In this document: one piece after another, positions 1 through 64,000 of the stretch | Layout: each line of letters begins with the position of its first letter | How positions within the stretch are numbered: position 1 is the stretch's first letter | Source of the DNA: Geobacter sp. | Lineage (GTDB): Bacteria > Desulfobacterota > Desulfuromonadia > Geobacterales > Pseudopelobacteraceae | DNA: 64,000 bases | Direction: 5' to 3' | Assembly: GCA_025360785.1 (NCBI GenBank) | Contig: JANYBN010000210.1 | Coordinates: forward strand, 1-64,000 | Notes under the pieces: generated by a model | The model's database searches: none | Told to the model about the DNA's origin: nothing | The model's input: the letters and a program-made list of their open reading frames with translations, nothing else | Program-made: the position numbers and the translations under genes

Positions 1-2
1 CG

Positions 3-1022
3 GACACGGTCGGTTACACGATCCCGTTAGAAAATTTCAACATCATCAAATACCTCAAAGACAATGTGCCTAATATCGATAAGGCCATTATTTCGGTTCA
101 CTGCCATAACGACCTCGGGCTGTCGGTGGCCAACTCGATCGCCGCCATACAGGCCGGCGCCGGCCAGGTGGAGTGCACGATCAACGGTATCGGCGAGAGG
201 GCCGGCAACTGCTCGCTGGAAGAATTCGTCATGATCCTGAGAACCCGCAAAGACATCCTCCCCTTTGCTACCAATGTGGTTACGGAGCAGCTTACACCGG
301 CCAGTCGTTTATTGACCACGGTCACCGGTATTGCCGTGCAGCCGAACAAATCAATCGTCGGCGCTAACGCCTTTGCGCATGAGGCCGGCATCCACCAGCA
401 CGGGATGATGATGGAAAAAACCACCTACGAAATTATGACCCCTGAATCAGTCGGCCTCCTGTCCAGCGCTTTGGTACTTGGCAAGCATTCCGGCCGTCAT
501 GCCTTCAAAAAGCGCCTGGAGGAACTGGGTTACGATCTGGATGATGACAAGCTCAATCGTGCCTTTGATCGGTTCAAGGATCTGGCTGATCTGAAGAAGG
601 AGATATTTGACGAAGACCTTGACGCCATCGTTTCTGACGAGGCCCGCGAGGAAGACCAGTACAAACTGGATCACGTCACTGTCACCTGCGGATCGTTTGC
701 CGTGGCAACCGCAACCGTCCAGATGGAAGTCAATGGCGTCATCGTGCGTACAGCTGAACTGGGCGATGGTCCGGTTGATTCAACCTTCAAGGCCATCAAA
801 AAACTGACAAAATCCAAGTCAAAACTGACGCAGTATAACGTCGGCTCCATCACCGGTGGCACTGATGCACAGGGAGAGGTCACTGTCCGGGTAAGTGAAG
901 GAACCCAGACCGCAGTCGGCAAGGGATCATCGACCGATATTATCGTAGCCTCGGCCAAAGCTTATATCCATGCTCTCAATCGGCTTAACAACAAGCAAAA
1001 ACGGCTGACTGACGCAGTTTGA
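3..1022 (+). CDS. leuA: 2-isopropylmalate synthase, C-terminal part (5' end outside window)
   Basis: Open frame from base 3 (DTVGYTIP...). Motifs CHNDLGLSVANS, NGIGERAGN, HEAGIHQHG, plus the C-terminal LeuA regulatory region. Confidence 0.93.
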   Translation, partial: DTVGYTIPLENFNIIKYLKDNVPNIDKAIISVHCHNDLGLSVANSIAAIQAGAGQVECTINGIGERAGNCSLEEFVMILRTRKDILPFATNVVTEQLTPASRLLTTVTGIAVQPNKSIVGANAFAHEAGIHQHGMMMEKTTYEIMTPESVGLLSSALVLGKHSGRHAFKKRLEELGYDLDDDKLNRAFDRFKDLADLKKEIFDEDLDAIVSDEAREEDQYKLDHVTVTCGSFAVATATVQMEVNGVIVRTAELGDGPVDSTFKAIKKLTKSKSKLTQYNVGSITGGTDAQGEVTVRVSEGTQTAVGKGSSTDIIVASAKAYIHALNRLNNKQKRLTDAV

Positions 1023-1043
1023 CCGTACCGTTGCAATGCAAAC

Positions 1044-1086
1044 AAACCAAGGCCTGCGGAGATCATCCTGCAGGCCTTGGTTTTTG
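1044..1086 (+). terminator. Rho-independent terminator after leuA
   Basis: Inverted repeat AAACCAAGGCCTGC / GCAGGCCTTGGTTT followed by TTTTTGTT. Confidence 0.85.
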
Positions 1087-1096
1087 TTAAACATAA

Positions 1097-3910
1097 TCAG
1101 ATTTTCACCGTCTTATATAAAAAGTTTTTGAATCTGAACAGCTGCCGCTGCTCTTCCTCCTTCTCCAACCCGTCAGAAAGCGCTTTAAGGTAGCGAGCCA
1201 CCGACGGAATAGTTTTACCCGCCAGCAGGCGGGCCTTCTCGATCACCAACCGCACCGTTTCGCGTGAGATATCGTTATGCGAAAACGGCTCATACACATC
1301 TGTCCAAAAATCACCACCGGCCGCAATTCTGTCGACTATTTCACCCGCCAGCCGCTCGTCCAGGTCATGAGTAACCAATGCCGGCGGACAGGTTTCCAGT
1401 CGAGCGGTGCCGGTAATGGCTTCACTTATCGCTTCACCGGTTATGACGTTTTTTCGTCTGAAAAACAGTGCCCGCAGCAGAATGCTGCGCAGTTCACGGA
1501 TATTACCCTTATAGCTGTGGCGCATGAGGATGTCTTTGGCTTCTTTGGTGAGATAGGGGGGTGTCTCCCCGGTATCATTTTCGGCCCGGTAGGTGCGGTA
1601 GAGCTTGCCCAGAAAGTGAACCGACAGGTCAGGAATATCTTCACGGCGTTCGTTGAGTGACGGCAGACGAATCGACAGCTCCGAAAGCCGGTGGTAAAGG
1701 TCTTCCCGGAAACGACCGGCAGCGATTTCTTCGGCAAGGTTTTTGTTGGTTGCCGCAACCAGCAACACTCTGCTGTAACGTTCGGTATTTTCACCAAGTC
1801 GCATGAAGCCGCCATTATCCAGAAAACGGAGCAGCTGCACCTGGGTCTTGGGATCGGCATCACCGATTTCATCGAGAAAAACGATACCGCCGATGTTCTC
1901 CTCTAAAATGCCGCGCCGGTCGGTGTATGCCCCGGTAAAAGCCCCTTTTTTATGTCCAAACAGCTCCGAATAGGTCAAGTCACCCGAATAGGCAGCTATG
2001 TTTGTTTTCTTGACCGGCAATTCGCCGCTGGGATTGATATCGCGCCGATACAGTTCATTAAGCTTGTTATAGAGGTTGTTGAAGAAAAACTCCTTGCCGG
2101 AGCCGGTCTGGCCGGTTATCAGGATTGAGGGGAGCCCGATAGTCGCCTCCTGCAGAATGTTGCGGGACCAGTAGACGATACGATTGAAGAGCGGCGGGGA
2201 AACGGTGTTGATGAAATCGACCACTTCCCGGGATTTCAGACTGTTACCGATAATATTGCCCAGTCGATACGATGATACATGCGGATCCTTGTAGGCAACA
2301 TCGGTGGTAAGACGGTTCACCTCTCCCTGAAGGCGCTCGATGCGCTGCAGATCGGATATATGGCGGGCTGTCAAGGAACCGATAATCTGTAATATCCGGC
2401 GATGCTCTTCGCAGAAATAATCGTACTGCAGCGAGTTGAGACATATTACCGCGATAACCTCATCATCGCAGATGACAGGCACCGCAATTTCGCTTTTCAA
2501 AAGGGCGCTCATGGAGCGATGGAAGCCCTCCCCCTGCAGCTCCGCCTCAACTCTGGCGGTTATTTTCGCCTGTTTTGTAAAAGCTACATAACCGGTCAGA
2601 CTTCGCTCTTCCTTTGGCAGTTCGCTGCCGCCGACCATTAGTGGCGGAATATTTTTTTTCAACCACTCCTTATTCTTGGCGCCGATAACCGCTCCGCTCT
2701 CGTCCTCCACCACCAGCCATTTTGTGCCGTCCCGTTCTGTCACAAGGGCGATGCTGCCGGTATCAGCGCCGATCAGTTCCGTTGCCTTGGAAAGAACGCG
2801 TGTTAAAAACGGCTGCAGACTTTCAGTCCGCTCATTCAGAAGATCGCTGATTTCCGAGAGTACCCGGATTTCAAGATGTTCCCCCCCTACCTCACTGATG
2901 ACTTTTTCAACCATTTCTGCATGTGTCTGCAGCAGCCCCATCTCAAAATCAGTGAACTGGTACAGGTCATGTGAGTAGTAATTGAGCAGACATATTATAC
3001 GCCTTGTTTCCGGGTTGAAACGCGGAACGACATACAGAGACCGTAGTTCCAGAGATTCTGTCAGAGCCCTTTTCTGCAGATTGTGCTGCGTCAGATCAGG
3101 GATAAACAACGGCTTGAGAAGACTTTCATCCGTGATAATGCCCTGATCGTTAATGTAGTTGGAGATCAGCGACATTCCCTTGCGAAGATCCAGCGCCCCC
3201 AGCTGGTCATATTCTTTTTTCAGATTTTCATCCGCCGAAAAGCTGGCAAGATTTTCCAGGACTCCTGAAACCACCCCCTCGTGGGTCGGCACGAGTACTG
3301 CGGCCAGAGAAACCTTTTCAATAAGCTTAACCGCAGACCTGACCATCATCCCGGCCGCTTCTCGCGCCTTGAACTCTTCAAGCCGGCGGGCAAGGCGGAC
3401 CTGCTGGTGGTAAATTCTGGCCTCGTCGAGGTGGTCGGCCACGTAACCCACGAGTTCCGCCACCTCCGCTTTCATTTGACTGCTCAACACCTTGCCGGAA
3501 TGGTCATGGTCGATACAGAGCACGCCGATGGATTTTCCCCGGCTGACGACCGGCATAACATAGCTGGAGCGGAATTTGAAATGCACGGCATAGTCGTGAT
3601 CAGGGGAGTTCTTACTTGCTCCGGAAAGTTTGAAATCCACAGAAAGCTGGTTGACAAAAACGCTGGAAACGATCGTTTCCTTCGAAATGATCGGGAAGGT
3701 CGTTTCGACAAGCTCTTTGCCGAGTGACCCGGTGGCATGGACACAGGTGAGTGTCCCCCGGGTCAGATCTTCCAGATAGATGCGGATCTGTTCATCTCCC
3801 GTCAGCTCCCTGGCGTTTTCGGCCAGTGCATACAGAAGCTCACCGAGATTTTCCTTGCCGTAAGCGGCTATTGCGGCCTGAAAGTCTTTAAAACGGGGTA
3901 ATAGAGGCAT
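1097..3910 (-). CDS. GAF-domain sigma-54-interacting transcriptional activator
   Basis: GQTGSGKE Walker A, GAFTGA loop, FLDEIGD Walker B and NIRELRS; long N-terminal GAF-like region. Confidence 0.9.
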   Translation of the reverse strand: MPLLPRFKDFQAAIAAYGKENLGELLYALAENARELTGDEQIRIYLEDLTRGTLTCVHATGSLGKELVETTFPIISKETIVSSVFVNQLSVDFKLSGASKNSPDHDYAVHFKFRSSYVMPVVSRGKSIGVLCIDHDHSGKVLSSQMKAEVAELVGYVADHLDEARIYHQQVRLARRLEEFKAREAAGMMVRSAVKLIEKVSLAAVLVPTHEGVVSGVLENLASFSADENLKKEYDQLGALDLRKGMSLISNYINDQGIITDESLLKPLFIPDLTQHNLQKRALTESLELRSLYVVPRFNPETRRIICLLNYYSHDLYQFTDFEMGLLQTHAEMVEKVISEVGGEHLEIRVLSEISDLLNERTESLQPFLTRVLSKATELIGADTGSIALVTERDGTKWLVVEDESGAVIGAKNKEWLKKNIPPLMVGGSELPKEERSLTGYVAFTKQAKITARVEAELQGEGFHRSMSALLKSEIAVPVICDDEVIAVICLNSLQYDYFCEEHRRILQIIGSLTARHISDLQRIERLQGEVNRLTTDVAYKDPHVSSYRLGNIIGNSLKSREVVDFINTVSPPLFNRIVYWSRNILQEATIGLPSILITGQTGSGKEFFFNNLYNKLNELYRRDINPSGELPVKKTNIAAYSGDLTYSELFGHKKGAFTGAYTDRRGILEENIGGIVFLDEIGDADPKTQVQLLRFLDNGGFMRLGENTERYSRVLLVAATNKNLAEEIAAGRFREDLYHRLSELSIRLPSLNERREDIPDLSVHFLGKLYRTYRAENDTGETPPYLTKEAKDILMRHSYKGNIRELRSILLRALFFRRKNVITGEAISEAITGTARLETCPPALVTHDLDERLAGEIVDRIAAGGDFWTDVYEPFSHNDISRETVRLVIEKARLLAGKTIPSVARYLKALSDGLEKEEEQRQLFRFKNFLYKTVKI

Positions 3911-4016
3911 GATGTCTCCTGCAGGTATAAAAACTCTTATGAGTATAAAATATACACAGCAGAAATGTAGCGCGGGAGTTACCTGGGGTCAAGGAGGAAA
4001 TTAATTTTCTGCGGAG

Positions 4017-4316
4017 TCACCCTTTGAGTATATTCAATATCTTGTCAGCCACATCCTTACCGCTGATATTGTAGGAACCTTCGGCCAGCTGCTGGCGGAT
4101 GATGTTCAGCCGTTCACGCCGGGCCTCATCGTCAGCCAGTTGAACAGCGGCAGAAGAGAGCGCAACTTCAACCAGGGGTGTTTCAGCAGTTGTTTGTGAT
4201 CCGGATATTTCACCGGTTTGCGGAGCTGGCGTGGCCGCGGCACCGTTTAAAAGCGCCATATAATTTGAAACGCGATCATCTATTTTCATGTCGGACTCCA
4301 CTTGTCGATGTATCAT
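4017..4316 (-). CDS. flgM: Anti-sigma-28 factor FlgM-like
   Basis: Small protein with C-terminal RLNIIRQQLAEGSYNISGKDVADKILNIL, typical of FlgM. Confidence 0.8.
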   Translation of the reverse strand: MIHRQVESDMKIDDRVSNYMALLNGAAATPAPQTGEISGSQTTAETPLVEVALSSAAVQLADDEARRERLNIIRQQLAEGSYNISGKDVADKILNILKG

Positions 4317-4328
4317 CGTGATGACTCT

Positions 4329-4356
4329 TTATCGACAGAATCCGGGTAAAACTTTA
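4329..4356 (-). promoter_or_regulatory. Putative sigma-28 promoter of flgM
   Basis: Reverse strand TAAAGTTT-N12-GTCGATAA; consensus TAAAGTTT-N11-GCCGATAA, so spacing is 1 nt long. Confidence 0.5.
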
Positions 4357-4475
4357 GTAAGCAGATTTATCCGTATTGCAGTGACAACAGCCGAAGTACT
4401 TATTCCCATGGTTGCAAAAGATTCTTCGGCAAATTTCACTTAAACTCATGTCCCATATCTATCTGTTTTATAGAT

Positions 4476-4508
4476 TGTAAAAAATGGGCAGGGTGCCCAT
4501 TTTTTACA
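4476..4508. terminator. 15-bp perfect inverted repeat with 3-nt loop (bidirectional terminator or operator)
   Basis: TGTAAAAAATGGGCA-GGG-TGCCCATTTTTTACA. Confidence 0.6.
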
Positions 4509-4754
4509 CATCCCGCAAACCCTCACAGCACAGGCTTTTACAGACGCCCAAAAAACAAGTGTAACGTTTCTTTACACTTTTAATAATCCATTTTCATCCC
4601 TGCCGTAACAGCAAAATATCCCGCAAACAGTTATGAAAGCAGAGTTTGATGCGTTTATGCCCAAAAGACGGCTCTTTCTTCCCCAGTGGCACTTCATTTG
4701 TAACATGCTTTAATTATTGACGTTTTATTGAAATATTCTTGGATGATAACTACT

Positions 4755-4770
4755 TGGCACCATCCGTGCT
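4755..4770 (+). promoter_or_regulatory. Putative sigma-54 (-24/-12) promoter
   Basis: TGGCACCATCCGTGCT: GG-N10-GC with correct spacing, one mismatch in TTGC. Confidence 0.6.
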
Positions 4771-4900
4771 CTACTGCGCTGGACGCAGTGATAATGGGCG
4801 TTCAGGGAGATATGGGCTGTTTTATCGGAAGTAAATTCTAATGAATTTAAATCGCTGTGCGGTCTTTGAACCGCATAATTCCAGCAGAGGAGGAAGACAG

Positions 4901-5840
4901 ATGAGAAGAATCGGAAACAGAGCGGTAAAGTGGTTGGTGGTGGCGATGTTCATATTGCCGGTCCAGAGTTTTGCGGCCACAGGTCAGAACCAGGTTGTAT
5001 CGATCAGCATCAAGCCTGCAGACGGGACGACTGCACAGAATGTCTTGACGGGCAGCGGGGTCAAGACAGGGCATATTCAGGATGGTGCAGTGACTGATGC
5101 GAAGATCAGCGGGACAATTTCGGGCTCAAAGCTCGGGGCTCATGGGCATAATGGCTCTGACATCACAGACGGGACAATAGCCGGTTCCAAGTTGACGGCG
5201 GGTTCCGTAACCAGTAACACTATTGCCGACAGTGCGGTGACCGATGCAAAGATCGTCGGCACAATTTCCGGCTCAAAGCTCGGGGCGCATGGTCACTCTG
5301 GCTCAAACAGGCGTCAGATTATCCTCTGTGATCTACAGAAGTGACGATTCCAGGATGATCCCGATTCCGTTACCCCCTGCTCTTAAGCTTCTTGCCAATG
5401 GCGGGTGGGGTACATCCGTAAACATTCCCTACGGACAGGACCTGCAGTTTACCGCAAACAAAGCAGGGAATATTACGATCGCACTCTCGGATCAGGCCGA
5501 ACGGGAGAGTTCTATTGCCATTGAACGGAATTTACTCAAAAAATCAGTCCAAAATTCGATCTGGGCGAGCCCGGCTTTCAGTGATGCCGCCTTAGATAAG
5601 GATTCAGCGACTAACATGGTCACTATAAACTGGGATTCACGCAAGACAGCATCGCGTTGTTCGCCGATGGGCGCTGGATAGCTGATTTTCCGGCATCCCC
5701 CCCCCGGAACTACGTCACTGAGAATGGCACTGTTCACGAAAGATAAAAAACCGGCTGACATAGGAAACATGTTCATTTCCGAGCAACCTTCACATGGCAA
5801 CCTGCAACTAATTCCCCGATTTGACCTGGCGGCACAATGA
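4901..5840 (+). pseudogene. Secreted repeat protein, frameshifted remnant
   Basis: SD AGAGGAGG, signal peptide MRRIGNRAVKWLVVAMFILPVQSFAA and repeats AVTDAKI.GTISGSKLGAHGH. The likely coding frame switches near 5300-5340, near 5630 and at the C9 tract 5697-5705, ending at TGA 5838-5840. Confidence 0.55.
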
Positions 5841-6057
5841 ATTCTTATACTGACAAGCCATCAAGTACCGTATCGGGGCCTGAATGTGCGGGGCGAAACC
5901 TGTCCTCTACACTACTTACTTAATTCCCCGATGTAGCTCATGCAAACCTTGCCGGACCGATACCGTTGAATCTGTTGCGAATCCAATCTAAAACGACTAT
6001 TTTACTATTTCAGATACTACCGTAAAAACAGCCTGAATTATAATTCAAGGATTTAAC

Positions 6058-7968
6058 GTGCCTATTGTAAAGCGCCCCGTTATTCACATACTGGTGATCA
6101 TGGTTTTTGCTCTCCTGTCGTATTCCAACACGTTTGATGTGCCTTTTATGCTTGACGATTACGGCAATATTGTTGTCAACCCTGACGTTTCCGGCCTGTC
6201 CAACCTTTTCACCTCTTTTACCCTTGATCATATTACCGGCACGAAGCTTTCAAGCGACCTCCTGCTCAAGTTCCGCTCCATAGGATATCTGTCTTTTGCC
6301 CTGAATTACGCGGTTCATGGCCTTGATGTCTGGGGATATCACCTGGTAAACATCCTGATACATCTGGGCGTTTCGCTGCTCTGTTATGGTCTCGTCATAC
6401 TCACCTTCAAAACCCCCGGCTTCCGGAAGATCGGTGAAGACCCTTCCTCCCTGATCGACTCCCGCAACTTCATTGCGCTATTCTCCGCACTCCTGTTTGC
6501 CGTCCATCCGGTGCAGACCCAGGCAGTGACGTATGTTGTCCAGCGCTTTGCCTCGCTGGCGACGCTGTTTTGGATGTTGTCACTGGTGAGCTATATACAG
6601 TTCCGGTTTTTATCGGATCAGGCCTCAGTCGTATTCAAGCGTTCCGCCCTGTATGCCTTTTCGCTGATATCTGCCGTCCTTGCCATGAAGTCCAAGGAAT
6701 TTGCGCTGCTGCTGCCGATCGTCATTGCTCTGTATGAGTTCATGTTTCTGGAAGGGAAGTTAAAAGCAAGGCTCGCGTACCTGACCCCCATCTGCCTGAC
6801 CATGGCGATTGTCCCCCTGACCGTTATGTTTTCTGCAAAAAGAGGACTTTTAGAATCGCACGAAAAATTATTGGGCAGCCTGATATCCCGGGAGGACTAC
6901 CTGCTCACCCAGTTTCGAGTGATCGTGACCTATATCCGCCTTCTGTTGTTTCCGGTAAATCAGATATTTGACTATGACTACCCGGTCTACCATTCGTTTT
7001 TCAACCCTGAGGTATTAATATCATTTCTGTTTCTTCTATCAATCCTGCTCATGGGTGTATATTTCTACTACCGTTCGCGCAGCACCAAAAGCAGGAACAG
7101 CCACCTGTACCGCCTGGCGGCTTTCGGAATCTTCTGGTTTTTCATTACCAACTCGGTCGAATCCAGCATTATTTCTTTACCGGACGTCATCTTTGAACAC
7201 CGGCTGTATCTTCCCTCCATCGGGTTTTTTCTTACGATAGTTTCCGGGCTTGAACTGTTGCGGGCGCAGTGGGGCGAAAGAGCATCATACGCACTGAAGA
7301 TCTCGGTATGTGCAATGCTGCTGTTGACGACGGGGCTTTCCGCTGCCGCATACTCACGGAACAACGTGTGGCGGGATAAAGTCGGCCTCATGGAAGATGA
7401 CGTGAAAAAGAGTCCCGGCAAGGCGCGCCCTCGCTGCTGTCTGGGCAACATGTATGGAGGACAGGGCCGGATTGAAGAGGCGATGTATCAATTTAAAACC
7501 GTAACAGTCAACACTCCCGGATATGCCGATGCACATTATTATCTCGGTATGACGTATGGGCGCCTGGGGCGACTGGAGGAAGCTGTCGAGGAGTATAAAA
7601 AATCCAACGCAATCAGATTTGACAATGCCGATGCCCATGCCGACCTCGGTGTTATCTATGCAAGACTGGGGCGTTGGGATGAGGCTGTGCGGGAGTATAC
7701 AACGACGATCATGCTTTCGCCGCAATCGGAAGCGGCACATAACAATCTTGGCAATGCTTACCGGAATCTGGGGCGCATGGAGGAGGCACTGAGCGAATAC
7801 CGGACAGCGCTCAGGATCAAGCCTGATTTTGCCGAGGCGCATTATAATCTGGGAAGCACATACTCCAGCCTGGGGCGGATGGAAGAGGCAAGGAATGAAT
7901 ACCAGGCGGCGCTCAGGATTAAACCCGATTTCATCGAAGCACGCCGGAAGCTGGAAAAACAGCCTTAA
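6058..7968 (+). CDS. TMTC/GT-C-like polytopic membrane protein with C-terminal TPRs
   Basis: Multiple TM segments, N-terminal FMLDDYGNI, HPVQTQAVTYVVQR, at least 4 C-terminal TPRs. Confidence 0.8.
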   Translation: MPIVKRPVIHILVIMVFALLSYSNTFDVPFMLDDYGNIVVNPDVSGLSNLFTSFTLDHITGTKLSSDLLLKFRSIGYLSFALNYAVHGLDVWGYHLVNILIHLGVSLLCYGLVILTFKTPGFRKIGEDPSSLIDSRNFIALFSALLFAVHPVQTQAVTYVVQRFASLATLFWMLSLVSYIQFRFLSDQASVVFKRSALYAFSLISAVLAMKSKEFALLLPIVIALYEFMFLEGKLKARLAYLTPICLTMAIVPLTVMFSAKRGLLESHEKLLGSLISREDYLLTQFRVIVTYIRLLLFPVNQIFDYDYPVYHSFFNPEVLISFLFLLSILLMGVYFYYRSRSTKSRNSHLYRLAAFGIFWFFITNSVESSIISLPDVIFEHRLYLPSIGFFLTIVSGLELLRAQWGERASYALKISVCAMLLLTTGLSAAAYSRNNVWRDKVGLMEDDVKKSPGKARPRCCLGNMYGGQGRIEEAMYQFKTVTVNTPGYADAHYYLGMTYGRLGRLEEAVEEYKKSNAIRFDNADAHADLGVIYARLGRWDEAVREYTTTIMLSPQSEAAHNNLGNAYRNLGRMEEALSEYRTALRIKPDFAEAHYNLGSTYSSLGRMEEARNEYQAALRIKPDFIEARRKLEKQP

Positions 7969-7987
7969 TATTAGACCCGGCCGGAAG

Positions 7988-9826
7988 TCAGCTGAGCCCT
8001 TTCCTGATCTGATACAGCCCTTCGATGTCCAGACCATTTTTCTCGTAATATTCCCGTTCCAGCTCTTCAACATAGAACCGGTCGAGCCCGGAGTTTTCGA
8101 GAAAATCCTCCCTCAAACCGACGTTGCGTTCTGCAATGATCTGCGGTAACAGCGAATGCAGGTACATAGCCTCTTTCTTGATGGTAAAGATGGTCTCGTC
8201 AAAGAGATGATCAGGAATATCGGCGCTGATCTTTTTCTTTGTTCTCAACTCCTCGACAACCTCACGGCGCAAGGCTTCCTGATCCGACTTTGTCGTAAAC
8301 TTGGAATAAAAATTACGGATGCGGTCGCGTACATGTTCCAGAAGGACAATTGCGATGCGTTCCTCCTGGTCGATATCGGTCAATTTCCGGTGCAGCTCTT
8401 CGATCGTTGACAACCTCGCCTCAATCGCCGCCAGCCCTTCCATGAGGGTTTTTACTTTGCTCCTGCCGAAACTCCCGAGGTAGGCATTAGCATAAAGCTC
8501 ACGGATAAACAGCTCCTGAAAACAGTCTTCATGCAGATTGTTAAAGGCCGCCTTATGCTCCAGCAAGCCCCGCAGCATCTCTTCATTGATCCGGACATTT
8601 TCCATGAAGGCCAGCTGGCTGATCAGATTTGAAACGCTATCGAAGCGGTCAAGATAAGTTATGACATACGAGAAACCGTCCAGCAGTGAGGAGTCCGCGC
8701 CGTCGCGAATCTTTTCATCACACACCTTGCTGGCATCCAGCATGAGCTGATCAAAACTGTGATCCCGGTGTTCCATCGCCTTTTTCTTGCCCTGAATCAG
8801 CTTGAGCATGTCATTCCGGTCGATGCGGCTCTCAATCTCGATCTCCCGGAAAAAGATCCCTTCCAGAATTTCGCGGGTTGCCGCGATATAATCACGCTCC
8901 TCGTCGTTTCTGAGGTTACGCCCCTTTTTCAGCATCTCATCAAGGGTATAGAACAGGGCTCCCGGGATTTTATTACGGACCGACAATGTTTTCAGGCGTG
9001 TCAGGCGGGCATTGTCGAGGTTACTGATCTCGCCCTTGGCATTGCACGCCAGCAGGATATTGCGGTACTCATCGACAATTCTCTTGTTAGAGGGACTGCG
9101 GTACATGGCATCAATTCTGATGCGCTCCTGCTGATAGCGGTCAATTTTGTATTTTGAAGCGAGCGACACTAATCGACTGAAATCCTCGTCGGACATTTTT
9201 TTGTTTTTAAAATATAAACTGCGGAACAGGTCTCGATACTCGCGATGGTAGCGGTTGATCAACTTGACTACAAACAGCTGGGATGTTTCGTCCTTCAATA
9301 ACGGAAACAGCTCGGAGACAAGAACGTCGTCACGCTCCTCACCGACAGCCTCCGAACGTTTGATAGTCTTGCCGAGCCGCTTGACCAGCTCTTCCTGCTG
9401 GCTTTTCAATTTGCGCGACAGAAGACTGGAGTGAACAAAGTAGAAGTAGTTACAAACCGCATTTCCCTCGAAAAAGATGTTGTCGTATGTTTCTGAACCC
9501 GAAGTGCGGTCACTGAATTGAACAGCGCCATCCTCGTCGGACCTGGCTCCGTACATAACCAGACGGTTGATGATCTCCGGCTTGGAAAGATCGGAAGATG
9601 GTTGATCCACGCCGAACATATATTCGCAGAAATTGCCCCCGTTGCCCTGATAACTGATTCCCCCGGGTGAGACGATCATTTCGTTGCCGGGTGAGAAGAT
9701 GCGCAGCTGATCCTCTTCCTGGACGATGTTGAAGAAATAGCGCTGGTAGGCGTCGTTACCCACTACCATGACAAAATATTCTGTCTGCTCTCCCATCATG
9801 CCGTGCAGCCGAATGTCCTTGTGCAT
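7988..9826 (-). CDS. Conserved hypothetical protein (possibly TIGR04442-like), start at MHKDIRLHG
   Basis: Long coherent ORF; MHKDIRLHGMMGEQTEYFVMVVGNDAYQRYFF. Family name from memory, not verified. Confidence 0.7.
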   Translation of the reverse strand: MHKDIRLHGMMGEQTEYFVMVVGNDAYQRYFFNIVQEEDQLRIFSPGNEMIVSPGGISYQGNGGNFCEYMFGVDQPSSDLSKPEIINRLVMYGARSDEDGAVQFSDRTSGSETYDNIFFEGNAVCNYFYFVHSSLLSRKLKSQQEELVKRLGKTIKRSEAVGEERDDVLVSELFPLLKDETSQLFVVKLINRYHREYRDLFRSLYFKNKKMSDEDFSRLVSLASKYKIDRYQQERIRIDAMYRSPSNKRIVDEYRNILLACNAKGEISNLDNARLTRLKTLSVRNKIPGALFYTLDEMLKKGRNLRNDEERDYIAATREILEGIFFREIEIESRIDRNDMLKLIQGKKKAMEHRDHSFDQLMLDASKVCDEKIRDGADSSLLDGFSYVITYLDRFDSVSNLISQLAFMENVRINEEMLRGLLEHKAAFNNLHEDCFQELFIRELYANAYLGSFGRSKVKTLMEGLAAIEARLSTIEELHRKLTDIDQEERIAIVLLEHVRDRIRNFYSKFTTKSDQEALRREVVEELRTKKKISADIPDHLFDETIFTIKKEAMYLHSLLPQIIAERNVGLREDFLENSGLDRFYVEELEREYYEKNGLDIEGLYQIRKGLS

Positions 9827-9860
9827 CGCTTTTCTCCTAATCCTGAAAGGGCATACGTTA

Positions 9861-10616
9861 CTACAGGTTAAACTCCATGCCATCATACGCCAATTCAAAG
9901 CCGGAAGGCAGCTTGTTTTCTTCGGAATATGCTATCTGATGGGTAAGATGGGTCAGGATGGTGCGGGGAACTTTTATCTGGCGGGCTGCGGCAATCGCCC
10001 CCGCAAAATTGAAATGAAAGGGGTGTTCAATCCAGCGCAATCCGTCTATCACCAGCAATTCCAGCCCCTGCAGCAGCTCCAGTGAAGGTTCCGGGATAGC
10101 GCTGCAGTCGGTCAGGTAGGCGAAATTGCCGATCCGGAAGCCAAGCGACAAGGTTCTGCCGTGCAGCAACGGTATCGGAATGATCGTCTGCCCGAACAGT
10201 TCAAAGGGGGCGCTGACTTCGTGAGCAGCCAGAAGCGGCGTGTAGCCGGAACCTTCCTGCTCGTTGAATATGTAGCTGAAGCCGCTCTGCAATGTTTCAA
10301 GGGTTTCCCGTGAAGCAAAACAGGGGATAATATCTTTGTGGAGAAAATGAAACCCGCGCAGGTCATCAATGCCATTGACATGGTCTGCGTGGGCATGAGT
10401 GAAAAGCACGGCATCGATGCGGCGAATATGCTGCCGCAACGCCTGTTCTCTCAGGTCTGTGGATGTATCGATCAGAACGGTGTGATCGTTGTCGCACATC
10501 AGAAGTGAGGCACGCGTACGCTTGTCCCGAAGATCTTCCGAAGTGCAGACCGGGCAGTCACAGCCAACCATCGGCACCCCGGTGGAGGTGCCACACCCCA
10601 AAATAGTGATTTTCAT
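9861..10616 (-). CDS. MBL-fold metallohydrolase (PhnP-like)
   Basis: MKITILGCGTSTGVPMVGCDCPVC and THAHADHVNGIDDLR metal-binding motif. Confidence 0.87.
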   Translation of the reverse strand: MKITILGCGTSTGVPMVGCDCPVCTSEDLRDKRTRASLLMCDNDHTVLIDTSTDLREQALRQHIRRIDAVLFTHAHADHVNGIDDLRGFHFLHKDIIPCFASRETLETLQSGFSYIFNEQEGSGYTPLLAAHEVSAPFELFGQTIIPIPLLHGRTLSLGFRIGNFAYLTDCSAIPEPSLELLQGLELLVIDGLRWIEHPFHFNFAGAIAAARQIKVPRTILTHLTHQIAYSEENKLPSGFELAYDGMEFNL

Positions 10617-10832
10617 ACCAGTCAACTTTCTTGAAATTTGACCAAAAATAACAGAATCGGGCGGCTCAGGCAAGGTGGATTTCTGGCGCCGGTTGCCGAG
10701 AGATGAACTCTTCGAAGTTATAACGACATGGTCTGTATATTGTTGGCAAACAGAGCGGTTAAGTGATAAAAATCAAGCGTAACAAACGAAGCTGACGTCA
10801 AGATGCGAAGTACAATTTCTCTGGGGTAACTC

Positions 10833-12437
10833 TTGAAAAATACCATCATTTACTCAAAAGACATTAGAGACATTCTGCCTGAATTTGTAAATGATCCAAT
10901 GGGGAAGCGCAGCAGGACCGGCACTGTAGCATTATTCAGCAGCATACTAATTGTCATTACTTTAGCCGTATATATGCAGGCGGGAAATCATCAGTTTTTG
11001 AATTACGACGATGACGCCTACGTTACTATTAACCCTCATGTAGCCAGCGGCATAACGGGCCGGAATATTATGTGGGCCTTTACTTCGATTGAGGCAAGCA
11101 ACTGGCATCCCATCACATGGCTTTCACACATGGCGGACGTCCAGTTTTACGGCCTGAACCCTCGCGGCCACCATCTCACCAACGTTGCTATTCATACAGC
11201 CTCCGCACTGCTCCTCTTCCTTCTTCTTCTCCGGTTGACTGCTTGCCTGTGGCAAAGTTTTTTTGTCGCCGCTCTTTTTGCGCTTCATCCTCTGCATGTG
11301 GAATCAGTTGCGTGGGTGGCGGAACGGAAGGATGTCCTCAGTGCGTTTTTCTGGTTCCTGACACTTTTCTTCTATTACGAATACGTGGCGAAGCGGAAAA
11401 CATCGTCGTACATTCTCGCTCTCTTTTCCTTTGTGCTGGGCTTAATGTCCAAACCGATGCTCGTAACGCTTCCCATAGTCATGCTCCTGATGGATTTTTG
11501 GCCTTTAGGCCGCTATCGGCACGAGCAGCGGGGAGAAGACCTACGGGAACACCTGGGAAGATCGATAGCCCTCATTATTGAAAAAATCCCGTTCTTTGTC
11601 TGCTCACTATTTTCCGGCCTGATTACCATCTACGCCCAGAGAACAACAGGGGCGATGTCCAGTCTGGATTTGGTGCCCTTGTGGCTCCGCATTAAAAATG
11701 CCCTGCTTGCCTATGTGTCGTACATCGGTAAAACAGTCTGGCCCCAAGACCTCGCTGTTTTATATCCATTCCCACACTCCATACCGCTTTGGCAGGCAGT
11801 CGGTTCACTATTCGTGCTGATCTTCCTGTCCGCATCTGTTTTTCGGGCCGGTCGGCGTCACCCCTATCTGGTAACCGGATGGTTCTGGTTCCTCATTACC
11901 CTCGTGCCGGTTGTCGGCATAATCCAGGTGGGAAGCCAGTCAATGGCGGATCGCTACACGTATATCCCGCTGACCGGACTTTTCATCATGGCGGCGTGGG
12001 GTGTCCCCGACCTGACCAGGGGTTTACGACACCGGCGAGTCCTTCTTGCTGTGCTTGCCGGTGCTGCAATAATCGTATCAGCCGCTTTAACGTGACAACA
12101 GCTCAAGTACTGGCGGGACAACATTTCCCTATATCGACGTACTCTTCAAGTCACTTCCGGCAACTATTTTATTCATAACTACTTGGGAATCGTTCTTCAA
12201 GCCAAGGGGAGCCTGGATGAAGCGATTCTGGAATACCGGCAGGCACTTCTGATCAATCCTGACAACAGGCATGCGCATAACAACATGGGGGTTCTTCTTG
12301 CGAGAAGAGGGGATTTGGATGCTGCCATCCGGGAATACCGGGAGGCACTGCGGATAAGCCCCGGCAACGTTGATGTGCTTGACAATCTTGAACAGGTGCT
12401 TACCAGAAAGAAGATGCAGGGTGAAATCAGAAAATAG
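10833..12437 (+). pseudogene. TMTC-like TPR membrane protein interrupted by an in-frame TGA
   Basis: Segments 10833-12095 and 12183-12437 are in the same frame, and the intervening codons read through as QQLKYWRDNISLYRRTLQVTSGNYFIHNYLGIVLQ. Confidence 0.8.
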
Positions 12438-14334
12438 TGCTCTTTACTTTGCTCGCTGCTGTCTTCTGGATTACTTTAGCGGCGTCCTGTTCCAGTCGCG
12501 GGTTGAGTGTTCTCAGCTTTTGCAGTGATGCAGCAACAGTGGACGTGTCGTCCTGGAGCGCTGCCACCAAGGCGAGATTACACCAGGCAAGGTCAATTGA
12601 CGGGTTGGCGTTTACAGCCTTTTGGTAATTCTCCCTGGCAAGTGAAAGATTGCTCAAATGTTCATATACCAGTCCCAGATTGTTGTAACTAATCGCCCGC
12701 CAGATAATCGGGTCTTCAGAGTTAGCCGGTTTAATATCGGAATGATATTTCGAGCCATCAGAACACCTCCCCCTGTACTTTCTAATTATCCAGATCGCAT
12801 CGTCCAGACCATCCCAGTACGTGTCTCTGCCTGGATCCAGTTCTAGTGCCTTCACAAGATGCGGCAACGCCTTCTCCGGCATGATTTTTTTAAAATAGAG
12901 CATGCCTACAGCATGGCTGACCCTCGCCTTGTTCGGCGATTTTTCCAGGACATCCTGCAACATAGCAATATCATTTGACCATATACGGTTACGTGCAATC
13001 GTGCTTGCGGTAAAAATCAAACAAATCAGTACAACTGCAACCCATAGGGCATTACGATATCGCTGCCGATGCGCTGCCATTCCGGCCATTGTCGCTGCTA
13101 CAGCCAGGAAAAACCCGGTTGAGGGGAGATAAATCCGGTGCTCGAAGAGCACGTCCCTGATCGGGATGAAACTCGACTCTACGCTCATGGCGAGATAGAA
13201 CCAGAAAATGCCCAGACTTGCGAGACGCATGGTTATGCCTGCCGGCAGAGCGCCGGAAGTCAAATGTCTTTGGGAACGGATAAAAAGGACCAGGGCCGAG
13301 ACCATCAGGGAAATATGCAGCAGCAGGGCGGCAAAAACCGGTGGATTAAACAGCGAGTGATACACAGGGTAGTCGTAGTCCATATTCTGGTTGACCGGAA
13401 GAATCAACAGGCGCAGATAGGTTACCACAACCCTTATCTGGGTTAGCAGGTAGTCTGTTCTGGATATGGTCTGTGTTTCCGCAGTTGCCAGATGCACCTG
13501 ATTAAGCAGGTTTTCGCCCTCCCCCGTACCAAGCGGATAAATCAGTTGAAGGGGAATTACCAACAGCAGTACGGCAGCAAGAACCAAAAAGAGGCGATTT
13601 CTCAGTAACTGCCCCCGAAAAAGCGCAACTTCCAGCGCCACGATCATCAGCGGCAGAGTGAAGGCGATCTCTTTGCTTTTCATTGCCAACAGAGCCGCCA
13701 GGAAGCAGGCAAAACCCCACGACCAGACCTGAAGCTTTTTAATTTCGCCGGTTAACGATACACGTGCCAGAAGGTATGACAGTAGTGAGCTTAGATAGAG
13801 GAATGTAGCCAGTGATGTGTAACGCTGGACAATGTAGGTAACGGCCTGCGTCTGGACAGGATGACAGACAAAGAGCGCCGCAGTGGCAAAAGGGATGAAG
13901 TATTGCTGGTATGTAACGCTGTCATCATCACCGGAAATCCGATATGTCCGCTTCAGGGTTTCGATTATTTGCTGAATGAGCAGGTAGATGACAACGGCAG
14001 ATAGCAGGTGAATTGTCAGATTAAACAGGTGGAAGCCAAGTACCTGCTCTCCGTACAGGCGGCGGTTCAGGGCAAAGGTTATATCCGTAAACCATCGGGA
14101 GATGCCGATAAAACCTTTTATGCTGTACAGATCAATACCGATGTTGTCGCGCACTGCCACGGCATCATCGAACTGCACCGGTACGTAGAGAGAGTTGACA
14201 TAGGAGACAATACCCAGAAGCAGAATTATTAAGATATGTGTGATGGATGTACCGAACAGGAATTTCAAGCGGTCAAATGATGCCAGGCGCAACGATATCT
14301 TCATTAATTTAGCCTCTGTGATGTAAAAGCTCAA
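12427..14334 (-). CDS. TMTC/GT-C-like TPR membrane protein
   Basis: Paralogous to 6058-7968: VPVQFDDAVAVRDN, HPVQTQAVTYIVQRYTSLATFLY, YDYPVYHSLFNP, C-terminal TPRs. Confidence 0.8.
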   Translation of the reverse strand: MSFYITEAKLMKISLRLASFDRLKFLFGTSITHILIILLLGIVSYVNSLYVPVQFDDAVAVRDNIGIDLYSIKGFIGISRWFTDITFALNRRLYGEQVLGFHLFNLTIHLLSAVVIYLLIQQIIETLKRTYRISGDDDSVTYQQYFIPFATAALFVCHPVQTQAVTYIVQRYTSLATFLYLSSLLSYLLARVSLTGEIKKLQVWSWGFACFLAALLAMKSKEIAFTLPLMIVALEVALFRGQLLRNRLFLVLAAVLLLVIPLQLIYPLGTGEGENLLNQVHLATAETQTISRTDYLLTQIRVVVTYLRLLILPVNQNMDYDYPVYHSLFNPPVFAALLLHISLMVSALVLFIRSQRHLTSGALPAGITMRLASLGIFWFYLAMSVESSFIPIRDVLFEHRIYLPSTGFFLAVAATMAGMAAHRQRYRNALWVAVVLICLIFTASTIARNRIWSNDIAMLQDVLEKSPNKARVSHAVGMLYFKKIMPEKALPHLVKALELDPGRDTYWDGLDDAIWIIRKYRGRCSDGSKYHSDIKPANSEDPIIWRAISYNNLGLVYEHLSNLSLARENYQKAVNANPSIDLAWCNLALVAALQDDTSTVAASLQKLRTLNPRLEQDAAKVIQKTAASKVKSTIF

Positions 14335-14355
14335 ATAATGCCATTTCCAAAGGGC

Positions 14356-15621
14356 TTAACGCGCTAGATCAACCAATAAGGCTATATTCAGCCCGATCAC
14401 AATCATTCCAACGATCCAGAGCACGATCGCTCCGTAACGCTTGTTGGCATATTCGCCCATGACTTTTTTCGAAGAGGTCAGGAGGATCAGCGGGATAATG
14501 GTCAGCGGGAGTTGCAGGGAGAGGGCCACCTGGCTCCAGAGGATCCCTTTGAACGGGTCTGACAACAGCATGATGGCTGCCAGCGCACCCAGGAGCGTAA
14601 TTGACAAGCCGATGCGGGAATGGGGGTCGTTGATGTCGAAAGGCTCGATAAAGATGCCGGCAAAAACACTGCCGCCGGCCATGGCGGCGGTGACGGACGA
14701 TGACAGCCCGGCGAACAACAGCCCCAGCGCAAAAACAACCGCCGAAGCCCTGCCGAAGATCGGCTCCAACGTCATCGTAACTTGCGGTAATTCATTCACG
14801 ACGATGCCGTTTTTATAGAATACGGCAGCGGCCATGATGATCATGGCGCTGTTGATAGCCCACCCCGCACCCATGCCGGCCAGCGTGTCCAGAAACTCAT
14901 ATTTGAGCTGTTTTTGTATGACGTCGGCACCCTGGGCGTTCCACTGGCGACTCTGGATCACTTCTGAATGCAGGAAGATGTTGTGCGGCATCACAACGGC
15001 GCCCAGCACCCCCATGATGACCGTCATCGAGCCGGCAGGAAACGTCGGAGTCACCCAGCCGGTAAAGGTCTGGACCCAGGACACGTCGGCCAGCCATATT
15101 TCAAAGACGAAGGCCATTCCGATCAGCGAGACAAAGCCCATGATCCATTTTTCCAACCGCTGGTAGTTTTTTGAAAAGAGCATCCAGGCCGAGAATCCGG
15201 CTGCAAATACTGCTCCGATAACCAGCGGCAGGCCGGTCAGCATATTGAGACCAATGGCCGCCCCCAGCAGTTCCGCCAGGGCGGTGGCAACGCAGGCGAC
15301 CATGGCGCTGCCGAGCATCAGGACCCGCAGCCAGGGTTTGAAAAATTTAGAGGCGGCTTCCGAGAGGCAGAGACCGGTGACGATGCCGAGATGGGCGGCG
15401 TTATGCTGGACTACTATCAGTATGACCGTGGAGAGAGACACCACCCAGAGCAGTTTGTAGCCGAACTGCGACCCGGCCGCCACGTTGGTAACCCAGTTGC
15501 CGGGGTCAATGAAACCGACCGTAACAAAGAAACCGGGCCCGATGTAGCGGAACAGTTCCAGCGAGGCCAGGCGCGAAGCCTGTTTGCCGATATGGGAGAG
15601 CCATTTCATAAGAGGTGGCAC
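14356..15621 (-). CDS. Nramp family divalent metal transporter
   Basis: GPGFFVTVGFIDPGNWVTNVAAGSQFGYKLLW and MPHNIFLHSEVIQSR. Confidence 0.92.
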   Translation of the reverse strand: MPPLMKWLSHIGKQASRLASLELFRYIGPGFFVTVGFIDPGNWVTNVAAGSQFGYKLLWVVSLSTVILIVVQHNAAHLGIVTGLCLSEAASKFFKPWLRVLMLGSAMVACVATALAELLGAAIGLNMLTGLPLVIGAVFAAGFSAWMLFSKNYQRLEKWIMGFVSLIGMAFVFEIWLADVSWVQTFTGWVTPTFPAGSMTVIMGVLGAVVMPHNIFLHSEVIQSRQWNAQGADVIQKQLKYEFLDTLAGMGAGWAINSAMIIMAAAVFYKNGIVVNELPQVTMTLEPIFGRASAVVFALGLLFAGLSSSVTAAMAGGSVFAGIFIEPFDINDPHSRIGLSITLLGALAAIMLLSDPFKGILWSQVALSLQLPLTIIPLILLTSSKKVMGEYANKRYGAIVLWIVGMIVIGLNIALLVDLAR

Positions 15622-15627
15622 AAAACG

Positions 15628-16293
15628 TCAGAACCCGAAAATTGATAGTGGCACTTCCAGTGTGCCCCCTAAATAATCCACGCCATTGTTATGGGTTGTT
15701 AAATTGGCGTTGCTGATGTGGCGATAACCGATGCCTGCACGCAATTTACTGGCGAGGTGTTCAATCCCCAATCCAACGTGGTCAGAAAACTGAAAGTTGC
15801 TCCCTTTTACCCGGTTGCCGATATTTGATTCACTCAGATAGGCGACTCCAATCCCGACATCCGCTGTCAAGGCGATTTGCTGCACTGTCAGCAAGCGCCA
15901 ATGCAGCATGGGAACGGCGGCAACATCCCATGCCGAATGGGCCCCTGTTGAGTCCGAATCTGCGATCCAGTAGGAAGCCGAATAGTTGGGAGAATATGAC
16001 AGCAGCGACTCCGGCCCCGAACCTTGAAGCAAGCGGTTCTCTCCATGAACCAATCCGACTGAGTACGAGCTCAGCTCCCTGTCTTCACCATTCTGCAGGC
16101 GCACCCGCCAGCCATTATCGGCAGAATCCAGCAGAGGCGCACCCTTCAACAGCGCAAATGCCCAGGTAGCCAGGGTTCCGACCACGGTTGTGTCTTTAAG
16201 GATGGTATTGATACCAATGGCGGCCATGCAAGGCGTCGCCCACAGCAGGCCAAGCAGACAGAAGAGTGAAACTGTTTTTTTAAACTGGTCCAT
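15628..16293 (-). CDS. PagL-like lipid A 3-O-deacylase / acyloxyacyl hydrolase
   Basis: Signal peptide and C-terminal IGYRHISNANLTTHNNGVDYLG (PagL-type His-x-Ser motif). Confidence 0.75.
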   Translation of the reverse strand: MDQFKKTVSLFCLLGLLWATPCMAAIGINTILKDTTVVGTLATWAFALLKGAPLLDSADNGWRVRLQNGEDRELSSYSVGLVHGENRLLQGSGPESLLSYSPNYSASYWIADSDSTGAHSAWDVAAVPMLHWRLLTVQQIALTADVGIGVAYLSESNIGNRVKGSNFQFSDHVGLGIEHLASKLRAGIGYRHISNANLTTHNNGVDYLGGTLEVPLSIFGF

Positions 16294-16356
16294 TCTGGTA
16301 ATCCTTTCAATCAGTTAAAAATAATAAGGGGCATAAAGAGTCGCAAGGAAAAGGCA

Positions 16357-16884
16357 TCAATCTTCAAGGTATTGCAGCGCGTATTTCACATAATTACCGG
16401 CAGATTTACTTAACCATACCACTTCATCCGGCGTCAAGTCGCGTTTGAATTTTGCCGGGGCACCGACCCAGAGGGTGTGCGGCGGAACAACCATCCCTTC
16501 GGTCACCAGCGCCCTCGCCCCTATCAGCGCCCCTTCACCGATGACGGCATGATCCATCACCATGGCCTGCATGCCGACAAAACAGCCGTCCTGCAGGGTG
16601 CAGCCGTGCAGAGTCACACTATGACCGATGGTAACGTCGTCACCGATGATCAGCGGCGCACCAGGGTCGTCAGCATGCTTTTTGTGGGTGACGTGCAGCA
16701 TGGTCAAATCCTGAACGTTACTGCGGACGCCGATACGGATATGGTTGACGTCGCCGCGAACCACGCAGTTGTACCAGACGCTCGATTGTGCCCCGATCTC
16801 AACATCACCGATAATCACAGCGGTTTCGGCGACAAAAGCGGTTGGGTCGATAGCGGGATGAATGCCTTGAAACGGTCTGATCAT
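16357..16884 (-). CDS. Gamma carbonic anhydrase family protein
   Basis: Left-handed beta-helix hexapeptides, VWYNCVVRGDVNHIRIGVRSNVQD, HVTHKKH, VTIGHSVTLHGC. Confidence 0.9.
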   Translation of the reverse strand: MIRPFQGIHPAIDPTAFVAETAVIIGDVEIGAQSSVWYNCVVRGDVNHIRIGVRSNVQDLTMLHVTHKKHADDPGAPLIIGDDVTIGHSVTLHGCTLQDGCFVGMQAMVMDHAVIGEGALIGARALVTEGMVVPPHTLWVGAPAKFKRDLTPDEVVWLSKSAGNYVKYALQYLED

Positions 16885-17054
16885 GTTATCATTCCCTTAG
16901 AATAAATAGTTACGGCGCGGGAGTATAACCGCTTGACAATGACTTGGCAATTGCCCTGTTTCCACTCGGGAAAGAAGATTAAACTACTTGTTGCCAAGAG
17001 CTATTTTTGCTATGTTATAAAGTCGATTTTAACCAACAAGGGGAAATCTGCACG

Positions 17055-17891
17055 ATGAAATTCACCAAGATGCAGGGTGCCGGAAACGATTACGTTTATG
17101 TGAACTGTTTCGAGGAGACCGTCAGCGATCCCAGGCAGACAGCCATACAGGTTTCAAACCGTAATTTCGGGATCGGTTCGGATGGATTGATCCTGATCAT
17201 GCCGTCCGAAGTGGCCGATGTGCGGATGAGGATGTTCAATTCCGACGGATCCGAGTCGGAGATGTGCGGCAACGGTATTCGTTGTGTCGCCAAATACGCT
17301 TATGACCACGGCATTGTGTCAAAGACCGAAATCACTGCCGAGACCGGCGCAGGTATTCTGACTCTGCAGCTTGTCCCCGGAGCCGGCGGAAAGATCGAGA
17401 AGGTGCGGGTCAACATGGGACCGCCACGCCTGACACGCGGTGAAATTCCTATGACCGGAGATCCGGATTCGAAAGTGCTTGCTGAAGAGTTGACGGTTCT
17501 GGATAAGACTTTCAAAATCACCTGTGCCTCAATGGGTAACCCGCACTGCGTCATTTTTGTCGATGACGTTGATAATTTTCCGGTAGCGACCTTTGGCCCG
17601 CCGATTGAAAACAACGCGCTGTTTCCGCGCCGCACCAACGTTGAGTTCATCCAGATCATTTCACGCACCGAGATTCGGCAGCGTACCTGGGAGCGTGGCG
17701 CAGGAGAAACCCTGGCTTGCGGCACCGGCTCCAGCGCCGTCACAGCCGCCTGCATACTGAATGGACTGACTGAGAAAAAGATCCTCAACCATCTGTCCGG
17801 CGGTGATCTCGAAATGGAATGGGCTGATGATGGCAACATCTACATGACCGGCCCGGCGGTAGAAGTGTTCAGCGGAGAAATCACGCTGTAA
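17055..17891 (+). CDS. dapF: Diaminopimelate epimerase
   Basis: [47 protein letters not shown]. Confidence 0.95.
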
Positions 17892-17980
17892 CTAAAAAAC
17901 CACTATCACAAAAAACATTTACCGCGTAGCACACAGAGCAAAACAAAGAGTTATCAGCCATTTACAGAGTTAAAGGTCTT

Positions 17981-18862
17981 ATGCCGCGTACCGTCACTAT
18001 CATAAACCTCCTTCTTGGGGTCGCAATCATTGCCCTGCTGGCGGGGATCGCCACAACACGCCTCTCTGCGCGGCTCGGCAAGGCGTTTCTGCCCAAAGGG
18101 GGCACTACGAGTACCGCTCCCGCATCTACCAACCAGCGCACGGAAGATCTTTCTTTCTACGCCCCGATCCTGACTAACGGCCTGTTCGGCAAGGCGATAC
18201 AGGGTCCGCTTACACTCATCACAAATGCTCCGACAGCGGCACAGGCTGTTCCGGTGACGGCACCGGCAGAACTGATGCTGCTTGGCACAGCCGTCGGCTC
18301 CTTCCGCGAAACCTTTGCTCTGGTTCGACATACCACCAAACAGGAAGAGCGGGTGTTTCGACTGGGCGACATGGTTTTTGATGCCGGACGCCTGGCCGAA
18401 GTAGGCAAAGAAAGGGCCTTTATCGTCATCAACAACAAGAAAGTCGAGCTGCTGACTCCCATGACGCCGCCGTCGGCTGTTCCGGCCACCCAAACCGCAG
18501 CGGGAATGGCGCATGCAGTCACAGCAGTGTCCAGCACTGGAGCGGGCAGTTATGTTATCGATCAGCGGGCTCTTAACGCCGCACTGGATAACCCGGCCCA
18601 GGCTATGAGTGATGCCCGGCTGCTGCCCAGCCAGAAAGACGGCAAGGTCGAGGGGTTCCGCGCTTCCGAAGTTAAGCCGAATGGCGTTTTTTCAATGATC
18701 GGCATAAAAAATGGCGACGTGTTGCTCCGGCTGAACGATTTTCCGATGGATTCACCGGACAAGGCGCTGCAGTCTTTCATCGCCCTCAAAGGGCAGAACC
18801 GGTTGAAACTCGACATAATCCGCGATGGACAACCGCAGACTTTCAATTATGATATAAGGTAG
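17981..18862 (+). CDS. gspC: Type II secretion system protein C (PDZ-containing)
   Basis: N-terminal TM, C-terminal PDZ-like GFRASEVKPNGVFSMIGIKNGDVLLRLNDFPMDSPDKA; directly upstream of gspD. Confidence 0.85.
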   Translation: MPRTVTIINLLLGVAIIALLAGIATTRLSARLGKAFLPKGGTTSTAPASTNQRTEDLSFYAPILTNGLFGKAIQGPLTLITNAPTAAQAVPVTAPAELMLLGTAVGSFRETFALVRHTTKQEERVFRLGDMVFDAGRLAEVGKERAFIVINNKKVELLTPMTPPSAVPATQTAAGMAHAVTAVSSTGAGSYVIDQRALNAALDNPAQAMSDARLLPSQKDGKVEGFRASEVKPNGVFSMIGIKNGDVLLRLNDFPMDSPDKALQSFIALKGQNRLKLDIIRDGQPQTFNYDIR

Positions 18863-19011
18863 CATCTAGACCCATTACCCTTACTCACGCAACGACGCAA
18901 CGAAAAGACTTTAAAACAAAAGATATATTCTTGTTTTTTAAACGCTGCGCGAAACAGATTTTTTGAGTTCCGGCTTGTCCCGTTCAGGAAAACCGTAATC
19001 CGGAGGTACGC

Positions 19012-20907
19012 TTGACACGATATATATTACGCACCGTTTGCATGCTGGCAATGATCTCAGCTCTTTTTGTCTCGACAACGCTTGCTGCCGGCGGAAAGGG
19101 GGTCGTCCTGAATTTCAACGAGGTGGATATTTCCACCATGGTGAAGTTCATCAGTGACCTGACCGGTAAGAACTTTATCCTTGATGACCGGGTCAAAGGA
19201 AAGATATCGGTTTACTCCCCCTCCAAGCTATCAACCGAGGAGGCGTATAATGTTTTCACCTCTGTGCTGGAGCTGAAGGGTTTCACCGTCGTGCAGAGCG
19301 GCAAGGTCGCCAAGATTGTCCCCTCTTCCGCTGCCAAACAATCCGGATTCAAGCTGCTTCGGCAGGACGAGCAGGCTCCTGTCAATGAGAGTTACGTTGC
19401 GCAGGTGACCAAGCTGGATTACATCACAGCCCAGGAAGCGGTGACTTTTCTGCAGCCGATGATTTCCAAGGATGGACACCTGTCTGCCTTTGGCCCCGGC
19501 AATCTGCTCCTGATGGTTGACTCAGCCATCAACATCCGCAAACTGCATGGCATTCTGCAGACGATTGACACCGAGCGCACCCGTGAGGGGCTTGAGATCA
19601 TCTATCTGAAAAACGCTTCGGCAGAAAATGCGGCGACAACCGTTCGGGGGTGGCTGAGCGGTTCTGAGAGCAAAACCGGCGGCCAGCCCGCTACTGCAGG
19701 CGGTGGCAGTACTACGACAGTTCTGGCGGATCAGCGTCTGAACGCGCTGCTGGTTTTCGGTAACGAAACCACCAAAACAGCGATTCGCGAGCTGGTAGCA
19801 AAACTGGACGTCACCCCGCCTGAGGTGAGCAGCAAGGTCAACGTCTATTACCTGGAAAACACCGACGCAACCGAGATGGCAAAGGTTCTGGACGGTGTCG
19901 TCAGGGGGATCTCCGCCCAGGCGGCCGCCCAGCCGGGTGCAGCAGCGCCGCAGGCTTCTCCGTTCGACAGCGGCAAAGTCACCATCACTCCGGACAAGGC
20001 ATCCAATTCACTCGTCATCATGGCTTCACCCACCGATTACAGCAACCTCGTACAGGTGATCAAAAAGCTCGACCGCCGCAGCAAACAGGTCTTTGTGCAG
20101 GTGCTGATCGCCGAGGTATCGCTGGATAAATCGAATGAACTCGGGCTGCAAACCGGCTTGATCGGAGGCGGTTCCCCCAGCAGCAACCTCACGGTGGCCG
20201 GCATGTACAATCCGCTTGGCACACTCGGCACCATTGGAACTGTTCTTGCCGCCGGTGGCGCGTTAACCCCGGGAGTCACCGCCAGTCCGCTCAATATAAC
20301 GGCCGAACTCAAGGCACTTGATAAAAAGGGGCTTTTAAATATCCTCTCCACTCCCAACATCCTGACCTCCGACAACAAAGAGGCTGAGATCAACGTCGGT
20401 GAAAACGTACCATTCCAGGGGGCGGCAACACAGAGCACGTTCGGCACGACGCAATCCATCGAGCGTAAGGATATCGGCATCAACCTTAAAATCAAGCCAC
20501 AGATCAGCGAAGGCGATTATATCCGGATGGATATCAATCAGGAAATCTCGGCAGTCAAGGACAGCCGAGGTCAGGCGGTTGACCTGGTCACGACCAAACG
20601 GTCGGCCAAGACCAGTGTTGTTGTAAAGGACAAAGAGACGGTTGTGATCGGCGGGCTGATCCAGGACTCCGAGGAGGATACGGTCAGCAAGGTGCCGCTG
20701 CTCGGGGATATTCCGCTGTTGGGATGGCTGTTCAAAACCAAATCAAAGATACGCAAAAAGACCAACCTGATGATCCTGCTGACTCCCCATATCGTCAAAG
20801 ATGCAGCAGACCTTGCTGAGATGACGAGAACGCAGCGTCAATCGTTCGGGGAATCGGCGAAAAAGAGCGATTCCGTCGATGTTCAAAAAGAGATTACCGG
20901 CAAATGA
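19012..20907 (+). CDS. gspD: Type II secretion secretin
   Basis: Signal peptide, VVLNFNEVDISTMVKFISDLTGKNFILDDRVKGKISVYSP, secretin domain VPLLGDIPLLGWLFKTK. Confidence 0.95.
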   Translation: MTRYILRTVCMLAMISALFVSTTLAAGGKGVVLNFNEVDISTMVKFISDLTGKNFILDDRVKGKISVYSPSKLSTEEAYNVFTSVLELKGFTVVQSGKVAKIVPSSAAKQSGFKLLRQDEQAPVNESYVAQVTKLDYITAQEAVTFLQPMISKDGHLSAFGPGNLLLMVDSAINIRKLHGILQTIDTERTREGLEIIYLKNASAENAATTVRGWLSGSESKTGGQPATAGGGSTTTVLADQRLNALLVFGNETTKTAIRELVAKLDVTPPEVSSKVNVYYLENTDATEMAKVLDGVVRGISAQAAAQPGAAAPQASPFDSGKVTITPDKASNSLVIMASPTDYSNLVQVIKKLDRRSKQVFVQVLIAEVSLDKSNELGLQTGLIGGGSPSSNLTVAGMYNPLGTLGTIGTVLAAGGALTPGVTASPLNITAELKALDKKGLLNILSTPNILTSDNKEAEINVGENVPFQGAATQSTFGTTQSIERKDIGINLKIKPQISEGDYIRMDINQEISAVKDSRGQAVDLVTTKRSAKTSVVVKDKETVVIGGLIQDSEEDTVSKVPLLGDIPLLGWLFKTKSKIRKKTNLMILLTPHIVKDAADLAEMTRTQRQSFGESAKKSDSVDVQKEITGK

Positions 20908-22481
20908 GCATGAGTACCGTGAGCGTTCATAACGAGTTGATAGTTACAGCCGGCAGGCTGGGCATAAACTTTCAACTTGAAATCCGGACGGATGAAGTCG
21001 AGTCGGGACTACTGAATCAACTTCCCCTGACATTCGCTCGCGCCAACTCGATTTTGCCGCTCAGCGAAACAGATGGTGTTATCAGGGTCGCAGTCTCCAG
21101 CGCCGCCGGACTGCTGCAGCTCGACGAACTCCGCCTGTTGTTCGGCAAACCGATCGAAGCGGTACTGGTGCCGGCCCCGCTTTTGGCGGATGCCATCAAC
21201 CATGTCTACGCCGGCGCCTCCGGGACCGCCCTTGATGTATTGCAGGAGCTGCAGGGGGAAGACCTCTCCACGGTTGCCACTGAACTGAACAACCCCACGG
21301 ATCTGCTGGATCTGTCCGATGAGGCGCCGGTTATCCGCCTGCTGAACTCGATTCTCTCGGAAGCGGTCAAGGAGCGGGTCAGCGACGTCCATATCGAGCC
21401 GTACGAACGCGATCTTCTGGTACGCTTCCGCATCGACGGCATCCTCTACGAAAAGCTCTCTCCCCCCAAAATCATCCAGGATGCCCTGGTTTCGCGAATC
21501 AAGATCATGGCCGGGCTCAATATCGCCGAAAAGCGCCTGCCGCAGGATGGCCGGATCCGTGTGCGGGTCGCCGGTCGCGATGTTGACATTCGTGTCTCGA
21601 TCATCCCGACCTACTACGGCGAGCGGGCCGTGCTGCGTCTGCTGGACAAGAAAAAAGGTATCCTCTCTCTGGCCGATATCGGCCTGGGTGAACATGGTGT
21701 ACGTACGCTGGAACGGATGCTGAACCGGTCGAGCGGCATCATCCTCGTCACCGGTCCGACCGGCAGCGGTAAATCTACGACGCTGTATGCCGCGCTGAAC
21801 CGTGTCAATACCAGCGAAAAGAACATCATCACAATCGAAGACCCGATCGAATACCAGATCAGGGGGATCGGCCAGATCCAGGTCAACCCCAAGATCGATC
21901 TGACCTTCGCGGGAGGTCTACGCTCGATTCTTCGCCAGGATCCCGATATCATCATGGTCGGCGAAATCCGCGATGCCGAAACAGCCGAAATTGCCATCCA
22001 GGCCAGCTTGACCGGCCACCTGGTGCTTTCGACGCTGCATACCAATGATGCCGCCACCGCCGTGACCCGTCTGGTTGATATGGGGATCGAACCGTTCATG
22101 ATCGCCTCTTCGCTGTCAGCCGTAGTAGCCCAGCGTCTGGTGCGGGTGATCTGTCCGCACTGCCGCGAAGAGTACCGACCGGTGGAGCAGTACGTCGGGG
22201 TAACCCTCCCTGAAAAACTTTATCGTGGCCGGGGATGCGATGCCTGTTTCGGTCTCGGAACCCTGGGACGGACCGCCATCTATGAAATCATGCCTATTGA
22301 TCAGGAACTCTGCTCGATGATCATTCGTCGTTCACATGCCGGAGAGATCAAGGAATATGCGGTTGCGCACGGCATGAAGACCCTGCGGGACGACGGTGTT
22401 GCCCGCGCTGCGGCCGGGATTACCACGATCGAAGAGGTTCTGCGCGTTACTCAGGACGATTATGCCGACGTTCCGCTATAA
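20904..22481 (+). CDS. gspE: Type II secretion ATPase
   Basis: GPTGSGKSTTLYAALN, EDPIEYQIRGIGQIQVN, LRSILRQDPDIIMVGEIRD; start overlaps gspD stop. Confidence 0.95.
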   Translation: MSMSTVSVHNELIVTAGRLGINFQLEIRTDEVESGLLNQLPLTFARANSILPLSETDGVIRVAVSSAAGLLQLDELRLLFGKPIEAVLVPAPLLADAINHVYAGASGTALDVLQELQGEDLSTVATELNNPTDLLDLSDEAPVIRLLNSILSEAVKERVSDVHIEPYERDLLVRFRIDGILYEKLSPPKIIQDALVSRIKIMAGLNIAEKRLPQDGRIRVRVAGRDVDIRVSIIPTYYGERAVLRLLDKKKGILSLADIGLGEHGVRTLERMLNRSSGIILVTGPTGSGKSTTLYAALNRVNTSEKNIITIEDPIEYQIRGIGQIQVNPKIDLTFAGGLRSILRQDPDIIMVGEIRDAETAEIAIQASLTGHLVLSTLHTNDAATAVTRLVDMGIEPFMIASSLSAVVAQRLVRVICPHCREEYRPVEQYVGVTLPEKLYRGRGCDACFGLGTLGRTAIYEIMPIDQELCSMIIRRSHAGEIKEYAVAHGMKTLRDDGVARAAAGITTIEEVLRVTQDDYADVPL

Positions 22482-23673
22482 AGCATATACTGCCACCGGT
22501 TCTTCGACCTCCGGCACTGTCGAGGCCGATTCCGAACGTCAGGCGATGCAGCATCTCAAAGGAAAGGGGCTGTTGCCCCGTGAGGTGGTGGAAGAAGGTG
22601 GAGCTGCGGGTCGCTCCGCATCGTTTTCCTTCCGCCGGGGAGTTCCGGCCGATGAATTGTCGCTCTTCACACGTCGCCTCGCCACTCTGGTCGCGTCCTC
22701 CATACCACTGTTCGAAGCGATGGGGTCGCTCTGCGAGCAGGAGGAAAACGGGCCTCTCCGCCAGGCTCTCGTCCGGGTAAAAGAACGCATCGCCGAAGGG
22801 GCCTCCCTGTCACGGGCGCTGGCAGCAGAGCCTGACATCTTCGGCGAAAGCTATGTCAGCATGGTGGCAGCCGGAGAGGCTGGTGGCGCACTGGACGCCG
22901 TGCTGGAACGGCTGGCAGATTTTCTGGAAGAGCAGGAGCAGGTACGGAGCAAGGTCACGTCCGCCCTCGCCTATCCGATACTGATGGTATTCGTTGGTGG
23001 TGGAGTTATGCTCTTCCTGCTGACGGTCGTCATCCCCCGCATCGTAACTATTTTCGAAGACAGCAAAGCCTCCCTGCCGCTGATCACCATCATCCTGATC
23101 AAAGTTAGTCATTTTCTGCAGGGATACTGGTGGATCCCCGCCTCCCTGATCATAGCCTCGGTTCCACTCTATCGCAAAGCGATGAAGCGCGATGATCTGC
23201 GCCTGAAACGCGACACCCTGCTGCTGCGGTTTCCGATGGCCGGCGGGATGTTACAGCGCCTTATCCTCTCCCGCTTTGCCAGGGTTCTGGGACTGCTGCT
23301 CTCCAGCGGAGTGCCGATCATGAAGGCGCTGGAGATCACCGGCGAGGTTGTTGTCAACCGGGTCTACCGCTCTTTTCTGCGTGGCGTGATGGAGGAGGTC
23401 GCCCAAGGGGGAAGCCTCTCCGGGGCGCTGAAGAAGAGCCCGCTTTTCCCCCCTCTTCTGGTGCATCTTGCAGGTGTTGGTGAAAAAAGCGGCAATCTGG
23501 AAGGGATGCTGGTAAAGGCCGGCGTCGCCTATGAGCGAGAGTTCAGCGCCCGCTTGACACGCCTGATGGGTTTGATGGAGCCGTTGCTTGTTCTGGCAAT
23601 GGGGGTGGCGGTCGGCATAGTGGTATTGGCGGTGCTGCTGCCGATTTTTGAGTTAAACCAGTTGATCAAGTAG
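22462..23673 (+). CDS. gspF: Type II secretion inner membrane protein F
   Basis: MPTFRYKAYTATGSSTSGTVEADS and two T2SF domains; ATG within gspE 3' end. Confidence 0.93.
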   Translation: MPTFRYKAYTATGSSTSGTVEADSERQAMQHLKGKGLLPREVVEEGGAAGRSASFSFRRGVPADELSLFTRRLATLVASSIPLFEAMGSLCEQEENGPLRQALVRVKERIAEGASLSRALAAEPDIFGESYVSMVAAGEAGGALDAVLERLADFLEEQEQVRSKVTSALAYPILMVFVGGGVMLFLLTVVIPRIVTIFEDSKASLPLITIILIKVSHFLQGYWWIPASLIIASVPLYRKAMKRDDLRLKRDTLLLRFPMAGGMLQRLILSRFARVLGLLLSSGVPIMKALEITGEVVVNRVYRSFLRGVMEEVAQGGSLSGALKKSPLFPPLLVHLAGVGEKSGNLEGMLVKAGVAYEREFSARLTRLMGLMEPLLVLAMGVAVGIVVLAVLLPIFELNQLIK

Positions 23674-23683
23674 GAGGATCAAA

Positions 23684-26248
23684 ATGGACTTCACAAGAAT
23701 TCTACACAAATTCACTGTTGTTCCCTCCCTAACTGACGAATTGGCCGCGCTGCAGCGGGTCGCATACAACCTTTGGTGGTGTTGGGAACCGGATGCGACT
23801 GCTCTGTTCCGCAGACTTGATCTGGATCTCTGGAAATCCACCCGCCATAATCCGGTCGAAATGCTCGGCATCCTGCAGCAGACTACGCTGGAGGGGCTCA
23901 AGAGCGATGAAGGATTCATGGCGCACCTCAAACTGGTGGATGAGAAGCTGCGCGACTATCTCCAGGAAAAAACCTGGTTCCAGAAAAAGGGTCATGATAA
24001 TTCAGAAATGAATATCGCCTATTTTTCGATGGAATTCGGCCTGCATGAATCGTTGCCGATCTATTCAGGCGGCCTCGGCATTCTGGCTGGCGATCATCTC
24101 AAATCAGCCTCCGATCTTGGTTTGCCGCTGGTCGGGGTCGGCCTGCTCTACCGGCAGGGGTATTTCCGCCAATACCTCAATAATGAGGGGTGGCAGCAGG
24201 AGTTTTATCCGGAGAATGACTTTTACAACCTGCCGTTGACTCTCGAACGCGACGAGAACGGTGCGCCGCATACTTTCGAACTGGAGTTCGGGCCGCGCAA
24301 ATTTAATGTTCATATCTGGCGGGTTCAGGTTGGCCGGGTGCCGCTCTATCTGCTGGATACCAACCTTGAGGAAAACAGCCCTGAAGACCGCCTGATCACG
24401 GCACAGCTCTATTTCGGCGACAAAGAGATGCGCATGATCCAGGAGATTCTGCTCGGCATCGGAGGAATCCGGGCGCTGCGGACTTTGGGCATAATTCCCA
24501 ATGTCTGCCATATGAATGAGGGGCATGCCGCTTTTCTGGCGCTGGAGCGTATCCGCCTGCTGATGGATAAGCGGGGCATCCGCTTCAACGAGGCACGCGA
24601 GATTGTCAGCGCCGGCAATATTTTTACGACACATACTCCGGTCGAGGCAGGCATCGACCACTTTGTTCCGGAAATGCTGGATAAATATTTTTTAAATTAT
24701 TTCAAGACGCTCGGAATCAGCCATGATGACTTCATCGGCCTGGGACGCCAGAACCCGAAAAACCGGCAGGAGACTTTCTGCATGGCTGTGCTTGCTCTCA
24801 AACTGGCCGGCCATGCCAATGGAGTCAGCCAGCTGCATGGTGAGGTGTCACGCGAGATGTGGAAGAACCTCTGGCCGGAATTGCCGGAAGAGCAGTTGCC
24901 GCTGACTTCGATAACCAACGGGGTTCACACCCGCTCATGGATGTCGAACCATGTCGCCAGTCTTTTGATTCGCTATCTGGGAACCCGCTGGCTGGATGAT
25001 CCAACTGATCATAGTGTCTGGCGCCGGATCGCTAAAATACCGGATGCAGAATTGTGGCGCACGAGGCAGAGCTGCCGTGAAAAATTGGTGGATTTTGCCA
25101 GGAAGCGCCTCAAGGAGCAATTGATCAAGGTCGGCGCCACAACCAAGGAGATCGCCACCGCCGAGGAAGTTCTCGATCCGGAAGCGCTTACAATAGGTTT
25201 TGCTCGCCGTTTTGCTACTTATAAACGTGGCACCCTGCTGCTGCGAGATCAGGACCGTCTGGCCCGCATCCTCAATAATCCCGCCATGCCTGTACAGTTC
25301 GTTTTTGCCGGCAAAGCTCATCCCCAGGACCAGGAGGGGAAAGAACTGATTCGCCAGATCGTGCAGGCGGCGCAACAAGAGCGTTTTCGCCACCGGATCG
25401 TCTTTATAGAAGATTACGATATGGAGGTCGCCCGGCACCTGGTGCAGGGGGTCGATGTCTGGCTCAATACTCCGTTGCGCCCTATGGAGGCAAGCGGCAC
25501 CAGCGGCATGAAGGTCGCCTTTAACGGAGGTCTCAATTTAAGTGTACTTGACGGCTGGTGGTGCGAAGGGTACCAGGGGAACAACGGTTGGGCCATCGGC
25601 AAGGGTGAAGTTTACGAGGACATCGAATACCAGAATCAGGTCGAGGGACGGGCGTTATATGATCTGTTGGAAAAGGAGGTAATTCCCCATTTCTACGATC
25701 AGGGGAGCGACGGTGTGCCTCGCTCATGGATAGCAACGGTAAAAGCCTCCATGCAGAGCCTTTGCCCGGTTTTTTCCACAGACCGCATGGTGCAGGAGTA
25801 CACCGACCACTCCTATACCCCTTCACATACTCAGTGGAAGCGCCTGGTGGATAACGATCTGGCGCTGGCGCTTGATCTGGCACGCTGGAAAGAGGAAATA
25901 TTCAAGTCGTGGCCGCAAGTGCGCATTGAACAATCTGAGGCTCAGGCGGGAGATGCGGTCACGGTCGGGAGTCAGGTTCTTGTTTCCGCCCGGATAGCAC
26001 TGGGAGTTATTCCTGTCGGCCACGTCTCAATTGAGGGATATTTCGGAGTGCTGGATTCGACCGGCAACATCCAAGGGGGAGAAACCGTGACCCTGGAGAT
26101 GAAGAGCGATCTCGGGAACGGCAGCTACAAATTTGAAGGCCTCTTTGAATGCCGCTTCTGTGGACGGCACGGTTTTATGCTGCGGATAATTCCGCACCAC
26201 CCTGTTCTCGGCAACATCTACGAGCCCGGTTACCTGGTCTGGGGATAG
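23684..26248 (+). CDS. glgP: Alpha-glucan (glycogen) phosphorylase
   Basis: RVAYNLWWCWEPDA, MEFGLHESLPIYSGGLGILAGDHLKSASDLG, PMEASGTSGMKVAFNGGLNLSVLDGWW. Confidence 0.93.
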   Translation: MDFTRILHKFTVVPSLTDELAALQRVAYNLWWCWEPDATALFRRLDLDLWKSTRHNPVEMLGILQQTTLEGLKSDEGFMAHLKLVDEKLRDYLQEKTWFQKKGHDNSEMNIAYFSMEFGLHESLPIYSGGLGILAGDHLKSASDLGLPLVGVGLLYRQGYFRQYLNNEGWQQEFYPENDFYNLPLTLERDENGAPHTFELEFGPRKFNVHIWRVQVGRVPLYLLDTNLEENSPEDRLITAQLYFGDKEMRMIQEILLGIGGIRALRTLGIIPNVCHMNEGHAAFLALERIRLLMDKRGIRFNEAREIVSAGNIFTTHTPVEAGIDHFVPEMLDKYFLNYFKTLGISHDDFIGLGRQNPKNRQETFCMAVLALKLAGHANGVSQLHGEVSREMWKNLWPELPEEQLPLTSITNGVHTRSWMSNHVASLLIRYLGTRWLDDPTDHSVWRRIAKIPDAELWRTRQSCREKLVDFARKRLKEQLIKVGATTKEIATAEEVLDPEALTIGFARRFATYKRGTLLLRDQDRLARILNNPAMPVQFVFAGKAHPQDQEGKELIRQIVQAAQQERFRHRIVFIEDYDMEVARHLVQGVDVWLNTPLRPMEASGTSGMKVAFNGGLNLSVLDGWWCEGYQGNNGWAIGKGEVYEDIEYQNQVEGRALYDLLEKEVIPHFYDQGSDGVPRSWIATVKASMQSLCPVFSTDRMVQEYTDHSYTPSHTQWKRLVDNDLALALDLARWKEEIFKSWPQVRIEQSEAQAGDAVTVGSQVLVSARIALGVIPVGHVSIEGYFGVLDSTGNIQGGETVTLEMKSDLGNGSYKFEGLFECRFCGRHGFMLRIIPHHPVLGNIYEPGYLVWG

Positions 26249-26249
26249 T

Positions 26250-28475
26250 ATGGCGATAACGGCAGACATCCAACAGCAGGTTTACGACCTGCTGTCACGC
26301 GCCTCCAACATTTCTATTGTCACGGCAGATCAGGCTGCCGGCAGCGGCAGTATTCTGACGCCCGGCCAACGGATAAGCGCAGAAGTCATTTCGATGATGC
26401 CAAATAACCGCGCCCAGGTCCGGATCGGGACTGAGCACTTCAACCTGGATCTGCCGATAGCGGCTCGCGCGGGGCAGACACTGGAAATGACCTTCGTTTC
26501 CAATGATCCACGTTCGACTTTTGCCATAGCCCGCCAGGCCGGGATGGCTCCTCCTGTCAGCCTTTCCGATGCGTCGCGCCTGTTGAGCCTGCTGGTTTCA
26601 AACGAACAGATTATCGATCCGAAATTCCGCTCTTCGCTCCAGAATATCGGCGACATGCTGAGACGTTCATCCGGTGAAACCGGTGTGTTAGCGAATCTGA
26701 TGAATGAGGCTATTACCTACGGGATTATGCGGGATGGTGTCAAGGCGGTATCCCAGCCACCCGGCGACTCAATGCATGATCCGGCGGAACAGCCGGATGC
26801 CCCATTACTGCAGGGCAGGCCCCGGCTTACCCCCGAGCAGGCCAAGCTGGCTGCTTTTGAAAGCAATGCAGCCCAGATCCTGCGCACTATTGCACAAAAC
26901 TCCCGCTTTATACTGGTTGAGGCCGCCAATCAGCCGGTGACTCCGTTGCCGTTCATGCCGGGGGAAGAGGTTGAGGCAGTTGTTACCGGAACACTGCCAG
27001 GCGGGAGGGTCTTCGTTCAGGTAGCCGGGATAGCGCTCGAAATGGTTCTGCCGCGAGCGGTTCAAAGCGGAGACATTCTTCGGCTGACCTTCATATCGGC
27101 ACAGCCGAAGCCGACCTTCGCGATTCCACGCGCGCTGCCGGACAGCACATCCGGTGTCCTGAGCGAGGCGGGACGCTGGCTGAGCGTACTGGAACATAGC
27201 GAGGGAGGGGTATCGAATCAGCAGATGTACGTACTGGACCGGCTGAATACCGTGTTAAAAAGTCTCCCTCCCGATTCACCGGCTTTTACCGCAATCCTGG
27301 ATGAAGCCATCACCTACCAGACGGTCATGCGCAGACAAGGGTCTTCAGAGCTGTCCGCCGCTGCGCAGAGTTCGCTCCTGACAGCACAGCAGGCACCCCT
27401 GTCAACTGGGAACAGTATCGTTTTGAACGACGATATGGCCAAGCTCCTTCAGGCGGTGATCAAGGGCAACCGCCTGGCATTGCTTGAAGCTCTCAATCAG
27501 CAGGCTATGCCTGCCGGCTTCACACCGGGGCAGCAGCTCAAAGGTGAGGTGCTGGCAGCGTTGGGTGGTGGACGTTTCATGGTTCAGGTCGCAGGAATCA
27601 GCATGGAATTCATGCTGCCGAAGGGAATCTCTCGTGGCGACGCTATCAACCTATTTTTTATTACCGATGAGCCACGTCAGACCTTCTTGATAGCTCGCTT
27701 CGGACGGCCCGGTGATTCAAGGGTTAGTGGCACTGGCCGCTGGCTGAGCGGTTTTCTGGGCGAAGCAGCCGGGCAGGTGCCGGCCCAGGCCACTCTCGGC
27801 ATTCTGCGAACGCTGCTGACCGGACCGACGACAGATGCACCGCTGCTCGGCCGGATGCTTCAGCAGGGACTTCGGGAAAGCGGCCTGTTCTATGAGTCCC
27901 ATCTGAGTCGCTGGTTCGGCGGCGAGTACCCCTTGGATGAAATTCTCAAAGAGCCGCAGGGCCGTCTGTCTCCACGCCTGGCGCTGGCCAATGCCCATAC
28001 CGCCGTAACGGCTGAGGAGCTCGTGCGGGCCAGCATCCGAACCGGCTCTACTGAAGTAATGGAGGCCGTCTTGAAAAAAGTCGGCAGCAGCATGCCTCAT
28101 GAAGGAATCGCCGATCAACGCTCTTTGCCGATGGTTAGCGAACAACTGTCAGCCCTTCAAAACGGCCAGCTGATGTTCCGGGGTGATTTGTTCCCGGGAC
28201 AGCGTATGGAATGGACTGTTGCCGAGCGGGATGCCGGGCGCAACCAGTCAGGCGGACGTGAGCGGAGTTGGGAGACAGGCATCACCATCAACCTTCCGCA
28301 TCTGGGGCCGGTAACAACCGTTCTCACGTTCGATGGCACGCATGTCGGTGTCAAAATCAGCGCCGAAAACAGCGCAACGGTGACGGTTCTGGAAGAGGGG
28401 AGGTCACGCCTGACCGAACAGCTGGAAGGCGCCGGACTAACCCCTGCAGAGATGAGTATCAGCCATGCCGCATGA
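26250..28475 (+). CDS. FliK-like (hook-length control family) protein with three tandem N-terminal modules
   Basis: Three internal repeats (e.g. GGRVFVQVAGIALEMVLPRAVQSGDILRLTFIS) and FliK-C-like tail LPHLGPVTTVLTFDGTHVGVKISAE; followed by fhlB. Confidence 0.65.
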   Translation: MAITADIQQQVYDLLSRASNISIVTADQAAGSGSILTPGQRISAEVISMMPNNRAQVRIGTEHFNLDLPIAARAGQTLEMTFVSNDPRSTFAIARQAGMAPPVSLSDASRLLSLLVSNEQIIDPKFRSSLQNIGDMLRRSSGETGVLANLMNEAITYGIMRDGVKAVSQPPGDSMHDPAEQPDAPLLQGRPRLTPEQAKLAAFESNAAQILRTIAQNSRFILVEAANQPVTPLPFMPGEEVEAVVTGTLPGGRVFVQVAGIALEMVLPRAVQSGDILRLTFISAQPKPTFAIPRALPDSTSGVLSEAGRWLSVLEHSEGGVSNQQMYVLDRLNTVLKSLPPDSPAFTAILDEAITYQTVMRRQGSSELSAAAQSSLLTAQQAPLSTGNSIVLNDDMAKLLQAVIKGNRLALLEALNQQAMPAGFTPGQQLKGEVLAALGGGRFMVQVAGISMEFMLPKGISRGDAINLFFITDEPRQTFLIARFGRPGDSRVSGTGRWLSGFLGEAAGQVPAQATLGILRTLLTGPTTDAPLLGRMLQQGLRESGLFYESHLSRWFGGEYPLDEILKEPQGRLSPRLALANAHTAVTAEELVRASIRTGSTEVMEAVLKKVGSSMPHEGIADQRSLPMVSEQLSALQNGQLMFRGDLFPGQRMEWTVAERDAGRNQSGGRERSWETGITINLPHLGPVTTVLTFDGTHVGVKISAENSATVTVLEEGRSRLTEQLEGAGLTPAEMSISHAA

Positions 28476-28746
28476 CAATGAAGAGCGTCGCGCAGCGGCA
28501 CTCTCCTATAAGCAGGGCTACTATGCGCCGGTTATCGTTGCCAGGGGCAAGGGAGTTGTCGCGGAGGCGATCATCGCCTGTGCCCATGAAGCCGGGGTGT
28601 ATGTCCATGAGTCGCCGGAGCTCGTCAGGTTGTTGATGCAGGTTGACAATGACGAGTTTATCCCTCCTGAGCTGTATCGGGCGGTTGCTGAAGTACTGGT
28701 ATGGTTGCAATGTATGGAGAGTCAACAGAAACAAGCCACAGTTTGA
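28465..28746 (+). CDS. fhlB: FlhB C-terminal-domain homologue (FhlB / YlqH-like)
   Basis: AALSYKQGYYAPVIVARGKGVVAEAIIACAHEAGVYVHESPELVRLL...PPELYRAVAEVLVWL, collinear with the FlhB C-terminal domain. Confidence 0.87.
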   Translation: MPHDNEERRAAALSYKQGYYAPVIVARGKGVVAEAIIACAHEAGVYVHESPELVRLLMQVDNDEFIPPELYRAVAEVLVWLQCMESQQKQATV

Positions 28747-28755
28747 GGAGGAACA

Positions 28756-30165
28756 ATGCAGATCAAGTTTGGTACCGATGGCTGGCGTGGCATTATTGCC
28801 CGTGATTTCACTTTTGACAACCTTTCCCGGGTAGCACAGGCAACCATGGACTACCTGAACCGTGAGGGTTTGGGGAATAAGGGGCTAGTCGTCGGCTATG
28901 ATCGTCGTTTTATGTCGCGGGAGTTTGCCCGGAGAGTGTCAGAGATCGCGGCCGGTAACGATATCCGTGTACGCTTGACGGAGGACTATGCCCCGACACC
29001 GGCTGTTTCATGGGCTGTTCGCGAGAGTGGCGCCGGCGCCGGCATAATGATCACCGCAAGTCATAATCCTCCCGAGTATAACGGATTTAAAGTTAAAGAG
29101 TCTTTTGGCGGCTCCGCCCTTCCTGAGACGACCAGAATTCTCGAAGAAATCGTCGCGTATAACCAGGAGAACGACCGTCGCGTCTTATCCGTTCCCTTTG
29201 ACGAGGCCCTGAAGAAAGGTCTAATCGAACTTTTTGACCCTTGTGAAGGTTATTTCCATCAGATAAGCCGCTATGTAGACCTTGATCTGATTGCAAAGTC
29301 GGGAATTAAAGCGGTAGTTGACCCGATGTACGGCGCCGGCAGTGGTTTTATTCCAAGACTGCTGCCCGGCGTTGAAGAAATTCACAACAGCGAGAATCCC
29401 ATGTTCGGCGGACTGCCGCCGGAACCGATTGGCCAGAACCTTCTGGAACTGTCTGCCCTGCTGAAAAGCGGCAAATACCAGGTCGGACTAGCGCTGGACG
29501 GCGATGCAGACCGTATCGGTGCTGTTGATGAGAATGGCGACTTTTTCTCTTCCCACTGTATTTTTACTGTTATCCTGCGGCATCTGATTGAATATAAAAA
29601 ACTCACCGGAGCAGTGGTCAAAACTGTTTCGACAACACGCATGGTGGACCTGCTGGCCGAAAAATTCGGGCTGGAACTTTTTGAAACTCCGATCGGCTTC
29701 AAGCATATCTGCGAAATGATGCTTAAACGGGATATATTAATGGGTGGCGAAGAGTCCGGGGGACTCGGTGTAAAAGGGCATATCCCCGAGCGGGACGGAA
29801 TTCTGCTCGGTCTGCTGCTGCTGGAGGCGATCGCGGTCAGTGGTAAGGGTCTTAGACAATTACTAGATGAGACAATGGACGATATAGGGCATTTCTATTA
29901 TCAAAGAATAGATCGACGGATCGAGAATATCGCCAAAGAGAAACTTATATCCAAACTTCGCATTGAGCCTCCTGCTTCGATCGATGGTCAGCGGGTTGTG
30001 TCCACTAATTTTAGCGATGGTTTCAAATTTATTTTCGAAAGCGGTGATTGGCTGCTGATCCGCCCGTCTGGAACAGAGCCGGTGTTACGTATGTACTGCG
30101 AGGCCGGATCTCAGGATCAGGTCGAGCGATTCCTGCGCCAGGCGACAATTATCGCTGGTTGTTAG
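28756..30165 (+). CDS. Phosphoglucomutase/phosphomannomutase family
   Basis: FGTDGWRGIIARDFT, GIMITASHNPPEYNGFKV, LDGDADRIG, RPSGTEPVLRMYCE. Confidence 0.93.
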   Translation: MQIKFGTDGWRGIIARDFTFDNLSRVAQATMDYLNREGLGNKGLVVGYDRRFMSREFARRVSEIAAGNDIRVRLTEDYAPTPAVSWAVRESGAGAGIMITASHNPPEYNGFKVKESFGGSALPETTRILEEIVAYNQENDRRVLSVPFDEALKKGLIELFDPCEGYFHQISRYVDLDLIAKSGIKAVVDPMYGAGSGFIPRLLPGVEEIHNSENPMFGGLPPEPIGQNLLELSALLKSGKYQVGLALDGDADRIGAVDENGDFFSSHCIFTVILRHLIEYKKLTGAVVKTVSTTRMVDLLAEKFGLELFETPIGFKHICEMMLKRDILMGGEESGGLGVKGHIPERDGILLGLLLLEAIAVSGKGLRQLLDETMDDIGHFYYQRIDRRIENIAKEKLISKLRIEPPASIDGQRVVSTNFSDGFKFIFESGDWLLIRPSGTEPVLRMYCEAGSQDQVERFLRQATIIAGC

Positions 30166-30194
30166 AATAAATTTTGGATATCGTCACTACACGG

Positions 30195-30222
30195 TTGCAC
30201 TGGCGAAAAAAACAGTTATACT
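30195..30222 (+). promoter_or_regulatory. Putative sigma-70 promoter upstream of cheY
   Basis: TTGCAC-N16-TATACT. Confidence 0.45.
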
Positions 30223-30311
30223 CTTGCACGCTGTGCCGTGTGGTAAATGCGGCAACATGAGCAAAACTTCATCCATACTGCTATGGAAATTACTAAAAGG
30301 AGCACACAGCT

Positions 30312-30677
30312 ATGGCAAACATTCTGATTGTTGATGATTCATCCACTATGCGTAAAATTATTTCGAGGTCTCTTCGTCAGGCTGGTCTCACTGTCGATGA
30401 AATCTACGAGGCCGGTGACGGCATCGAGGGTTTGGGAGTAATTGCATCCGGTAAATCCATCCAGCTGATTCTCTCAGACATCAACATGCCAAACATGGAC
30501 GGCCTTGAGTTTGTCAAAGCGGTGCGTGCCAACGGCAATACCACCCCTATTGTCATGATCACGACTGAAGGTGGCGAAGAAATTATAGCAGAAGCGATGT
30601 CAAGCGGCGCGAGCGACAGCATCAAAAAGCCGTTCACACCCGACCAGCTCCAGGAAAAGCTGGGAGGTATGTTGTGA
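30312..30677 (+). CDS. cheY: CheY-like single-domain response regulator
   Basis: ILIVDDSSTMRKII, LILSDINMPNMDGLEF, KPFTPDQL. Confidence 0.93.
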   Translation: MANILIVDDSSTMRKIISRSLRQAGLTVDEIYEAGDGIEGLGVIASGKSIQLILSDINMPNMDGLEFVKAVRANGNTTPIVMITTEGGEEIIAEAMSSGASDSIKKPFTPDQLQEKLGGML

Positions 30678-31180
30678 GCCTCAACGCGAATATCTCACGA
30701 TCGACCAGCTTTACTGAAGAGCAGGTAGCCGGTTATGTGATTGAAGCGACGAAGGAAGTTTTTTCTACCATGGTCATGATGGAGGTGATTGATGACTTTC
30801 CGCTCAAGGAACCGGTCAGTCGCTTCAAATGCAGCATTACCGGGATGGTGGGTTTTGCCGGGACTTACTCCGGTGTGATTTCAATCCACTGCCCGATTGA
30901 TCTGGCGCTGAAAATAACTTCAAACATGCTTGGTATCGATTGTGATGAGGTCAACGAAGATCTGAACGATGCCATCGGAGAGATTGCCAACATGCTGGGC
31001 GGCAGCGTCAAGCAGGTACTTTCCAAGGGCGGCCTGGATGTCAAACTGTCGATTCCGACCGTTATCTCAGGAGAAGACTATACCGTTAACTCACTTTCTG
31101 ACAATGATTGCGTCGTTGTACCGTTTAAAGTTGAAGGTTACACCCTGCTGGTCGGACTTACGCTAAAAAAAGAAGACTGA
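30674..31180 (+). CDS. cheX: CheX-like chemotaxis phosphatase
   Basis: DAIGEIANMLGGSVKQ (E-x2-N phosphatase motif); overlaps cheY stop. Confidence 0.85.
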   Translation: MSLNANISRSTSFTEEQVAGYVIEATKEVFSTMVMMEVIDDFPLKEPVSRFKCSITGMVGFAGTYSGVISIHCPIDLALKITSNMLGIDCDEVNEDLNDAIGEIANMLGGSVKQVLSKGGLDVKLSIPTVISGEDYTVNSLSDNDCVVVPFKVEGYTLLVGLTLKKED

Positions 31181-31243
31181 GGGTCAGCCTAGACTCTTCA
31201 CACTCGGCCATCACACTTAATCTGCACGGGAAGACGATATTTA

Positions 31244-32320
31244 ATGGATGGTTATACAACACTATACGGGATGCTGGAAACAGCTCTGAAACAAGCTGGC
31301 GAAGAAAGCGGCATGCTGTTGGGGCAGGAGCTTTCCATTGCCCTTTCCGACTCTCTTGCAACGAGCAAGAACTCCTATTTCGGAGATCTTGACGACGGCT
31401 GTTTCGTTCTGGGAGTTGATTCCGGAGAAGCTTACGGCGGGAAGTTCTACCTGATATTTTCGCTGCGTGATGCCATCGTAATGAGCAGCATCTTGCTCGG
31501 TATACCACCGGCACGCATTCAGGAAAAAAAGCGGTTATCTATTATCGAAAACGACGATATTGACGCTTTTTCCGAGATTGCCAATATGGCGAACGGCGCC
31601 CTGAACACGGTTTTCCAGGGCACGCTTGCGAATAAAGTCCGCCTCAAACTGTTACCCCCCAAAAAATACATTCCGGAGATTGACGAACTGAGTCCGGAAG
31701 AGCCTCTTCCTGATGGCGATTATCTCATGTTCCGCTCCAAACTGGAAATGCCGGGACAGGAGATGAATCATCTGGATGTTCTTATTCCGGTCGCATTGGG
31801 AAATCTGTTTGACCCTCAACCGGAGGTTGCAGAACCAGAGTCGGAAACGGCAGAGACCGCCGCAGATTCAGAGCCCTCAGATGGTGACTCCGCAAAGACT
31901 GATGGGACGGAAGAAGCCAGGCCAGCATCCGCTGTTGCCAGTGGAATAGACAGTATTGTCGTGCTGGAGGACAATGAAGATCAGCGTCAACAACTAAAAG
32001 ATCTGGTTTTATTTACCGGATTTCAAGTTGCCGAGGGTACGCTGAATGCCGATATTAAAGAGTTGTTTTCCGGGAGAGAGGTAAAACTGGTCATCATCGG
32101 CTCTCAGAATGCTGACGATCGTGCATTAGCTGTCTGCATAAAGGTCAATGCCATCCGCCAGGATTTCCCGCCGCCAATCATAATGAGTGCTGAATGCTGG
32201 ACCAGAACAGCCGTCCTCAAAGCGCTCAAATATGGTGCGAGAGACATTATTATCAAACCTTTCAATGAAGACGATGTTACTTCAAAAGTCAGTCGCTACT
32301 GCAAAATTGCGCCGGTTTAG
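31244..32320 (+). CDS. CheX/CheC-like domain fused to a degenerate receiver domain
   Basis: FSEIANMANGALNTVFQG (E-x2-N); C-terminal IVVLEDNEDQRQQL...KLVIIGSQ...IIMSA...IIIKPF. Confidence 0.75.
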   Translation: MDGYTTLYGMLETALKQAGEESGMLLGQELSIALSDSLATSKNSYFGDLDDGCFVLGVDSGEAYGGKFYLIFSLRDAIVMSSILLGIPPARIQEKKRLSIIENDDIDAFSEIANMANGALNTVFQGTLANKVRLKLLPPKKYIPEIDELSPEEPLPDGDYLMFRSKLEMPGQEMNHLDVLIPVALGNLFDPQPEVAEPESETAETAADSEPSDGDSAKTDGTEEARPASAVASGIDSIVVLEDNEDQRQQLKDLVLFTGFQVAEGTLNADIKELFSGREVKLVIIGSQNADDRALAVCIKVNAIRQDFPPPIIMSAECWTRTAVLKALKYGARDIIIKPFNEDDVTSKVSRYCKIAPV

Positions 32321-32325
32321 TTCCT

Positions 32326-34428
32326 ATGGGTCTGATTATGGCTCAAATTTCTGATTCACCATCATCACCTGCCCGCATCTGCCTCCGGACACTATTTTTC
32401 GGTTTTGCGTTGATCATGCTTGCCCTCACCATTATTCCTGACCGGGCAAATGCCTCTATTCCGAATGATCTCTACCGTATCGATATTCATCCTCAAAAGG
32501 ACTTTACCCGCATTACGGTGCGCCTGGCCAATGCCCCGCAATATACGTTGTCTACGATTCCCGGTAATCGGCTGAGACTCGTCATCCAAGATACCGGTGG
32601 CACGCTATTTAAGAAATTCCGGCGCTACTCCGACAAAAACATCGGCGGATTAATCCTTAAAAAACGGGATGACAACCTACTTGTTACATTCCAGATCTCT
32701 CAGAGTGCCGGTTGGCGTGATCTGTCACGCCCTGACATCAGTGCAATAACACTTGATGTTGGCGTCGCTTTCAAGCGAGGAGCGCCACGCCCTTCTCTGG
32801 TTGGGCGTGAAAAAATCTGGAAGGGTGCGGAAAAGCTGGTGCGAGACTTTGATCCGCCGCTCAAGTCGGAGATTCCCTTTTCTCCGACAGATCGTCAGGT
32901 CCTGAAGAACTTCCTTACCGAAGAGGAACAGAAAGATTTTATGGCGGCTGAGGCAGCTCTCTACAAAGGCCGCCTGAGCGAAGCCGAGGAGCTTTTTACC
33001 CGCTTTTCATCCCGTCAGACACCGATTCGTCCTCTGGCACTCTATCGTCTTGCCGAAACATGGTACAAACTACAAAAATATCCTCAAGCTTTAGCCGCAT
33101 TCCGTGAGGCGGAAAAATTATGGCCCGCCTATTTAGGGATAAACCCCGGAGTGACATTTTGTTTTGGCGACAGTATTGCCCGGAATGGTGAACTTACCTA
33201 CGCACGCGCTTTGCTTGCAGGTCTCGTTTCGCGACTGGCGGACAAAACATTTGCTCCTGCTCTGCTTGTACGACTCGGCGACATTCTCACCCGGCAGGGT
33301 CATGAGCCTGAGGCGCAAGCAATTTATAAGAATGTCGCAGATTTTTTCAAAGAGAACAAAGCAAGCCAGATGGCGTTAATGCGCATTGCCGACAGTGAAT
33401 TTCTCCAATCGACACCATGGAATTACCGGCCGATCAGCGATGTCTATCTGAATGCTTCCCGACAAAGTGGCGACCTTGACATGCGCGAGGAGGCTCACTT
33501 TAAACACGTTTTGCTCGAATCTATTCATGGCGAAGCCGGCGAAGCGCTGCAATTGATTATGGGATTTCAGCGTAAGTTTCCGCGCGGTGTGTATGTTGCG
33601 GTCATCAGAACGATCAGAGAAGTGCTGGTTGCTGAAGTTTACCGCGGCACCGCATGGAGCAGGGATCCCTCAGGTTTTGTACGGTTTATGGATGAGCAGC
33701 ATGAGTATCTTGCCGATTGCGTCGCGCAGCCGGGGTTTCTTGCAGCGGTGACCCGCGCATACACCGAAGCCGGGAGACCGATTGAGCTGGTCAAGCTACT
33801 GACCTCCTTGGTTGAACGGTTATGGTCGGCACCAATTGCGCCGGAGCTGTATGTCAACATTGCTGACAATGCGGAACTGATCGGAGATTCGACCACTGCC
33901 GAGCGAGCCATAAAAGCTTTTCTTACTAAATTTCCAGCCAATCCGCAATCACGACTGATGACGGAACGACTCGGCTCTATTTATTCTGCTGCCGGGAAAC
34001 ATCAGCAGGTTAAAGAAACACTTCTCTGGCTGCTCAACAAAGGCGAGCGCGCCCAGCGCACTGAAAGTTATTATCAACTGGGGCGATCACTCTGGGCGCT
34101 TCAGCTTTATTCGCTTGCGGCCAAATCAATGGAACTGTTTCTAGCGGCACCATCAGGACGTGACCCCCGTAGTGTGCCGGACGCATACTTTGTTGCCGGT
34201 TCTGCGAAAGAAAGCCTTGGTGATCGAAAAGGTGCATTGAAGCTGTTTGAGGCAGCCCTCAAACTACCCGATAATAAACGCAATGAAGAGTTTATATACA
34301 GAGCAGGGCTAATCAACATCAGTGAAGGCAACACAAGACGAGCAAAAGAACTTTTTGAACAACTCGCTAAATCCGGCAAGGACCCTGACTGGCGGAAACT
34401 TGCCCAACAGGCCCTGTCATCCCTCTGA
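32326..34428 (+). CDS. TPR protein with N-terminal AMIN-like domain
   Basis: Signal/TM segment, LYRIDIHPQKDFTRITVRLANAPQYTLSTIPGNRLRLVIQDT, multiple TPR-like repeats. Confidence 0.65.
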   Translation: MGLIMAQISDSPSSPARICLRTLFFGFALIMLALTIIPDRANASIPNDLYRIDIHPQKDFTRITVRLANAPQYTLSTIPGNRLRLVIQDTGGTLFKKFRRYSDKNIGGLILKKRDDNLLVTFQISQSAGWRDLSRPDISAITLDVGVAFKRGAPRPSLVGREKIWKGAEKLVRDFDPPLKSEIPFSPTDRQVLKNFLTEEEQKDFMAAEAALYKGRLSEAEELFTRFSSRQTPIRPLALYRLAETWYKLQKYPQALAAFREAEKLWPAYLGINPGVTFCFGDSIARNGELTYARALLAGLVSRLADKTFAPALLVRLGDILTRQGHEPEAQAIYKNVADFFKENKASQMALMRIADSEFLQSTPWNYRPISDVYLNASRQSGDLDMREEAHFKHVLLESIHGEAGEALQLIMGFQRKFPRGVYVAVIRTIREVLVAEVYRGTAWSRDPSGFVRFMDEQHEYLADCVAQPGFLAAVTRAYTEAGRPIELVKLLTSLVERLWSAPIAPELYVNIADNAELIGDSTTAERAIKAFLTKFPANPQSRLMTERLGSIYSAAGKHQQVKETLLWLLNKGERAQRTESYYQLGRSLWALQLYSLAAKSMELFLAAPSGRDPRSVPDAYFVAGSAKESLGDRKGALKLFEAALKLPDNKRNEEFIYRAGLINISEGNTRRAKELFEQLAKSGKDPDWRKLAQQALSSL

Positions 34429-34773
34429 TAACACTCTTACTTTCCTAAACAACTCCATCACGTCAATATCATGACTTAGTCAAAAGTATGGCGCGCCATG
34501 CTTTGTGATTTGTGGCGACATTGCACCGGTGTCTATGGTAAAAGACTTATAAGGTCGGAAGAGACCGTCTCAATCATCACTTCTGCATTAACGACTATGC
34601 GAAATAAAATGATTGTGATGAATCTTTAGTGTATACATAATTGGTACCTTTTATATAGTTTGAATGTAATTATAGTATGTTATTGTCACGAACATTGCTT
34701 CACGACCATGGTTTTAACAGCATTGCCAGTGGTATGTTTTTTGCAGGATTTGCGATTCAGAAGGAGCCAGCAC

Positions 34774-35208
34774 ATGCAAATCGAGGGTATTTTCAACAAC
34801 ACAGTCAACCTGTTAGGAAAAAGTATTGACCTGAGAGCTAAGAGTCATAATTTAATATCGTCCAATATCGCCAATGCGGAAACCCCAAATTTTGTTCCCA
34901 AAACACTGGTCTTCGAACAGGAATTGCAGGGAGCTCTCAAAAGCAGCCAATCAGCACAGCAGACGATATCTGCACCGCACGCACGCCACATTCCAATTCG
35001 GAGCACATGGACCGGAAGAGCGCTACAATCTGTTTCCGGGCAGGTTATCGAGACACCTGCCAAGACACCGGGTAAAGACGGCAACGCAGTCGAACTTGAA
35101 GACGAAATGGGCTTGATGGCTGAGAATCAGATCATGTTTAATGCATCAGTTCAAATGCTTAACAAAAAGTTTGATGGATTGCGGAATGCAATCAAAGGGA
35201 CGCCATAA
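34774..35208 (+). CDS. flgB: Flagellar basal-body rod protein FlgB
   Basis: Start MQIEGIFNNTVNLL after SD AAGGAG; NLISSNIANAETPNF. Confidence 0.93.
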   Translation: MQIEGIFNNTVNLLGKSIDLRAKSHNLISSNIANAETPNFVPKTLVFEQELQGALKSSQSAQQTISAPHARHIPIRSTWTGRALQSVSGQVIETPAKTPGKDGNAVELEDEMGLMAENQIMFNASVQMLNKKFDGLRNAIKGTP

Positions 35209-35646
35209 ATGGACTTTTTCAGTTCTATGAATGTGAGTTCGTCGGCACTTTCCGCCGAACGAACGCGGATGAATCTTATATCAAGCAATCTTGCCAATGC
35301 AAATGCCACCAGGACTCCCGAAGGCGGGCCCTACAAACGAAAAGATGCTGTTTTTGCAGCGACCCCTTTAGAAAATCGTTTCAATCGGGTACTAGATGGC
35401 GCAACTGCTCAACAGGTCAGAAAAGTCGATGTTTCCGAAATTATAGAAGATAAAAACCCTCCGCGCCTGCAATACGATCCCGGCCATCCGGACGCAAATC
35501 CTCAAGGATATGTGGCAATGCCAAATGTCAATGTGGTGGAAGAAATGGCCGATATGATCAGCGCCACACGCTCATATGAAGCAAATGTAACCGCCGTACA
35601 GGCCGCCAAAAGCATGGCTCTGAAAACACTTGAAATCGGCAGGTAA
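35209..35646 (+). CDS. flgC: Flagellar basal-body rod protein FlgC
   Basis: MNLISSNLANANATRTPEGGPYKRKDAVF, VEEMADMISATRSYEANVTA. Confidence 0.95.
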   Translation: MDFFSSMNVSSSALSAERTRMNLISSNLANANATRTPEGGPYKRKDAVFAATPLENRFNRVLDGATAQQVRKVDVSEIIEDKNPPRLQYDPGHPDANPQGYVAMPNVNVVEEMADMISATRSYEANVTAVQAAKSMALKTLEIGR

Positions 35647-35757
35647 GTGACACTTCAGGACGGCGAGTAACGCAGAGATACTGATGTAATAAGAGAGAAG
35701 CCAAACTCTAGGCGGCAAAAGTTCGAACAACCAGATTAGAGTCAAGCGAGGTAACGC

Positions 35758-36060
35758 ATGGAAATCACAGGCATTGAGAACGGAATCGGGATATCAAAAG
35801 CCTTTCCGGATGTGAATAAAGCGAGTTCATCATCGACAGCAGATGGGGCGGGGAAATTTTTCAGTGAACTTGTCTCGAAAGTCAATGACATGCAGATACA
35901 GTCAGACAAGTCAATTCAGGGACTCGCCAGCGGAGAGAACAAAAATCTTCATGAGGTAATGATCGCAGTCGAAAAAGCCAGCATATCGTTTCAATTCATG
36001 TCACAGGTACGCAATAAAGCGCTCGAAGCCTATCAGGAAGTCATGCGTATGCAGGTATAG
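35758..36060 (+). CDS. fliE: Flagellar hook-basal body protein FliE
   Basis: [42 protein letters not shown]. Confidence 0.94.
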
Positions 36061-36124
36061 AGTTTTTCCCAGGACACTATCAATCAGCCGCAGTACATCA
36101 TCGAAAGGAATATAGACCACACCA

Positions 36125-37705
36125 ATGCCAGAAGGAATTCGTAGACTCATAGAGCCTTTCCTCGCACTTTCGCCGGGCAAACAGATGGTGATTGCAGCAG
36201 TGGCTTTCCTGTCTGCAGTAGCATTCGCTATTCTGATTTTCGTCGCAAACCGCACAGACTACCGACCGCTCTTCACAAATCTCACCTCAGAGGATGCGGG
36301 TGAAATCGTCAAAAAGTTAAAAGACGCCAAAACCCCCTACCAGATCACTCCGGACGGCAAGGGCATTCTTGTGCCGTCTGATAAAGTATACGAACTTCGC
36401 CTCACACTGGCCTCAGAGGGTATTCCTCAAGGTGGCGGCGTTGGATTTGAAATATTTGACCGGAAGAATTTCGGTATGACCGAGTTTGTTCAGAAACTCA
36501 ATTATCAGCGAGCGTTACAGGGCGAACTGTCCCGAACTATTGCCCAGCTGACCGGAGTCGAACAGGCACGCGTGCATCTGGTCATCCCTGAAAAATCCCT
36601 TTTCAGGGACAATGAGAAACCAGCGACCGCGTCCATTGTCCTCAAAATGAAATCTAACCGAGCGCTGAAAGATTCGGAAGTCCAAGGCGTTGTCCATCTT
36701 GTCTCATCCTCGATAGAGGGAATGGATCCCGAACATGTCACCGTCCTCGACAGTCGTGGCAAGATTCTCAGCAAAGGGGGCAGTAGTGACCCCACAGCCC
36801 GAATGACTTCGGCAATGCAGGAAACCCAAAGGACATATGAAAAAAATGTCGAAGAACGGATCCAGTCGCTGCTTGACCGGATTGTCGGCGGCGGCAAGTC
36901 GGTGGCACGAGTAACGGCGTCTTTCGATTTCAAACAAGTTGAACGGGTTGAGGAAAAGTTTGACCCGGAAGCGATTGCCGTTCGCAGTGAGCAGCGTACA
37001 GAGGAAAAGGGTTCATCTACTACTAGTAGTACCGGCGTTCCAGGAGTGCAAACGAACCTGGGGCGTACACCTTCCGGAACCGGGGCAACTTCCGGTGGCG
37101 GTTCAAAAAATGACGAAACCCTTAACTACGAGGTAAGTCGTTCAACAGCAAAAATCATCGAACCGGTAGGAGCTCTCAGTAAAATATCTGTCGCTGTCCT
37201 GATTGATGGCAAGTATGAAACACCGGCTGCGGTTAAGGAAGGCCAGGTTGCCAAGGCAAAATACGCGCCTAGAACACCTGATGAACTGCAGAAAATAGAA
37301 ACCCTTGTAAAAAGTGCCGTTGGCTTTAATCCTGAGCGCGGCGATCAGATGAGCGTTCAAAACATTCCTTTTCAGGACACCGATGAAGCGGGCAGCAGTG
37401 ATGTCACAACATGGTGGACAAACCCGTTTTTCCTGTCACTTGCAAAAAACTTGATGATCGGCATTGGCTTTCTAATCCTTGTACTTTTTGTAATCCGCCC
37501 AATTTTGTCTTCTCTAAAAATTATCAGGGGTCCTGCGCTTGAAAGCTTTGAATCGATTGGGGCAATTAGTGACCAATTAACCTCAGCGGAACGTGCACTT
37601 ATAAATTCGCAGATTGCTGAACAGAAGGATTTGATTGATCAAGCGAAAAAAGACCCCTATCAGGTTGCCCAGATATTACAAAACTGGGTTGCAGAGGATA
37701 AATAA
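36125..37705 (+). CDS. fliF: Flagellar M-ring protein FliF
   Basis: YRPLFTNLTSEDAGEIVKKLKDAKTPYQI, LNYQRALQGELSRTI; two TM segments. Confidence 0.96.
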   Translation: MPEGIRRLIEPFLALSPGKQMVIAAVAFLSAVAFAILIFVANRTDYRPLFTNLTSEDAGEIVKKLKDAKTPYQITPDGKGILVPSDKVYELRLTLASEGIPQGGGVGFEIFDRKNFGMTEFVQKLNYQRALQGELSRTIAQLTGVEQARVHLVIPEKSLFRDNEKPATASIVLKMKSNRALKDSEVQGVVHLVSSSIEGMDPEHVTVLDSRGKILSKGGSSDPTARMTSAMQETQRTYEKNVEERIQSLLDRIVGGGKSVARVTASFDFKQVERVEEKFDPEAIAVRSEQRTEEKGSSTTSSTGVPGVQTNLGRTPSGTGATSGGGSKNDETLNYEVSRSTAKIIEPVGALSKISVAVLIDGKYETPAAVKEGQVAKAKYAPRTPDELQKIETLVKSAVGFNPERGDQMSVQNIPFQDTDEAGSSDVTTWWTNPFFLSLAKNLMIGIGFLILVLFVIRPILSSLKIIRGPALESFESIGAISDQLTSAERALINSQIAEQKDLIDQAKKDPYQVAQILQNWVAEDK

Positions 37706-37743
37706 GTTCCAGTACCTTCATTAAGTGCAACTACAGGAGTTTT

Positions 37744-38736
37744 ATGACAGGTTCAGAAAAAGCAGCCATTCTGCTCCTATACCTTGGTAACGAAGTAACT
37801 TCAAAGGTTTATGAGCATCTGGATGATTTAGAAATAAAGAAAATCAGCAAGAGCATGGGATTACTTGGGCATGTCCCGCGTGAGACCATTATGACTGTTG
37901 TCGGCGAGTTTACGGAAGTGATTGACCCTGAAGCCGGCATTTTTTCTCAGGGCGATGAATTCGTATACAAAATTCTCGAAAAGGCTCTGGGAGCCGACAA
38001 AGCCAAGTTGTTGATGGATGAGCTGTCTGCCTCCAGCTATGGGGATCTGGTAGATATTCTGGCAAACATGGATTCCAAGAGTATCGCCAACTTCCTCTCG
38101 CAAGAACATCCCCAGACAATCGCAGTCATTCTGGCCAAACTTAAATCAAAGCAGACCAGCGAGATTATCAGCCTACTGCCACAGGAACTTCAAGCTGAAG
38201 TTGTTATTAGAATCGCCGAAGTCGAGCAGATCTCACCAGAGATACTTAAGGATATTGACGAGGTCATGAAGCGAGAACTCCAGGCGATGGGGGGCACTCA
38301 ACGCTTTAAAGTTGGCGGTATTGACAAAGTTGTCGACATGTTCAACCACTTCGAGCGGAGCAAGGAAAAGCAGATTCTCGACAAACTAGACGTCCTCAGT
38401 CCGCCTCTGTCAGAAATTATCCGCAAGCACCTCTTCACCTTTGAGGATGTATTTGCTCTCGATGACCGCAGCATCCAGTCGGTCATGCGTGAAGTTTCAA
38501 ACGATACTTTGACATTAGCCATGAAAACCTCGCCGGATGAGGTCAAGGATAAAATTTTCAAAAATATTTCCAGTCGTGCAGCAGACATGATCAAGGAAGA
38601 TCTTGAGGTCATGGGGCCGGTACGCCTTTCGGATGTCGAAAAAGCACAGGGTGAAATTATCAAGATCGTGCGTAAAATGGAGGAGGAGGGGAAAATCGTT
38701 CTGGCCGGCAAGGGAAATGACGATGTCCTCGTCTAA
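37744..38736 (+). CDS. fliG: Flagellar motor switch protein FliG
   Basis: EHPQTIAVILAKL, MFNHFERSKEKQILDKL, FTFEDVFALDDRSIQSVMREV. Confidence 0.96.
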   Translation: MTGSEKAAILLLYLGNEVTSKVYEHLDDLEIKKISKSMGLLGHVPRETIMTVVGEFTEVIDPEAGIFSQGDEFVYKILEKALGADKAKLLMDELSASSYGDLVDILANMDSKSIANFLSQEHPQTIAVILAKLKSKQTSEIISLLPQELQAEVVIRIAEVEQISPEILKDIDEVMKRELQAMGGTQRFKVGGIDKVVDMFNHFERSKEKQILDKLDVLSPPLSEIIRKHLFTFEDVFALDDRSIQSVMREVSNDTLTLAMKTSPDEVKDKIFKNISSRAADMIKEDLEVMGPVRLSDVEKAQGEIIKIVRKMEEEGKIVLAGKGNDDVLV

Positions 38737-39541
38737 AATAATAAAACAGGCAGATCATGATGGCGCGACAGTCTCGGAATTCAACTTCCAAGACATAGGG
38801 TTGCTTGGCGGATTAGTTCCTGCCGTACAGCACGTTGCAACATTTGTGTCTACTGCCGGCGCAGTTTCGGACATACAACCCACGGAAAGCTTTGTACCGC
38901 TGACCATGTCGCAACGCGAAGGCAGGCAGGACGTTGAGCAGGAAGCTGAGGAAGAGGTCGATACCGGACCTCCACCTATTGAAATAAGCGAAGAAGATCT
39001 CAATCAGAAACTCAGCGATTCATTCGATGCCGGCGTTAAAGAAGGCAAAGAGCTTACCGAGCGCGGCCTTGCCAATGTATTCAAAGCGTTACGCGCTTCA
39101 AGCGAAAGCATACACAACCTGAGAGACAAAATACTCCGGGAATCAGAGGACGAATTAATTAATCTGATCATGCTTGTTGCCCGCAAGGTTATAATCCGTG
39201 AGATTAATCTGGATCGCACTATTCTGGTCGGGGTCGTGCACAATGCACTTGCCAGTTTGTCGGGACGGGAAGAGATAACCGTTCGTATCAATCCCGAAGA
39301 TTATCTACTGGCCACCTCCGGGCGTTATGAACTGCTGCACAAAGAGCTGATCAATGACCGACTGCTGCTCAAACCTGACCCATCTGTTGCTGCGGGTTTT
39401 TGCCTGGTGGACACGGACATGGGGATTATTGATGCTTCACTGGACAGCCAGATGGATCACATTTTCCAAACCCTCCTTGAACAGCGCATCCTTGCTGTTG
39501 CGTCTACCACTGGTGTTGCAGGGACCGTGACATCACAATGA
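38717..39541 (+). CDS. fliH: Flagellar assembly protein FliH
   Basis: Position between fliG and fliI; IMLVARKVIIREI...VRINPEDY; start overlaps fliG 3' end (38717 or 38723). Confidence 0.85.
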   Translation: MTMSSSKIIKQADHDGATVSEFNFQDIGLLGGLVPAVQHVATFVSTAGAVSDIQPTESFVPLTMSQREGRQDVEQEAEEEVDTGPPPIEISEEDLNQKLSDSFDAGVKEGKELTERGLANVFKALRASSESIHNLRDKILRESEDELINLIMLVARKVIIREINLDRTILVGVVHNALASLSGREEITVRINPEDYLLATSGRYELLHKELINDRLLLKPDPSVAAGFCLVDTDMGIIDASLDSQMDHIFQTLLEQRILAVASTTGVAGTVTSQ

Positions 39542-39545
39542 TGCA

Positions 39546-40868
39546 ATGATGCCTGACATAAAGATTAATCTTGAAAAATACCGCTCAGCGCTTGCGACGA
39601 CAGAACCCGTAAGGCTGCATGGCAAAGTGACCCAGGTTGTTGGCCTGGTTATCGAGGGATACTGTCCTAATACTTCAGTTGGCGCTATCTGTGAAATCAA
39701 ACCTCTCGTAGGCGACCCGATCCCGGCTGAGGTGGTTGGTTTTCGTAACAACAAAACTTTATTGATGCCACTTGGCGAGTTACGTGGCGTTGGACTCGAC
39801 AGTCTGATTTCTGTCAAACGCGACAACGCTTCTCTTGGAGTAGGGCCACTCATGCTGGGGCGGGTCATCGACGGCCTGGGTAACCCGATAGACGATAAGG
39901 GCCCGATCCATATTGAAGAAGAATACCCTATTTACGCACTACCGGTAAATCCGATGCTACGTCCCCCGATCCGTAAACCGCTGGATCTGGGTATCCGCAG
40001 CATTAATGGTCTGCTTACCTGCGGCCAGGGGCAACGGGTTGGCATAATGGCTGGCTCCGGCGTTGGCAAATCGACCCTGTTGGGGATGATTGCCCGCTAT
40101 ACGGAAGCCGACGTGAACGTCATTGCCCTGATCGGAGAGCGCGGCCGGGAACTTCGCGAGTTTATCGAAAAGGATCTACAGGAACAGGGGCTAAAGAAAT
40201 CAGTTGTGGTTGTTGCTACATCCGACCAACCTCCTCTCGTGAGGATGCGCGGCGCCTATATTGCGACAACTATTGCGGAATATTTCAAAAATCAGGGCAA
40301 AAAAGTTCTATTGATGATGGACTCAGCGACCCGCTTTGCAATGGCGATGCGCGAGGTTGGCCTTGCCATTGGCGAACCTCCCACAACCAAGGGCTATACG
40401 CCCTCCGTTTTCGCGGCGCTGCCCAAACTGCTTGAACGAACCGGCAACTTTCCCGAGGGGAGCATAACAGCACTCTATACCGTCCTTGTTGAAGGTGACG
40501 ACTTCAATGAACCGATTTCTGATGCCATGCGCAGTATTCTTGATGGTCACATTGTGCTGTCTCGTGATCTTGCCGCCCGCGCCATATATCCGCCGATTGA
40601 TGTTCTTGCGAGTGCCAGCCGTGTTATGACCGATGTTGCATCGAGAGAGCACCTGGATGTCGCATCAAAATATAAAGAAGTGCTGGCAACCTATCGACAA
40701 TCTGAAGACTTAATAAATATCGGCGCTTACAAAGCTGGCAGTAACCCTGGCATAGATTATGCTGTTGAACACATTGCTGCAATGCAGTCGTTTATGAAAC
40801 AATCCGTTCATGATCCGGTCATGCTGGAAGAAGCGGTAAACGATTTGAAATTGATGTTTGAATCCTGA
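39546..40868 (+). CDS. fliI: Flagellum-specific ATPase FliI
   Basis: GIMAGSGVGKSTLLGMIAR, LIGERGRELREFIE, MDSATRFAMAMREVGLAIGEPP. Confidence 0.97.
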   Translation: MMPDIKINLEKYRSALATTEPVRLHGKVTQVVGLVIEGYCPNTSVGAICEIKPLVGDPIPAEVVGFRNNKTLLMPLGELRGVGLDSLISVKRDNASLGVGPLMLGRVIDGLGNPIDDKGPIHIEEEYPIYALPVNPMLRPPIRKPLDLGIRSINGLLTCGQGQRVGIMAGSGVGKSTLLGMIARYTEADVNVIALIGERGRELREFIEKDLQEQGLKKSVVVVATSDQPPLVRMRGAYIATTIAEYFKNQGKKVLLMMDSATRFAMAMREVGLAIGEPPTTKGYTPSVFAALPKLLERTGNFPEGSITALYTVLVEGDDFNEPISDAMRSILDGHIVLSRDLAARAIYPPIDVLASASRVMTDVASREHLDVASKYKEVLATYRQSEDLINIGAYKAGSNPGIDYAVEHIAAMQSFMKQSVHDPVMLEEAVNDLKLMFES

Positions 40869-40897
40869 TTGCGACGGTTAGTCGGGGGTAACGGGCT

Positions 40898-41341
40898 ATG
40901 GCAGGCAAAGTTTTTGAACTGGAACAGGTACTGGTCTACCGCCGCGAGATGGAAAAACTGCGCAAACAGGAGTTTGCGGTTGCAAAGCTAGGGCTTGACC
41001 AAGCAAATCACGAATTACAGCGTGAAGAAGACATTGTCGTATTATTGACACAAGAATTTCAGCGGTGCCAAAATAACCTTGGATGTATTGACGACGTGAG
41101 GATGTATTCTCACTTTTTTACGCGTAAGCGAGAAGAGATAAAACAGCACAAGGGTCGGGTCGAACATCTTGACCTGGTCATGAACGAAAAAAGATCCGAC
41201 TTGATGGATGCAAGTAAAGATAAAAAAGTTCTTGAATCGTTAAAAGAGAAAAAAACCGCGGAGTTCAAGCAAGAGATGGCTACTAAAGAGCGTAATTTTC
41301 TAGACGAAATCTCCATCCAGAAAAAGGTTAAATCCACGTGA
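40898..41341 (+). CDS. fliJ: Flagellar export protein FliJ
   Basis: Coiled-coil protein of about 147 aa directly after fliI. Confidence 0.85.
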   Translation: MAGKVFELEQVLVYRREMEKLRKQEFAVAKLGLDQANHELQREEDIVVLLTQEFQRCQNNLGCIDDVRMYSHFFTRKREEIKQHKGRVEHLDLVMNEKRSDLMDASKDKKVLESLKEKKTAEFKQEMATKERNFLDEISIQKKVKST

Positions 41342-41898
41342 GCACTAAAAGGGCCCTTATAATTGTACTTTTCTTGGTCACAGTACTTGTTCTGCCTCAA
41401 TATAAACTGACTGCGGTTCTTGCCAGTTCAGCAGCGCAGAATGAATTAGCGACCAATGAAAATGCTTCTACGAGCCAGCAACCAATCAATGCTACCCGTG
41501 CGGCTCGCGAAGAGAAAGCACTACAGGATGCCCGGCGTCAGCAGCTGGCCGAGAAAGAGGCCACTCTAACTGCCAAAGAGCTTGAACTTAAAAAAATGAG
41601 CGCAAAGATCGAAACGCAACTGAAAATGCTTGAAGACAGTAAAAACCGACTTGATGAGTCCTTGAAAGCTAAGTCCGAAGTTCAGAAGAAAAAGCAGGAT
41701 GAAAAACTTCAGAAAATGGTCAAACTGTTTAAAACCATGAAAGGTGAACAGGCGGGCAAGTACATTGACAGCTTACAGGAACATATGGCTCTCACATTAC
41801 TAAGCCGCATGGACACAAAATCTGTCGCAAAGCTGGTACCTTTCATCAGTCAGCCACGTGTCCTCAAGTGGATAACCGACAATATGCAAGAAATTTAA
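41338..41898 (+). CDS. MotE-like / MgtE N-terminal-like flagellar protein
   Basis: TM, coiled coil, C-terminal MKGEQAGKYIDSLQEHMALTLLSRMDTKSVAKLVPFIS. Confidence 0.7.
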   Translation: MSTKRALIIVLFLVTVLVLPQYKLTAVLASSAAQNELATNENASTSQQPINATRAAREEKALQDARRQQLAEKEATLTAKELELKKMSAKIETQLKMLEDSKNRLDESLKAKSEVQKKKQDEKLQKMVKLFKTMKGEQAGKYIDSLQEHMALTLLSRMDTKSVAKLVPFISQPRVLKWITDNMQEI

Positions 41899-41964
41899 CC
41901 TGATTTTATGGACAGCGGTACTGTCCACTCCATAAAAAATATACAAGAAAGGAGGTGAAAAAGG

Positions 41965-44259
41965 ATGAATACAGGACAAATGATTATGATTCTAATGCCG
42001 ATTGAAACGGCACAGACGGTTGCTGCGACACCATCTTCCCAGCTTAATTTACTGCAAGGAGAAGTTCAGGACAGCAGCCCTTTTGCCGGCATACTGAACG
42101 GCATAGCGCTCCAAGCATCAACTCAGCCAACGGTTGCAGCCGGAGAAGTGTCGTCAGAAATCAAGACGCAAGAAGAAGGGGCGGTAAATGCAGCAGTGCC
42201 ACTGATTGCAATGGAAATGAATCCGGTAATTTTGGCGAAGCTTGATACATTACCAACTTTACACCCTTCAATCGAGGCAAAGTCCAAACCAGCGGAGTCA
42301 GAACCAACAGAGCATGCTGATGAGCAGAAACCTTCAAAAGATTTGATACTACAGGAAACTTTGATGAGTGCAATTGGATCGTTAATTTCCTCAATGCCTC
42401 AGACAAACTCCACAATGTCTGAATCAGAGCAGAACGCGGCATTGGCCGCTGATTCAGGAGATGCCGCATCAGCCGGAATTCAAAAAACGACTCTGAAAGC
42501 CGACGGCACAAAACGGGTAGATACCGTTGTAACAACACCTGCAACGATCGGCACCAAGCCCGGACTCGACGTTGCGCAATCGCACAAAGAAGCCGTTGAG
42601 CTGCCAGTTATACCGGCTTTACCACAAATTGTTTCACCAGTTGAAAGACAGAATATCCAGCAGATCAATGCTTCGTCCACAGCACAAACAGCAGAATCAT
42701 TAGTGACAGTAGGCACTGTCATACAGAAACCATCACTACAGGCAGCGACAGAAATAACTGCTGGTACGACTCGTGGCGAATCCGTTTCAACCAACACAAA
42801 ACCGGTTATTACCGCACCAGTACGACAAATCGCCACAGTAGCCGGATTATCACAGGAAACGATTCCACTACACCCGATGGAAACGGTTACATTACAAACA
42901 TCACCACAAGCACCGACCATAGCAACAGCACCACCCGTTAAAAAGCCGATATTAGAGCAGATTGCGGCGGATTCAACAGCACTACCGGACGAACCATTTA
43001 AAACGTCACTGGTATCTACTCCTGCCATTCAGAGACAAACAGAACTGGCCGGAACAACACCAGAAATGGTTATGAACGTTCACTTTGAAGCAGATTCAAC
43101 AAACGCAAAACCGGACATTGCTGCACCAGTACGGCAAAGTCCGCCAGTAACTGCATCGACCAAGGTAGAATCAGCAATAGTCTCAGTAGCAGACCAAGCA
43201 GTTCAAAAGACAACGACAGTGGAAACACCTGCAGCTAGGAATGCACCATCCACACTGTCCAAGTCACCGATGCAGCAGATTATGGAAGCCTATTCCCGGC
43301 CCTATATGGCTGCGACGGAGACACCTGCTGCAGCGACAGCCGACCTGAATCCCGTTGAAGCAGCAGTACAGACGGCATCGGTAGAATTTGCCAAACCTGA
43401 GCAGGGAGTACAGAAGCCCACTCCGATTTCTGGTCAGCCATTATCGACCATATCTGAACAGACGCAAACCGTTGCCCCCGCAGGACCGGTACAACACGCC
43501 ATCGAAACAGGTCTTACTCCGGTCAGGGTCGCTGTAAAGACGAACGACAATCGTGCGGTAGCACAGGAAGAACCGCATCAGGCAGCACCAGCAACGACAG
43601 AAGCTAAAGCAGCAGGTAAAGCAGAAAACGTACTCGTTGCTGCTGCTAAGACCGTTGCCTCATCAACGCCGGGTGATGATTCCCGGAGTGGCGACAAGTC
43701 AATGCAGGAACGGGCAATGAATGGTCAGATACACATGGCAATACCTCAGCAAATAAAAACTGAAACTGCCGCAGCAAGCACATCAACTGCCGGCAGCACC
43801 TCAGGAGTTGCTGAACAGGTTGCCAAACAGGTCAGCGACCATATTGCCAAACACGAAATTAAGACCGGAAACGACCAGATTGTTATCAGGCTGTCTCCAG
43901 AGAATCTTGGCGAATTAAAGGTGAACTTACGGATGGAGAACCAGCGGCTTACTGTTGAAATAGTGACAGAAAATCGTATGGTACGTGATTCGCTTCTTCA
44001 AAATTCTGACACGCTCAAGGAATCCTTGGCAAAACAGAACATCAAAATGGACTCATTTGATGTTTCGACAGGAAGTAATAGCCAGGGCAATCTTGCTGGC
44101 AGAAGTGACCGTAATCAGAACGAATGGCAGGAACAGGTAAAAAACAGGCAGACGCAACAATGGCTTCAAGGCGGCTATAATGTGCCAAAAGATTTGAATA
44201 TGGAAAAGTTGGCATACATCCCGCAAAGACAACATTTGATGTTGGATGTTCATTTTTAA
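41965..44259 (+). CDS. fliK: Flagellar hook-length control protein FliK
   Basis: Low-complexity Ala/Thr/Pro region and C-terminal Flg_hook domain IVIRLSPENLGELKVNLRMENQRLTVEIVTEN. Confidence 0.88.
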   Translation: MNTGQMIMILMPIETAQTVAATPSSQLNLLQGEVQDSSPFAGILNGIALQASTQPTVAAGEVSSEIKTQEEGAVNAAVPLIAMEMNPVILAKLDTLPTLHPSIEAKSKPAESEPTEHADEQKPSKDLILQETLMSAIGSLISSMPQTNSTMSESEQNAALAADSGDAASAGIQKTTLKADGTKRVDTVVTTPATIGTKPGLDVAQSHKEAVELPVIPALPQIVSPVERQNIQQINASSTAQTAESLVTVGTVIQKPSLQAATEITAGTTRGESVSTNTKPVITAPVRQIATVAGLSQETIPLHPMETVTLQTSPQAPTIATAPPVKKPILEQIAADSTALPDEPFKTSLVSTPAIQRQTELAGTTPEMVMNVHFEADSTNAKPDIAAPVRQSPPVTASTKVESAIVSVADQAVQKTTTVETPAARNAPSTLSKSPMQQIMEAYSRPYMAATETPAAATADLNPVEAAVQTASVEFAKPEQGVQKPTPISGQPLSTISEQTQTVAPAGPVQHAIETGLTPVRVAVKTNDNRAVAQEEPHQAAPATTEAKAAGKAENVLVAAAKTVASSTPGDDSRSGDKSMQERAMNGQIHMAIPQQIKTETAAASTSTAGSTSGVAEQVAKQVSDHIAKHEIKTGNDQIVIRLSPENLGELKVNLRMENQRLTVEIVTENRMVRDSLLQNSDTLKESLAKQNIKMDSFDVSTGSNSQGNLAGRSDRNQNEWQEQVKNRQTQQWLQGGYNVPKDLNMEKLAYIPQRQHLMLDVHF

Positions 44260-44279
44260 GTAATGGAGGTGAGAATACA

Positions 44280-44936
44280 ATGGTAAGCAGCGTAGGAACA
44301 ACATCAGCCGACACAAGCGTAGCTGCAGCAGCCATGAAGCAAAGTACTGGGCTCAACAAAGATGATTTTCTCAAGCTTTTTGTCGCCCAACTCAAGAATC
44401 AGGATCCACTCAATCCCCAGGACAGTTCGGCGTTTGTCACGCAATTAGCCCAGTTGACTCAGGTTGAGCAGGCCTACAACACAAACACCAACCTGCAAAA
44501 TCTGGTCAGTACCGTCAAAGGGACTTCATCGCTAAACGTATCATCCATGATTGGCAGAAACGTCACGGCTGAAGGAAACAAAGTGAATTTCAATGGCACG
44601 GCAACTAAACTCAACTATAATTTGCCGGCAGCAACAAATTCGACCACTGTAACAATAACCGACGGCACCGGAAATACGGTGCGCACAATCAATCTGGGGG
44701 CCAATTCAAACGGTCTCAATTCAATAGCGTGGGATGGCAAAAACAATTCCGGTGCGCTCCTTTCTTCCGGGATTTATAATTTTGCCGTTGCGGGCAAGGC
44801 TTCTGACGGCAGCGCAATTACCGGAACAACCTTTACAAGTGGCAAGATTGATGGCATCGCATTCAACGGCACAGATCCAGTTATCAAAATTGGAAACATC
44901 GAAATACCGGTTTCTGCACTTGCCACAATATCCTGA
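44280..44936 (+). CDS. flgD: Flagellar hook assembly protein FlgD
   Basis: LNKDDFLKLFVAQLKNQDPLNPQDSSAFVTQLAQLTQVEQ. Confidence 0.95.
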   Translation: MVSSVGTTSADTSVAAAAMKQSTGLNKDDFLKLFVAQLKNQDPLNPQDSSAFVTQLAQLTQVEQAYNTNTNLQNLVSTVKGTSSLNVSSMIGRNVTAEGNKVNFNGTATKLNYNLPAATNSTTVTITDGTGNTVRTINLGANSNGLNSIAWDGKNNSGALLSSGIYNFAVAGKASDGSAITGTTFTSGKIDGIAFNGTDPVIKIGNIEIPVSALATIS

Positions 44937-44980
44937 ACCGTTTCATTTTTGAGTTAGTACAAAACTCGTAACAGCAAATA

Positions 44981-45038
44981 CGCAACAGGCTGGCCCTCCG
45001 AGAGGAAGCCTGTGAATACCGACCGACTGAGGTATTCT
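44981..45038 (+). other. Putative structured leader element, copy A (upstream of hook-like gene)
   Basis: Hairpin 1 ACAGGCT-GGC-CCTC-CGA-GAGG-A-AGCCTGT; hairpin 2 GAATACC-GACCGACTGA-GGTATTC; paralogous to 46321-46380. Confidence 0.55.
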
Positions 45039-45065
45039 AAAAAAAACCCTTTAGGGGAGGCGCAC

Positions 45066-45857
45066 ATGGGCTTTTCATCCGCGATGATGTCCGGTGTAAG
45101 TGGACTTCAGAGCAATGCCGACGCGATCAGCGTTATCGGCAACAATATTGCCAATGTCAATACTGTTGGTTTCAAGTCCGGCCGGACACTTTTCAGCGAT
45201 TTGCTCTCCGAAACAGCAGCAGCCAAGGACTCACAGGTTGGACTTGGTGTTCAGATCGCCGCCATTGAAAATCAGTTTTCACAAGGAACCCTTACTAATT
45301 CAGTAAATGCTACAGACATTGCAATCAACGGCAATGGATTTTTTATCGTGCAGGATAGTTCCTCAACTCCCTCTACGTACTACACTCGCGCCGGCGCCTT
45401 TAATCCTGACGATAAAAGTACGTATCTTGTTAACCCGGATGGGGCAAAGCTGTGCGATTCTGCAGGCGCACCGATCAATCTCACCACGTTTGCGAACTTC
45501 TCAAGTATCAAAAACATCAGCCCGGATGGAACAATAAGCTATCTTGACACCAATGGTTCTCAGCAAGTATCGGCGACCAAGATCGGTATAGCCTCGTTCA
45601 TAAATCCGACCGGGCTGGAAAAGGCTGGCGGCAGCCTTTATCGTGCCGATTTGGGCACGGAAGGCTCCGGTGCTGCGGTTATTGCTGAGCCTGACCAGGA
45701 TAATGCTATTCATTCCTTCTCACTCGAGGAAAGCAATGTGGACATGGCAAAACAGATGGTCAACTTGATCACCACGCAACGTGCATATTCTGCAAATTCT
45801 AAGACCATCATGACAAGCGACGAGATGACCAAGACGGTTATTAATCTTAAACGATAA
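45066..45857 (+). CDS. Short flagellar hook/hook-basal body protein (FlgE/FlgF-type)
   Basis: MGFSSAMMSGVSGLQSNADAISVIGNNIANVNTVGFKSGRTLFSDLL, C-terminal ESNVDMAKQMVNLITTQRAYSANSKTI. Confidence 0.88.
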   Translation: MGFSSAMMSGVSGLQSNADAISVIGNNIANVNTVGFKSGRTLFSDLLSETAAAKDSQVGLGVQIAAIENQFSQGTLTNSVNATDIAINGNGFFIVQDSSSTPSTYYTRAGAFNPDDKSTYLVNPDGAKLCDSAGAPINLTTFANFSSIKNISPDGTISYLDTNGSQQVSATKIGIASFINPTGLEKAGGSLYRADLGTEGSGAAVIAEPDQDNAIHSFSLEESNVDMAKQMVNLITTQRAYSANSKTIMTSDEMTKTVINLKR

Positions 45858-45915
45858 TCAGGTCGTTTGTTCCAGCAATTCCGTAATCAAATAAATCAAG
45901 GGGGGTGATGTTTGA

Positions 45916-46314
45916 GTGTCGGATAATATATATTTTCCAAATCCTGTCGTCGTCAATCCGGATCGGCAGCAGATAAAACAGCCGCTTCAAAACGTGCGCA
46001 AACCGGATGGCAAGCCATCTGCATTCGATAAAATACTTGGTCAACAGCTACCGTCATCGGAAGGCCTGAAGTTTTCCCAGCATGCCCAAGACAGGTTGCG
46101 CTCACGCGGTATCACAATCAATGCGGCAGAAATGGGTCTACTAAACTCTGCTGTCAATGATGTTGCACAGAAGGGTGGCAAGGAATCCCTGATTATGATG
46201 GGTGACGCAGCCTTTGTGGTGAGTGTCAAAAACCGGACTGTTGTCACCGCCATGGATCGAAGCCAGATGCAAGGCAACGTATTTACCAACATAGATTCAG
46301 CAGTAATTATTTAA
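45916..46314 (+). CDS. Flagellar operon protein (TIGR02530-like)
   Basis: GLKFSQHAQDRLRSRGITINAAEM...GGKESLIMMGDAAFVVSVKNRTVVTAMD. Confidence 0.75.
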   Translation: MSDNIYFPNPVVVNPDRQQIKQPLQNVRKPDGKPSAFDKILGQQLPSSEGLKFSQHAQDRLRSRGITINAAEMGLLNSAVNDVAQKGGKESLIMMGDAAFVVSVKNRTVVTAMDRSQMQGNVFTNIDSAVII

Positions 46315-46320
46315 ACGTAT

Positions 46321-46380
46321 CGCAATGGGCTGGACCTCCTTGAGGAAGCCCATGGTATGCCGACCGATAGAGGCATTCCA
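46321..46380 (+). other. Putative structured leader element, copy B (upstream of flgE)
   Basis: Hairpin 1 ATGGGCT-GGA-CCTC-CTT-GAGG-A-AGCCCAT; hairpin 2 GGTATGCC-GACCGATAGA-GGCATTCC; compensatory changes relative to copy A. Confidence 0.55.
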
Positions 46381-46421
46381 AAACAACTCGCTCAAAACAA
46401 TATCCTTAATGGAGGCACACA

Positions 46422-48365
46422 ATGAGTTTAGCAAGCGCAATGAATGTAGGCGTAACCGGTCTTGGAACAAACGCAGAAGCAATATCAGTTGTCGGCAATA
46501 ACATCGCCAACGTCAATACCGTCGGATTTAAGGAAGGCAGAACCATCTTCTCCGACATGTTGTCAGCAAACATCGGCGTCGGGCAGGTTGGCCGTGGCGG
46601 ACAAATACAGGCCGTCCAGAACATGTTTTCCCAGGGCAGCACAGAAAACACCAGCGGTGATAACGACCTGATGATTCAGGGGGAATCATTTTTTGTTGTG
46701 CAGAACAGTGTGGGGACACAATCCTTCACCCGCGCAGGGGCATTTGACTATAACAAGAGTCAAGTGTTGGTTAATCCCGATGGAATGGAAGTATTAGGTT
46801 ACGGCATAACTCAGGCTACCGGCTTATCGAACGGCGTAACAGGCAAAATTGATAAAACCGCCTTTGCAACGCTCGCTCCGAAAACTACCACCTCAGCCAG
46901 TTTCGTGATGAACCTCGATTCAACCGCCAATGCTCCAGGCAGCTCCGTGACCAGCTCAATCCGGGTGGCCGGAGATTTTGGTGCTGCTGCTGCTCCGGCG
47001 GTTACGGCAGCAACATTTTATGATGAATTCGGGAATGCCCAGACTGCAAATATTACCTGGGCACTTCCCGCTGTAGCTGTGCCTCCTTCCAATAATGCTT
47101 ACACCTATTCTATCGCCATTCCCAATGCAACTGCGGGAACCCCCGGCAGCGCCGGCTTTCCGATTACGGGGACGTTAAATTTCCCGACGCCGACGACCAC
47201 TTCGGTCAGCACGACAGTTACACTTAATAATGGCGCCAAACCAATGCCGGTAACATTTGACCTGACGAATATGAAGAATTCCGCAGTAACTACCGCCCCA
47301 ACTATTACGGCCAACGGCGCTCCCATAAAGACAGCGAATGTTGTCTTTAGCGGCGGTACGGCCGCTGGCACGGGAACATTCACAGATACAGCCGGAGTCG
47401 CCTACACCACGGCGATGACCTTTCCGACTCCCACAACCTGGCAGTATGTTATCTCTGATGCGACACCTGCTGTAGTATCAACCATCACCGGAAACTTTGC
47501 CAGCGCAACCAACGGCAAATCCACCTGGGATCAGAGCAGCAGCACCGTCACCATCAACGGCGTATCCCAGCCGGTGATGTTCGACCTGAGCAATGTCACC
47601 ACCGGTGCTACCGCTGTCGCCGTTCGCACCAATGGCTGGGACAAGACCGACCCGGCTGTCACTTCAAACTTTTCGAACAGTACACAGGTCTACGACTCAC
47701 AGGGGAACGCCCATAACGCCACAGTTTACTATAACAAAACCGGCGCCAATACTTGGGACTATCACCTGTCTGTGCCTGATGCCACTTCGATCAACGGAAT
47801 GGCCGGAAATAACGTCCTTAACGGCACCTTGACGTTTGACTCGGCTGGGGTACTCGTCAACCAGATACCTTCCAACGTAAACGGACTCACGGTACAGTTC
47901 CCGGGCAGCGTCGCGTCACAAACCCTCACGCTGGATTTTAATCCAAATGTGTCTACACAGCTGGCCAGTAATTCGGTTGTGTCGTCTCAGAACCAGAATG
48001 GTTATGGCGCTGGAAATCTTATCTCCACCAAGATCGATGACCAGGGCTATGTGAATGCCAGCTATACCAACAATCAGACCCAGCGCATCGCCTTGGTTGC
48101 ACTGGCCAAGTTTGCTTCGGTGGCAGGACTTGAAAAAGCAGGTAGTTCGCTCTTTAATTCAACCGCCAAATCCGGATCGGCTATCATCGGAACGGCTCAA
48201 TTGCAGGGGAGCACGATTTTCACCAAATCACTCGAACAAAGCAACGTCGATATGGCCACGCAGCTTGTCAGCATGATCAAACTGCAACGCGCCTATTCGG
48301 GCAACTCCAAAACCATCACCTCATCAGACGAAATGATGCAGGAGACGTTGAGCCTCAAGCGATAA
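46422..48365 (+). CDS. flgE: Flagellar hook protein FlgE
   Basis: MNVGVTGLGTNAEAISVVGNNIANVNTVGFKEGRTIFSDML, C-terminal EQSNVDMATQLVSMIKLQRAYSGNSKTI. Confidence 0.94.
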   Translation: MSLASAMNVGVTGLGTNAEAISVVGNNIANVNTVGFKEGRTIFSDMLSANIGVGQVGRGGQIQAVQNMFSQGSTENTSGDNDLMIQGESFFVVQNSVGTQSFTRAGAFDYNKSQVLVNPDGMEVLGYGITQATGLSNGVTGKIDKTAFATLAPKTTTSASFVMNLDSTANAPGSSVTSSIRVAGDFGAAAAPAVTAATFYDEFGNAQTANITWALPAVAVPPSNNAYTYSIAIPNATAGTPGSAGFPITGTLNFPTPTTTSVSTTVTLNNGAKPMPVTFDLTNMKNSAVTTAPTITANGAPIKTANVVFSGGTAAGTGTFTDTAGVAYTTAMTFPTPTTWQYVISDATPAVVSTITGNFASATNGKSTWDQSSSTVTINGVSQPVMFDLSNVTTGATAVAVRTNGWDKTDPAVTSNFSNSTQVYDSQGNAHNATVYYNKTGANTWDYHLSVPDATSINGMAGNNVLNGTLTFDSAGVLVNQIPSNVNGLTVQFPGSVASQTLTLDFNPNVSTQLASNSVVSSQNQNGYGAGNLISTKIDDQGYVNASYTNNQTQRIALVALAKFASVAGLEKAGSSLFNSTAKSGSAIIGTAQLQGSTIFTKSLEQSNVDMATQLVSMIKLQRAYSGNSKTITSSDEMMQETLSLKR

Positions 48366-48382
48366 AATAGTTCTTAAAGAGT

Positions 48383-48418
48383 AAAAAGAGGGCGAGTTGG
48401 TAACTCGCCCTCTTTTTA
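48383..48418 (+). terminator. Rho-independent terminator after flgE
   Basis: Perfect inverted repeat AAAAAGAGGGCGAGTT-GGT-AACTCGCCCTCTTTTT. Confidence 0.9.
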
Positions 48419-48659
48419 TTTGCGTAAGAGATCTCAACAGAAACGTTTTCTCGTTAGCACCAATCCGCTATGTAATGGGTCGGCCACGCAGCATAAAAAC
48501 ACCGCTTATACACTGTAATTGCCAATGCAACATAAAAAAATATCGATATTTTGACTTTGACTATCTCCTTATCCATTTGGCGGTTGCAAAATAGTTGGTT
48601 TCGATTTAAGTATAGTGCTTAAAAAGAACATGATTCATGTCGTACTATTGGAGGATACC

Positions 48660-49241
48660 ATGGCCAAGGAAGATCAGGCGCCGGCAGAAGCAGGAACGGA
48701 AGCTGAAGGCGGCGGCAAAAAAAAGTTGTTCATCATCATCGGCGCTGCGGTAGCTGTCGCATTGATCCTGAGCGTTGCCGCGTTCACTATGATGGGCAAG
48801 GATGATAAAAAGACCAAAAAAGAGGGTGACGTTGCTCAAGCTGAAGGAGCTGCAGCTGGTGGACATGGCGCCGCAGCTCCTGCGCCGGCAGCTGGCGGGC
48901 ATGGAGGCGCTGCAGCCGCGCCAGGGGCAGCAGGCCCATCAGCTAATATTTTTCCGCTGGAGCCATTCATAGTTAATGTTTATGACGGCCAGGAACTGCG
49001 TTACCTCAAGGTAAAGGTTGAGCTGGAAATGGTCAGCCCGGCCATTAAAACAGAGATCGAAGGTAAGCTCGCCCCGATCCGCGATTCAATTCTGATTTTG
49101 CTCAGTGCAAAAACACTTCAGGACATTCAGGATGTCCAGGGCAAAACCACACTCAAAGACGAAATTTTGGGGGCTATTAACAAAAACATCCCTCCTGGCA
49201 AGATTGCCAAAGTATATTTCACAGATTTTGTCGTTCAATAG
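48660..49241 (+). CDS. fliL: Flagellar basal body-associated protein FliL
   Basis: Single TM, Gly/Ala/His-rich linker, FPLEPFIVNVYDGQELRYLKVKVELEM; upstream of fliM. Confidence 0.9.
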   Translation: MAKEDQAPAEAGTEAEGGGKKKLFIIIGAAVAVALILSVAAFTMMGKDDKKTKKEGDVAQAEGAAAGGHGAAAPAPAAGGHGGAAAAPGAAGPSANIFPLEPFIVNVYDGQELRYLKVKVELEMVSPAIKTEIEGKLAPIRDSILILLSAKTLQDIQDVQGKTTLKDEILGAINKNIPPGKIAKVYFTDFVVQ

Positions 49242-49255
49242 GTACCGTGGCCGCA

Positions 49256-50236
49256 ATGGAAAAAATCCTTTCAAAAGCTGAGATCGAAGGGCTGCTAAAT
49301 GCGGTTTTCGAGGGTCGTATTGAGCCCGAAAAAGAGCTTGCAAAAGCCGAAGGCGCAATTGCAATCTACGACCTGGTCAACGCGGACACCCAGAAGGGAT
49401 CTGTTCCGAATCTGGATATCATTTACGATGGTTTTATCCGCGCCAACCGGGTCAATCTTTCTAACCGCCTGCGTAAATCCGTAGAAATCAAAAAAATCGG
49501 CGCCCGGTCCTATAAATTTGATGACTTTCTCCAGACGCTACCGTCACCGGTCTGTATGGGCATTTTCAAAATTGAGCCACTAAAAGGCGCCGCTCTGATT
49601 TCTTTTGACAGCACTCTGGTACTGTCACTGGTCGACAGCCTGCTGGGTGGAACCGGCAGTGCCAAGGTGCCAATTGCCAATCGCATGTTCACCTCGATTG
49701 AGTTACGTCTGATGGAGAAGATTGTAGGAGATGCACTGCTGGATCTGGAAAAGGCCTGGGCACCGCTTTATGCCACCCATATGAGCTTGCTGCGGATGGA
49801 GACCAATCCGCGTCTGGTTAATATTGTGCCTCCCGAATATCAGATCGTAACAATGACATTAAAGATTCAGATTGATGACATATCCGGCAATATGATGTTT
49901 GCAGTGCCGTTCATGACTATCGATCCGATTCGCGAAAAGCTCAAGACAGGTGCGCAATTTGACCTGATGGCGATCGATCCGCAGTGGTCATCACGTCTAT
50001 CTTCTGAAATAATGGAAGCTCCGATGGAGACAACGGTAGAGATGGGCAATGCCAGCATAACCCTGCGGGAGTTGCTGGAGCTGGCTCCAGGCGACACCAT
50101 CATGCTTGACAAACCAAGTTCGAGCAATATGATTGTCAAGGTAGAGGGAGTTCCAAAATTTTTCGGGGTTCCTGGCATCAAGCATGGCAATAAAGCAATT
50201 CAGATCAGCAAGATTTGCGACAAGAGGGGGCAGTAG
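49256..50236 (+). CDS. fliM: Flagellar motor switch protein FliM
   Basis: ILSKAEIEGLLNAV, LIFDSTL-type region and C-terminal SpoA domain. Confidence 0.94.
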   Translation: MEKILSKAEIEGLLNAVFEGRIEPEKELAKAEGAIAIYDLVNADTQKGSVPNLDIIYDGFIRANRVNLSNRLRKSVEIKKIGARSYKFDDFLQTLPSPVCMGIFKIEPLKGAALISFDSTLVLSLVDSLLGGTGSAKVPIANRMFTSIELRLMEKIVGDALLDLEKAWAPLYATHMSLLRMETNPRLVNIVPPEYQIVTMTLKIQIDDISGNMMFAVPFMTIDPIREKLKTGAQFDLMAIDPQWSSRLSSEIMEAPMETTVEMGNASITLRELLELAPGDTIMLDKPSSSNMIVKVEGVPKFFGVPGIKHGNKAIQISKICDKRGQ

Positions 50237-50535
50237 TGACTGAAACGCCTGAAGAAATTCCAACGTCCCTTGACAAGAAAAGCCTCGACTTCATTCTCGA
50301 CATTCCACTGCAGGTAACGGTCGAACTGGGGAGAACCAAGCTGCTGGTCAAGGACATTCTGCAACTCAACCAGGGAGCGGTTATTGAACTGACTAAACTG
50401 GCTGGTGAACCTCTCGACATTTTCGTCAATTCTAAATTAGTGGCTCGCGGTGAAGCGGTTGTCGTCAACGAAAAGTACGGCGTCCGCCTGGTGGATATCG
50501 TCACTCCTAACGAGCGGGTGGAGAAGATTCTGTGA
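50236..50535 (+). CDS. fliN: Flagellar motor switch protein FliN (GTG start)
   Basis: LDIPLQVTVELGRTKLLVKDILQLNQGAVIELTKLAGEPLDIFVN. Confidence 0.95.
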   Translation: MTETPEEIPTSLDKKSLDFILDIPLQVTVELGRTKLLVKDILQLNQGAVIELTKLAGEPLDIFVNSKLVARGEAVVVNEKYGVRLVDIVTPNERVEKIL

Positions 50536-50951
50536 AAGGTGCGGCTTCCGCACTTATTCTCTTCCTACCTTCCATAGCGTCGGCTGCTGACAGCTCCGGA
50601 CAGCAGTTCAGTTTTCTGGCAAGTTTTTTACAGATGATCGCTGCCCTGGCCCTTGTTGTCGGCCTTATCCTGATTACCTGGTATTTTTCCGGCAAACTGA
50701 TGAAAGGTCTCCCCGTTGGCCGTCAGTTGCTTTCAAAGCATATCCGTCTGATTGAAACCCGCTATCTGGGGCCAAAGAAATCTCTTTTGCTGGTTGAAGT
50801 TGGCGGAGTATACCTGCTTCTATCCAGCAGCGATGCAGGTCTGACGCTAATCAAGCAGATCGACATGCTGGAGGAGATCGAAATCATAGAAGAAAAACAA
50901 GTTCAGAGCAGTTTTGCCACACTACTGACTCGATTGAGACAGACACAATGA
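50532..50951 (+). CDS. fliO: Flagellar biosynthetic protein FliO
   Basis: Single TM, ETRYLGPKKSLLLVEVGGVYLLLSSS; between fliN and fliP. Confidence 0.88.
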   Translation: MKGAASALILFLPSIASAADSSGQQFSFLASFLQMIAALALVVGLILITWYFSGKLMKGLPVGRQLLSKHIRLIETRYLGPKKSLLLVEVGGVYLLLSSSDAGLTLIKQIDMLEEIEIIEEKQVQSSFATLLTRLRQTQ

Positions 50952-51715
50952 TCACCCCGCATCCGACAAAACGTGTTGTTATTCTCAGCCTAACAGCCTT
51001 GCTTCTGATTGCAGGCGCCGTAGCTTCAGCAGAGCCGATCCCGTTCCCGTCGCTTAATATTGGAGTAGGCACAGCAACCAAGCCGAATGATGTTGCGGTC
51101 ACAATGCAGATCTTCCTGTTACTGACGATCATGTCGCTCGCACCCGGCCTGCTGATCATGACCACTTCTTTCACCCGTATCTCAGTCGTACTTTCTTTTC
51201 TGCGCACCGCCATGGGTACTCAGGCGGCACCTTCCAACCAGGTCATTCTATCGTTATCCATGTTTTTGACATTCTTCATTATGACACCGGTATGGCAGCA
51301 GATAAACAAAGATGCCTACCAGCCCTGGAAGGCACAACAAATAAGCCAGGAACAATTTATCGAGCGGGCCGTCAAACCGGTACGCACGTTCATGCTCTCC
51401 CAGACACGAGAAAAAGACCTGGCACTCTTTGTGAGCCTCTCCAAGCTTCAGAGGCCAAAGAATGCGGCTGACATTCCGACCCTGACCATCATCCCGGCCT
51501 TTATGATTTCGGAACTGCGAACCGCATTTCAGATCGGTTTTCTGATCTATATACCTTTTATCGTTGTTGATATGGTCGTGGCATCGGTACTGATGTCGAT
51601 GGGAATGATGATGCTGCCTCCGGTTATGATTTCACTGCCGTTTAAAATCCTGCTCTTTGTACTGGTTGATGGCTGGGGACTGGTTATTAGCTCGCTCGTA
51701 AAAAGTTTTGATTAG
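50948..51715 (+). CDS. fliP: Flagellar biosynthetic protein FliP
   Basis: TSFTRISVVLSFLRTAMGTQAAPSNQVILSLSMFLTFFIM, FKILLFVLVDGW. Confidence 0.97.
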   Translation: MITPHPTKRVVILSLTALLLIAGAVASAEPIPFPSLNIGVGTATKPNDVAVTMQIFLLLTIMSLAPGLLIMTTSFTRISVVLSFLRTAMGTQAAPSNQVILSLSMFLTFFIMTPVWQQINKDAYQPWKAQQISQEQFIERAVKPVRTFMLSQTREKDLALFVSLSKLQRPKNAADIPTLTIIPAFMISELRTAFQIGFLIYIPFIVVDMVVASVLMSMGMMMLPPVMISLPFKILLFVLVDGWGLVISSLVKSFD

Positions 51716-51725
51716 GTGATACCGA

Positions 51726-51995
51726 ATGACTCCCGAATTAGTCCTACAACTTGCCCGGCGCAGCTTTGAAACCACACTGTTGCTGGCGGCTCCGCTCCTT
51801 ATCGCCAGCCTCGTCATTGGTCTTGTGATCAGTGTTTTCCAGGCAGTTACCTCCATCAACGAGGCAACGCTGGCCTTTGCCCCGAAAATTGTTGCTGTTA
51901 TGATTGCCATGATCATTTTCTTCCCATGGATGATGACCTACATGAGTGACTTTACCCGAGAAATCTATTCATTCATCGCAACCATGAGGCGTTAG
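51726..51995 (+). CDS. fliQ: Flagellar biosynthetic protein FliQ
   Basis: FETTLLLAAPLLIASLVIGLVISVFQAVTSINEATLAFAPKI. Confidence 0.97.
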   Translation: MTPELVLQLARRSFETTLLLAAPLLIASLVIGLVISVFQAVTSINEATLAFAPKIVAVMIAMIIFFPWMMTYMSDFTREIYSFIATMRR

Positions 51996-52000
51996 CCTCC

Positions 52001-52795
52001 ATGTTTTCGCTCCTCCCCTTTCCGTCACCACGCGAAGTCATTTTTTTCATGCTGGTATTAAGCCGAGTGGCCGGTATTTTTGCCGCTCTGCCGGTTTTCG
52101 GCGGTCGCCGGATGCCGCTCCACATCAAGGTAATCACGGTTTCCATGATTACCCTGGTCTGCTTTCCGACACTGTCAGTATCGCTGCCACAGATGCCGTC
52201 CGATGCTTTCAGCCTCGCCCTGCTGGCGTTCAGTGAGGTCATGATCGGCCTGACACTGTCATTGATAACCCAGATCATCTTTGCTGCTGTCGAATTTTGC
52301 GGTCAGATCATCGGCATGCAAATGGGACTAACCATCGCATCCATTATTGATCCCTCCCAAGGCACACAAAACCAGATAATGTCTGTCCTCCTGACACTGT
52401 TCACAACACTGATGTTCTTGTCGCTTAATATTCACCACCTCTTTATCAGAGCTATTATCGACAGTTTCAAGGTGATTCCACTCGGAGGATGGCATCTGAG
52501 TGGGGAACTGGTGAATTTTCTTGTCATGCGTACGGCTGATATTTTCATCATCGGAATCCGTTTGGCCGCGCCTGTTATGGTCGCTTTACTCCTTACCACC
52601 GTTGCGCTCGGCATCATGGCACGCGTCTTCCCGCAAATGAATATATTCATGATCAGTATGCCTCTCAACATCGGCCTGGGGCTGATCATTCTCGGCATGA
52701 CCCTGACGATCTTTTTACATGTTATAGAGGTGTCCTTCGGGCATCTTTCCGAACAGATCACAACACTTTTCCGGCTCATGGCAAAGGGGGGATGA
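52001..52795 (+). CDS. fliR: Flagellar biosynthetic protein FliR
   Basis: VLSRVAGIFAALPVFGGRRMP, FCGQIIGMQMGLTIASIIDPSQGTQ. Confidence 0.96.
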   Translation: MFSLLPFPSPREVIFFMLVLSRVAGIFAALPVFGGRRMPLHIKVITVSMITLVCFPTLSVSLPQMPSDAFSLALLAFSEVMIGLTLSLITQIIFAAVEFCGQIIGMQMGLTIASIIDPSQGTQNQIMSVLLTLFTTLMFLSLNIHHLFIRAIIDSFKVIPLGGWHLSGELVNFLVMRTADIFIIGIRLAAPVMVALLLTTVALGIMARVFPQMNIFMISMPLNIGLGLIILGMTLTIFLHVIEVSFGHLSEQITTLFRLMAKGG

Positions 52796-52798
52796 CCT

Positions 52799-53872
52799 AC
52801 GTCAGAAGATTCAGACAAACACTCGAAGACCGAACAACCAACCAGCAGAAAACTCGAAAAGTCACGCGAAGATGGCCCGCCGCCGATGAGCCAGATGCTG
52901 ACGACGTCACTCACCCTTCTCACGGGTATCATCAGCCTCTATATCTTCGGCAGCTTCATGATGGACGGCCTAAAGCAAACTACGGTTCAAATTCTGTCAA
53001 CAATCGGGCGCTTCCAGCTAACCGAATCCAACATATATGTTCTTATTCTCAAGTTGTTCGGCACCGTGATACTGCTGATCGCACCTCTGATCATAACAAT
53101 CATAGCTACCGCATTGATCTCCAGCCTGATTCAGGACAAAGGCAGACTTGAGTTCAGGCTGACACGCCTGAAAGTAGACTTCAGTAAATTGAGTCCCATA
53201 AAAGGTCTCGGGCGAATATTCAACAAAGATGGCCTGGTTGAGATGGTAAAATCGCTGCTGAAACTAGCAGTCGTTGCCTGGATCGCCTATGGAGTGCTGC
53301 GTGACGAAATGATGAATATCACTTTTTTGGCAGAAGCTGATATTCAGACTATTTTCAATTTTATCGGCCACATCGCCTTTAAAATCGTCACCCATACGTG
53401 CGGCATTATGATCGTACTGGGTCTGCTCGACATGCTCTATGTCCAGTGGCGCTATACCGAAAACCTCAAAATGACGAAACAGGAGGTTAAGGACGAAAGC
53501 AAAGATTCCGAAGGAAATCCCGAAACCAAGGGTAAAATAAAGAGAATGCAGTTTCAGATGGCTCAACGCCGGATGACCAAAATCATCCCAATGGCGGATG
53601 TCGTTATCACCAACCCGACCCACTATGCCATTGCCTTAAAGTATGATCGGCAAAAAATGGTCGCGCCGGTCGTTCTGGCCAAAGGCGTCGATTTCATGGC
53701 AGAGGCGATTAAGAAGATCGCCCGTGAACACCGTATCACACTGGTAGAAAACCGGTTTCTGGCTCGTGAACTGTATGACCAGGTCAAGGAGAACGAACCG
53801 ATTCCTGAAGCCCTGTACGCGGCAGTGGCGGAAGTTCTGGCGTATGTCTATAAGCTGAAGGGGAAGGTGTAA
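52799..53872 (+). CDS. flhB: Flagellar biosynthetic protein FlhB, apparent ACG start
   Basis: In-frame N-terminus (ACG)SEDSDKHSKTEQPTSRKLEKSREDG upstream of the first ATG at 52886; NPTHYAIALKYD autocleavage motif. Confidence 0.88.
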   Translation, partial: TSEDSDKHSKTEQPTSRKLEKSREDGPPPMSQMLTTSLTLLTGIISLYIFGSFMMDGLKQTTVQILSTIGRFQLTESNIYVLILKLFGTVILLIAPLIITIIATALISSLIQDKGRLEFRLTRLKVDFSKLSPIKGLGRIFNKDGLVEMVKSLLKLAVVAWIAYGVLRDEMMNITFLAEADIQTIFNFIGHIAFKIVTHTCGIMIVLGLLDMLYVQWRYTENLKMTKQEVKDESKDSEGNPETKGKIKRMQFQMAQRRMTKIIPMADVVITNPTHYAIALKYDRQKMVAPVVLAKGVDFMAEAIKKIAREHRITLVENRFLARELYDQVKENEPIPEALYAAVAEVLAYVYKLKGKV

Positions 53873-53894
53873 CGACGCAGTTTTGATATTAAAC

Positions 53895-54926
53895 CTAGAA
53901 TTGTTTACTCAGCCCCAGGTGGAAGCTCACATCCGGAGCAGAGCCCACCTTAAAATCCTCCGCAACGCCGATGTCCAGCAGACAATCATCCGGGAACCTG
54001 AGAGCCCCCCCGAAAACCGCCATCAGCGGGCTTGTTGAGAGTTCCTGAAGCGAACTGCCGTGATAAAGCGGAGTATTGGCATTTAGTTGAGCCTTGAATG
54101 AAATCCAGGAGGCCGGTCCCCAGCCGAAACCGATCGTTCCAACTGCCGCCAGCGGGTTATGCATTTCACTCAGCACATCACTCCTGGACATGGCAAGTGC
54201 GCCTGCAGATCCGAACAAACCAAGCGAGCCCCAGTCACTGTAACTATTCATACTGCCGCACATCTGGAGCATAAAATCGGTACTGCCGCTCCCGAACAGA
54301 TATGAACTATCACCGGTAGGGAATTTGACGGCCCCTTTGATTGCCACCCTGTCATGGTGCCCCGTTCCGCTTTCATCATAGAGGCTGTATCCTCCGGTTA
54401 TAGCGATATCACCTATCCCGGAACCGGAACTGTCCATACGCAACCTCTGCACTCCATCCTTGCTGTAGCTGAAGTTAATACGATTTTTGGGGGCACTGGT
54501 CCTGCCACCCTGGGGAAGTCCGAATGTGTTGTGCCAGTCTATGATAAAACCGTCGAGAAAACCGCCACCTTGAATAATATAAGGGATTTCAATTCCTGCC
54601 TCCCAGCGCGCTACTACGCCGTAACGGGCCGTAAGGGCTAGTCGGTAGGTTTCGCCATCAAGGGTTATCTGTTCGTGCACACCGTTATTCACCGTATAGT
54701 TACTGGAGAGATCCTGATTCAGTCCGATGCGGAATGCACCGGGTTGGACAATGTCCGATCCGGTGTCGTGCGGCAACCCGTAGATCTGGACCACCGGACT
54801 TAGATTGAAGGTATTAAAGGGCGTAATTTCCATATCTGCAGCGGAAGTCAACCCCGCGGAACAGAGCAGAAAGAGCAATGACAATAAACTCCTGGTGGTT
54901 ACGACAACTTCTAACTTGCTAATCAT
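53895..54926 (-). CDS. DUF3187-like outer membrane protein
   Basis: Signal peptide MISKLEVVVTTRSLLSLLFLLCSAGLTSAA, beta-strand-rich sequence. Confidence 0.65.
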   Translation of the reverse strand: MISKLEVVVTTRSLLSLLFLLCSAGLTSAADMEITPFNTFNLSPVVQIYGLPHDTGSDIVQPGAFRIGLNQDLSSNYTVNNGVHEQITLDGETYRLALTARYGVVARWEAGIEIPYIIQGGGFLDGFIIDWHNTFGLPQGGRTSAPKNRINFSYSKDGVQRLRMDSSGSGIGDIAITGGYSLYDESGTGHHDRVAIKGAVKFPTGDSSYLFGSGSTDFMLQMCGSMNSYSDWGSLGLFGSAGALAMSRSDVLSEMHNPLAAVGTIGFGWGPASWISFKAQLNANTPLYHGSSLQELSTSPLMAVFGGALRFPDDCLLDIGVAEDFKVGSAPDVSFHLGLSKQF

Positions 54927-55212
54927 AATTGGCCGTCTTTTCGTCAAACTCCAGAATTGTCTAACCACGATAACGATCCTCCACCTTGGTATCGATGAGA
55001 TGAATGTACTTGTACCACTTGACAAATACCGTGTCAATGAAGCAAGCCCATCTCCAGCAAACACAACTACATGTTATTATTAATATTATCATTTCAAACA
55101 ATGCAGCCCATTCATACATATCCGCTTGAAACGCGTGTCGCAGCGCTTGATTTATTTCTGCGGCAATGAGATAGTGTATCAGATAATTCACACTAGTTGC
55201 AGAGGGGGCACA

Positions 55213-55401
55213 ATGTTTGGTTTTGGCATGCCGGAAATGATAATCATACTGGTCATAGTTCTGGTTGTTTTCGGGGCTGGGAAGCTTCCTGAAATCGGCG
55301 GAGCGCTTGGCAAAAGTATCCGTAACTTCAAAAAAGCGGCAGATGGCAAGGACGAGATCGAGATCAAGCCCAAGAATGAGGATACCGATAAGAAAGCTTG
55401 A
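55213..55401 (+). CDS. tatA: Twin-arginine translocase TatA/E family
   Basis: [42 protein letters not shown]. Confidence 0.95.
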
Positions 55402-55422
55402 TGTTAAAAGAATATTGGAAGC

Positions 55423-55459
55423 AAAAAGAGGGGAACTGCCTGCGCCGTTCCCCTCTTTT
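55423..55459. terminator. Bidirectional terminator between tatA and the convergent aminotransferase
   Basis: AAAAGAGGGGAAC...GTTCCCCTCTTTT. Confidence 0.85.
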
Positions 55460-55480
55460 CATACATTCCACACATTATTA

Positions 55481-56785
55481 TCAAGAATTCAGATATTCGC
55501 CAATTTTCTCCGCCAACGTACTGTAGATCCGACGGCACTCATTCTCGTCCTTCTCCAGCAGCGTCACCCGGAAACCCTGCAAAGGCGTCGAGAACGAAGA
55601 AAGAGGCACAATGCAGATGCCGGTTGTTGCCAGAATCTGATAGACGAAGCGCTTATCGGGTGAAACTCCCGGCTGGTTGATCAACCCCTCAACCAGCTCC
55701 TTGACCTCCGGATTGGCAATCGGAATCGTCTGCCGGTTGTTCAGCAGGCCATCCTTGAATGCCACGGCCATATAAAAAGCGCCATTGGTACGGTTCACCT
55801 GCAGTGCGGGTACCTGGCTGAGGCAATCATAGGTGATGTTACTCATCCGCTCGTAGCTTGCGATACGCTGGGCAAGATAGGCCGCATACTCAGGATGACC
55901 GACTATTTCGGGGATAACCATTTGAGGAAGAGTCGTAGAGCAGACTTCATTCATCTTGCCGGTTAATATCAGATTAATATATTTCCGGAAACGTTCGTCA
56001 TTCTGGCCGTTATATACTTCAATCCAACCACAGCGTGAACCGGGCCACGGAAACTCTTTTGAAATGCCTTTCAACGAAATAGCGGGGACATCGCCGATCA
56101 CGTCACTGATCGGCACAGTGCTTTTACCGTTATAGACGATGTTGATGTACACCTCATCTGCAATGATAAACAGATCGTTTTCGCGGGCGACTGCGACGAT
56201 CTCTTCCAGCATCTCGCGGGTATAAACCATACCGGTCGGATTATCCGGGTTTATGATCATTATCGCACAGATATTCGGATTGTAGCGGACATGATTCCGA
56301 AGATCCTCCATGTCCGGATACCAGTTGTTATCCGGCTTGAGGCAAAACAGCGAAGGAGCAGAGTGGGCATGGCCGATTTCGCCCAGCGTGTGGGTGGTGT
56401 AGGATGGCGACGGCATAAGCACGCGCGCCTCCGGACGCAGACAGCCGTATATTTTGGCGATGGCATCCCCAAGCCCGTTGAAGAAGATGATATCATCCGG
56501 AGTGATTTGGGCTCCGCCGCGAAGGTTGGTCGTCTCGCAGATAAATTCGCGGGTTTCGAGCACGCCACGGGTATGACAATAGCCCCAGGTACGGTTGTCC
56601 ATCGCAGCCTTGGCGACGATCTCCTTCATCCACCCAGGAATGACCTCACCTTTGACAATTGGATCACCGATATTTTCCCAGTTGATCTTGACACCATGTT
56701 TCTGGAGTTTTTCTGCCACATTGACGATATTTCTGATTTCATAAGTCAACTCGCCGGTTCCAGGCGGTACCAGTTCAATTCTCAT
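55481..56785 (-). CDS. PLP-dependent class I/II aminotransferase
   Basis: MIINPDNPTGMVYTREMLEEIVAVARENDLFIIADEVY, SLKGISKEFPWPGSRCGWIE. Confidence 0.92.
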   Translation of the reverse strand: MRIELVPPGTGELTYEIRNIVNVAEKLQKHGVKINWENIGDPIVKGEVIPGWMKEIVAKAAMDNRTWGYCHTRGVLETREFICETTNLRGGAQITPDDIIFFNGLGDAIAKIYGCLRPEARVLMPSPSYTTHTLGEIGHAHSAPSLFCLKPDNNWYPDMEDLRNHVRYNPNICAIMIINPDNPTGMVYTREMLEEIVAVARENDLFIIADEVYINIVYNGKSTVPISDVIGDVPAISLKGISKEFPWPGSRCGWIEVYNGQNDERFRKYINLILTGKMNEVCSTTLPQMVIPEIVGHPEYAAYLAQRIASYERMSNITYDCLSQVPALQVNRTNGAFYMAVAFKDGLLNNRQTIPIANPEVKELVEGLINQPGVSPDKRFVYQILATTGICIVPLSSFSTPLQGFRVTLLEKDENECRRIYSTLAEKIGEYLNS

Positions 56786-56840
56786 ATACGCACCTCACAA
56801 AGACAAATATTCAAAACGAACAAAAAATTCGTAGTGATCT

Positions 56841-57452
56841 CTACTTCATTCCCGTCCCGACCGTCAGACGACCATCATCATCACGCCAGCGAACCCACCC
56901 AATCTGGGATTGATCAGTCAACACCATGCTCCAGGAGTTCTCAAGCTTTAATACCCTGAACTTATCCTTTGGCAGCATGACCTTGAGCTGTTTCCTGCCA
57001 GGCCGCTCCAACAATTGATAATACTGCTGCTGCAGCCCGGGGAGCAAACGCCCGGCCTGCAGTTTGAGAAATTGTTCCCATGACTGAAAGTGCCCTTTGT
57101 TCTGCGGTTCGATCCAGGCTTCCCGGCCGGCATCGTCATAGAATACTTTTACCCAGTCACCTTTGCGGGCAGAAACAATAAACAGTGATGTTCCCTCAGG
57201 CAGTGCAAAAACCCACTCATTGCCGGATATCTTAAGACTGCTTAGCATTCCAACCCGTGACAGCCCCGGCTCCGCATACAACGGCAGTTGCAGATCCTGG
57301 TTCTGTGCGTTGTCCGCCGAAAATACGACAAGACCAATCCCTGTATAGGGGCGCATTCGTGGAGGTGACGCTGCAAATCCCACTGAGCAAGTCATGCCCA
57401 GGACAAAAAGAGTCAGTATAATTACAAGGAAGCGACCGTACACATCAATCAA
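56841..57452 (-). CDS. Secreted SH3-like domain protein
   Basis: Signal peptide; PLYAEPGLSRVGML and GTSLFIVSARKGDWVKVFYDDAGREAWI. Confidence 0.6.
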   Translation of the reverse strand: MIDVYGRFLVIILTLFVLGMTCSVGFAASPPRMRPYTGIGLVVFSADNAQNQDLQLPLYAEPGLSRVGMLSSLKISGNEWVFALPEGTSLFIVSARKGDWVKVFYDDAGREAWIEPQNKGHFQSWEQFLKLQAGRLLPGLQQQYYQLLERPGRKQLKVMLPKDKFRVLKLENSWSMVLTDQSQIGWVRWRDDDGRLTVGTGMK

Positions 57453-57912
57453 ACAAACTCCGCAGTCTCATAAGAAATATCTGAGCCTGCGGATCACTAT
57501 CGTCAGGCGCCCATGTACACTTTTCGTCTTCATTCAACTGACGATAGGGACCTGCTTTGGTTTCATAGAAAACGGTGCCTGGCTCCAGGCTGAGTGCGGT
57601 ATGGTAGATGCCATGCGGGATGTCCGCCGCAAGGTTACCGTTGCTATGCGACAGCAACACCGTTTCGGCAACACGGCCGTCATCGGCAAAGGTAACAATC
57701 CCCAATCTGCCGCTCATTACTATAAATGCTTCATCTTTTTCATCGTCAAGATGACGATGCGGCCTGATATATAAACCAGGCTCAATGGCATTAAGCAGGC
57801 GATGGCAGCGGGATTCCTCAGAAGGATGGAAATTGCAGTTCGTGCGCAGCCTCGGATTCTGCCGTGCTTCGGCAGACAGCCTGGCCACCAGCTCACTGGT
57901 GATCACCTTCAC
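57445..57912 (-). CDS. WbuC-like cupin
   Basis: RPHRHLDDEKDEAFIVMSGRLGIVTFADDG. Confidence 0.8.
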   Translation of the reverse strand: MKVITSELVARLSAEARQNPRLRTNCNFHPSEESRCHRLLNAIEPGLYIRPHRHLDDEKDEAFIVMSGRLGIVTFADDGRVAETVLLSHSNGNLAADIPHGIYHTALSLEPGTVFYETKAGPYRQLNEDEKCTWAPDDSDPQAQIFLMRLRSLFD

Positions 57913-58266
57913 TTAGCGATCAACCATAGCGATCATATTACCGTCAAAGTCCTGTACAACAGCCATTTTCCCCCACGGGCTGGATTCGAGCGGCTCCACA
58001 AAATGAACCCCGCCATTTTTGAGGGTTTCGCAGACATCGACAATATTATCTACTTTGAGGGTGATACCGGTGTGTCTTCCCACCAGACTGCGGACATCGT
58101 CATGAAGCGCGAGTGAAACTCCCATCGTTGTCGTTGTTCCGGGGAAAAACTCAATCAGCATTTCGCTCTGCCCGGCAACCGGCAGTCCAAGAAGATCAAC
58201 ATAGAAGGATTTTGCTTTTGCAAGGTCCGTGACAAAGATCACGAAGTTTTTCAGTGAAACAGACAT
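57913..58266 (-). CDS. VOC/glyoxalase family protein
   Basis: MSVSLKNFVIFVTDLAKAKSFYVDLLGLPV, VEPLESSPWGKMAVVQDFDGNMIAMV. Confidence 0.85.
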   Translation of the reverse strand: MSVSLKNFVIFVTDLAKAKSFYVDLLGLPVAGQSEMLIEFFPGTTTTMGVSLALHDDVRSLVGRHTGITLKVDNIVDVCETLKNGGVHFVEPLESSPWGKMAVVQDFDGNMIAMVDR

Positions 58267-58287
58267 GTAAACCTCTTGAAAAGCTTT

Positions 58288-58362
58288 CACCACAGAGGTC
58301 AAAGAGGCATGAACCATCGATTCGAAGAGGATTCGATGGTTTCCTCCGTGCCCTCTGCGGTG
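58288..58362. repeat. Intergenic imperfect palindrome (REP-like)
   Basis: Outer arms CACCACAGAGG / CCTCTGCGGTG (one mismatch), inner arms AACCATCGA / TCGATGGTT. Confidence 0.6.
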
Positions 58363-58382
58363 AGGCTGTTATCTATCGCACC

Positions 58383-59405
58383 TTATTTCTGCGACAATCG
58401 GTGAACGCACTCCACCATGAATTTGGCGTTTTCAGGTGGAACCGTCGGCAGGATGCCGTGCCCAAGGTTAAAGATGTGTCCGGGACGACCGGCATTTTCA
58501 TCCAGAACCCGCTTGACCTCGCGCTCGATAATTTCCCGTGTTGCATACAGCACCGTTGGATCAAGGTTTCCCTGCACTGCCATCTTGGAACCGAGCAAGT
58601 CGCGGGCCGCGCCCAGACTCACATGCCAGTCGAGGCCCATCACGTCGCCGCCGGCTTTCAGTACAGTATCCAGCATGGCTCCGGAACCTTTGACAAAATG
58701 GATGACCGGCGTTTCCATACGGTTCAACCCGTTGATCAACCTGACGGTATACGGCAGCACATAGCGCTCGTAATCAGCTGGAGAGAGAATCCCGCCCCAG
58801 GTGTCAAATATCTGGATACACTGGGCACCTGCGGTAATTTGGGCATTCAGATATTCCATGCTCATAGTGGTGATCTTTTCCATCAGCGCGGCATAAACAT
58901 CGGGAGCGGCGTACATCATCCGCTTGATCTGGGCAAAATCCTTGGAGCCTTTACCTTCAACCATGTAACAGGCCAGCGTAAATGGTGCGCCGCCGAAACC
59001 GATCAGCGGCACTTTTCCAGCCAGTTCACGACGCAGTATTTTTATAGTTTCAAGAACATAGGGAACATCCTGTTCCATCTGCGGGATACGCAACTTTTCT
59101 ACGTCTGCCATGCAACGGATCGGACTTTCAAACACCGGGCCCGGAACAAAGTCGAGTTTCATCCCCATCGGCTCAACCGGAGTCAAAATATCGGAGAACA
59201 TGATCGCCGCATCCACCCCGAGATAGTCAACCGGCTGAATACTCACTTCAGCGGCCAGTTCAGGGGTTTTACACAATTCAAGAAATGTGCATTTGGAGCG
59301 AACCGCCATATACTCGGGCAGATAGCGACCGGCCTGACGCATAAGCCAGACGGGAGTACGATCAACCGGTTTGCCCCAACAAGCATCAAGAAATCTCATA
59401 TTCAT
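58383..59405 (-). CDS. hemE: Uroporphyrinogen decarboxylase
   Basis: RTPVWLMRQAGRYLPEYMAVR, GFGGAPFTLACYMVEG, GNLDPTVLYA. Confidence 0.95.
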   Translation of the reverse strand: MNMRFLDACWGKPVDRTPVWLMRQAGRYLPEYMAVRSKCTFLELCKTPELAAEVSIQPVDYLGVDAAIMFSDILTPVEPMGMKLDFVPGPVFESPIRCMADVEKLRIPQMEQDVPYVLETIKILRRELAGKVPLIGFGGAPFTLACYMVEGKGSKDFAQIKRMMYAAPDVYAALMEKITTMSMEYLNAQITAGAQCIQIFDTWGGILSPADYERYVLPYTVRLINGLNRMETPVIHFVKGSGAMLDTVLKAGGDVMGLDWHVSLGAARDLLGSKMAVQGNLDPTVLYATREIIEREVKRVLDENAGRPGHIFNLGHGILPTVPPENAKFMVECVHRLSQK

Positions 59406-59552
59406 TGCATTTCTCCTTCAATAACGCACAAAGGCGTGGGAATTGGCACATATAAACGTCACATTCTAATTTTAAACCGCATAATAAGTCAAATTATTTG
59501 AGCACTGCGGTCGTCAAGCATCGCTGCTCCCGAAGACACAATACATTATGCT

Positions 59553-59750
59553 CTATTCTACCGTGAACTTCCTTTTTCCGTATACGACTTTGTCTCCGGG
59601 ATATAACTTCCGGCCACGACGAAACTCTACTTCGCCATTAACAGAAATATACCCCTCTGCTATCATGGCCTTTGCCTCTCCACCGGAAGAAACTGCATTT
59701 TCCGCTTTCAGGAAGCTGTCCAGCTTTATAAACGGTGTTGTTATCTGCAT
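59553..59750 (-). CDS. Small S4-domain RNA-binding protein (YbcJ-like)
   Basis: IKLDSFLKAENAVSSGGEAKAMIAEGYISVNGEVEFRRGRKLYPGDKV. Confidence 0.85.
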   Translation of the reverse strand: MQITTPFIKLDSFLKAENAVSSGGEAKAMIAEGYISVNGEVEFRRGRKLYPGDKVVYGKRKFTVE

Positions 59751-60038
59751 TGTTGAATTTTCTCCTGTTTTAGATTGTCAATATATGCTGTCAGGGTGAT
59801 ACCCAATTCGCTCATAGAACACATTCTATATATCAGACTATCAGCAGTATAGAGAGTTATTTGTGCCCTGCTGTTGAGCAGAAACAAAGGAAATGATTAT
59901 CCTTTCAGACACCAGCCTTATACTAAAGCAGGTCACGTAACTTTTATATATTATTTATCTTGCATAACTTATTTGATAGGCAGAAAGTGGCATCCTATAA
60001 GTTTTGATAATGAATCCGCTCTGAGGAGGTACAACCAA

Positions 60039-60320
60039 ATGACTATGGCCGCACTATCACCGAACAGTGTTTTGGCAAGCCCTATCCAGGTTAACCCGCA
60101 GGTCAAGACCGATCTTCAGGCGTCCGTGCCTCAAGTTGCTCAAGACGCGCAGAGGGCCTCAATGGCTGCGCAGACAGATACGATTACTATTTCAGTCCAG
60201 GCGCTAAAGATGGCCGATGGCAAGAACGTTGCCACAAAAAAAACTGACAGCAAGACGGATAAACAAAAAACTTTGCAGACGACTAAAGACAAGGCTGTTA
60301 CCGTAAAGAGCACACGATAA
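60039..60320 (+). CDS. Small protein of unknown function upstream of flagellin
   Basis: SD GAGGAGG, ATG 60039; DTITISVQALKMADG, Lys/Thr-rich tail. Confidence 0.55.
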   Translation: MTMAALSPNSVLASPIQVNPQVKTDLQASVPQVAQDAQRASMAAQTDTITISVQALKMADGKNVATKKTDSKTDKQKTLQTTKDKAVTVKSTR

Positions 60321-60395
60321 TTCGCCCTGGAGAACATCAGATTTTCCGCTTCACTGGATGTGCCTTCCAAAAAATCAGTGGTATGCATTTTTTTT

Positions 60396-60422
60396 TAAAG
60401 TTTCCCCGCCTTACGCCGAAAA
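60396..60422 (+). promoter_or_regulatory. Sigma-28 (FliA) promoter of flagellin
   Basis: TAAAGTTT-N11-GCCGAAAA; consensus TAAAGTTT-N11-GCCGATAA. Confidence 0.88.
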
Positions 60423-60565
60423 GCTAATATAACCGACTTAATGCTGCTGTTTTGGCCATGAAAGGGGGCGCCACCACGGAAGGGCCATTGTAGCAAGCGT
60501 GTAGAAAGTAATCCAACGGGCGGCAGAATGCCGTACCGAAAAAACCAGAAAGGAAGTACATTACC

Positions 60566-62323
60566 ATGGCATTAAACGACATCTCTTTGACCGCAGGCAT
60601 GAGGAGCAACCTCCTCGCACTCCAGGGTACCGCAAGCATGCTCGACCGTACCCAGAGCCGTCTTTCCACCGGAAAAAAAGTAAACACCGCACTCGACAAT
60701 CCTACTAACTTCTTCTCCGCTCAAGCCAACACCCAGCGCGCAACTGACCTCTCCACCCGCAAGGACGCCATGTCCGAAGCAGTGCAGGGCGTTCAGGCAG
60801 CTAACCAGGGCATCACTGGCATCACCGCACTGATCGAAGCCGCCAAAGGTTTGACCCAGGCAGCTCAATCAGCCGACACGACTAACCGTAACGCTCTGGC
60901 AACACAGTTCAACACCGTCCTTACCCAGCTGACTCAGCTGGCTACCGACTCCACCTACAAAGGCAAAAACTTTGTCACCGGCGACACCCTGACGGTCCTC
61001 TTCAACGAGAACGGTACATCTAACCTGGCAATTTCCGGTTTCAGCGGTACAGCTACCGGCCTCAGCATCACGGCCGTTCAGATTGCAAGCGGTGGTTCGA
61101 TATCTTCACAGACCGGCGTTGCTGTTGCGACTGGCAGCAGTGTTTTTACTCTTTCCACCACCAACTTGACACACACTGGCACGGCTGTTGCCGCTTCTGC
61201 TGATCCAAACTATGTCGCTGCGCAGACCATCTTCATTACCGGTGGCGCTATGACTGGAACCTTCATCTCCGGTCAAGGTGGCATCACTCTTAACCTGTCT
61301 GGCATTTCCGGTGTAGGCGCTACTCTGGCCTCCGGTATGGTTACAATCAATGCAATTTCTATCGGCGGCACCCAGTTGTCTTTAGCTGATGTTGCACTGG
61401 TACAGACCGGTACTGTTTCCGGCGTCTCCGGCGGTATCTTTACTCCTACTTTTGCTGGCGTTGCAGGACTGTCCGGTGCATTAGTGACCGGCCAGGTTGT
61501 TGTGTTCCAGGTAACCATCGCAGCTCATATGATGACCGGCTCCGCACCTGCTCCCGCCGGTAACCTCTTCGATCTCGCCGGGACTGATAAGGTCTCCGGA
61601 CTTTCCGTACACACCGCTACCGGCGCTGCAAGTGGCGTAAATGTGTATATTAGCGGCATCTATGTCGCAAAAACCAACTATACCCTTCTCTCTGGTACCG
61701 GTGCAGGCGGCGCCGACCAGATCCGATTCAACTCTGGCGTTGTTCCTCCGGGCGGCGTTACTTATGACTACAATTCGGGTGTCCTTGCAGGACAGGCATC
61801 AGGATCAACTGTCTATGCTGCAACCGGCGCAATAACATTGGCAACCGGCCAGACGCTGACATCGATCGTAGTTGGCGGCACAACATATGCTACCGGCTTC
61901 GTAGCCACAACATCAGGATCCAGCGTCTCGATCCAACTGACAGGAGCACTCCTCAGTGGAGCTGCAATCGCCGGTTCTGTTATCACTGCAAATACCACCA
62001 CCACTGTTAATGCACAGGCCGGCGGCTGGGACGATCTTTCCGGTACCGGTATCCAAAAATCGGTTGACCAGCTGAACACCGCTGTCAACACACTGCGCAG
62101 CGCGTCGGCCAATCTGGCCTCCAACCTGAACGTAGTAACTGTTCGTCAGGATTTCACCAATGGTATGGTCGCTACCCTGCAGAAGGGCGCCGACAACCTG
62201 ACCCTGGCCGATATGAACGAAGAGGGCGCCAACATGCTGATGCTGCAGACTCGTCAGCAGCTGGGCACGACTTCTCTTAAAATGGCTTCCGACGCAGCTC
62301 AGTCCGTACTGAGACTGTTCTAG
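60566..62323 (+). CDS. fliC: Flagellin
   Basis: N-terminal SLTAGMRSNLLALQGTASMLDRTQSRLSTGKKVNTALDNPTNFFSAQA; C-terminal ANMLMLQTRQQLGTTSLKMASDAAQSVLRLF. Confidence 0.95.
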   Translation: MALNDISLTAGMRSNLLALQGTASMLDRTQSRLSTGKKVNTALDNPTNFFSAQANTQRATDLSTRKDAMSEAVQGVQAANQGITGITALIEAAKGLTQAAQSADTTNRNALATQFNTVLTQLTQLATDSTYKGKNFVTGDTLTVLFNENGTSNLAISGFSGTATGLSITAVQIASGGSISSQTGVAVATGSSVFTLSTTNLTHTGTAVAASADPNYVAAQTIFITGGAMTGTFISGQGGITLNLSGISGVGATLASGMVTINAISIGGTQLSLADVALVQTGTVSGVSGGIFTPTFAGVAGLSGALVTGQVVVFQVTIAAHMMTGSAPAPAGNLFDLAGTDKVSGLSVHTATGAASGVNVYISGIYVAKTNYTLLSGTGAGGADQIRFNSGVVPPGGVTYDYNSGVLAGQASGSTVYAATGAITLATGQTLTSIVVGGTTYATGFVATTSGSSVSIQLTGALLSGAAIAGSVITANTTTTVNAQAGGWDDLSGTGIQKSVDQLNTAVNTLRSASANLASNLNVVTVRQDFTNGMVATLQKGADNLTLADMNEEGANMLMLQTRQQLGTTSLKMASDAAQSVLRLF

Positions 62324-62361
62324 TAACCAGTAACATGTCCGGGTTTCCGGCAGCATGAGAT

Positions 62362-62388
62362 GAGGAGGGGGCAGAAGGCCCCCTCCTC
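62362..62388 (+). terminator. Stem-loop downstream of fliC
   Basis: GAGGAGGGGGC-AGAAG-GCCCCCTCCTC perfect 11-bp stem; no strong T tract. Confidence 0.6.
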
Positions 62389-62458
62389 GACTTGGTTAAA
62401 GCGAATTCCGTTTTAATGAGAGAACCTGCTTCCCCCCCCCGGCGGAAGGATACAAGCC

Positions 62459-63187
62459 ATGAATGTACAACCGCTCAAGAATGAACAAGTAGTACCAATG
62501 GCGAACAACCCGCCGGTGGCCCAGCCAACGGCGCACTTAGCCGCCCAGGCACCCAAGGTTAAAGCCGGACAGCCGACGCCACACCAGGAGGTGCTTTCGG
62601 GTGCGGTGACCGCGCCGGCAAAGGAAGTTGCAACACGCTTAGCCGCCATCCACGACGACAAGTCGGTTCGGGTCGTGCAGGCTGTGGCGTTGCGGACAGC
62701 CTCCACTGTCAACATCCAGATGGAAACGATAAAGGAAGCGTTGACTCATATTGTCAAGGATTACCCGCCTTTTGCAATGGGTGACGAAAAACGTCAGCAG
62801 TACCTGATGAGTATCAGCGGCATTCGCTCCCAGATAGAGGCGCTGATGATCCCCCCCCCCAACGGATTTAACCATCAGGCACTCCCTAATTCTTTGCAGA
62901 CCAAGGAAACATGGAATAATCTGTTTCAGGGCGTTAACCTGCCGGAATTATCAGCCTCCGGGCCGAATGAGGCAACAAACGCACAAGTATTCTCCGCACT
63001 CGATTCTGTCGGATCCTTGCAGGCAGGGCTTGCGGTGCAACGCTCCGCACTGGAGCAACAGACCGCGACGAACTTTTCCATTTCACCGCTTTTAGCGCAA
63101 AACATCAGCCTGACAACGGGGCTGGGTCTGTCACAAACAGGGTTATCTATGTCAACAAACCTTTCGGGAGCACTAAAGGACTTCTAA
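62459..63187 (+). CDS. Protein of unknown function between fliC and flbT
   Basis: SD GGAAGGA, coherent 242-aa ORF with an internal C10 tract coding PPP. Confidence 0.65.
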   Translation: MNVQPLKNEQVVPMANNPPVAQPTAHLAAQAPKVKAGQPTPHQEVLSGAVTAPAKEVATRLAAIHDDKSVRVVQAVALRTASTVNIQMETIKEALTHIVKDYPPFAMGDEKRQQYLMSISGIRSQIEALMIPPPNGFNHQALPNSLQTKETWNNLFQGVNLPELSASGPNEATNAQVFSALDSVGSLQAGLAVQRSALEQQTATNFSISPLLAQNISLTTGLGLSQTGLSMSTNLSGALKDF

Positions 63188-63206
63188 ATATGCATTTCAT
63201 TCATCC

Positions 63207-63253
63207 TGACAGGGTGAGATCAACGAGTTGTTAGCGTTGGCCTCACCCTGTCA
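63207..63253 (+). terminator. 12-bp perfect inverted repeat downstream of the 62459-63187 gene
   Basis: TGACAGGGTGAG...CTCACCCTGTCA followed by TTTGTTT. Confidence 0.6.
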
Positions 63254-63506
63254 TTTGTTTGACTTTAGTCTGACGTGGTCGGCATTTTGACGATCTATCA
63301 ATGGGATTACATTCCTGGCAGTCGCAATCCCACTGTTTATCAGCAACTTATACCCATGGCACAATATTTGCTTTTTTATTGAAACTGACGTACAAACTAT
63401 CGGACGAAATCAAGCCTTTTACCTGTTTGTGCCCGGCGATGCGGGATTCTCCTCTTCAATCAAATCATTCAGCTCTGTTGCACCTAAATCACCATCGGAG
63501 AAACTC

Positions 63507-63905
63507 ATGTCTCTTAAAATATCCATGAAACCAAACGAAAAGATATTTGTGGGCGGCGCCGTGATCAAGAACGGTCCGAACTCATCGATGTTTTTCATAG
63601 AGAACCACGTGTTGATCTTGCGGGAACGGGACATCATGACCGAAGAGCACGCCGACACTCCGTGCAAACGGATTTACTTTACCGTGCAGTTGATGTATAT
63701 GGATGAGAAGAATCTGGGCCACTATCATTCTGTGTACTGGCGGCAGATTGGCGAATTAACCGACAACGTAAAGACCATGTTTCCCTTCGCCGCAGAAATG
63801 GGCGAATATATTCTGGAATCCGAATACTACAAAGCATTGAAGGTCGCAAAGAAGATGATCGCCTACGAAAAGGAGCTTATGGATCATGCAACAGGCCGCG
63901 CATAA
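63507..63905 (+). CDS. flbT: FlbT-like flagellin regulator
   Basis: MSLKISMKPNEKIFVGGAVIKNGPNSSMFFIENHVLILRERDIMTEEHADTPCKRIYFTVQLMYM. Confidence 0.88.
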   Translation: MSLKISMKPNEKIFVGGAVIKNGPNSSMFFIENHVLILRERDIMTEEHADTPCKRIYFTVQLMYMDEKNLGHYHSVYWRQIGELTDNVKTMFPFAAEMGEYILESEYYKALKVAKKMIAYEKELMDHATGRA

Positions 63906-64000
63906 CATTTATGCAAGCATGCAGAAGGAAGGATTGTCCGGCCGGGCACTGGAGGCGCAGGTTCTGACGCGTGCCGCCAATTTGCTGAAAGAGTGCCAGA
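63886..64000 (+). CDS. flaF: FlaF-like protein, N-terminal part (runs off window)
   Basis: ATG 63886: MQQAAHNIYASMQKEGLSGRALEAQVLTRAANLLKECQ; overlaps flbT 3' end. Confidence 0.75.
   Translation, partial: MQQAAHNIYASMQKEGLSGRALEAQVLTRAANLLKECQ

Follow-up and report, generated by a model that had tools for sequence, protein, structure and literature searches.

A two-hairpin element in the leaders of two hook genes

Why does the same two-hairpin sequence stand before two neighboring hook genes, and what might read it? The question is raised by a stretch of 64,000 nucleotides from a Geobacter sp. contig, here called the window, in which the hook cap gene flgD (44280..44936) is immediately followed by one copy of the element (copy A, 44981-45038), a short gene for a hook-like protein of 263 amino acids assigned to the FlgEFG family TIGR03506 (45066..45857), a gene for a flagellar protein of 132 amino acids in the TIGR02530/PF12611 family (45916..46314; TIGR02530 E 4e-34), the other copy of the element (copy B, 46321-46380), and flgE for the hook protein of 647 amino acids (46422..48365), with all genes on the forward strand. 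The original prediction placed a two-hairpin structure at both of these sites, and direct reading of the sequence recovers both, copy A 28 nt before the ATG at 45066 and copy B 42 nt before the ATG at 46422.

Hairpin I of copy A (44985..45013, forward strand) consists of the outer stem ACAGGCT/AGCCTGT, an internal loop with GGC opposite A, and the inner stem CCTC/GAGG, and is followed by hairpin II (45014..45037, forward strand) with the stem GAATACC/GGTATTC and the loop GACCGACTGA. The corresponding hairpin I of copy B (46325..46353, forward strand) has the outer stem ATGGGCT/AGCCCAT, GGA opposite A, and the same inner stem CCTC/GAGG, and its hairpin II (46354..46379, forward strand) pairs ATGCC with GGCAT, plus an outer GG/CC, around the loop GACCGATAGA. 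Three base pairs are altered on both sides between the copies, as had been claimed, and the predicted minimum-energy folds of A and B are identical to the drawn hairpins, with z-scores of -3.9 and -3.0, respectively, against dinucleotide shuffles. A faint echo of the element had also been suspected in the flagellin leader at 60518-60538; a search of 501 bases gave it 0.7 bits (E 0.87), which does not support the idea. No third copy was found when the window was searched for one.

The element is present in several phyla

A covariance model built from copies A and B only, R1, was searched against 57 relatives, a check proposed at the outset. Homologs were identified in 42 of them, with best E-values per genome ranging from 9e-21 to 8e-4 and with six of the nine genera of the order represented, so the element extends far beyond chance. 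Two loci (L073 and L074) were rejected as false positives of this model.

A degenerate pattern with about 24 specified bases, for which less than one chance match is estimated in 257 Gb, matched 107 stretches in a search of 84,980 species genomes. The matches belonged to Desulfuromonadales, Brevibacillus, Paenibacillus, Cohnella, Rossellomorea, several Clostridia, Bdellovibrionaceae, Cloacimonadota, Omnitrophota, Armatimonadetes, and Tectomicrobia. The element is thus present in several phyla, about seven, including Bacillota, where 198 of 300 genomes carry it, many with two copies. In the search of the window's own phylum, matches to the model R2 with E-values of 3e-4 to 0.05 were counted as noise, and three of them were below 1e-3, slightly above expectation. 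One contig labelled Streptomyces griseus (L094, from a metagenome-assembled genome) contained the element within a flagellar operon resembling that of Bdellovibrio, and this bin is probably mislabelled or contaminated.

The suggestion that the element was kept after a hook gene duplication was too narrow. The extra copy in the window does accompany a local duplicate of a hook-like gene, but the element, spread over several phyla, did not originate in that duplication.

Stems turn over and unpaired nucleotides are conserved

We aligned 78 copies from several phyla, in which the named structure is paired in 93% of cells. Nine pairs and 117 cells were changed on both sides, compared to 39+-5 in shuffled alignments and at most 17 when the partners were slid. 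Another 41 matches to R2, which lay outside model building and were mostly second Bacillota copies, largely flgG leaders, contained 118 doubly changed cells versus 37+-7 expected, and the inner stem of hairpin I covaried here as well. Both alignments were fitted to the structure of the model itself, which biases them in favor of that structure, but given so large an effect and the result of the slid controls, the bias is unlikely to be the cause of the covariation. Covarying secondary structure, one of the general features of a cis-regulatory RNA leader, is accordingly present, the predicted selection on RNA structure is borne out across phyla, and it is near certain that the element is a structured RNA.

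The GG of the internal loop in hairpin I and the fixed positions of the GANCGANNGA loop in hairpin II were invariant, or almost so, across phyla. Since the stems turn over while these unpaired nucleotides are retained, the pattern is that of a recognition site on a scaffold. In another family within the phylum (f29; L280:1376-1442 and L279:1721-1788), the loop of hairpin I is longer, and the TIGR02530 protein is also long, with a frame of 210-371 amino acids.

The element precedes genes for axial proteins

With the exception of class II, described below, nearly all copies found with the pattern were located shortly upstream of the start of a FlgE-like gene. The distance to flgE is nearly always 30-75 nt, with a median of 39 nt from the loop of hairpin II to the start codon. 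An automatic motif test placed 119 of 146 distinct judgeable copies before an axial gene, and most of the remainder belonged to the EF-hand-associated class or had been missed by the test. At the other end, the element often begins 0-30 nt after the upstream stop codon, with a median of 12 nt from the stop of the TIGR02530 gene. Many genomes of Clostridia have a second copy ahead of flgG, which encodes the distal rod protein, and most of the second Bacillota copies that were fetched have this position, often beginning at the stop codon of a flgF-like gene (FlgG and FlgF at these loci were named by eye from the sequence). FlgG is a homolog of FlgE, and both are axial proteins that are exported. 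A constant position 5' of one gene class, the other general feature of cis-regulatory leaders, is also found. In an Armatimonadetes metagenome-assembled genome, the element (L173:7056-7118) lies before a gene other than flgE, about 2.4 kb ahead of the TIGR02530 gene.

Two simple switches were considered and rejected. Hairpin I of copy B contains ACCTCCTT, which could act as an anti-Shine-Dalgarno sequence. However, the inner stem is variable, being CCGC, CTGC, CCCT, and others elsewhere, and CCTCC occurs in only 62 of 147 copies, so such a switch is not general. The Shine-Dalgarno sequence itself lies outside the element, which neither contains nor occludes it. An intrinsic terminator or attenuator was likewise rejected, as a run of 5 T within 15 nt after the hairpin was seen in just 3 of 147 copies.

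Divergent copies

By context, the R1 matches fell mainly into two classes: copies immediately before flgE (class I), and copies of the window's genus that are flanked by genes for EF-hand and small proteins (class II). R1 also identified a third, class II copy in the source genome (element L011:1259-1320; locus L041:634-2359, minus strand, C184), flanked by genes for a protein of 337 amino acids with five EF hands and a protein of 173 amino acids (MSISAISAGSTSQ...) with no Pfam match. This arrangement of EF-hand gene, element, and small-protein gene was repeated in several relatives. A distal conserved segment of class II, CAGCCTGCTTCTCATGG, could form a stem with CCATGA...GCAGGCTG, where the element begins. 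This stem excludes hairpin I, and these copies may possibly act as a bistable switch (L042, L047, L049, L052, L054, L055, L057, L059, L060, L062-L065, L068, and L069). At three of these loci (L047, L057, and L069), a strong hairpin follows and no gene start is nearby, as if they were free RNAs. A third, more diverged group comprised the copies at L031, L070, and L072, of which those at L031 and L072 precede genes for small proteins (MSVTAILPSN... and MSISSVTSAN...).

Co-occurrence with TIGR02530

The gene upstream of the flgE copy is almost always a TIGR02530 (PF12611) gene. Among 247 genomes of the window's phylum, the element model (E<1e-8) and PF12611 picked the identical 11 genomes (p=2e-19), and all 31 motif-bearing genomes outside Desulfuromonadales carried PF12611. 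In the 300 Bacillota genomes, both were present in 190 and neither in 83, with PF12611 only in 19 and the element model only in 8. Five of these 8 had weak model matches; the 3 with strong matches gave two clear hits to the full TIGR02530 model (E 1.5e-25 and 1.5e-13) and a marginal, partial one (0.048) near a contig end. As for the 19 genomes with PF12611 only, the element was detected by the model at E<0.005 directly 3' of the TIGR02530 gene in 9, and a diverged form, GGGGGATGGACC...GGAGGTCCCCC with a TGACYGACAGA loop, was seen by eye in another 6. About 4 of the 209 PF12611-bearing Bacillota genomes thus had no recognizable element, and 3 of these (L300, L304, and L306) also have a diverged TIGR02530 sequence. 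In one genome (L285, G269), the element remains with flgE at about 470 nt from the PF12611 match.

Adjacency alone cannot account for the association, because the flgG copies lie far from the TIGR02530 gene. A common operon cassette, or a type of flagellum specific to certain lineages, could also produce the co-occurrence, and TIGR02530 could instead have a role in structure or export. That TIGR02530 is the partner of the element is a well supported conclusion that we infer from these patterns.

Residues S, H, A, R, K, G, T, T, I, and D, with S54, H56, R60, K86, and T111 among them, are invariant in the 31 TIGR02530 sequences, and an AlphaFold2 model predicts a compact domain (pLDDT 90) with the order beta-alpha-alpha-beta-beta-beta. 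The DUF4258 profile produced weak, sub-threshold matches in 24 of the 31 members (E 7e-4 at best, below the cut-off), and a profile search of the PDB returned only designed or helical proteins. All Foldseek matches to the model had E>0.2, with TM scores up to 0.44 (YafQ/HP0894/colicin E5). The best small-domain matches, colicin E5, CdiA-NC101, YafQ, and HP0894, all with non-significant E>0.4, have the folds of RNA-cutting toxins. Since these RelE/colicin-E5-type matches are non-significant, an RNA-binding or RNA-cutting role for TIGR02530, as hinted at by the predicted structure, is a lead and not a result.

A putative protein-binding leader and its alternatives

We favor, with moderate confidence, the reading that the element is a protein-binding leader, most likely read by TIGR02530, that controls the synthesis of FlgE and FlgG post-transcriptionally. 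Each copy would be a cis-acting RNA within an axial gene's leader; flgE is the target in every lineage seen, and many Clostridia have flgG as an additional one. The recognition site would consist of the unpaired GG (opposite A) of hairpin I and GANCGANNGA of hairpin II, with the stems serving only as a scaffold. Encoded just upstream in the same operon, TIGR02530 would bind the element there, and in trans at flgG, and might adjust the translation or the processing and stability of the message for the hook, and for the distal rod, for example so that the synthesis of axial subunits is matched to assembly. A more specific version, in which TIGR02530 is possibly a site-specific endoribonuclease or a RelE/colicin-E5-type translational repressor and forms with the leader an ancient RNA-protein checkpoint for hook and distal-rod synthesis in several phyla, is put forward tentatively.

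Part of the same evidence would suit an intercistronic structure that raises the amount of flgE (and flgG) message over that of the neighboring genes in the operon through processing or stabilization by general RNases, with TIGR02530 as a mere neighbor in the cassette. The site within the operon, close behind the upstream stop codon, and the scarcity of terminator-like U-runs agree with this, as does the location ahead of the hook and distal rod proteins, the most abundant axial subunits of their operons. General stabilizers, however, need no invariant loops, and the unpaired nucleotides are invariant across phyla; the near-perfect co-occurrence with TIGR02530, distant flgG copies included, also asks for a specific partner, and we regard this explanation as unlikely. 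Invariant loops in a leader ahead of motility genes would equally be expected of a small-molecule riboswitch, for c-di-GMP for instance, that controls hook synthesis. Yet there is no recognizable expression platform, with the Shine-Dalgarno sequence outside the element and no terminator, no Rfam riboswitch family matches, GEMM-I included, and the element is nearly confined to two homologous structural genes and one protein family rather than to varied pathway genes, which makes a riboswitch improbable.

We give a similarly low probability to a targeting signal that would take the messages for axial subunits to the type III exporter of the flagellum, where translation and secretion would be coupled. 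The element does precede rod- and hook-type export substrates, and the class II neighbors, the EF-hand and small proteins, appear by eye to have export-like N-termini, but within the window it was not seen at the flagellin or hook-cap genes. Finally, 2 nearby copies could have been a promoter or transcription-factor palindrome, or the remnant of a recent duplication. Such a DNA site or chance origin is contradicted by the compensatory changes across phyla and fits poorly with the mid-operon position and the strand-specific, asymmetric internal loop, and we consider it highly improbable.

Comparison with known systems

The two-hairpin leader of the hook genes is apparently previously undescribed. 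A match to a known family would have removed its novelty, but no Rfam family matched the window at the gathering score, the 1.5-kb region at E-values up to 5, or eight element loci from other phyla. The GEMM-I c-di-GMP riboswitch is a two-hairpin RNA upstream of motility genes, and the element shares this form and location; it differs in that neither GEMM-I nor any other Rfam riboswitch model matched it at any threshold tried, in line with the original prediction that it is not GEMM-I. The motifs described by Weinberg and colleagues in 2017 are reportedly included in Rfam, and no publication describing the element was found in the searchable literature. The absence from Rfam, the covariation, and the placement before flgE and flgG together strongly support the predicted conserved structured leader, with a presumed role in hook synthesis and possibly protein binding.

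The nearest described RNA by name and type of location is the Termite-flg motif, to judge by its name a structured RNA before flagellar genes. Its model (RF01729, 106 positions) gave no match of at least 40 bits at the element in its own genome, in the window, or in 36 element-bearing genomes, among which there were no spirochaetes, and membership in this family was rejected; the two RNAs may be distantly related. The Termite-flg motif has been described as probably cis-regulatory, not a riboswitch, and restricted to the termite hindgut (Weinberg et al. 2010; PMC2864571).

The control of flagellar assembly is a textbook subject, and yet an RNA at the hook genes of about two thirds of the sampled Bacillota has no Rfam entry. 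TIGR02530, a family without known function, gains a testable role, and a further question is how the synthesis of hook and rod is matched to assembly in bacteria that lack the Salmonella scheme. The nearest functional analog of the element and TIGR02530 is FlbT at the flagellin leader of Caulobacter (PMC3930126), which differs in its target, flagellin, in its protein family, and in its host, with no homology of RNA or protein shown to the hook-leader system. According to the title of a study by Lee and Hughes (2006, cited in PMC4230889), Salmonella FlgE is under posttranscriptional control. The element differs by eye from the GGA-loop site of CsrA, its conserved unpaired positions being GG/A and GANCGANNGA, but it resembles both CsrA-FliW at flagellin and the Salmonella FlgE case in that the putative control of axial subunits would be post-transcriptional.
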